Below are positions 1-33,500 of a stretch of 33,500 nt of DNA, piece by piece. This DNA is from Bacteroidaceae bacterium (GTDB lineage Bacteria; Bacteroidota; Bacteroidia; Bacteroidales; Bacteroidaceae). The first letter of the stretch is position 1. Each line of letters opens with the position of its first letter. Position numbers and translations under genes: made by a program. The notes below the pieces were generated by a model, which worked only from the letters and a program-made list of their open reading frames with translations, had not been told where the DNA came from and searched no databases. The DNA is taken from assembly GCA_017534815.1 (NCBI GenBank), contig JAFXVS010000033.1, positions 1 to 33,500 of the forward strand, in the 5' to 3' direction.

Positions 1-886
1 CGACCGTCAGCGGGAACGCGGCATCTATCGAGTGACGCTGGTGGGCGGAGCGGTGAACGTGGTGCTGCTGCTCTTCAAGTTCGTGGCGGGCATCGTGGGA
101 CACAGTGCCGCCATGGTGGCCGACGCCATCCACTCGATGAGCGACTTCGTGACCGACGTCATCGTGCTTGTCTTCGTACGCATCAGCGGCAAACCGAAAG
201 ACAAGTCGCACGACTATGGGCACGGCAAGTACGAAACACTGGCAATGACCATCATCGGCATCGCACTCCTCGCTGTCGCGCTCGGCATCCTCTACAGCGG
301 CGTGATGAAGATTGTGGCATGGGTGAACGGCGAGTCGCTGGAGGCTCCCGGCATGTTGGCACTCTGGGCGGCCCTGCTGTCGGTGGTGCTGAAGGAGGCC
401 GTCTATCGCTACTCGATGGTGAAAGCTCGCCAACTCCAGTCGCAAGCTGTGGAAGCCAACGCCTGGCATCACCGCAGCGACGCCCTCTCATCCATCGGCA
501 CCTCCATCGGCATCGGCGGCGCCATCTTTCTGGGTGAACGCTGGACGGTGCTCGACCCCATCGCCTCCGTCATCGTCGGCCTCTTCATCGTCAAAGTATC
601 CATCGACCTGCTCCGTCGCGGCATCGGCGACCTGATGGAGCAATCTCTCCCCGATGAGGTGGAGGCAGAAATCCTTCAACTGGCCGCCTCCGTACCCGGC
701 ATTGCCGAGCCCCACGACCTGCGCACCCGCCGCATCGGCAACCACTATGCCATCGAACTCCACATCCTCATGCCCGGCAACGCCTCCCTGCGCCAAGCCC
801 ACGACAAGGCCGACGAAGTGGAAGACCTCCTAAAAAAACACTACGGCGCGAATACTCACGTCGTAGTGCATGTAGAGCCTTTGTAA
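1..886 (+). CDS. Cation diffusion facilitator (CDF) family metal transporter, 5' end outside the window
   Basis: The reading frame is open from base 2, so the start codon lies upstream; the GTG at 32 is internal. CDF proteins export divalent metals such as Zn, Fe or Mn from the cytoplasm by proton antiport. What is visible: hydrophobic helices, the family metal-site motif ADAIHSMSDFVTD in an early helix, a second HHRSDALSS motif in a later helix, and a C-terminal cytoplasmic ferredoxin-like domain with several histidines (ending HVVVHVEPL). About 295 residues are present, close to full family length. It ends in TAA, only 7 bp from the end of the convergent small peptide gene. The metal cannot be deduced from the sequence. 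Confidence 0.93.
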   Translation, partial: DRQRERGIYRVTLVGGAVNVVLLLFKFVAGIVGHSAAMVADAIHSMSDFVTDVIVLVFVRISGKPKDKSHDYGHGKYETLAMTIIGIALLAVALGILYSGVMKIVAWVNGESLEAPGMLALWAALLSVVLKEAVYRYSMVKARQLQSQAVEANAWHHRSDALSSIGTSIGIGGAIFLGERWTVLDPIASVIVGLFIVKVSIDLLRRGIGDLMEQSLPDEVEAEILQLAASVPGIAEPHDLRTRRIGNHYAIELHILMPGNASLRQAHDKADEVEDLLKKHYGANTHVVVHVEPL

Positions 887-893
887 GTGTTCC

Positions 894-1028
894 TTAGTCT
901 TCGTCGATGTCGCCCACTGTCGTTGAATGTCCCTTCTCGTATTCAGTCACAGTGTATGGAGCCATGCTGCATCTGGATAGGTCAACACGGGCGATGTTGA
1001 TCTGGGGTTTATGATAAGTCCTTTTCAT
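894..1028 (-). CDS. Small 44-residue protein, overlapping the end of the fimbrillin-like gene
   Basis: Starts with ATG at 1028 and overlaps the TGA stop of the upstream gene in an ATGA arrangement, which favours translational coupling. The peptide begins MKRTYHKPQINIARVDL and ends acidic (VGDIDED). The opening MK-x-x-Y-x-KP followed by a short hydrophobic stretch resembles many unannotated short peptides of Bacteroidales genomes; that comparison is from memory. There is no signal peptide and no recognised domain. It is the last gene of the surface-protein operon. Function unknown; it matters because it argues that the overlapping TGA really terminates the preceding gene. Confidence 0.6.
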   Translation of the reverse strand: MKRTYHKPQINIARVDLSRCSMAPYTVTEYEKGHSTTVGDIDED

Positions 1029-1924
1029 TCTAATATCGATTTTGTGCCAAGTTTAATATTAACGGTGTATTCCTTACCGGCTTCCCATGAACCTGTAAGA
1101 GGAATGTTCACGCTCGTTTTTGTCTGCCCAGAGAAGTTCACCTCCAAATAGGCGTCAGAACATGACTGAGGAATCATGAAGATGCAGTCGCATGGCAAAT
1201 CTGTTGGTGTGGTTGAAACGGATATGGGGCCATTGGTGAGAGTGAAATAATTATAATTAGAACCGCTTACGCTTACATTTTTCCATCCACTATTAAAAAA
1301 ATACCGGCCAGTGTTTTTTACATTGCGCAAAACGATACTGGTTACAGTAAGTGTACCGTTGCTTATTTGCCCCGCCAATGTATTCGTGATAAACACATTG
1401 AACTTCACAGCGGCACAAGCATGGTCAAAAGTAAGATGAACCTTGCCAACATTACCAGAATCGTGGTCTATGTACGACGCCGTTGTCTTGGCCACCAACA
1501 GGTCGTGCTGCGTAAAGCCATCTTCATACACTGTGAAATTAATGTAGGGATCATCACCATTCACATTGTAGGTCTGGAACCTTGAAGCACCAACCGTATG
1601 AGCATAGAAAGGAATCTTTTCATTGGTTCCTGCACCAGTTGGCCAACTCCCCGTTACAGTCCACGTATTATCGCTTTCTTTCTTCGACGCTTCATATTCA
1701 TTGCTTCCGTTATGCATCGTAAACTCAGCGAGCGATGCAGTCGTTGTAGCAACGGCTCTTGTCCCCATATCCAATTCTCTGGCCTCTGCTCCTTCTGGAA
1801 TCATGGGGCGTTCGCTGACTTCCACATAGATGGGACGATTCTGTGGGGGTGTTGGGCTATCGCTATCTGATGAGCAGGCAGCCAGCAGACCTGCCGTCAG
1901 GATCACACATAATTTTGTTTTCAT
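1025..1924 (-). CDS. Fimbrillin-family (Mfa-like) lipoprotein
   Basis: 299 residues with a type II signal peptide (MKTKLCVILTAGLLAAC, lipidation at Cys17) followed by an S/D-rich linker, as in exported Bacteroidetes lipoproteins. The body has the pattern of the fimbrillin/Mfa-like family: an early segment ending in RAV, IPFYAHT, a central LTFDHACAAVKFNV block and a C-terminal GKEYTVNIKL strand. Such proteins form stalks or tips of surface fimbriae after proteolytic maturation. It lies 8 bp after the preceding lipoprotein gene in the same operon. Its stop is TGA, the only apparent TGA terminator among the intact genes of this window, which is notable given the UGA-recoded gene at 27288-30101. 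Confidence 0.82.
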   Translation of the reverse strand: MKTKLCVILTAGLLAACSSDSDSPTPPQNRPIYVEVSERPMIPEGAEARELDMGTRAVATTTASLAEFTMHNGSNEYEASKKESDNTWTVTGSWPTGAGTNEKIPFYAHTVGASRFQTYNVNGDDPYINFTVYEDGFTQHDLLVAKTTASYIDHDSGNVGKVHLTFDHACAAVKFNVFITNTLAGQISNGTLTVTSIVLRNVKNTGRYFFNSGWKNVSVSGSNYNYFTLTNGPISVSTTPTDLPCDCIFMIPQSCSDAYLEVNFSGQTKTSVNIPLTGSWEAGKEYTVNIKLGTKSILE

Positions 1925-1932
1925 ATCAGTTT

Positions 1933-2730
1933 TTATTTATAATCTAATCCATAGAATATCCCACCTCCTGAGAGCTGAATAGTCTCTTGTGAAGTGTAAA
2001 TGCCACGCTTCCGATAGGAATAGTAGCAGATGTGAGCCTCCTCTTTCGCATTGTAGGAGAAGGCTGTGAAGGGCTGATCTGGCTTTCCAACGCCACGACA
2101 CTCATCACCCACGAACACAGCCACCAAGTCTTCCTCATTGACCGCAGCATCAGACGAATAAGCTACCGGATAAATGGTCATCGTGGTCTTCACCGGATAT
2201 TTCGTGGAGCCATTCATAAGATTCGGAGAGAATTCCGTGTCAATGCCCAACGTCAATTCGTTACGGAAAGTGTTCTCACCCGTAAGGACAAAAAGCTGCT
2301 TGAGCTTTGCACAGTAGTAGCAGAGGCTAAACTCTTCATTGTCGTAAGCACTATTGCCGTGTACGTTCAACACGAAATACACCTCTTGCTCTGTGCCAGA
2401 GCGTTGAGAGAGCGCACGGCATTCATCGCCTACAAACACAGCCATCCGGTCATCATCGCTGGAGAAGAACGTCAGCTCGTCTTGCAGACGCAACTGGGCT
2501 ATCATCTTGTGCTCATATTTCGCAGGATCTGGTGGCGTCCACTGCGGTGCTTCCTGCGTGTCACTCATATCCACATCCCAATATGGATATGGCCCTTCCT
2601 CAAAACGCGCGAAATCAATATTTCCCACATAGCCATTGTTGCCACCATCATTATTATTGTCGTCCGATGAGCAGCCCCACGCTAAGGTGAGGACTGCTAT
2701 CGCTATCATATAAATCGAATACTTCTTCAT
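1933..2730 (-). CDS. Surface lipoprotein with two copies of an AVFVGDECRG module
   Basis: 265 residues; lipoprotein signal MKKYSIYMIAIAVLTLAWGC with Cys20 and an Asp/Asn-rich linker. The body holds two copies of a module of roughly 85 residues, marked by MAVFVGDECRALSQ and VAVFVGDECRGVGK, each followed by strands ending in CYY. Related modules occur twice near the C-terminus of the giant protein encoded 9 bp upstream (VGAFAEDGSCVGV and RLLAFSDGELRGE). Shared modules and tight spacing suggest that the two proteins work together at the cell surface, perhaps as anchor and adhesin. I know no established function for the module. Confidence 0.75.
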   Translation of the reverse strand: MKKYSIYMIAIAVLTLAWGCSSDDNNNDGGNNGYVGNIDFARFEEGPYPYWDVDMSDTQEAPQWTPPDPAKYEHKMIAQLRLQDELTFFSSDDDRMAVFVGDECRALSQRSGTEQEVYFVLNVHGNSAYDNEEFSLCYYCAKLKQLFVLTGENTFRNELTLGIDTEFSPNLMNGSTKYPVKTTMTIYPVAYSSDAAVNEEDLVAVFVGDECRGVGKPDQPFTAFSYNAKEEAHICYYSYRKRGIYTSQETIQLSGGGIFYGLDYK

Positions 2731-2739
2731 AAGTCAATA

Positions 2740-5700
2740 CTATTTAATGGTTGTTTTCTTTCCATTATAAATATATATGCCCTTCTCAGTCGGCTTACCG
2801 TTCAGCTTGACGCCAGAGATAGTGTACCAGCCATCCTTGAACCGGTCATCGCCGTCAGCCTCAACGAATGTGATGGCAGTTGGCTCGGTGGGTGAACCGA
2901 TGACGGTATTGCTCTCGTAAGCCATCACCTCACGTGTCGTGGCGATGATCTCGCCCTCACGCTCGATGGCGAACGACAACAGCGTCTTCTTGTCACCAGC
3001 GATGCTAAGATAATAGACAGAGTCGATGGGCACAGCCTCACCACGCAGTTCTCCGTCGCTGAATGCCAACAGACGGTCATCATCCTGCAACTCAATGCCT
3101 CGAACACAGGCTGCCACTGACATGTTCTGACCGTAGTCTGTCAAACGTCGTGACTGAGCCACCGTGTTCTCGAAGAAGGCACTTCCAGGCTCGTAGTACG
3201 GATAGCGGAAGCTTGCTTCATTCTCTGCATTGCGATAGAGCATATAGCCCTCGCCTGGCTTCATGTACTCCAAGGAGCCAGACCAATAACCACTGCCATT
3301 GGAAAGTTCTGTATAGACTGCAAACTCTTCGCGGCTCTTCACCACATCGCGGTTGCGAGCAATACCTGTGTAGTCAGCCATTGCTGTGGTGACTGGCAGG
3401 TTCACCAGCGGCGTGTAGCCGATGCTGTTCCAGCCGTGCTTGACATGGATGGTTCGCTGACTCTCATTCTTCAGCGGATTGCCAGGAATCTCTGCCGTCA
3501 TGTAGTCGCTCACATGGATACGATAGCTCCGTTCGTTCAAGATGATCATATCATTCATGTCACCCGTCTTGTTCGACAGCCACATGCCCAGCTTCTTATT
3601 AAAGATGTAGGTGAAGTCCTCCGTGTCATCCGTCAAGATGTCGCCATCATGCCAATCGAAGCCTGCGAACATCTTCAGCGGCTCACGATAGTATCTGCTT
3701 GCCACGTTGATGGACACCCAGTTCCACCCTGGAACCACAGTGATTTGCTGGTAGTAGAGCGAGCCTGCCGTCATCATCACTGGTGCATCCACGGAACCCA
3801 CGAGCTCGCTGGCCGTGAAGGTCACCGTCGGGTCGGTATCCAGTAGGAGAATCTGACCAGTCTGGTGATGCCACAGTTTGAAGGTAAGCGGCTTCTTCGA
3901 TACGGCGTCGCTGTCGAAGAGCGTCATGAAGAGCTGGCTCTGTCCCGTGTTGGGGTTGTAACTGATGTTGCTCACACCCACACAACTTCCATCTTCAGCA
4001 AAAGCACCGACCTTGTCTTCCTTGTCTGTCACGAGTGCATCGCCCAAACGAACTTGTCCAACCAGGTTCATCGAGAAGTGCTTCTTTTCCTCTTCGACTG
4101 TCCACATTGGAGTGTCACCATTCTTACGGATGCTCAGTGCCAAAGGTTCAGACAGGTCATTCTCATCAGTCAGGTAGATGAGCTCGTCGTATGTACCCAC
4201 GTTCAGGTCTGCGCTCACAGTGAAGTGCAGCGTCTGTTCACCCAGCGGCTCAATCTGATCAGTTTCTTTATCGACAGTAAGCCATCTCGGCAGGTTCTCC
4301 ACCCTATAAGTCTGAGTGGAACCACTGTTGTTCGTCACCTTCACATCGAAGTCATACGTACCACTCTCTCGTCCGCCATAGAAACTCTCTTCCCTACTCT
4401 TGGTCTCCCAACGCAGCGGGTTGCGATCGATGAAGAAAGCAGACGTGACAGGCGAAGCCAAATAGTTACCGTTCAAGTCAGGAATATCCGTCACCGTGAC
4501 AAAGACGTGACGCTTGTTGATACGAGCATCCTTCTCGTCGATGTTGACCAGCAGTTGGTTGTCGCGTCCCACGAAACTGAAGTTCAGGTTGCGCAGTTCC
4601 ATGCTGGCCTGTACAGGTGCGCCAAAAATCTGCTCGATATGACTCATCACGAAGTCCACAGGCTCCACAAATACAGTGTCTTTCTTCTCGATGACGTTTC
4701 CGTGATCATCATACTCAATCACCTGATTCATGGCGTAAGGCCTCAGTTCCAAATTATTGTTCGACTGTCTCTCCTGACGGTTGAAGCCCATGTACACAAG
4801 CAGACCTTTCTCATCTCCACGAGGGCTCTTGGTGCTGTAGCGTTTCAGCAGCGGTGGTGGCAATGCCTGAGCGAAGAGACAGATTTCATCGAGGTTACCC
4901 GTCAAAGCATTCTGGCTGTGCAGCGTCGTCACATCCGATCCAGCATTATGCCAAACCATGTTGCCCACATAGAAGTCCTCGCCCGACATACCACCTAAAG
5001 TGTCAGTGGAGAAGGATGCACGCAGCACACGATCCACATAGATGTCGGCCACCTTATGCGAACGATCCACAGTCATAGCGAAATGATGCCAAGTGTCATC
5101 AGCCCACTGCTTGCCCAACTTGATTTCATTTCCGTAGGTACGATATTTCAGTTGACCGCCTTCGAAGCCAATGAAGAACTTGTTCTTAGCGTCAGTATCC
5201 GTCTTGTAGCCAGAACCGTTACTGATGAGGGCACCCTGTCCACGTTCCGTCTTAAACCAGAACATCAGCGTGTAGTCCGATTCAGCACTACGTGCGACCT
5301 TCTTCTCACTCATCTGCAGACCCTTCACAGGCTTCTGCTCGTTGAAGTCAAGATGGAGCGACATGCCTCGTGGCAGCGCCCAAGAAGCTCCATGCAACTC
5401 TGCGTTAGCACCCTGAGCCACATCAACAACATAGAGTGTCTCACCGTCATTCATCGGATAATAGTTGGCAAGACCCAACTCATAGCCAGTCAGCATACGT
5501 TTGCCGTAGTTAGTGAGCAAGTCCGTAGTCATCAAGCGGTTCCAAAGACGAGCCTGCAACATGCGTCCGCTATAGTGCATGCGATCACCTGTATCCACCT
5601 CGTTGGTAGCACCAAAGATGAGCGAACCATAACCCGTGTAAGCGACACTTTCGTAAGAGCCGATGATGGAGTCATTGTACAAGTATGCCTTACGATGATC

Positions 5701-8700
5701 ATTATCCAGAATGAGCGCCACCTGCTGCAGCGAGCCCTTCTTGATGGAGTAATTACTCTCGAACGAGATGGTGTCAATCACAGCCTTCAGTTTCCATTCC
5801 TTCGTGAGCCACAACTGCAGACGGTGTCCATCCGTTCCATGAGAGAAGAGCGGCATCTCATTACCCGTTTCATCAGGACGCACCATCAGGTCGATGGTCA
5901 TGTTCTTGTTGGCGAAGTTGCGACGAGCATCCGTCTCAGCATAACCTGTACCTGTGAAGAGCAGCGATGGTTCCTCTGTGATGGCTGTTTCGTTCGTTTC
6001 ACCCACCACTTGGAAGTTCGTAGCCTGCTGCAGATAGTTATGCTCGATGGCTTCAGAGAAGTTGAAGATGATATTCTCTCCTGCACGGACAATGCCATTG
6101 GTCGGCTCTGCTGTGCCAAAGAGTTGTGGACGTCGTGTATCCTTGATACCACTAAGCACCTTCGAGTCGCTGGTGATGAAACTGTTGCCGTTTCTGCAGT
6201 AGAGACGTGCTCTCAGGTCGTAAGCCTTCTCCATCACAGTACCGTCACCATAGAACTTGGTCACGATGTTACCGTTCTCAGGAATCATCTCATTTGTACC
6301 CGTAGCCTGATTATAGAGCGTCGAATCGGCATAGAAGGCACAGAGGTTCGTCCAGTAGTCATCGCCACGCGTACTTTCCTTATATTGGAACTCGATATGG
6401 TCAAAGTTCTTCTGGTTCTTGTCGAAGCCACTGATGATGATTGGCATATACCAACCATGCTTCTTGTCGAATGGTGCATCCGTGTTCATAATCCACTTGT
6501 CACCTGGCACAGAAATCTCCACGAATCCTGCATCATGCAGATAATGGACTGAGAATGCCACCTCCTGCACGCATTGCACATCGTTAAGAGAAATGAGGCC
6601 AAGCTTCAGGTTCTCGTAATCGAAGTCCTCGCCAGCATACACCTCCAACGTCTTTTCAGTCACTTCACCAGGCACAGCCTTGACCGTCATGCCGTCTTGC
6701 GACAGCGGCATGCCATCCACCAACAGACGGGCACCCTTCGGATTCGACTGAGTGTTCAAGAAGAGGGTAAAGAATTGCAAGTTGCCACCAATCGCATCAG
6801 GCTGTTCACTCTCATTGGTCATGTAGAGTTTGAAGCGGGCTGGTTCACCCTTAGGCACACCACTGATGCTCTGCTTGTCCATCTTGATGACAGGATTCTC
6901 AATCTTCTTCGTACGCTCGTCGAGCACAGAGCCATGACGATAGAACAACGTCTTGCGCTGGTCCTCCCATGTACGAACTGTGGCACCACCAAGGGTACGA
7001 TAGATGAAGCCTCTTGGTTTCACCATATCATGCACAATGTCACGAGCACCCACATCACGATCCAAGAAGTATTCCACATAGTCAACATTGTTCAGGAAGT
7101 TCTCTTCCACAAACACGTCTGTGCGGCTATCCACTGTAGTTGAGTCGCGTGAGTTAAGCACCTTTGCATAATAGACATCGAAATTCAAGTGCGACTTCTT
7201 GTCCATCTTGATGGTGAAGCTCTCCTTGCGATTATACTTTGTTGTCTCGTTGCTCTTTGGCGTCACAGCAAAGGCAGCCACAGGAGTAAGGTTCAGGCTC
7301 CACTTCAAGCCCACGAAACTAATATCATACTCAGCAAGTGGGTTTGAGGTGTCCTTCTCGATTGAGCTCACACTTGAGGAACCAAACGTTTTAGAGGCAA
7401 ACATACCTGCCAAGAACTTGCCCACAGTATTTCCAAGAAGCGTTCCTATTTCAGCAAAAGCAAATCTTGCTCTTTCCACATCTCCATAATCATCTTTGTC
7501 TGGATCAGGATTGGCAAAGTAATTATGGGTGAAATCAGTAGCAAGCCAATTGTAAGAAGAAGTGTTGGAGTATTCAGTGGAGAAATCCTCGCTATAGCCA
7601 ACGGTACCACCACCGTCCACCTCAAAGTTCTTCATCTTGTCACTCGCCTCCAGTTTCTCTTTCTCGTTGCGTGCAATCATGCTCATCCAGGTGTACATGG
7701 TGATGCAGCGATCATACACCTTGTCCTCTTGAAGGCTACCATCATCTCCATTGGGTAGTACGATGATGTAGTTCATCTTCGACTGGTCACCATACTTATA
7801 GTTCACGTTGGTACTATTGAAGACGTGGTTGCCTTTCTCATCCGTATTCATCATGCCGAAACGCTCATCCTTCGGATCTTTGATGAGTGACAGATAAACA
7901 CGCTCATTTGTAGCATTGGCCAGAGCTTCTGCCTCTTCCAGTGTACCTGTGAACATCAGGCTTTGACACTCATCAGCAAGGGCTGGAATAAGCTGCTTCA
8001 AGATATATTGTTGTGAGTGTACGAAGGTGGAGTTAACCGTTTGGCCGTAATTCAACACCTCTGTACGCACCAGATGGAACGTTTTACCATCTGCGTCTGT
8101 ACCACGAGCTATTTCCACCATACGGCCTGCCTCAAGGGCACCTGCATTCGTACGGAACACAGAGTCATTGATGGCTTGAACGGCCACTGTCGGACGAACA
8201 AACATATTCGTTTCCACACCCATATAGAGGTCGGCTTCAGCACCCACCATCGTGCTTCCAGCGTCGGTCGAGATGTCTTCAGTTGCTGTCAGCGTGTAAG
8301 AGAAAGCACGCTGGCCTGTGCCAGAGAATACAATGTCAACACTGGTGTTGAACACACCCTTAGCATGCCCCACTTGACCATAATTGCCACCAGTACCCAT
8401 ACCAGCCCAAATACCAGTATAGAAATCTTGTCCAGAACCAGCCTTGATACCCAGACTCAATCCACCCTTCCATGCCATATCCATCTGATAAGCCAGCTTC
8501 AAGGTCGAGCCCTTAGTCAACTTGGCCGAAGAGCCACTTCCTGGTGGGTCACGCAGAATATCGACAAGCACAGGTTTGTTGATGCTGATAATATCCTTGG
8601 CACCTTGCTTAGCATACTGACTGAACACATAACCCTTCAGCGGTTCACCCTCAAAGGTCACACTGTCACGTTCCAGCGTGAAGGTCACCGTACTGAGAGC

Positions 8701-11700
8701 ATCCTTGCCTGTGAGCATATATGGTCTTTGCTCAGCTCGCAATACATAGTTTCCTTCACCATTTGCATCGAGCGAAAGGGTGTCACGCTGTACACCACTG
8801 ATGAATCCGTTGCGGATGGTCACAAAACCGCCATCCAGTTTCACCACATCTACCGTGTCGCTCTGCACATTATTATTATAATAGTAGCGCTCTACGGCTG
8901 AGAGTTGGATGCCATAGCCTCTGTCTGTGCTGAAGACAGGATAGTCAAACGTATATTTCGTTTTCGTAATGGTCTTCTTTGTCTTCTTATCTTCAGTCGT
9001 CACAGGATAAGCAATTGGGATCTGATGCTTCTCACCCGTCAGCGTACGCATGGTAAAGTTCTTCTCGCCAAAGTAGTCGAAATTGTCGTAGCCTACCTGC
9101 TTACGTTCCAAGAGCACAGGGCTGCGATAGATACGACTATACTTAGCGTTGTAACCAACCTTCACTTGCGTCACATCTTCATTTGCATGACTTTTCCATG
9201 CACCGTCCAATGTCTCCTCATGCCAAACCAGCGAATCCGTCAGGTCGATGACATCGTTGGTCTTGCCCTCTTGGAACAAAGTGGCATAGCCGTCGGCTGT
9301 AATCTGCTGAATCTTCCACTTCACAGGTGGCAGCAACACTTCATACTCACCCGTGAGCGAGTCTGGCCACACCTCCATACGATGGCGTGTGGTGTGAACA
9401 CGGGTCTTATACACATTCGAGTCGTTCTTGCCGTACTTCGGATGAACGTATGTGGTGTCACGTTCTATGATGGAACGATGCACGTTGTCAAACACCAGCC
9501 ATGAAGAGTTGTCGCCTTCGAGCACGAAGACCATCTTTAGGTTGTCACCCAAGTTGTTAGTCGAGAGTGAGTAATCCAGCGGCAGGTCACCCTGCTTCTT
9601 ACCACCAGCCACACGACCAATCAGTTTCACGCGCGTCTTATCATAGAAATAGGTCTGAGGCACATCCACTTGGAAATCGATGTCCTGCGTCTGACCATTC
9701 TCCTTGTAGAAACCATTCTCAACGAAATCGTGTCCGTCCATCACAGCTTGAATCGTGTGCAGACCTTTTGGCATACGGAAGGAGAACTTACCCTCGAAGT
9801 CACTCTCTACTGCTCCACCAGCTGAACGCACCTCACGTCCATCCACCAGGAAGCGGGCACCATGCACAGGAATGCTCGTGCCTTCATACATCACCAGACC
9901 TGTGAACTTCACACCAGAAACCAACGTGAAAATGCAATCCTTCTCCAGATTCGACTTGTAATTGAAAGTCACAGGGATGCCATCCTGACAGTTCGTGGCC
10001 AAGTCTTCTTTCGTCACGCCACCGACCGACAGTTTGTAAGCACCTTGCTGGTAACTCCAATACCTCAGATTGTCAATACGGAAGTAACCCGAATCGTCTG
10101 TGACGCAGGAAGCTTCGTCCTTGATGTCGGCACCAGTTCCTGTAGGTGAAGCCGTCACACGCATGCCAGGCACACCTGTACCATCAGTGAAGCGTACATA
10201 ACCTTCCACCGTACCAGTCTTCACACAGTGACCAAGCACCTCTGCCGTGAAAGTGGAGTCCTTACCCTCACAATCGTTGATGGAACATACCTTATAATAA
10301 TAGTCGTACACAGGCGAAACCTTCTTGTCCTCATATTCCAAGTCGCTAAGCAGAGAGGCAACGACTTCCCACTCGCTGCCCTCATCCGTCTGACGGCGCC
10401 ATACCTCAAAGAAGTCAACGTCACCTTCCGTCTTCTGCCACTTCAGCAAGACAGAACTCTGCAAGTCTGTCGTAGCTTCCAGCGAGGTGACATCCACCTT
10501 GCCCGTGCTTTCGTAATAGTACTTATGAGAAGGCATGCTGATATCATAAATGACATCATGCACAGGAATGGAGAATTCTTTCTGCACCAGCACAGGAGCA
10601 TTATTCTTCCAGCCCCACTCTGTCGGGACATTATCGGCCTTTACACCCTGTGCCGTGCCCCACTTTGTTTTATAGTAGCAATCCTGAATGCCTACCCACT
10701 GCTGGTTAGATTGTCCAAGGAAAGTGGGTCCATTATCTAGATTGATAATATTAGAGGCTTTTATCAGTTCATAGAAACATTGGTTCAACATCGTGAAGCC
10801 ATCACCTATACGATTACCCGCAAAACCTTTCCATCCTGATGACGATGATATAAAAGAATTATCATAATATCCTGAAAATGCGCCATTGGTAATGCGGAGG
10901 CTTGCCCCATTCAAGATTCTGGCAACCACAGCTCCATGAGCCGCATCTTCGAATCCCACATTCTGCTTGAGGGTGGCGGTGACAAGAAAATTCTCAAGAA
11001 AGACCTGTCCGCCATAAACCTGAGAAACAAGACCAGACATAAAACGTCCAGATGAAGCGACACTACCGTTTATAGAGATGTTACCAATGACAGCACCATC
11101 GCAAACGTAGCGGAATGGAGCCATATATGCATAATCAGCAGTCAATGCTAAATTCAAATTGTGGCCATTACCATTAAAATTACCCTTGTATGGCGTGTTG
11201 ACATCATGTCCCACAATGTAACCATCGGACTCTATCCTCACATCATTAGTCAAGATGGCATTCAGGTAAGGTTCTCCCCTATTCACGCGACGGGCGAAAT
11301 TCCTCATGTCCTCTGTACTTTCTATCTGCACGAAGATGTCACCCACACCCTTGCCAATGGGCGAATTCTTGCCATCCACCACCATCCTCATGTCATAATT
11401 CACACACGAACGAGGCAGCTTCACTTCCAACTTCTTCGCACGCCTCTCATCATCCGTCAACACATGGGCAATGCTGTCCACGCGCTGACCGGCACGATTA
11501 TAGAGGAACATCTCCAGACGCATCTCTGCACGATCGTCCCACACATAATTAACGTCCGTGCGATTCTTCTCATAAGCCCACGTCACCAGCACCTTGTGCT
11601 CGACTTGGTCAGACCATTGCGTCTTCACCCATGCAGGATTGTTCAGCGACAAGGTGGCCAGCTGTGGCTGCACATACGCAATGGTTGGGTTCTTGTCCGT

Positions 11701-12945
11701 GCCCCACAACTGCTGTGCGGCTGCACGAACCACACGGTAGCGCACCAACGGAATGCCAAGATTAGCATCAATCAGCTCTGGCGTCAGCGCAGCGATGAGC
11801 GTCGAGTCAACAAACGTATAGTTGACGCTGTCACTATCGTACAACACGCCATCTCCAATGCTCACATAGTCCTCATCCTTACCTGTCAACGAACGCTGCA
11901 CGTCAAACACATCACCTTCCAGCAAGTCATCCACCTTGAGGTCAGAAACCTTCCACTTCAAGGTCACAGCTCCTGCACTGTCCATATCAGCAGTCAGGAA
12001 CTTAGGGCTATGCACCATACCCACCTTGCCAATCACCTTCGTGATCGTGCCCTTGACCTCCGACGGCCAAGTCTTGTCAGGCAGGTTATTCTTATCCACA
12101 GAAGCAGCCGTCACGTTGATGGTGATTGTGACGCTGTCATGCGGTTCAGTCGCAGGAAGGTTGACAAACCCTGCATAGGCATTCTTCTCCAGTTCGATTC
12201 GCTGCATGGACTTCCACAGACCTTCAGCATTCTTATACTTCGCTTCCACCCAGTTGATCACATGGTCGCTGACCACTGGGACACGCAGTGTACCAGCATC
12301 CTCAGCCTCCGTACCGGGAATGGCATCGTAAGCCTCAAACATGAAGTCATCAAACTCGATGGTTCCAATATCTTTTCTGTACTCTTCCCCTGTTCCATCT
12401 CTGTGATTGAGTGTTCCTTCGACACACAGCGTCAACTTCTGGCCAGCCAAACGAGGAGGATAATACCAGTCCAGTTCTGCGTATGCATTGGAACTGGTGG
12501 ACGAACGCGTGATGTCGCGCAACTGCTCCGTAGCGGTGATGAGGCAGTATGGCTGCAGTTTGGTGTCATTGGTCAAGTAGAGCAATGATTCATCACGCTG
12601 CAAGTTAAGGAACATTCCCTGAACATAATTCTTACTTCCACCATAAGAATCGTTCTCGTGGAAATAAAAGAAGGTCACCCTGTTTCCCTTGCTATCCTTC
12701 AGATAGAAGGCGGCGTCATCCAGCGTACGGTTGGCCGTCTTTTCGAAGGCGAGGATTTTCAGGTGAAAGACTCCTGGTCCCTTCGAGTACCAAGTAAAAG
12801 CCTGACTTGGAGTGTCAAACTCTCCGTTGTCAGCCCATGTTTCCAGCGGAATGAACCACGCCATCATGACGAGCACCATTCCCGTCAACCATGACAAACA
12901 CCGTTGTCCAGATGATTGGATGTGAAAGTTCATTGTGTTGTCCAT
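2740..12945 (-). CDS. Giant (3401-residue) secreted multidomain surface protein
   Basis: N-terminal signal peptide (hydrophobic stretch around residues 18-36). Approximate layout: Ig-like strands to 300; a fibronectin III-like segment at 310-420; a GLUG-type beta-helix at 555-740 (GNFNGNGHNLNL); a second FN3 at 815-905; two carboxypeptidase-regulatory-like domains at 907-980 and 1009-1070; a long beta-rich middle; two LamG/concanavalin-like domains at about 2330-2480 and 2540-2725; an Ig-like domain at 2855-2945; two VGAFxxDGxCxG-type modules; GWNWVSINV and MKPGEGYML segments; and a C-terminal tail WYTISGVKLNGKP...KGIYIYNGKK typical of exported Bacteroidetes proteins. It is probably an adhesin or glycan-binding scaffold. 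First gene of a four-gene operon. No enzyme domain was recognised. Confidence 0.85.
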   Translation of the reverse strand: MDNTMNFHIQSSGQRCLSWLTGMVLVMMAWFIPLETWADNGEFDTPSQAFTWYSKGPGVFHLKILAFEKTANRTLDDAAFYLKDSKGNRVTFFYFHENDSYGGSKNYVQGMFLNLQRDESLLYLTNDTKLQPYCLITATEQLRDITRSSTSSNAYAELDWYYPPRLAGQKLTLCVEGTLNHRDGTGEEYRKDIGTIEFDDFMFEAYDAIPGTEAEDAGTLRVPVVSDHVINWVEAKYKNAEGLWKSMQRIELEKNAYAGFVNLPATEPHDSVTITINVTAASVDKNNLPDKTWPSEVKGTITKVIGKVGMVHSPKFLTADMDSAGAVTLKWKVSDLKVDDLLEGDVFDVQRSLTGKDEDYVSIGDGVLYDSDSVNYTFVDSTLIAALTPELIDANLGIPLVRYRVVRAAAQQLWGTDKNPTIAYVQPQLATLSLNNPAWVKTQWSDQVEHKVLVTWAYEKNRTDVNYVWDDRAEMRLEMFLYNRAGQRVDSIAHVLTDDERRAKKLEVKLPRSCVNYDMRMVVDGKNSPIGKGVGDIFVQIESTEDMRNFARRVNRGEPYLNAILTNDVRIESDGYIVGHDVNTPYKGNFNGNGHNLNLALTADYAYMAPFRYVCDGAVIGNISINGSVASSGRFMSGLVSQVYGGQVFLENFLVTATLKQNVGFEDAAHGAVVARILNGASLRITNGAFSGYYDNSFISSSSGWKGFAGNRIGDGFTMLNQCFYELIKASNIINLDNGPTFLGQSNQQWVGIQDCYYKTKWGTAQGVKADNVPTEWGWKNNAPVLVQKEFSIPVHDVIYDISMPSHKYYYESTGKVDVTSLEATTDLQSSVLLKWQKTEGDVDFFEVWRRQTDEGSEWEVVASLLSDLEYEDKKVSPVYDYYYKVCSINDCEGKDSTFTAEVLGHCVKTGTVEGYVRFTDGTGVPGMRVTASPTGTGADIKDEASCVTDDSGYFRIDNLRYWSYQQGAYKLSVGGVTKEDLATNCQDGIPVTFNYKSNLEKDCIFTLVSGVKFTGLVMYEGTSIPVHGARFLVDGREVRSAGGAVESDFEGKFSFRMPKGLHTIQAVMDGHDFVENGFYKENGQTQDIDFQVDVPQTYFYDKTRVKLIGRVAGGKKQGDLPLDYSLSTNNLGDNLKMVFVLEGDNSSWLVFDNVHRSIIERDTTYVHPKYGKNDSNVYKTRVHTTRHRMEVWPDSLTGEYEVLLPPVKWKIQQITADGYATLFQEGKTNDVIDLTDSLVWHEETLDGAWKSHANEDVTQVKVGYNAKYSRIYRSPVLLERKQVGYDNFDYFGEKNFTMRTLTGEKHQIPIAYPVTTEDKKTKKTITKTKYTFDYPVFSTDRGYGIQLSAVERYYYNNNVQSDTVDVVKLDGGFVTIRNGFISGVQRDTLSLDANGEGNYVLRAEQRPYMLTGKDALSTVTFTLERDSVTFEGEPLKGYVFSQYAKQGAKDIISINKPVLVDILRDPPGSGSSAKLTKGSTLKLAYQMDMAWKGGLSLGIKAGSGQDFYTGIWAGMGTGGNYGQVGHAKGVFNTSVDIVFSGTGQRAFSYTLTATEDISTDAGSTMVGAEADLYMGVETNMFVRPTVAVQAINDSVFRTNAGALEAGRMVEIARGTDADGKTFHLVRTEVLNYGQTVNSTFVHSQQYILKQLIPALADECQSLMFTGTLEEAEALANATNERVYLSLIKDPKDERFGMMNTDEKGNHVFNSTNVNYKYGDQSKMNYIIVLPNGDDGSLQEDKVYDRCITMYTWMSMIARNEKEKLEASDKMKNFEVDGGGTVGYSEDFSTEYSNTSSYNWLATDFTHNYFANPDPDKDDYGDVERARFAFAEIGTLLGNTVGKFLAGMFASKTFGSSSVSSIEKDTSNPLAEYDISFVGLKWSLNLTPVAAFAVTPKSNETTKYNRKESFTIKMDKKSHLNFDVYYAKVLNSRDSTTVDSRTDVFVEENFLNNVDYVEYFLDRDVGARDIVHDMVKPRGFIYRTLGGATVRTWEDQRKTLFYRHGSVLDERTKKIENPVIKMDKQSISGVPKGEPARFKLYMTNESEQPDAIGGNLQFFTLFLNTQSNPKGARLLVDGMPLSQDGMTVKAVPGEVTEKTLEVYAGEDFDYENLKLGLISLNDVQCVQEVAFSVHYLHDAGFVEISVPGDKWIMNTDAPFDKKHGWYMPIIISGFDKNQKNFDHIEFQYKESTRGDDYWTNLCAFYADSTLYNQATGTNEMIPENGNIVTKFYGDGTVMEKAYDLRARLYCRNGNSFITSDSKVLSGIKDTRRPQLFGTAEPTNGIVRAGENIIFNFSEAIEHNYLQQATNFQVVGETNETAITEEPSLLFTGTGYAETDARRNFANKNMTIDLMVRPDETGNEMPLFSHGTDGHRLQLWLTKEWKLKAVIDTISFESNYSIKKGSLQQVALILDNDHRKAYLYNDSIIGSYESVAYTGYGSLIFGATNEVDTGDRMHYSGRMLQARLWNRLMTTDLLTNYGKRMLTGYELGLANYYPMNDGETLYVVDVAQGANAELHGASWALPRGMSLHLDFNEQKPVKGLQMSEKKVARSAESDYTLMFWFKTERGQGALISNGSGYKTDTDAKNKFFIGFEGGQLKYRTYGNEIKLGKQWADDTWHHFAMTVDRSHKVADIYVDRVLRASFSTDTLGGMSGEDFYVGNMVWHNAGSDVTTLHSQNALTGNLDEICLFAQALPPPLLKRYSTKSPRGDEKGLLVYMGFNRQERQSNNNLELRPYAMNQVIEYDDHGNVIEKKDTVFVEPVDFVMSHIEQIFGAPVQASMELRNLNFSFVGRDNQLLVNIDEKDARINKRHVFVTVTDIPDLNGNYLASPVTSAFFIDRNPLRWETKSREESFYGGRESGTYDFDVKVTNNSGSTQTYRVENLPRWLTVDKETDQIEPLGEQTLHFTVSADLNVGTYDELIYLTDENDLSEPLALSIRKNGDTPMWTVEEEKKHFSMNLVGQVRLGDALVTDKEDKVGAFAEDGSCVGVSNISYNPNTGQSQLFMTLFDSDAVSKKPLTFKLWHHQTGQILLLDTDPTVTFTASELVGSVDAPVMMTAGSLYYQQITVVPGWNWVSINVASRYYREPLKMFAGFDWHDGDILTDDTEDFTYIFNKKLGMWLSNKTGDMNDMIILNERSYRIHVSDYMTAEIPGNPLKNESQRTIHVKHGWNSIGYTPLVNLPVTTAMADYTGIARNRDVVKSREEFAVYTELSNGSGYWSGSLEYMKPGEGYMLYRNAENEASFRYPYYEPGSAFFENTVAQSRRLTDYGQNMSVAACVRGIELQDDDRLLAFSDGELRGEAVPIDSVYYLSIAGDKKTLLSFAIEREGEIIATTREVMAYESNTVIGSPTEPTAITFVEADGDDRFKDGWYTISGVKLNGKPTEKGIYIYNGKKTTIK

Positions 12946-13031
12946 ATCATATCATTATTTTATTTGTATTTGTATTGATTTCAGAAATGTTCTATTTCGT
13001 GTTAAGTCCCCAAAATGGCACTTCCACCCGC

Positions 13032-13529
13032 CTATGCATCCGCAAATGTACGTCCGTCGCTGAGCGTAATCTGGAGCGTCGTGTACTCAGAGTGGAAATC
13101 GTTCTTCAACCTGTCCAGATAACGGGCGCACTCCCATTTGCACATGGGCAGGTCGTGCAACAGGTAGTTTCCACAGGTCTCAGGCGTTGTGGCAGGCACC
13201 TCCGTCTGTGTGAGCATCCACTCCAGGCACTCGATGGTGAGCTGGCGCATCTCCTCCACGCCGTATGCACCCGTCATGATGATGTACATGCCCGTGAGAC
13301 AGCCCATAGGACCCACATAGACCACATCCTCCTTGACGCGTGAATTGCGGAACCACGTAGCCATCAGGTGCTCGATGCTGTGGATGGCGGCAGGAGCCAC
13401 CGCCGGTTCCTTGTTCGGTTCCGTGATGCGCAGGTCAAACGTCGTGAATCCCCTATCCACCCGCGACACGTAGATGCCGGGCTTCAGATGCGTATGGTCA
13501 ATCGTAAAACTCTGTATAACTTCCATCAT
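13032..13529 (-). CDS. luxS: S-ribosylhomocysteine lyase LuxS
   Basis: 165 residues, normal length for LuxS. It cleaves S-ribosylhomocysteine to homocysteine and the AI-2 precursor DPD in the activated methyl cycle. Metal ligands are visible in the HSIEH motif (His50, His54) and in ETCGNY (Cys119); the catalytic cysteine is in GPMGC (Cys77) and the general base is Glu53. The opening SFTIDHTHLKPGIYVSR is typical of the family. ATG ATG at 13529 gives two possible starts one codon apart. A canonical promoter lies just upstream. The giant surface-protein gene follows 86 bp downstream in the same direction, without an obvious TAnnTTTG box between them, so read-through is possible. Confidence 0.97.
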   Translation of the reverse strand: MMEVIQSFTIDHTHLKPGIYVSRVDRGFTTFDLRITEPNKEPAVAPAAIHSIEHLMATWFRNSRVKEDVVYVGPMGCLTGMYIIMTGAYGVEEMRQLTIECLEWMLTQTEVPATTPETCGNYLLHDLPMCKWECARYLDRLKNDFHSEYTTLQITLSDGRTFADA

Positions 13530-13565
13530 TCAATTCTTTATTTATCCTTACAAATATATTTTGGT

Positions 13566-13600
13566 TGCAAAGGTACAAAAAAAATTAATCAAATAACAAA
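13566..13600 (-). promoter_or_regulatory. Promoter of luxS
   Basis: Minus-strand -7 box TACCTTTGCA at 13575-13566 and a -33 TTTG at 13600-13597, separated by 21 bp, matching the Bacteroidetes consensus for the primary sigma factor. It lies about 40 bp upstream of the luxS start. Confidence 0.8.
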
Positions 13601-13729
13601 ATACTAAATAATTTTTTTGGGGGCTTATCCACTCTAAACCATTTGCGGCTAGCTACGGAAGAAAAAAATAAGAAGAATGGAGAGAAAAATAGTTAAAATA
13701 TATATGATGGAAAATGGTGCATGAGGGGG

Positions 13730-13821
13730 GTGTGATATTCTTCCCTAGGAAAGTGTGATAAACTTCCCTAGGAAAGTGTGGCATACTTCCTTAGGGTAGT
13801 TAGGCATACTTCCCTAGGGAA
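13730..13821. repeat. Four tandem 23-bp repeats with palindromic CCCTAGGG-type cores
   Basis: Units 13730-13752, 13753-13775, 13776-13798 and 13799-13821. Each ends in a near-palindrome of the form CTTCCCTAGGAAA / CTTCCCTAGGGAA. Units 1 and 2 differ at only two positions; units 3 and 4 are more divergent. It lies between the luxS promoter and the terminator of the upstream regulator gene, in a stretch of about 450 bp with no gene. Confidence 0.9.
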
Positions 13822-13925
13822 GATTTTCAGCCTTCTCGGAGGTAAAGTGAAATATACACGTATCTTCCTCATTATAAAATATTTATATAGTCCTTTACGA
13901 AACCTTTGACAAGGGCATCAAAAAT

Positions 13926-13960
13926 GGTCGCAAAACCATCTCATGGAGGGTTCTGCGACC
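13926..13960 (-). terminator. Probable intrinsic terminator downstream of the RIC-LuxR regulator gene
   Basis: GGTCGCA at 13926-13932 pairs with TGCGACC at 13954-13960, with further AACC/GGTT pairing inside. On the minus strand the hairpin is followed by ATTTTTG, so it fits a terminator for transcripts coming from 14059. A second hairpin (GTCAGTAA/TTACTGAC, 13992-14011) lies closer to the stop codon. Confidence 0.65.
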
Positions 13961-14058
13961 GTAGATAAAAAATCCGGGTGTGTGGTAATTTGTCAGTAAG
14001 AATTTACTGACTTGATGGATAGATGTTTGATGATCTTGCTGCGAATGGTTTTTTGTGC

Positions 14059-15018
14059 TTACAGCTTGACGCTGGAGATGTCGACGAGGCCGTTGACGAT
14101 GGCGTAGATGGTGAGGCCGGCGGGGGAATGGATCTGGAGCTTGCGGGCGATGTTGCGGCGGTGGGTGATGACGGTGTTGACGGAGATGCAGAGGCGGTCG
14201 GCTATCTCTTTGTTGAGGAGCCCCTGCACGACACCGATGATGACTTCGCGCTCGCGGTCGGAGAGGGCTTCGCTGGTGTCCTGTCCGTTCTTGAAGACCA
14301 TGTCGGAGATGTTCTTGGAGACGTCGTCCTGTCGGGTCAGCCGCTCGAGCCGCTTGATGGCGGGGGTGAAGATGTGGTCCTCGACCTCGGCGTGCTGGCG
14401 GAGCCACTCCTCGTTGTTGTAGATGTCGTAGAGGGTGGCAGTGAGCTGGTTGTTGTGGTGGGCATCGGCGGGAAGGTACTTGATGATCATGAGCTTGAGT
14501 TCGCGCAGGGTCTTGTCGGTCTGCTCGTGATGCTTGGAGAAGGTGTGGACGTTGTAGTTGGTGAGGGGGCGTCCGTCGAGAAGGGACTGGACGTAGGGGA
14601 AGAGGGTCTTCTCCTCGTATTGCATGTGGCGCCGGATTTCCTGTTCGTATTCGTCATAGAACTTGAGGATGAGGCGGCCGACGGGGTCGTTCTCGTTGAT
14701 GCTCTCCTCGAGCTCGCGGCGGATGAAGGGGAGCTGGAAGTCGAGGTAGTAGGTGTGGCTGGCCTTGAGGTAGTGGAGGAGGGTCGGCACGCTGATCTGC
14801 TCGTCGTCCTCGAAGTTGGAGTAGTCGTTGATGGTGAAGTTGACGACCGCGAGGAAGGTGTAGGTGTCCACTCCGTTGAGGCGGCAGGTCTCGCTGACGG
14901 TCAGGTCGCCGAAGCCGAGGTTGATGCCGAAGGAGCCCAGTGCCTGGAGGACGCTGTAGTTGTCCTTGATGAGGGTGATCATCTTGTCGCCCGACTCGTA
15001 CATCTTTAAGTTCTTCAT
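14059..15018 (-). CDS. RIC/hemerythrin di-iron domain fused to a LuxR-type DNA-binding domain
   Basis: 319 residues from ATG 15018 (MKNLKMYESGDKM). This start is chosen because the promoter -7 box covers the upstream in-frame ATG. Residues 13-62 resemble the ScdA/RIC N-terminal domain (TVSETCRLNGV) but lack its CC pair. Residues 75-225 form a hemerythrin-like bundle with ligands in the RIC/YtfE order: His82 or His88, His131-x3-Glu135, His163/164, His209-x3-Glu213. Residues 250-310 are a GerE/LuxR helix-turn-helix (LSDREREVI, NKEIADRLCISVNTVITHRR). The likely role is a transcription factor sensing iron, oxygen or NO through a di-iron centre. It is divergent from the porin-imelysin-cytochrome operon, its probable target. 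No receiver domain is present. Confidence 0.88.
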   Translation of the reverse strand: MKNLKMYESGDKMITLIKDNYSVLQALGSFGINLGFGDLTVSETCRLNGVDTYTFLAVVNFTINDYSNFEDDEQISVPTLLHYLKASHTYYLDFQLPFIRRELEESINENDPVGRLILKFYDEYEQEIRRHMQYEEKTLFPYVQSLLDGRPLTNYNVHTFSKHHEQTDKTLRELKLMIIKYLPADAHHNNQLTATLYDIYNNEEWLRQHAEVEDHIFTPAIKRLERLTRQDDVSKNISDMVFKNGQDTSEALSDREREVIIGVVQGLLNKEIADRLCISVNTVITHRRNIARKLQIHSPAGLTIYAIVNGLVDISSVKL

Positions 15019-15048
15019 TGCGCTTACGTGATTTATGTGGAATTTCGC

Positions 15049-15081
15049 TGCAAAATTAACCATTTCTCATGAAACATGCAA
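15049..15081 (-). promoter_or_regulatory. Promoter of the RIC-LuxR regulator gene
   Basis: Minus-strand TAATTTTG at 15058-15051, with TTG at 15081-15079 and a 20 bp spacer. It faces away from the porin operon promoter; the two -7 boxes are about 80 bp apart, leaving a compact shared control region. Confidence 0.65.
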
Positions 15082-15113
15082 GAGCGGGCGTGCAGTTTCA
15101 TTATTTTTAGGTA

Positions 15114-15146
15114 TTGCCGCATCGGGAGAATCGCCGTACCTTTGCA
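15114..15146 (+). promoter_or_regulatory. Promoter of the porin-imelysin-cytochrome operon
   Basis: TTG at 15114-15116, 20 bp spacer, TACCTTTGCA at 15137-15146, about 30 bp before the porin ATG at 15177. It fits the Bacteroidetes consensus. Confidence 0.8.
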
Positions 15147-15176
15147 CCCAGTTTTTAATCCAATATCGAATCAGAG

Positions 15177-16469
15177 ATGAAAAAGATTGTTTTCACATTA
15201 TTTATTATGCTCGCCTGCCTGGCGTCGAATGCGCAAGAAAGTGCGGGAGACAGCGTGATGCAGCACAAGGGAAAGTCGCGCCTGAGCATCGGAGGCTATG
15301 GCGAGGCGAACTTCTCCCGCAACTACTTCAGCGACCACGTGAGCCGCTACAGCCAGCCCGAAGAACATAAGAATGACCCCAGCCACGGACGGTTCGACAT
15401 TCCCCATGCGGTCATCTATCTTGGGTATGACTTCGGTCAGGGATGGACGTTCGGCACAGAGGTCGAGTTTGAGCATGGAGGTACGGGCATCGCCTATGAG
15501 AAGGAAGATGAGGAAGGCGGCGAATGGGAGCAGGAGACGGAAAAAGGCGGCGAGGTGGAGCTGGAGCAGTTCTGGATTCAGAAGTCCTTCGCACCCTGGG
15601 CCAACATCCGCGCCGGACACATCGTCGTGCCAGTCGGTCTGAACAACGCTCACCACGAACCCTTGAGTTTCTTCACCGTCTATCGTCCGGAAGGCGAGAA
15701 CACTATCCTACCCTCCACCTGGCACCAGACGGGTGTGTCGTTCTGGGGACGCTCCGGCGACTTCCGCTACGAGGCGCAGTTCTTGGCAGGTCTGAATGCC
15801 GACAACTTCACCAACACAGGCTGGATTCACAAGGGTCACAAGTCGCCGCTTGAGTTCGACGTCGCCAACAAGTACGGCGTATCGTTCCGCCTCGACAACT
15901 ATTCCGTCCCGGGCTTGCGCATCGGACTGAGCGGCTACTACGGCGAGAGCATCGGCAACAGCTATCCACGCAATGCCAACGGGGTGGATGCCCAGTACAA
16001 GGGCGTGGTAGCCATCGGAGCCATCGACTTCACCTACAAAGGTCACAACTGGATTGTCCGCGGACAGGCTGACTATGGCTATTTGGGCGATGCCGACCAA
16101 CTGAAATATGTGTATAACCGTCTAAATTCCAAATCGCCCTACAAGCATTCGGCATTTGTGTCGAAGAACGCATACGCCGTCGGCATCGAGGCAGGCTACG
16201 ACGTCTTCTCGCAGGTTCAGAGCATGCGTCAGAAGAATCAGCAACTCTATCTCTTCGGACGCTACGAGACCTACAACCCCTACGCCAGCAACACCAAGAA
16301 CGTGGCATACGACTACACTGCCGTGCAGCGCATGGCTGTGGGCTTCAACTATCATCCCCTTCGCCAGATCGTCATCAAGGGCGAGTACTCGAAGCGATTC
16401 CTCAAGAGCCTCTTCAACGACGAGCCCTCTGTGAACATCGGCATCGCCTACGAAGGATTCTTCCTTTAA
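15177..16469 (+). CDS. Outer-membrane beta-barrel porin-like protein
   Basis: 430 residues with a Sec signal peptide (MKKIVFTLFIMLACLASNAQ). The body is a run of amphipathic strands rich in Tyr, Phe and Gly (LSIGGYGEANFSRNYF, HAVIYLGYDFGQGWTFGTEVEFEHGG) and ends in an aromatic-rich strand (YEGFFL), typical of outer-membrane barrels related to phosphate-selective porin O/P. An acidic segment (EKEDEEGGEWEQETEKGGEVE, near residue 105) could be a metal-attracting loop. First gene of a four-gene operon with the imelysin, di-haem oxidoreductase and CcsBA genes (gaps 48, 26 and 30 bp), so its substrate is probably iron or another metal, or haem; that is inference from context. Confidence 0.82.
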   Translation: MKKIVFTLFIMLACLASNAQESAGDSVMQHKGKSRLSIGGYGEANFSRNYFSDHVSRYSQPEEHKNDPSHGRFDIPHAVIYLGYDFGQGWTFGTEVEFEHGGTGIAYEKEDEEGGEWEQETEKGGEVELEQFWIQKSFAPWANIRAGHIVVPVGLNNAHHEPLSFFTVYRPEGENTILPSTWHQTGVSFWGRSGDFRYEAQFLAGLNADNFTNTGWIHKGHKSPLEFDVANKYGVSFRLDNYSVPGLRIGLSGYYGESIGNSYPRNANGVDAQYKGVVAIGAIDFTYKGHNWIVRGQADYGYLGDADQLKYVYNRLNSKSPYKHSAFVSKNAYAVGIEAGYDVFSQVQSMRQKNQQLYLFGRYETYNPYASNTKNVAYDYTAVQRMAVGFNYHPLRQIVIKGEYSKRFLKSLFNDEPSVNIGIAYEGFFL

Positions 16470-16517
16470 ATATATATAATGTGGGACGTAATAACGAAAT
16501 AATAATAAAGAAAAGCA

Positions 16518-17855
16518 ATGAAAAAGTTTTTTTACTCAATGGCTGCCCTCCTGATGGGACTCGCCTTCACTGCCTGCAGCGACAGTGACAACAACAATGA
16601 GAACAACGATCAGTTCAGCGTCATCATGACCAACCCCGTAGTGGATCAGGACAACTACGGACTGAACACTACCGAGGCCAACTACAGCAGTCAGCAGTTT
16701 GGTCAGCAGGCCATCGACAACTGCATGACCTTGATGAACGGACTGGAAAATGCCAACACCGCCATCGCCTCTTCGAAGCTGAGCGAGGAACAGGAGGCTT
16801 ATCTCCGCAAGGTGCTGGAGACATTGGTCAGCAATGTCATCGTACCCACCTATACGGATTTGGCAGATGATGTAGAGGATCTGGAGAACACTCTCAACGG
16901 ACTGACCGTCAACACCATTACGCAGGCACAAATCGACCAGGCTTGTCAGGACTTCAAGCAAGCTCGTCAGCACTGGGAGCGTTCAGAGGCATTCCTGATG
17001 GGTGCCGCTTCCAACTTCGACATCGACCCCACCATCGACTCATGGCCACTGAACCGCAGCCTGCTGCTCAACTATTTCAATAATGGCATGGACGATGAGA
17101 TGCTGGAGGATGCCACCATCCTGGGCTTCCATGCGCTGGAGTTCATCCTGTTCCGCAATGGTCAGAACAGAAGGGTGGCTGAACTGCAAGGCAATGACAC
17201 TTACACCAACTTCCAAGGCATCACCGGCGCTCAGGAACTGGCATACGCCCAGACCATCTGCACCCTGCTGAAACAGCGTTGCTTCCAACTGCAAGTAGCA
17301 TGGGAAGGCGCAACATCTGCTAATGCTGACCGCGTGGCCGTGGTCGAGGCAGCCCATCTGGAGTACAAGACCGAAAGTGGACTGTCGTATGGCGAAAACC
17401 TGATGAAGGCAGGCATCAGCGGCAGCAAGAGCACCTTTGCTACGCTGAAAGCAGCCATTGCACAGGTGCTGAGCGATGACGAAGGCTCTTGCGTAGCCAT
17501 TTGCAACGAGGTGGGTACAGCCAAGATTGCCAATCCTTTCACAGCTGGCGACATCGCTTACGTGGAATCACCTTATAGCTACAATTCCATCACAGACTTC
17601 CGCGACAACATCCGCAGCATCCGCAACGTCTGGTTGGGCTCTACCGACAAGACCGCCAATCAGTACAGCTTCCACACCTTCTTTGCCAGTGTCAAGCAAG
17701 AAACTGTCAACAAGAATGTGGAAAATGGCTACGTCGGAGCCATCGAAGCCATCAGCAATATGCCAGCTCCATTCGTGAAGTACTGCAGCGTCGTTTGGGG
17801 CAAGGACTTCGATGACCCTGAAAACTGGGACTCCATCACGGAAGACGAAGAATAA
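16518..17855 (+). CDS. Imelysin-family lipoprotein
   Basis: 445 residues; lipoprotein signal MKKFFYSMAALLMGLAFTAC with Cys20, then an Asn/Asp-rich linker. The imelysin hallmark GxHxxE is present as GFHALE (residues 203-208) followed by FILF. Imelysin-like proteins are periplasmic or surface proteins implicated in iron uptake (relatives of EfeO and IrpA); the family name comes from a proposed insulin-cleaving peptidase. Further helical segments such as QARQHWERSEAFLMGAASNFDIDP fit the family, where a conserved W-x-x-x-E-A-F-x-x-G segment occurs. In this operon it probably binds iron delivered through the porin and hands it to, or is oxidised by, the cytochrome encoded next. Confidence 0.88.
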   Translation: MKKFFYSMAALLMGLAFTACSDSDNNNENNDQFSVIMTNPVVDQDNYGLNTTEANYSSQQFGQQAIDNCMTLMNGLENANTAIASSKLSEEQEAYLRKVLETLVSNVIVPTYTDLADDVEDLENTLNGLTVNTITQAQIDQACQDFKQARQHWERSEAFLMGAASNFDIDPTIDSWPLNRSLLLNYFNNGMDDEMLEDATILGFHALEFILFRNGQNRRVAELQGNDTYTNFQGITGAQELAYAQTICTLLKQRCFQLQVAWEGATSANADRVAVVEAAHLEYKTESGLSYGENLMKAGISGSKSTFATLKAAIAQVLSDDEGSCVAICNEVGTAKIANPFTAGDIAYVESPYSYNSITDFRDNIRSIRNVWLGSTDKTANQYSFHTFFASVKQETVNKNVENGYVGAIEAISNMPAPFVKYCSVVWGKDFDDPENWDSITEDEE

Positions 17856-17881
17856 CAATTACTTTTTAACCCATAACATCT

Positions 17882-19642
17882 ATGATACACGTATCTAAAT
17901 TAACAAGATTCACATGTATCGGAATGCTGTCAGCCACCATGCTGACAGCATGTTCCGATAATGATGACAACGCCAACGGACTGGGTTCTCTGACCCCAGA
18001 AGAACAGGCGTTTGGCAAAGCGACTGGTAACTTCACCGCTGAAGAGTGGTATCCTGGAGGAGAACTTGGAACGACAGAGAAAGCCAGCTACTCGGCTCCA
18101 GCTCCTGCCGTCACCAATATTGCCGGCATGGAGGAAGACTTCATCGTTGGTGAAGGATTCTTTGAGAAGCTTTACACCTTCGAGCAGGAACCTCGTAAGG
18201 GCTTAGGGCCTGCATGGGTTCGCAACTCATGCATCGCTTGTCACCCCAGCTACGGACACGGCAAGCGTCAGACGGAGTATCGTGCCAACCAGATTGGCAA
18301 TGGCTATCTGCTAGTCATCTATCATCCTGACAACAATGCCTATATCAGCGAAGTGACAGGTATGCCCCAGACACAGGCCATGTCCCCATTCAAAGCTCCT
18401 ATCGACGAGAGTCAGATTTCCATCGAGTGGAAGAACGTAACTGAGATGGAGAGCGGTCTGCCCATGAAGTTTGAGGACGGTGAAGAGTACGCGCTGATCT
18501 ATCCAGAGGTAACGATTCCACAGTCGGCCTTCAACACCAATCCCAAACCCACGAACTACGAGGTACGTTTGGAATCCACCATTGGCATCTATGGCACAGG
18601 TCTGCTCGATGCCCTCAACGACGAAGACATCGAGGCGCAATGGTCTGCTGAATCGAACTATGTGGAACTGAATCCTGCCATGTGGGACAAGGAGGCTGGC
18701 ACGTTCAAACCTTCTGCTTACTACTCTGCAGGCTACAACGACACAGGCAGTCATCGTGGCAATCATGGCCCGCTGAAACGCTTCACCTACGCCATGACTC
18801 GTGGCACGTTGCAGGATGGAGCTGGTGCCAATGCCATCTGGAACATCACCAACGTGACCCGTTCCGACCGCCACTTCCTCTACACCACACTTGCATGGGC
18901 CAAGGCTCAGAGCGAGGACACAGAGGTCATCCAATATATCAAGGAGCATGGCGCATCCCCATTCAGCCTCCTGCATCCCTACTATGCAGACGGCACTGAT
19001 GAAGGAATCGCAGCCCGTGTGAACGAAATCTTAAGTTGTTCATCGATCGCCAAGAAAGAGACCTTCGACAACTACCTCTTCAACGGTGCACCCTATAATG
19101 GTCAGGATGAGATGAGCGACAAGCAGTACTATCAGTTCATGGTGTGGCATCGTGGCTTGGCTGTACCTGCTGCTCGCAATCTCAACGATGCGCAAGTACA
19201 ACGTGGCAAAGAGCTCTTCTCGCAAATGGGGTGCGCCCAGTGTCACCGTCCTTCTTGGAAGACAGGTTCAGACAACATGTGGGTGGATGCTGCCACCAAG
19301 GCTTACGCTCAGAGCATTGGCAAAAATGCAGCTGACATGTTGCCCAAATATCCCAACCAGACCATTTGGCCATATACCGACATGGTGCAGCATCGCCTCT
19401 TCATGAAGAACGACATCCGCACAGGTTGGTGCCGCACCACACCCTTGTGGGGACGCGGACTCTCCCGTCAGCTGACAGGTGCTGACGACAGATTGCATGA
19501 CTGCCGTGCCCGCACAGTGCTGGAGGCCATCATGTGGCACGGATACTCGAAGTTGTCAGATGGCTACAAAGCCACAGAGAAGTTCTTCCATCTGAAGAAA
19601 AAAGACCGTGACGCAGTCGTCAAATTTATCGAGGCTATATAA
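17882..19642 (+). CDS. Di-haem oxidoreductase (DHOR/DUF1111-type) lipoprotein
   Basis: 586 residues with a lipoprotein signal ending in MLTAC (Cys24). Two c-type haem sites are visible: CIACH at 117-121 and CAQCH at 451-455. Overall layout and length match the di-haem oxidoreductase/putative peroxidase family that often neighbours imelysins. Late motifs WCRTTPLWGRG and DCRARTVLEAIMWHG are typical of the family C-terminal domain. Acting in the periplasm or outer membrane, it could oxidise iron or reduce peroxide; which of these is not shown by the sequence. The gene sits 26 bp after the imelysin gene and 30 bp before a haem-lyase gene that could mature it. Confidence 0.86.
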   Translation: MIHVSKLTRFTCIGMLSATMLTACSDNDDNANGLGSLTPEEQAFGKATGNFTAEEWYPGGELGTTEKASYSAPAPAVTNIAGMEEDFIVGEGFFEKLYTFEQEPRKGLGPAWVRNSCIACHPSYGHGKRQTEYRANQIGNGYLLVIYHPDNNAYISEVTGMPQTQAMSPFKAPIDESQISIEWKNVTEMESGLPMKFEDGEEYALIYPEVTIPQSAFNTNPKPTNYEVRLESTIGIYGTGLLDALNDEDIEAQWSAESNYVELNPAMWDKEAGTFKPSAYYSAGYNDTGSHRGNHGPLKRFTYAMTRGTLQDGAGANAIWNITNVTRSDRHFLYTTLAWAKAQSEDTEVIQYIKEHGASPFSLLHPYYADGTDEGIAARVNEILSCSSIAKKETFDNYLFNGAPYNGQDEMSDKQYYQFMVWHRGLAVPAARNLNDAQVQRGKELFSQMGCAQCHRPSWKTGSDNMWVDAATKAYAQSIGKNAADMLPKYPNQTIWPYTDMVQHRLFMKNDIRTGWCRTTPLWGRGLSRQLTGADDRLHDCRARTVLEAIMWHGYSKLSDGYKATEKFFHLKKKDRDAVVKFIEAI

Positions 19643-19672
19643 TAATTGGACGGATTATCCGTTTATTAAAAC

Positions 19673-20836
19673 ATGAAGAAAATTGTTATCATCCTATATA
19701 TCGTGGTGGTTGTCGTGATGGCAGCCGCCACGATCATTGAAAACTATCAAGGCACAGAGTTCGTGGATCAACACATCTATGGCGCATGGTGGTTCTCTTC
19801 CTTGTGGGCTTTACTGACAGCTGCGGGCATCTTCTATTTTGTGAAGAAGAAAGTTCGGCGCCCCTCTGTCGTTGTGCTTCACTTGTCCTTTGTCGTCATC
19901 TTGGTTGGTGCCTTGCTCACCCATCTGATGGTCGTGCGGGGCGTTGTTCCTTTGCGCAAAGGGATACCCACCAACCAATATCTCACTCGCGACATGTTCC
20001 TTCATCAACTGCCTTTCACCATCAGACTGGAGGACTTTCAAATTGAATATTATGAGGGTAGCAACGACCCATCCAATTACATCTCTCATGTCACAATTGA
20101 TGGCGAGCCTGTCACCATCTCCATGAACCATATTGCCAGCCACAGTGGTGTCCGTCTCTATCAGATGGACTTCGACCCCGATCTGCAAGGCAGCATCCTC
20201 GCCATGAACTACGACCCGTGGGGCATCCCCGTCACCTACTGCGGCTATGCGCTGCTCTTCGTTTCACTCATCTGGATGCTCATCGACCCCAAAGGTGGGT
20301 TCAGAAGTCAGTTGTCCGCATTACGGCAGCGCCGCTTTCCGTTCCTCCTCCTGGCCATACCTCTCTTGGGACTTTTTGTCTTCCTGCTGGTGTTCTTCCT
20401 GAGTAAATATTCAGAGGCTAACCACCCGTTGCCTGTGCTCAATTCACCTCTGCTTCCTCTCCACGTTTCCGTCATCGTGATGGCATATACCCTGCTGTTG
20501 CTCACCTTCATCAGTTCCCTCATAGCCCTCTTCATGCCCAAGCAGCGTCAACTGATACGCCAACTTTCCCAACTGATGCTCTACCCTGCCCTCACCTTTT
20601 TAGGATTTGGCATTTTCATCGGTGCCATTTGGGCAAACATCTCATGGGGCACCTACTGGTCATGGGATCCCAAGGAAACTTGGGCGCTCATCACTTTCAT
20701 GATCTACGCAGCACCTGCCCATCGTTCCTTCACTCCACGACTCTACCACCTCTACATGACCATCGCTTTCCTCGCCATCCTCATGACCTATTTGGGCGTG
20801 AACTACCTCCTCGGAGGCATGCACTCGTATGCTTAA
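19673..20836 (+). CDS. Compact CcsB(ResB)-CcsA fusion, system II cytochrome c haem lyase
   Basis: 387 residues, membrane-bound. Three N-terminal transmembrane segments are followed by a periplasmic ResB-like domain (about 90-180: LPFTIRLEDFQIEYY, SGVRLYQMDFDPD), more membrane helices, and the CcsA half. The haem-handling WWD-type motif appears as WGTYWSWDPKETWAL (about residue 325). His in LPLHVSV and His in GGMHSYA are placed like the two periplasmic haem-ligand histidines of CcsA. At 387 residues it is much shorter than usual CcsBA fusions, which are commonly over 700. Last gene of the porin-imelysin-DHOR operon, so it is probably dedicated to attaching haem to the DHOR cytochrome. Confidence 0.87.
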   Translation: MKKIVIILYIVVVVVMAAATIIENYQGTEFVDQHIYGAWWFSSLWALLTAAGIFYFVKKKVRRPSVVVLHLSFVVILVGALLTHLMVVRGVVPLRKGIPTNQYLTRDMFLHQLPFTIRLEDFQIEYYEGSNDPSNYISHVTIDGEPVTISMNHIASHSGVRLYQMDFDPDLQGSILAMNYDPWGIPVTYCGYALLFVSLIWMLIDPKGGFRSQLSALRQRRFPFLLLAIPLLGLFVFLLVFFLSKYSEANHPLPVLNSPLLPLHVSVIVMAYTLLLLTFISSLIALFMPKQRQLIRQLSQLMLYPALTFLGFGIFIGAIWANISWGTYWSWDPKETWALITFMIYAAPAHRSFTPRLYHLYMTIAFLAILMTYLGVNYLLGGMHSYA

Positions 20837-20971
20837 AGCCAACAGCGTATCGATTCCCTTTTGACCGTTGTTTTTGATGAAGAAAGAAAAGTCTTTCCGC
20901 GAATTATCGAAAATTACGCGCAACTTTGCACTTTCCCCGCCATCTTTAGCGTTTGATTCAAAATTAATCGC

Positions 20972-20981
20972 TACCTTTGCA
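20972..20981 (+). promoter_or_regulatory. -7 element of the aspS promoter
   Basis: TACCTTTGCA, 28 bp upstream of the chosen aspS start. A TTTG lies at 20952-20955, but the spacing (16 bp) is shorter than usual, so only the -7 element is called. Confidence 0.7.
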
Positions 20982-21008
20982 AAGAAATCAAAACAACACA
21001 TATTTAAT

Positions 21009-22769
21009 ATGTATAGAACACATACGAATGGGGAGTTGAGACTCTCCGATGCTGGCAAGCAGGTGACGCTTGCCGGTTGGGTGCAGCGCACAAGAAAGAT
21101 GGGTGCGCTGACTTTTGTTGATTTGCGTGACCGCTACGGCATCACGCAGTTGGTGTTTAATGAGGAGACGAACGCTCCGTTGTGCGAACGTGCCAACAAA
21201 CTGGGACGTGAGTTTGTGATTCAAGTGACAGGCATTGTGGCTGAGCGTTACAGCAAAAACAAGAACCTGCCGACGGGCGACATCGAGATTGAGGTGAGCG
21301 AGTTGACGGTGCTGAATGAGTCCATCACCCCACCCTTCACGATTGAGGACAATTCGGACGGTGGTGATGACTTGCGCATGAAGTATCGCTATCTGGACTT
21401 GCGTCGCAATCCTGTGCGCAAGAATCTGGAACTGCGTCACAAGTTCTGCATCGCTGTGAGAAACTATCTGAGCAACCTCGGTTTCCTCGAGGTGGAGACG
21501 CCTATGCTCATCGGTTCCACTCCTGAGGGGGCACGTGACTTCATCGTGCCTTCACGCATGAACCCCGGACAGTTCTATGCGCTGCCACAGTCTCCCCAGA
21601 CGCTGAAGCAGCTCCTGATGGTGGCAGGCTTCGACCGCTACTTCCAGATTGTGAAGTGCTTCCGCGATGAGGACCTGCGTGCCGACCGTCAGCCTGAGTT
21701 CACGCAGATTGACTGCGAGATGTCGTTTGTGACACAGGAGGACATCATCCAGACATTCGAGGGCATGGCCAAGCACTTGTTCAAGGAGTTGCGCGGCGTG
21801 GAGATTGAAGGCGACTTCCTCCGTCTGCCCTGGATCGAGTGCATGAAGCGTTTCGGTTCTGACAAGCCCGACATGCGTTTCGGCATGGAGTTTGTGGAGC
21901 TGGACGATGTGCTGAAGAAGGGCACGTTTGCCGTGTTTGACAATGCTGCATACATCGGTGGCATCTGTGCGCCCGATTGTGCCACCTATACAAGAAAGGA
22001 CATCGACAAGCTGACAGAATGGGTGAAGCGTCCGCAAATTGGTGCCAAGGGCATGGTGTATGCCCGTGTCATGGAAGACGGCAGCGTGAAGTCATCGGTG
22101 GACAAGTTCTACACGCCCGAAGACTTGCAGGCGCTGAAGGAAAAGATGAATGCCAAGCCAGGAGACCTCATCCTGATCCTCTCTGGCGACGATGCCATGA
22201 AGACCCGCAAGCAGCTCTGTGAACTGCGTTTGGAGATGGGCGAAAGACTCGGCTTGAGGGACAAGAACAAGTTCGCCCTGCTGTGGGTGACGGAGTTCCC
22301 GATGTTCGAGTGGAGCGACGAGGAGCAGCGTCTGATGGCCATGCACCATCCGTTCACTCACCCGATGGAAGAGGACATTCATCTGCTCGACACCGACCCT
22401 GCCGCCGTACGTGCTGACGCTTACGACATGGTGTGCAACGGCATCGAAGTGGGCGGTGGTTCCATCCGTATCCACGACCCGAAGCTGCAGGCCAAGATGT
22501 TCGAGATATTGGGATTCACGCCAGAGAAGGCAGAGGAGCAATTTGGCTTCCTGATGAACGCCTTCAAGTATGGCGCGCCTCCTCATGGTGGTCTTGCCTA
22601 CGGACTCGACCGCTGGGTGAGCATCTTTGCCGGTCTCGACTCCATCCGCGACTGCATCGCCTTCCCCAAGAACAACAGCGGACGCGACGTGATGCTCGAT
22701 GCCCCATCATTTGTAGATCAGAAACAATTAGACGAAGATTTCATTGCACTTAATTTGCCACAGGAATAA
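21009..22769 (+). CDS. aspS: Aspartyl-tRNA synthetase
   Basis: 586 residues from ATG 21009 ([19 protein letters not shown]). The frame is open further upstream, but the promoter lies inside that extension, so this start is preferred. It charges tRNA-Asp with aspartate in the cytoplasm. An N-terminal anticodon-binding OB fold ([26 protein letters not shown]) is followed by the class II catalytic core with motif 2 ([18 protein letters not shown]), the bacterial insertion domain, and motif 3 ([10 protein letters not shown]). Length matches the bacterial-type enzyme. The metallo-hydrolase gene follows after 3 bp. Confidence 0.98.
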
Positions 22770-22772
22770 CAA

Positions 22773-23618
22773 ATGCAACTCACCTTTTTCAGCCTTGGAA
22801 GCGGCAGTTGCGGCAATTGTTACTATCTTGCGACAGACACGGAAGCCATCATCATCGATTGTGGCGTTGGCATCCGTCGATTCAAGAAGAACATGATGGA
22901 ATATGGTCAGAAGGTGAGCAAGGTGAAAGCCCTGCTCATCACCCACGACCATGCCGACCACATCAAAACCGCCGGCAAACTCAGCCAGGAATACAATTTA
23001 CCAGTCTATGCCACTCCACTCATCCACGAGGGAATGGACAAGAACTGGCAAAACTCTGTCAAGATACCTGTGGAGAACCGCCATCACATCGACAAGGAAG
23101 AACCCTTCGAGATTGGTGGCTTCCGCATCACGGCCTTCTCCCTGCCCCACGACGCCTCTGAGAACGTCGGCTACTACATCGAGGTGGGCGACTACCGATT
23201 CACCGTGATGACCGACGTGGGCGACGTGACGGAGAACGTGAAGCAGTACATCCTGAAGAGCACGCACCTCATCCTCGAGTCCAACTACGACGAGGAGATG
23301 CTCCGCTGCGGACACTACCCCCAGATTCTGAAGGAGCGCATCGTCAGCGGACATGGGCACCTCTCCAACAAGAAGGCGGGCATGGTGCTGGCTGAGAACT
23401 TCCACCCCGACATCAAGAACGTGTGGCTCTGTCACCTCAGCGAGGAGAACAATCACCCCGAACTCGCCCGCAAGACCGTGGAAACCATCCTGCGCAGCTT
23501 CGGCATCATCGCCGGCGTGGACTTCACGCTCGACGTCCTCCGACGCAAGATACCCACGGGGCCTTTCGAACTCGGAGAAGTGAAAAACCGCCAATACAGC
23601 CTTCCTTTTGAGGGGTAA
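22773..23618 (+). CDS. MBL-fold metallo-hydrolase, YycJ/WalJ-like
   Basis: 281 residues. The N-terminus FFSLGSGSCGNCYYL is typical of YycJ-like hydrolases, and the metal-binding motif THDHADH is at 57-63 (His58, His60, Asp62, His63). Further ligand candidates are His144 (LPHDAS) and Asp166 (MTDVGD), and a late GHGHLSN and WLCHLSEENNHPE follow. Such enzymes are probable 5'-3' exonucleases or phosphodiesterases linked to DNA processing. It starts 3 bp after the aspS stop, so the two genes are very probably co-transcribed. Confidence 0.92.
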   Translation: MQLTFFSLGSGSCGNCYYLATDTEAIIIDCGVGIRRFKKNMMEYGQKVSKVKALLITHDHADHIKTAGKLSQEYNLPVYATPLIHEGMDKNWQNSVKIPVENRHHIDKEEPFEIGGFRITAFSLPHDASENVGYYIEVGDYRFTVMTDVGDVTENVKQYILKSTHLILESNYDEEMLRCGHYPQILKERIVSGHGHLSNKKAGMVLAENFHPDIKNVWLCHLSEENNHPELARKTVETILRSFGIIAGVDFTLDVLRRKIPTGPFELGEVKNRQYSLPFEG

Positions 23619-23665
23619 AATTCTTAATTAAACAAAAAAACACCCGTTTTCTCAAGAAAAATTCG

Positions 23666-23675
23666 TACCTTTGCA
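23666..23675 (+). promoter_or_regulatory. -7 element of the promoter for the GT5-like and DUF4270 genes
   Basis: TACCTTTGCA, 37 bp before the ATG at 23712. A TTTT run at 23647-23650 may serve as a weak upstream element. Confidence 0.7.
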
Positions 23676-23711
23676 TAACTTTTCGTACACTATCGGGAAG
23701 CAAAATAAAGC

Positions 23712-24530
23712 ATGGAAGCAAAGAAAGTACTATTCATCACCACAGAAATCGAGCCCTTCGTTCCAGAGAACAAGAATTCTCTGAAGGGTCGCCTCTTGCC
23801 ACAAACAATCCAGGAACTCGGCTACGAAATCAGGACATTCTGCCCCAAATGGGGAGTCATCAATGAGCGCCGCAACCAGCTGCACGAGGTTATCCGACTC
23901 TCAGGCATGAACCTCATCATTGACGAGACCGACCACCCCCTCATCATCAAGGTGGCCAGCCTCCCATCCGCCAAGTCCCAGGTCTATTTCATCGACAACG
24001 ACGACTACTTCATGAAGCGCGGCATCCTCACCGACAAGGAAGGCAAGGAATATGCCGACAACGGAGAGCGCGCCATCTTCTATGCTCGTGGCGTGCTAGA
24101 GACCGTCAAGAAGCTCGGATGGGTACCCGACGTCATCCACTGCTACGGATGGGCCACCGCACTGGCACCCTTCTACATCAAGCAAGCCTACTACGACGAG
24201 CCATCCTTCCGCGACGCCAAAGTGGTGATGGAGATATCCCCCAAGGAATTCCAGCGAGACTTCGGCACTGAGAGCGCCACCTTCGTCGAGTACAAAGACG
24301 CCCACTACGCCGACATCCAGGACATCTGCAGCGAAGGCTACGGACACACCGAACTCGAGAAGATAGGCGTGAAATTCTCCGATGGCGTCATCATCGAAAA
24401 CAACGACGTCGATCCCGCCATCATCGAATACGCCAAATCCCTGGGTCGCCCCGTGCTCCCACCCGTCGAAGGCGACACCTTCAACGAGGCATACAGCGAA
24501 TTCTACCAAAAGATATTTGCAGGCGAATAA
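23712..24530 (+). CDS. Half-length GT5 glycogen/starch synthase-like protein
   Basis: 272 residues resembling the N-terminal Rossmann half of GT5 glycogen synthases: KVLFITTEIEPFVPEN, a later YARGVLETVKKLGWVPDVIHCYGWATAL (the conserved D-x-x-H-x-H-D-W region is altered to DVIHCYGW), then helices to the end. Two departures from a working synthase are visible: the N-terminal K-T-G-G-L-type ADP-glucose loop is replaced by ENKNSLKG, and the second (nucleotide-binding) GT-B domain is absent. It may therefore be a non-catalytic or regulatory relative. It is followed 5 bp later by a DUF4270 lipoprotein gene, a pairing I recall from other Bacteroidetes. Confidence 0.83.
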   Translation: MEAKKVLFITTEIEPFVPENKNSLKGRLLPQTIQELGYEIRTFCPKWGVINERRNQLHEVIRLSGMNLIIDETDHPLIIKVASLPSAKSQVYFIDNDDYFMKRGILTDKEGKEYADNGERAIFYARGVLETVKKLGWVPDVIHCYGWATALAPFYIKQAYYDEPSFRDAKVVMEISPKEFQRDFGTESATFVEYKDAHYADIQDICSEGYGHTELEKIGVKFSDGVIIENNDVDPAIIEYAKSLGRPVLPPVEGDTFNEAYSEFYQKIFAGE

Positions 24531-24535
24531 CCACC

Positions 24536-25903
24536 ATGAACAAGAAACTCACACAACTCCTCCTCGCCGGGGTCACCGCACTCATCGCACTCACAGCCTG
24601 CGACGACAACACCGCAACGCTGGGCGTGGAAATGATGCCCAAGTCCGACCTCGTCACAAAAACCTACCAGGCCTACGACGTCACCACCGAGTCCTACCCC
24701 GTCGGCGACGCAGTCCTGGCACGAACCAACAAATCATACCTCGGACGATTCACCGACCCCGAGACCAACACCACCGTCATGAGCGACTTCATGGCACAGT
24801 TCCACAACGACGAAGGATTCAACATCCCCACCACCGTCCACGACGACGTCTGCACGCGCTTTGACCTCCGACTCTTCATCGACGAATTCGTGGGTGACTC
24901 GCTCCAGTCCTTCAAGCTCAGCGTCTATGAGCTCAACCAGCCCCTCGACCCCAACGCCGACTACTACACCAATATCAACCCCGCCGACTACTACGACCCA
25001 GACTCAGAACCCATCGCCGTCAAGTGGTTCACCCTCAGCGACCGAACCATCACCGACACCGAACGCTGGGACAAATCCTACTCCAACAACATCCTCGTGA
25101 GCCTGCCCACCGAACTCGGCACACAAATCATACGCGACTACCGCCAGCACCCAGAGCACTTCGAAAACACGCTCACCTGGCAGCAGAGCGGCAACCCATG
25201 CAGCAAGGGTCTCTACTTCAAGCTTGAGCACGGCGACGGAGCCATGGCATACATCAGTCTCGTGCAGCTCAACATCTTCTACCGATACTACGAAGACGTC
25301 ATCTCACGCGACACCGTCAGCATGGCATCTTTTGCAGCCACCGACGCAGTCGTGCAGGCCACACGCTTCGAAAACACCAACCTCGAACGCCTGCTCGATG
25401 ACACCAGCGCCACCTATCTCAAGAGCCCAGCCGGCATCTTCACTCTCGCCACTATCCCCGCTGAGCAGATCAACGTGAACGACACCATCAACTCGGCCAA
25501 GCTCACCCTCACACGCTACAACGACCAGGTCGACAGCCCCTTCAAGCTCGGCATCCCCAAGACCGTTCTCCTGGTTCGACTCGACGACTACCTCAACGGA
25601 TTCTTCGAAAACTACAAGACCAACGACAGCAAAGAATCCTACCTCGCCACCTTCGACAAAGGCACCAACACCTACAAGTTCGAGAACATCGCCCGACTCA
25701 TCACCCGCATGGCCAAAGAAAAGCAGGAAGGCACAGCCACCGAAAACTGGAACAAAGTCCTCATCATCCCCGTCGAGCCCACCAAAGACTCCAGCGGCAA
25801 GATTGTCAAGCTCAACCACGACTTCAGCATGAACAGCGCCCGACTCGTCGGCGGACAGGGCAACCCCCTCAAACTCGAAGTCGTTTACACCAACTACAAA
25901 TAG
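24536..25903 (+). CDS. DUF4270-family lipoprotein
   Basis: 455 residues; signal MNKKLTQLLLAGVTALIALTAC with lipidation at Cys22, followed by DDNTATLGVEMMPKSD, which fits the start of DUF4270 proteins. The rest is beta-rich with repeated motifs (SYLGRFTDPETN, FKLSVYELNQPLD, SAKLTLTRYND), and the protein ends KLEVVYTNYK. The family is confined to Bacteroidetes and its function is not established; the protein is probably on the outer membrane. Co-transcribed with the GT5-like gene. The stop is TAG, followed by a hairpin. Confidence 0.85.
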   Translation: MNKKLTQLLLAGVTALIALTACDDNTATLGVEMMPKSDLVTKTYQAYDVTTESYPVGDAVLARTNKSYLGRFTDPETNTTVMSDFMAQFHNDEGFNIPTTVHDDVCTRFDLRLFIDEFVGDSLQSFKLSVYELNQPLDPNADYYTNINPADYYDPDSEPIAVKWFTLSDRTITDTERWDKSYSNNILVSLPTELGTQIIRDYRQHPEHFENTLTWQQSGNPCSKGLYFKLEHGDGAMAYISLVQLNIFYRYYEDVISRDTVSMASFAATDAVVQATRFENTNLERLLDDTSATYLKSPAGIFTLATIPAEQINVNDTINSAKLTLTRYNDQVDSPFKLGIPKTVLLVRLDDYLNGFFENYKTNDSKESYLATFDKGTNTYKFENIARLITRMAKEKQEGTATENWNKVLIIPVEPTKDSSGKIVKLNHDFSMNSARLVGGQGNPLKLEVVYTNYK

Positions 25904-25994
25904 AAAGTCTTCCGACCACGCTCCTCACCCAACGCGACCATTATGACCGTTCTCGTTGATGAAGATGACCATATGTTTACGTCCGATTGTAAAC

Positions 25995-26021
25995 GATGGG
26001 GTAACGTTTCGTTACTCCATC
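25995..26021. terminator. Hairpin between convergent genes, possible bidirectional terminator
   Basis: GATGGGGTAACG at 25995-26006 pairs with CGTTACTCCATC at 26010-26021 (12 bp with one G-T, 3-nt loop). It lies between the ends of the DUF4270 gene and the RNase III-like gene. No clear U-tract follows on either strand. Confidence 0.55.
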
Positions 26022-26044
26022 CATATCTACACTCGTCTCTAAAC

Positions 26045-27043
26045 CTATTTTTTCTTGTCCTCCAGGAAGCGGCGTTTCTTGGCACTCATCGGGCGAGCTT
26101 CCTTCGCGGCTTTGGCGGCGGCACGGGCAGCGTTCTCTGCCCTGCGTTTCTTGGCTTCCGCCTGACTCTGGCGGCGTTTCATGTCACGGATGCGTGCTTG
26201 CTCCTTCCGCTTCTCCAGCTTTTCCTGACGCAAAGCTTCCCTTGCCGCGTCGCGTGCCTCCACTTCCGCCTTGCGTTTCGCGGCCTTCTCTTCCTCACGA
26301 GCCAGCACACGCGCATGATAATCAGGGTCGGACAGGAGTTCCTTGCGGAAAGGTGTGGCGAGCAGGTTCAAGACCAATTTCGTCACTTTGGTGCGGGCAT
26401 AACGCCAACTCTTGCTCTCCGCTTCGCAAAGCACGGTGCCGTCAGAGAGCACAGCTTTGGCGCGGTGCAACCCTTCATCCGTCTCTTCCATCTCGATGCC
26501 GAGCCTTCGCCCGTCTGTCTGTCGCACCATCACATCAGCCTGTGCCAGCAGGTCGCTGTTGCGTTTCTTGTGAAGGAACACATGTTCGCTCTCGTTAATG
26601 ATATACTTGGCTATGAACCAGTTGCGGACATCTTCATCCAGCGTGGCCACATAGCCGAAGACGGCATACACAAAGATGTGCTTGTGGCTGCTGATGTCAA
26701 AATTCTCGCCAGCCCGCACAAACTGCTTCAGTTTCAGTTCGTCGAACAGCCGTTCCAGCCGTTCGCTGCGGAAGAGGTTGCCCAAGACATGTTGCAACTT
26801 CGTACCCTCACCCGTATAATAACGGTAAAGCACCTGCGCCACCATACCCTTGAACACGAACATGCCAGCAAACACATAGCGGCTGTTGCCCTTGTCTGGG
26901 GCTTCGTAGAAGGAGCTGTGCGTCAGCACTTCACACAATTGGTTGCGCGAGAACAGCTTGCGAAGATCCTTATATTGCGGATCGTCCCAAGCCTTGAAAT
27001 TGTCCTTCGGACGAGGTTGCTGTAGTTGTTTTTCCTTCATCAT
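26045..27043 (-). CDS. RNase III-like protein lacking catalytic residues, with a basic C-terminal helix
   Basis: 332 residues from ATG 27043 (or 27040). Residues 20-155 resemble an RNase III fold: VLTHSSFYE at 39-47, then NSRYVFAGMFVFKGMVAQVL where active enzymes have N-x-R-L-E-F-L-G-D-A-V-L, so the signature Glu and Asp are missing; the second acidic site is also absent from HIFVYAVFGYVATLDEDV. Residues 155-230 look like a degenerate dsRNA-binding domain (GLHRAKAVLSDGTVL, ESKSWRYARTKVTKLVLNLL). Residues 245-332 are a highly charged Lys/Arg/Ala/Glu helix. Most likely an RNA-binding protein. The start codon is 5 nt from the 3' end of the UCA tRNA, so the two are probably made as one transcript. 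The RNase III relationship is my reading and was not tested by search. Confidence 0.7.
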   Translation of the reverse strand: MMKEKQLQQPRPKDNFKAWDDPQYKDLRKLFSRNQLCEVLTHSSFYEAPDKGNSRYVFAGMFVFKGMVAQVLYRYYTGEGTKLQHVLGNLFRSERLERLFDELKLKQFVRAGENFDISSHKHIFVYAVFGYVATLDEDVRNWFIAKYIINESEHVFLHKKRNSDLLAQADVMVRQTDGRRLGIEMEETDEGLHRAKAVLSDGTVLCEAESKSWRYARTKVTKLVLNLLATPFRKELLSDPDYHARVLAREEEKAAKRKAEVEARDAAREALRQEKLEKRKEQARIRDMKRRQSQAEAKKRRAENAARAAAKAAKEARPMSAKKRRFLEDKKK

Positions 27044-27047
27044 ATTG

Positions 27048-27140
27048 AGCGGGTGACGGGAATCGAACCCGCGCCTGCGCACTGGAGGTACGCCGAATCA
27101 AGATCTGAAGTCTTGCGTGCTGCCACTACACTACACCCGC
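27048..27140 (-). tRNA. tRNA with anticodon UCA, glycine-type body, long variable region
   Basis: Cloverleaf on the minus strand: acceptor GCGGGTG (27140-27134) pairs with CACCCGC (27055-27049) in 7 bp; U8 A9; D-arm GTGT/GCAC with loop AGTGGCA; anticodon stem CAAGA/TCTTG with loop CTTCAGA, giving anticodon UCA; a 26-nt variable region with stem GCGTAC/GTGCGC; T-arm GCGGG-TTCGATT-CCCGT; discriminator U73 at 27048; no encoded CCA. The G1-C72, C2-G71, G3-C70 pairs and U73 are those of bacterial tRNA-Gly. A selenocysteine tRNA would need G73, an 8-bp acceptor and a 6-bp D-stem, which are absent. It should decode UGA, the codon used 20 times in the neighbouring gene. A class II-sized variable arm is not normal for tRNA-Gly. 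Confidence 0.92.
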
Positions 27141-27155
27141 AACATTTTCGAAAGG

Positions 27156-27187
27156 CAAAGATACGAAGAATCTTACAAACAACAAAA
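27156..27187 (-). promoter_or_regulatory. Promoter of the UCA tRNA
   Basis: Minus-strand TATCTTTG at 27163-27156 and TTTTG at 27187-27183 with a 19 bp spacer, a full Bacteroidetes consensus promoter. The mature tRNA 5' end lies 16 bp downstream of the -7 box. The tRNA is thus expressed independently of the recoded gene, probably together with the RNase III-like gene. Confidence 0.8.
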
Positions 27188-27219
27188 TATCTCTCTGTTT
27201 ATTTTTCTTTCCCAAACGA

Positions 27220-27249
27220 ATTCAGGCGGCCGTTGCGGGTCGCCTGAAT
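27220..27249 (-). terminator. Hairpin after the recoded gene, probable terminator
   Basis: ATTCAGGCG at 27220-27228 pairs with CGCCTGAAT at 27241-27249 (9 bp), with a small inner CCG/CGG pairing. It lies about 40 bp beyond the TAA stop of the recoded gene and before the tRNA promoter. The following T-run is weak. Confidence 0.55.
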
Positions 27250-27287
27250 CGTTTTGGGGTTGCGCTGCGAAGTTACGCACAGATTCT

Positions 27288-30101
27288 TTATTGTGTCAGC
27301 GCGATACTGAATTCCTTGGCCATATTCAATCCGTTCCACTTGTCGTCCACCACGATGACCTTGCCTTTGTGGGTCTTGCCGGCTGTGTAGCCGTATTTCT
27401 TGGCAAGTTCGCCGTTGATTCTCCACTCCAAGAGGAAAGGATTCTGAGCCTTGATGAGTTGCTTGTTCGCGTCGTTGTAGGCAATCCACTTGCCATCAAT
27501 CTTCACCTCTGCACCTGGAATGTCGAAGATGACACCCTTGTAGTAGCCCTTGGTGAGCGAGGCTGTACCTGTGGTTTTCACAGAAGTGGGAATACTTGTA
27601 GGCATGAGATATTTCTGGAAGAAGCCTGCAGGATTGATCAAATGGAGAGGTTGAGTTTCTGGCTGACCTTTGTAATTATCGCTGGTATCTCCATCACCAT
27701 TCAAATCTAATCTTATGTGATCTGTAAGAGAAGTGGATCTAATCATTTTTAGTAAATCATCTACATCTTTTACTTCGGCAAACATCTGAAAACATAGATC
27801 ACACATAGCTAGATTGACATAGTTTGTATATGAGGTAGCATATTTTCAATCTGCTCCGATTATATTTCATGCAGTATCTGAATATGGAAAAGTACGTCCG
27901 GAAAAAAGTATATCAGGATGAAATCATACGGGGAATCTGCTGCTTCATGAGATATTGCCGGTTTGATCCACATTTCACTGAGCATTAGTTCATATAGTGA
28001 CTAATATGTGACTGGTAGCTTGACTATCATTTTTTCAGTTTGCGTAAGAAGGTAATCCATATATGCAGGAAGGATCGGGGTCTATATCTTGCTGAAAAAT
28101 TTTATTCTTTAGAACTCAATTATCTGTAAAGATATTTGATCACGCTATCCAGATAATAAAATTCGGTAGTCTTCAAGCATCTTTCAGTTCTTTCCATGCT
28201 TCTTTCAATGTTTCATTTGTAGAACCTTCTACATATATTGAATTACCAAATATATATATATGATTTGGATTATTGGATGCTAAATCATATAGGGTGTCGT
28301 CCCAACTATTATTGTAAGCAATTTCAAAATGGCAATGTTTTAATAGGGTATTGAGTATGTTCCATTCATCGTGAGCATGGTTGCTGGCTTCTTTCCAAGA
28401 AGCTTGTCAGATTGTTTCATAATTATCGTATCATTTAGGGTATTCTCATGTCATACCTGTATGGAGTCTATCCATTAGTTGCTGGTATTCCTCAGGAGAG
28501 TGAGATCAAGCACCATATTTTCGCATCATGTCTCTAATTTTGGTAGCTTCTGCAACTCTGAGGTGTTCGATATGATTATACGCTTCAACATCTCACCAGT
28601 TTATCTGGCCTATGATAGGCAGGATATCGACTGGAGCGAGGTGTTTGATTGCCATTGCTTGATACTCCAATGGAGCAATCGTCTTGGTGATTTTCTCTTC
28701 CACCGTTTTGCCATTAGACCCTTTAATGGTGATGATGATGGTACATTTCCCTACATTGGAGAACGTGAAGTGATAAGGAGCTTTCACCACTGTTGTCTTC
28801 CCGGCCATCTCGATAGCCACCTGTTGCAGCTGGATGCCGTCGGCGAAGGTGATTCATTTCATGATATCTACTTCTTTATCTACTTGTATGGAGAGGTTGC
28901 GAAGGGTCTCCAAGCCGTAGATGCTGTCGGCGATGAGTGTGATTTCCGCTTTAGCATCCTCTCAATCTTCGTCGGTCACGATGATTTCCAGTTTCCCTGC
29001 CGCATTGAGGGTGGTTCCTGACGTAACGTCTGCACCATTGAGTTTCAAGGCGACTTTGCATTTCTCTGTTCTGGCGTCGCTCCAGGTAGCCACAACTTTG
29101 TCACCTATCAGGAGTTGGCGGTCGGCGATGGTCACTTTGGTTCCTCCAAAGACGTTCACCTTCGCTTGTTTCAGGGTGATGACAGGCGCTTCGTTGTTGA
29201 CGGTGAGCTTGATGTTCACCGTTGAGGTTTTCCTGTCTTTATCCGTGACGGTTATCTCTAAGATGCCGGCTGTTCTGATAGCGCTGCCCAGTTTGGTTTC
29301 TTCGTCGTTCAGTTTGAAGGAAAGGGTGCAGTTGGGCGTGTTGTCGTCCGTCCACGAAACAACGGCTTCGTCTCCCATCAGAATCTCATTGCCTTTCCTT
29401 GAAATGGTCTTTCCCTTGGTGACATCCATTTCTGCCTGGATGAGGGTCACCTCTGGCGCTCCTTCGTTGATGACAATGGTGATAGCGGCTGAAGAAGACA
29501 GACCTTCGCCATCCTTCACAAGAATGGAAAGGGTTCCCTTTTCTTTAAGTGTTGTGCCTGACTTGATGTCCTTGTCATTCAGTTTGAGGGTGATGGCGCA
29601 TTTTTCGGTATTGTCATCTTCCCAAGAAGCAACAACTTCTTCGCCGATAAGAACTTGATTGCCGTCGATGGAAATTTCCTTCCCTCCAAAGATGTCCACT
29701 TTCTCCTTATGGACAGTGACCTCAGGAGCATGATTGACGAGGGTGAGTTTGAGGGAAGTTTTTGCGGAGTTCCCTGAATCATCTGTCACGCTGACTGTCA
29801 GCGTTCCCCTTTCTTTGAGTGTGGCGCCTGTGACGATGCTGTTTCCGTTGAGTGACAGGCTCACCTTGCAGGTCTTGGAATAGTCGTCTTTCCATGATGC
29901 CACCAAGTCTTCCCCTATGAACAGCTGGTTATCATTGATGCGCACAACCTTTCACCCAGTAATGTCCATACTGGATGACAAAAGGCTGATGGTAGGTGGA
30001 GTGGTGTCCACAAATTCATCAGAACTGCTGCATGCCATAAAGAAAGGTGTTGCCAAAGATGCGGCAACTGCTCAAATGAATAAAAGTCTTTTTCAGGTCA
30101 T
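27288..30101 (-). CDS. UGA-recoded lipoprotein: four Ig-like modules plus a large C-terminal domain (20 in-frame TGA)
   Basis: One frame of 937 codons from ATG 30101 to TAA 27288 with in-frame TGA at codons 3, 10, 50, 380, 416, 503, 532, 552, 557, 565, 643, 654, 662, 689, 704, 709, 719, 726, 745 and 752, and no internal TAA or TAG. With TGA as Gly, the start is MTGKRLLFIGAVAAS then MAC, a lipoprotein signal with Cys24. Residues 45-404 are four Ig-like modules of exactly 90 residues (LVASWKDD, VVASWEDD, AVVSWTDD, VVATWSDA at equivalent places). Codon 50 aligns with Gly140, Gly230 and Gly320; codon 380 with Gly110, Gly200 and Arg290. Residues 500-937 form a soluble domain; FIIWIAGSN and ADGKYATSYTNYV weakly suggest a subtilase-like fold, at low confidence. 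Read with the standard code it would be mistaken for a pseudogene. The partner UCA tRNA lies 148 bp downstream. Confidence 0.93.
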
Positions 30102-30407
30102 AGTTTTGGTGCAGGTTTTCGGGATTCCTCCGTCCGCATTGAACGTTTCACCGAGGTTGAGGATTCCGACCGCAGCGAAACGACGTCATTTTACCATGTG
30201 CCTATCATCGGACGGCAGCCGTGACAATTTGCCTCCATATCCCTATGCAGCTTAATAAGTCACACTTTCCATTCCCCGTCCTTGCACCGTCGCTTCGAGT
30301 CTTTCCTTTTCCGCCTGCCGGGCTGTGAACGCCGATAAACGCTACCCCCGACCGCAGCCTCCGCCCCACGCTCGCGAACTGGACTCATCCAGTTAAACAT
30401 CAATTTT
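30102..30407 (-). promoter_or_regulatory. Long leader (about 306 nt) of the UGA-recoded gene
   Basis: The stretch between the promoter and the chosen ATG is G+C-richer than its surroundings and holds several small inverted repeats (ACTGGATGAGTCCAGT near 30380; ACGGC/GCCGT near 30215). Its last part is open in the same frame as the recoded gene from an ATG at 30197, giving 32 extra codons with one further TGA (codon 4 of that version) and the segment LNLGETFNADGGIPKTCTK. I prefer the start at 30101 because a lipoprotein signal follows directly. It matched no riboswitch class I could recall. Confidence 0.45.
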
Positions 30408-30413
30408 CGATTG

Positions 30414-30445
30414 CAAAGTAAGTGAATAAATGTGAAACCGCCAAA
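30414..30445 (-). promoter_or_regulatory. Promoter of the UGA-recoded gene
   Basis: Minus-strand TTACTTTG at 30421-30414 (one mismatch to TAnnTTTG) and TTTG at 30445-30442 with a 20 bp spacer. Predicted transcription start near 30407. Confidence 0.6.
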
Positions 30446-30490
30446 TATTTAGGCCATTTTTTTTTCATTTAAGCACCCAAAACGTACCCA

Positions 30491-30529
30491 AGGAGTGCCT
30501 CCGATGTACATCCGATGTACCTCCGATTC
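30491..30529. repeat. Short 11-bp tandem repeats (TCCGATGTACN)
   Basis: About three 11-bp units of the TCCGATGTAC type lie side by side upstream of the recoded gene's promoter; GATGTACATC inside them is a palindrome. Confidence 0.7.
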
Positions 30530-30555
30530 CCAAAATCAGAGTTATGCTGCAGGAA

Positions 30556-30584
30556 ACTCGAGTCAAATGAAAAATGACTCGAGT
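30556..30584. repeat. Paired ACTCGAGT palindromes 21 bp apart
   Basis: ACTCGAGT at 30556-30563 and 30577-30584, each extended by TCA/TGA to give facing TGACTCGAGTCA-like half-sites. Same architecture as the neighbouring arrays. Confidence 0.75.
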
Positions 30585-30619
30585 GAAGAGAAATCGTAGG
30601 TCGACATACGAGCACAAAA

Positions 30620-30685
30620 GATACGACGTTTCGTGGTCAACGATACGGCATATCAAAGGGAACGAAACGCCGTTTCGTTCAGATA
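30620..30685. repeat. Three 22-bp units starting with a GAWACGNCGTWTC palindrome
   Basis: Units 30620-30641, 30642-30663 and 30664-30685. They begin GATACGACGTTTC, GATACGGCATATC and GAAACGCCGTTTC, each an imperfect palindrome around a central base, followed by a spacer of 9 bp. Confidence 0.85.
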
Positions 30686-30708
30686 TTCTCAAGAGAATTT
30701 TCAAGTTT

Positions 30709-30774
30709 GCCGACGGCAATGCATCAAAGAGCCGGCGGCAAAAGGCAAGAGAGCCGTCGGCAATCTTTGGAAGG
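30709..30774. repeat. Three 22-bp units starting with a GCCGNCGGC palindrome
   Basis: Units 30709-30730, 30731-30752 and 30753-30774 begin GCCGACGGC, GCCGGCGGC and GCCGTCGGC, then 13 bp of less conserved spacer. The variable centre base sits at the palindrome axis. Confidence 0.88.
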
Positions 30775-30945
30775 TGGGTCTAGGGTCGCCTATGAGCTCA
30801 AAATCTTCAGAAAATCGAATCAGAAAATCTTGGGGGACAAAATAATTTGAATTTTTTCGCAAAAAGTGCTAACATATACCTAACACCTACCTGTTGCAGA
30901 AAACAGCATCAAATATCGTCGTTTTGCTACCATTTTGAGAGGGAT

Positions 30946-31234
30946 TTATGATTGATCCTCGCCTTCATTCTTCTCTAGCAGCAAATAATCGCTGGCTTTT
31001 TCATCAGAGATGACGGAACGCACGCAGCTTCAACTGGTTACAATTTGTAACCGTTTCATTTCCTTCCTTTACAAGTCTGTGTTTTAAGACCTTCCAATAG
31101 TTGCGGGGGTTAGGGCTGTCAGTTAGGACACCACACACATCTACTATAGAGAAATACCATTTCTCCTGTTCATCGTCCCACACCGTGCGGACTTTACGTT
31201 CTTCAAACAGTTGTATTGCTTGTTTCTTGGTCAT
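30946..31234 (-). pseudogene. BRO-N (phage antirepressor-like) gene with internal deletion and frameshift
   Basis: The first 70 codons (from ATG 31234) read MTKKQAIQLFEERKVRTVWD, then WYFSIVDVCGVLTDSPNPRNYW, VLKHRLVKEGNETVTNCNQLKL, a clear BRO-N antirepressor start. The frame then closes after RAFRHL. In another frame the sequence continues as SVISDEKASDYLLLEKNEGEDQ to TAA at 30946, which looks like the C-terminus of such a protein. So the middle has been deleted and the frame shifted. The local stop is TGATGA, but reading through it does not restore the family sequence, so this is not another recoded gene. Confidence 0.75.
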
Positions 31235-31272
31235 GTTTTGTTGCTTTCAGATTGTTATTGGTTTTTCGTGTG

Positions 31273-31304
31273 CAAATATACAGATTCCTTCACAAACGAA
31301 CAAA
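31273..31304 (-). promoter_or_regulatory. Promoter of the BRO-N remnant
   Basis: Minus-strand TATATTTG at 31280-31273 and TTTG at 31304-31301 with a 20 bp spacer, about 40 bp upstream of the BRO-N ATG. The control region is intact although the gene is broken. Confidence 0.65.
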
Positions 31305-31403
31305 TATCATAAGGAGAAAATTACGAACTAAGTCAGAAAAGCAAAATAGAAACACCAAACTTTCAGGAAGTTCTTTCAACAGAGCACGACTATTTATCAG
31401 CAG

Positions 31404-31463
31404 AGGCAGGTTATTGGGCAATAAGGCAGGGTTATTGGGCAATAAAGGCACGTTATTGGAAGG
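31404..31463. repeat. Three 20-22-bp units with TTATTGGGCAATAA palindrome
   Basis: Consecutive units of the form GGCAGGTTATTGGGCAATAA; the core TTATTG/CAATAA is palindromic in units 1 and 2 and degraded in unit 3 (GTTATTGGAAGG). Confidence 0.8.
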
Positions 31464-31479
31464 GCGAAAATGGTCGAAA

Positions 31480-31534
31480 AGTGCCGTAGGGGTACCCTAG
31501 GGTTACCCTAAGGTTACCGTAAGGTTGCCCTTGG
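31480..31534. repeat. Five 11-bp tandem units (GTTACCCTAAG type)
   Basis: Units end to end: 31480-31490 (degenerate), 31491-31501, 31502-31512, 31513-31523 and 31524-31534, all variants of GTTACCNTARG. 11 bp is half of the 22 bp period seen in the other arrays. Confidence 0.85.
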
Positions 31535-31559
31535 GTTTAAAAACAAGGGAATGTGTTAG

Positions 31560-31690
31560 GTTAACCGCAGGAAGCGGGAGGCTTTCCCGATCAGAGTAGA
31601 AAGCCTTGCCAGTCGGAGCGGGAGGCCAAAGCAACAAGCGGATAGTTACTCGTAAGGAAAAGGATAGTTTCTCGGTAAGAAACCACCCTT
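31560..31690. repeat. Degenerate 22-bp repeat tract
   Basis: GGATAGTT recurs at 31640 and 31662, exactly 22 bp apart, with palindromic TTACTCGTAA and TTTCTCGGTAAGAAA in the two units. Upstream, GAGTAGAAAGCC and GAGCGGGAGGCC units repeat at the same spacing. The segment 31670-31684 recurs inverted at 33483-33497. Confidence 0.6.
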
Positions 31691-31805
31691 TTCCTTACTT
31701 TAACTTTGCAGCCAAATATAAGAGTCTTAATAACTCTTAATATGAAGTGGTTCAATAAATCGATAACAAGATGAAGATAAATCACAGTTTTTTCTTACCT
31801 TTGTT

Positions 31806-32000
31806 GTAGAAAGGAAGGATTAACTGCCGGAGGTCAACCCAGTTTGTTTACCAGGTGCACAGCCTATTTCTCGTTACAAGCCCTCCGGATTTCAAGCTGC
31901 AAATTCCAAATAGGAAGATAGGCTCGGAGCCTAATTAAAGTAGTGGCAACCCACAGCTTTTCTTCAGTTAACCGCTTCCTGTAATTAAAACCGGCTACAA
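31806..32000 (+). ncRNA. Candidate IS110 bridge RNA region
   Basis: Non-coding stretch upstream of the transposase with strong pairing: CCGGAGG (31827-31833) with CCTCCGG (31882-31888) closing a large internal loop, and TAGGCT-CGG-AGCCTA at 31919-31933. A -7 box TACCTTTG lies at 31796-31803. IS110-group elements encode a bridge RNA here that pairs with target and donor DNA. Exact boundaries and guide loops cannot be fixed from one copy. Confidence 0.5.
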
Positions 32001-32004
32001 AGGT

Positions 32005-33066
32005 ATGAAAAAAATCATTATCGGCATCGACATTTCTAAAGAAAAATTAGATGCAACCGCAATTGACGTGAGAAGCGGGCAGTTACAAATCATCAAACTG
32101 GGCTACCAGACGTTTGAAAACCGCCCCATGGGCTTTCGCAAGATGCTTGTGTGGTCAAGGCATCTCTTGGCTGAGGCGGGACTTGAGGACGTCCTTTTCT
32201 GCTGCGAGACCACGGGAGGCTTCGACCGGGGACTGTGCGACTACATCTACACCAAAGGGCTGGACATCTGGCGGGAGAGCGCCCTCCAGATCAAGCAGAG
32301 CAGCGGCATACACAGGGGAAAGGATGACAAGGCGGACTCCCTGATGATTGCAGAGTATGCCATGCGCCATCTGGACAAGGCTGTCTATTATGAATCCCCG
32401 GACAAGACAGTCCGCGAGCTCAAGGCGCTGCTGCTCTACCGCCACAAGCTGACTCAGGAGAAGACTGCCAAGAAGGTCAGGATGAACCAGCTGAAGAGCA
32501 CTGCTGCCAGAAGCCATTCCATGACCTTCATCCTGCGTGACTCCGCCAGAGGCGTGAGGACACTGGAAAAAAGCATCAGAGAGTGCGACAGGCAGATACG
32601 GGAACTCATTAAAAGCGAAGAGGCGCTTAAAAGGAATTATCATCATCTCACCTCCATCAGAGGCATCAATATCGTCAACGCCACCGCCATGATTGTCTAC
32701 AGCAACAACTTCAGAAACATCAAGGACGCCAACAAGATGGCAACCTATTATGGAGTGGCTTCCTTCAGGACAAAGTCTGGAACCAGCGTCGACAAGAGAG
32801 CCGAGGTGGGACAATACTCCAACTCCACGCTCAGAATGTATATCACACAGGCAGCAAGTTGTGCCATATCAGAGAACGGCATATACAGGGAATACTTCCT
32901 ACGTAAAACAGCAGAAGGGAAAGCCTATGGGATTGTCATCAACAACGTCAAGAACAAACTCATACACCTTGCCTTCTCATTAGTCAAGAACGACATGGAT
33001 TATGAGCAGAATCATGAACTGATGAGGGTGCAAAATGAGAAAAATGTGAAATCGTCTCACAATTAG
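32005..33066 (+). CDS. IS110-family DEDD transposase
   Basis: 353 residues, full length. N-terminal RuvC-like DEDD domain: IIIGIDISKEKLDA (Asp9), CCETTGGFDRG (Glu68) and HRGKDDKADSLMIAEYA (Asp pair). A long coiled region (QEKTAKKVRMNQLK, SIRECDRQIRELIKSEEAL) is followed by the C-terminal Transposase_20-type domain: LTSIRGINIVNATAMIVYS and YYGVASFRTKSGTSVDKRA, with the expected serine. Such enzymes act with a bridge RNA to move the element through a circular intermediate. The frame is intact and has no in-frame TGA; the stop is TAG. Confidence 0.95.
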   Translation: MKKIIIGIDISKEKLDATAIDVRSGQLQIIKLGYQTFENRPMGFRKMLVWSRHLLAEAGLEDVLFCCETTGGFDRGLCDYIYTKGLDIWRESALQIKQSSGIHRGKDDKADSLMIAEYAMRHLDKAVYYESPDKTVRELKALLLYRHKLTQEKTAKKVRMNQLKSTAARSHSMTFILRDSARGVRTLEKSIRECDRQIRELIKSEEALKRNYHHLTSIRGINIVNATAMIVYSNNFRNIKDANKMATYYGVASFRTKSGTSVDKRAEVGQYSNSTLRMYITQAASCAISENGIYREYFLRKTAEGKAYGIVINNVKNKLIHLAFSLVKNDMDYEQNHELMRVQNEKNVKSSHN

Positions 33067-33079
33067 AGAAAATTAACTA

Positions 33080-33295
33080 TTAATATTTGGACAAAAACAT
33101 AGGAAGCTTTAAGGCCATCAAATCCTCTTTTGTCGCCACATTCGTCATCTGAACCATATTGGCCATTCTGCGGAACTCCACAAAGGCACGCATGATGTTT
33201 CGATTAATGGCAATAGCAACAGAAGAACGAAGAACACTACCAAGCATAGCCACTCCCAGTTCTGGTACTCGAAGCAGTTTTTTCTGGAACGAGTC
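33080..33295 (-). pseudogene. Fragment of an ORF6N-domain gene, cut by the IS110 element
   Basis: The minus-strand frame between TAG (33296-33298) and TAA (33080-33082) reads LGVAMLGSVLRSSVAIAINRN, then IMRAFVEFRRMANM and ATKEDLMALK, matching the ORF6N-type phage regulator pattern E-x-G-V-A-M-L-S-S-V-L. It has no start codon at its 5' end, and after LMALK the sequence becomes unrelated (LPMFLSKY), which marks the probable right end of the insertion sequence. Confidence 0.65.
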
Positions 33296-33365
33296 CTAAA
33301 TATTTTTCCGTCCCGTTGTAAAAAGTATTAGAACGCGTCATAGAAAATGACCCGTCACAGACCCT

Positions 33366-33431
33366 GAGTTAACTCATTTCATCGATCGAGTTAACTCGTT
33401 TGATGAATCGAGTTAACTGGCGTAATTTCAG
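33366..33431. repeat. Three 22-bp units starting with the GAGTTAACTC palindrome
   Basis: GAGTTAACTC at 33366-33375 and 33388-33397 and GAGTTAACTG at 33410-33419, exactly 22 bp apart. Spacers differ (ATTTCATCGATC, GTTTGATGAATC). Same architecture as the arrays on the other side of the insertion sequence. Confidence 0.88.
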
Positions 33432-33500
33432 GTCAGTTCTAACCCAAAGCAACAAACAGATGGAGCATTACGACAAACTTATGGTTTCTTACCGAGAACC

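Follow-up and report, generated by a model that had tools for sequence, protein, structure and literature searches.

We describe here what is very probably a self-contained recoding cassette, which has its own code, with UGA read as glycine and CGA as tryptophan, and which sits beside the standard code of its bacterial host. It was recognised in the first 33,500 nucleotides of contig JAFXVS010000033.1 from a Bacteroidaceae bacterium (the window). In the window, a gene with 20 in-frame TGA codons is preceded by a structured leader RNA and followed by a long-armed tRNA with a UCA anticodon and by a gene for an RNase III-like protein. Sequence comparison establishes the features of the tRNA, the physical linkage of the tRNA to the partner gene and the leader and their joint presence in genomes, the structure of the leader, the early UGA, the standard code of the host, and Gly as the residue at UGA in the homologues of this gene. 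The following features were assigned (tRNA loci carry L numbers and genomes G numbers throughout):

26045..27040, minus strand: RNase III-like gene with a basic tail, candidate trans factor
27048..27140, minus strand: long-armed tRNA with anticodon UCA, acceptor GCGGGTG/CACCCGC and U73, labelled tRNA-SeC by ARAGORN
27156..27187, minus strand: TTTG-N19-TATCTTTG, recognised by eye, which we take to be the promoter of tRNA(UCA)
27288..30101, minus strand: recoded gene of 937 codons, 20 TGA as putative Gly codons and a terminal TAA; homologous frame in G039; its parts are a lipoprotein-type signal, four 90-residue Ig-like modules and a C-terminal domain common to family A
28521..28523, minus strand: CGA codon 527 of this gene, the window's only CGA; alignment column 612, Trp in many family A members
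30093..30095, minus strand: early UGA at codon 3 (ATG ACC TGA), retained in leader-borne genes
30102..30393, minus strand: structured 5' leader RNA, conserved core 30197-30393, 5' end approximate
30414..30445, minus strand: likely leader promoter (TTTG ... TAnnTTTG), recognised by eye, presumably a Bacteroidales-type promoter motif

Results

The window gene is one long frame interrupted by TGA only

The initial annotation described a single 937-codon frame with 20 internal TGA codons and neither TAA nor TAG, and our recount agrees. The frame runs on the minus strand from 30101 to 27288, with TGA at codons 3, 10, 50, 380, 416, 503, 532, 552, 557, 565, 643, 654, 662, 689, 704, 709, 719, 726, 745 and 752; the plus strand across the same interval contains TAA and TAG. 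None of 2000 shuffled versions of the gene was free of both TAA and TAG, the means being 23.5 TAA, 15.2 TAG and 15.1 TGA, and under these proportions the probability that all 20 in-frame stops are TGA is 9e-12. Two further points of the annotation were reproduced, namely the excess of TGA over GGN in codons 503-752 (15 TGA and 8 GGN, with 5 TGG and 2 TGC/TGT) and the register of the four 90-residue modules, in which codon 50 corresponds to Gly140, Gly230 and Gly320, and codon 380 to Gly110, Gly200 and Arg290. Sequencing error is an unlikely cause of the TGA codons, because homologous TGA-rich frames are present in independent assemblies.

We refer to the homologues of this gene as family A. 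No Pfam family exceeded the cut-off for family A, and a search among solved structures returned no relative. With their signal-type N-termini and Ig-like modules, the recoded products look like secreted or surface proteins. They possibly also include subtilase-like domains, which for family A is a guess from locus L044 (Prolixibacteraceae), where two TGA-rich genes stand in tandem and one of the products scores over the cut-off for Peptidase_S8 and a secretion-tail domain; a comparison of family A with this L044 subtilase was insignificant.

UGA corresponds to glycine in family A

The glycine assignment proposed in the initial annotation is strongly supported for family A, with the alignment of the family, the adjoining tRNA(UCA), purifying selection and the dependence of TGA usage on GC3 all pointing to this residue. 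In the alignment, from which frames of fewer than 120 codons and a 3401-aa gene of the window were excluded, TGA is aligned with Gly in 282 of the 473 sense pairs that have a local identity of at least 50%, followed by Asp (28), Ala (26), Ser (21) and Glu (21); residues other than Gly make up 191 of these close pairs. When the best partner is taken for each TGA site, Gly is found at 99 of 169 sites and Asp, the next residue, at 18. Conversely, the 1531 sense Gly codons face Gly 1022 times and TGA 282 times; for the seven control residues, Arg, Trp, Cys, Ser, Ala, Asp and Asn, the partner is Gly in 0.3-3.2% of cases. The recoded genes of L149 and L151, which are 91% identical over 600 codons, have a dN of 0.048 and a dS of 0.477, supporting the view that purifying selection acts on the read-through frame. 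These two genes have 29 TGA in common, and three of the four unshared TGA face Gly.

TGA is the commonest Gly codon in 18 recoded genes (238 of 709; genes with N runs, L136 and L146, are excluded from the codon counts). Its share among the Gly codons of these 18 genes tracks GC3 (Spearman -0.93, p 2e-8), as for a normal synonymous Gly codon. Avoidance of a strong termination context after internal TGA was not supported: the next base is T after 24% of TGA and after 17% of GGN codons, which is the opposite of what would be expected if leaky stops were selected. The residue at UGA is not settled by the L044 subtilase, since the Peptidase_S8 model ranks Ser (42.3 bits) above Asn (38.1), Gly (37.6) and Ala (37.5), with lower scores for Gln (36.0), Trp (26.9) and Cys (26.8).

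A long-armed tRNA with glycine features adjoins the recoded gene

Both ARAGORN and Rfam find tRNA(UCA) 147 nt downstream of the recoded gene. The window tRNA is built from a 7-bp acceptor stem, a 5-bp T stem, a 4-bp D stem and a 26-nt variable region with a stem of its own. Its acceptor end, GCG..CGC-U, is matched among the listed host tRNAs by tRNA-Gly alone. The identity set of tRNA-Gly comprises G1-C72, C2-G71, G3-C70, U73 and C35, and tRNA(UCA) has all of these, with the acceptor ends and the anticodon preset in our search pattern. As the pattern scan preset the acceptor ends, parts of the D arm, the anticodon and the T-loop, these are not independent observations. Position 73 was left free, and U73 is found in 30 of 30 distinct tRNA(UCA) sequences, the short L072 included; in these 30 tRNAs, changes on both sides of a pair are seen in the acceptor, anticodon and T stems. 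We infer that tRNA(UCA) is a tRNA-Gly reading UGA and that the host GlyRS is the enzyme most likely to load it with glycine.

CGA looks recoded as tryptophan

A second long-armed tRNA, with anticodon UCG, lies beside tRNA(UCA) in 24 of the 33 Bacteroidota loci, and L044, L068 and L084 carry a further one with CCG; ARAGORN labels both types Arg. The loci in which tRNA(UCG) was not detected are the window, L036, L051, L063, L066 and L075, together with L056, L058 and L069, which have little flank; the 75%-complete genome of the window likewise yielded none. The tRNA(UCG) copies have G73, and their acceptor ends include ACGGGCA/TGCCCGT (L042, L046, L071, L082, L084); these features resemble the acceptor ACGGGAA/TTCCCGT and G73 of the host tRNA-Trp, whereas the first acceptor pair is G-U in most copies and A-U in the host tRNA-Trp.

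With CGA, CGG and TGA masked in the alignment, CGA has Trp as its best partner at 8 of 21 sites and Arg at none. The partners at the 13 other sites, mostly of low local identity, are Pro (3), Leu (3), Asn (2), Val (2), Tyr, Lys and Ile. The remaining Arg codons (CGC, CGT, AGA and AGG) pair with Trp at 1 and with Arg at 113 of 199 sites (Fisher test on the Trp and Arg counts against CGA, 9e-12). CGG has two partnered sites, both facing Arg, in loci for which a tRNA(UCG/CCG) either was not detected or does not apply. In the window, codon 527 has a local identity of 0.89 to a Trp-bearing partner, yet the genome showed no tRNA(UCG). CGA thus looks recoded as Trp at the better-aligned sites, and the acceptor features of tRNA(UCG) suggest charging by TrpRS.

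A conserved leader RNA precedes an early UGA codon

The recoded genes of both families found here are directly preceded by a leader of 250-300 nt, which measures about 290 nt in the window. In an alignment of 19 leaders, 63 pairs are predicted, 32 of them with double changes. Pairing holds in 94.6% of the cells compared with 84.4% after shuffling, and double changes occur in 129 cells compared with 39, with 0 of 500 shuffles reaching the observed level and slid versions of the alignment giving at most 29. A comparison with 4227 Rfam models returned no match to the leader up to E 5. The leader is present in 26 of 33 Bacteroidota genomes; in a whole-genome search of 25 carriers, it was present in 18, as a single copy except for two in G421. 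It was not found in the genomes of L044, L056, L058, L066, L068 (at a contig edge), L075 and L082.

Behind 26 of 27 leaders there is a readable gene, the leader of L047 being truncated by the contig end. The frames contain 2 to 36 TGA each, several of them running off their contigs, and of the 26 genes, 21 have their first TGA at codon 3, four at codon 4 and one at codon 5. The starts of most of these genes were picked with a preference for an early TGA. The motif used for this missed the leaders of L045, L046, L138, L139, L140 and L145. When all ATG codons within 260 nt were listed for these six, each proved to have an ATG 85-92 nt past the core, and the TGA that follows is codon 3 in five of them and codon 4 in L046. 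The leader alignment displays the same ATG-N-TGA column. Even GC-rich genes with just three TGA (L057, L059, L070) have the early UGA, and this position therefore looks to be under selection. Without tRNA(UCA), translation of leader-borne genes would stop after two to four residues.

The partner gene encodes a probably non-catalytic RNase III-like protein

The gene next to tRNA(UCA) encodes a protein with a weak match to PF14622 (E 5.5e-6, under the cut-off), and its relatives have a weak match to a dsRNA-binding domain. Among solved structures, two weak matches only were obtained. The signature of the Ribonuclease III family is an acidic motif of the ERLEFLGDA type, but this motif is lost in the cassette partner: the corresponding stretch reads like SRYVFAGMF, with S/G, V/I and M/Q in place of the three acidic residues in 27 aligned rows. 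Since the acidic motif is replaced, the protein is probably non-catalytic.

The tRNA, the leader and the partner gene occur together

A pattern scan of named genomes gave 41 tRNA loci, among them L072, whose tRNA is a tRNA-Gly of ordinary short build that has a UCA anticodon. Bacteroidota account for 33 loci with tRNA(UCA), after removal of three repeats and with the inclusion of L077, which is titled 'uncultured bacterium'; L055, L081 and L065 are the same records as L036, L042 and L043, L143 and L152 are repeats, and none of these five was counted. The Bacteroidota carriers are mostly MAGs, many of them ruminant-derived, together with Prevotella sp. tf2-5. Among 399 genomes of the family, tRNA(UCA) was found in four and the leader in those same four. 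In 45 genomes of the genus, the recoded protein and the RNase III-like protein were each found in two, both of which carry the tRNA, at 99-100% identity; the tRNA match in G044 of this set is partial, covering 29 nt only. Among 393 genomes of the order, the RNase III-like protein occurs in three, all at tRNA loci (window, L046, L075), and family A was not found in this set beyond the genome of the window.

In 31 of the 33 Bacteroidota loci, the tRNA has an RNase III-like gene in its neighbourhood, the exceptions L058 and L069 having less than 70 nt of flank. Of the 33 loci, 18 have a family A homologue close to the tRNA, and the matched stretches contain 1-31 TGA each. L042, L077 and L084 have a second recoded family, which matches family A solely in a stretch overlapping the leader, and other small secreted proteins are recoded in L049 and Prevotella sp. 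tf2-5. The recoded protein was found neither in phage records nor in viral contigs, and against plasmids it gave five weak matches of the PKD/CARDB type at 23-28% identity. The tRNA pattern had no match in the viral_contigs set, and in 19 phage records only the last 27 nt of the tRNA were matched. Searches of plasmids for the leader and for the RNase III-like protein found neither.

The hosts use TGA as a stop codon elsewhere

In a sample of about 387 kb of the window genome (G000), the 263 predicted genes end with TAA (149), TGA (80) or TAG (34), and in this genome the coding signal drops after TGA as it does after TAA or TAG. The stops of 142 non-recoded genes in 21 other carrier stretches are TAA (63), TAG (46) and TGA (33). 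The other window genes checked have normal stops, TGA in one of them, and the RNase III-like gene itself terminates with TGA in 10 of 28 loci. For the 80 host genes that end with TGA, the distance to the next in-frame TAA or TAG has a median of 27.5 codons and is within 10 codons in 30 cases. RF2 scores over the cut-off in 22 of 25 carrier genomes and additionally in two of four (G039, G228). Considered against genetic code table 25, UGA aligns with Gly in the cassette genes, TGA continues to act as a stop and RF2 is present in most carriers. As the hosts stop at TGA and usually keep RF2, the recoding seems to be gene-specific: it appears confined to the one or two genes per genome found here, with the standard code in the rest. 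Some carriers may have undergone a wider code change, as RF2 was not seen in G000 (75% complete), G176, G416, G424 and G432 and the RF2 match in G417 contains one in-frame TGA; against this stands the termination of 80 of the 263 genes of G000 with TGA.

Proteobacterial loci have a similar architecture

A long-armed tRNA(UCA) is also present at seven proteobacterial loci, of which two belong to the same genome. Each of the seven has, close to the tRNA, a partner gene encoding about 240 aa. Homology of this partner to the RNase III-like protein was not supported, the profile comparison giving a probability of 0.1%. In L048, a delta-proteobacterial MAG, a leader-like stretch is followed by a gene starting MH+ with 13 TGA. 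Marinospirillum perlucidum (L079) has two paralogues, one starting MAMR+ with three TGA and the other having TGT at the early position, and additionally a long-armed tRNA with a CUA anticodon. The leaders of L048 and L079 have a similarity score of 65, compared with a mean of 23 and a maximum of 33 in 300 shuffles, and a third similar leader is found at a contig edge in L054. Neither leader nor recoded gene was recognised in L053, L060, L062 and L073, and the Bacteroidota leader model found no supported match in the proteobacterial loci (best 8.1 bits). The cassette architecture thus appears similar in the two groups, with the evidence for the residue at UGA coming from family A in Bacteroidota.

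Discussion

We propose that the host GlyRS charges tRNA(UCA), which would allow UGA to be read as Gly in one secreted lipoprotein gene, and that in most related loci the sister tRNA(UCG), with its tRNA-Trp acceptor features, would read CGA as Trp. The leader of about 290 nt is followed immediately by AUG-N-UGA, so that in cells without the special tRNA the ribosome would stop after two residues, and expression of the recoded gene would be conditional on this tRNA. The RNase III-like partner may bind the leader or the arm of the tRNA, and leader and RNA-binding partner together could ensure that the special tRNAs work efficiently only on mRNAs that bear the leader. In its full form, this model describes an orthogonal channel with two codes in one cell, of which the private one would equal that of Absconditabacteria, and in which UCA-Gly and UCG/CCG-Trp tRNAs (in one gammaproteobacterium also CUA) serve leader mRNAs only, and we give it an even chance of being correct. 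The confinement of decoding to leader-bearing mRNAs is likewise close to evenly balanced; it is favoured by the 20-36 UGA codons of some genes, which occur at a drift-like frequency and would thus need near-complete decoding, a cost to the cell if it were global.

The strongest alternative, which we consider possible if somewhat doubtful, keeps the same tRNAs and the same recoding and dispenses with mRNA specificity: UGA would be suppressed everywhere whenever the tRNA is expressed, and the leader would be an ordinary riboregulator that restricts expression of the gene to the corresponding conditions. This is the simplest role for a suppressor tRNA, the tRNA and the leader each have promoter-like motifs, and a further TAA or TAG lies in frame within 10 codons of 30 of the 80 host TGA stops. 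However, 30% of the sampled host genes stop at TGA, RF2 is usually present, and the near-complete decoding implied by genes with 20-36 UGA and a GC3-tracking TGA share would be costly if it applied globally.

The remaining explanations are far less probable. That the recoded genes are decaying pseudogenes, partly rescued by a natural suppressor tRNA, might be suggested by loci with only fragments or few TGA (L066, L083), but we give this very little credence, as the stops inside the frames are solely TGA, dN/dS is about 0.1 in one close pair, TGA swaps mostly with GGN, and leader, tRNA and partner gene are linked. Contamination by an organism with the Absconditabacteria code, or a gene block acquired from one, is similarly improbable. 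Identical codon changes have been published for Absconditabacteria (SR1): UGA is Gly there, as in Gracilibacteria, through a tRNA with a UCA anticodon, and CGA and CGG are predicted to be Trp in Absconditabacteria (PMC8629427). Against such an origin, the checked window genes have normal stops with one TGA among them, the hosts stop at TGA, and the cassette is found in many independent assemblies, two of them from named strains. In Absconditabacteria and Gracilibacteria, the change of the code is genome-wide, whereas the cassette recodes one or two genes, leaves TGA as a stop and usually coexists with RF2; the long variable arms, the leader RNA and the partner gene are features of the cassette.

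Selenocysteine insertion, with tRNA-Sec, SelB and SECIS, shares with the cassette the recoding of UGA, a special tRNA, a cis-acting RNA and perhaps a trans factor. In tRNA-Sec, the acceptor branch is longer, the D stem is long and position 73 is G. UGA as selenocysteine is the least credible reading: the UCA anticodon, the long variable arm and the ARAGORN call of tRNA-SeC speak for it, but the 7-bp acceptor, 5-bp T stem, 4-bp D stem and U73 are unlike tRNA-Sec, Gly rather than Cys stands opposite TGA, and a gene may hold up to 36 UGA. The cassette further differs in that it would insert a canonical amino acid and has a 5' leader instead of an element for each UGA, and its partner is not SelB-like.

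Allo-tRNAs are built 9/3 or 8/4. The cassette tRNAs differ from them and from the selC* tRNA-Cys in their 7/5 build and their Gly-like and Trp-like acceptors. The selC* tRNA-Cys has an 8/4 build and Cys identity, and what these unusual bacterial tRNAs share with the cassette is that some have UCA, U73 and a linked partner gene (reviewed in PMC7609411). Phages that recode stop codons resemble the cassette in that a suppressor tRNA travels with the recoded genes in a standard-code host. The cassette, in contrast, is found in bacterial assemblies and has a linked leader, with no tRNA match in viral_contigs and no protein match in phages. A search of a collection of open-access papers found no report of this cassette.

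To our knowledge, known codon reassignments apply to a whole genome, organelle or phage, and selenocysteine and pyrrolysine recode single sites. If our reading is true, the cassette would represent a third mode of recoding, in which one or two genes have a private code with the tRNAs, leader and partner adjoining. It would be a natural counterpart of the orthogonal translation of synthetic biologists, a living example of codon reassignment without a change of the genome and a way of keeping genes untranslatable in cells that lack the cassette. The carriers are gut and marine bacteria, including the named strains Prevotella sp. tf2-5 and Marinospirillum perlucidum, and secreted proteins of this kind would be split or missed by standard annotation.

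Neighbouring genes and tRNA variants

The leader, that is the structured RNA located 5' of the recoded gene, has a mobile element gene in its neighbourhood in the window, and a tRNA variant and a tRNA-like stretch were found at other loci, the former in an alphaproteobacterial MAG (L072).

window:32005-33066, + strand, IS110-family transposase gene, ~1.6 kb upstream of the leader
L072:153-226, - strand, short, ordinary tRNA-Gly with a UCA anticodon and without the long arm
L046:417-500, + strand, additional tRNA-like stretch, flanked by tRNA(UCG) and tRNA(UCA) and similar in its D-arm

The stretch at L046 was not called by ARAGORN. A long-armed tRNA(UCA) is encoded on a MAG contig titled Akkermansia muciniphila (L074), on which no partner gene was seen, the downstream sequence being just 280 nt long. 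The genome of the Lamellibrachia endosymbiont carries the tRNA and the partner gene in two copies (L060 and L062); in the sequence retrieved for these loci, which is interrupted by runs of N, neither a leader nor a recoded gene could be recognised.

Extent of recoding in carrier genomes

Two leaders with recoded genes are present in a single genome, G421, on contigs that both also carry a long-armed tRNA with a CCG anticodon (L139 and L140); one of these recoded genes contains 36 TGA in 822 codons. Locus L044 belongs to a Prolixibacteraceae assembly of 5.9 Mb (G424) that has two TGA-rich genes, and a search of this assembly gave no RF2 over the cut-off. It is possible that the reassignment is more advanced in this genome, or else that the assembly is incomplete. 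A further tRNA is found at the Marinospirillum perlucidum locus:

L079:3785-3879, + strand, long-armed tRNA with a CUA anticodon, close to the tRNA(UCA)

One recoded frame at this locus contains a TAG, from which it runs nine codons further on, then reaches TAA, and UAG may be an additional recoded codon here.
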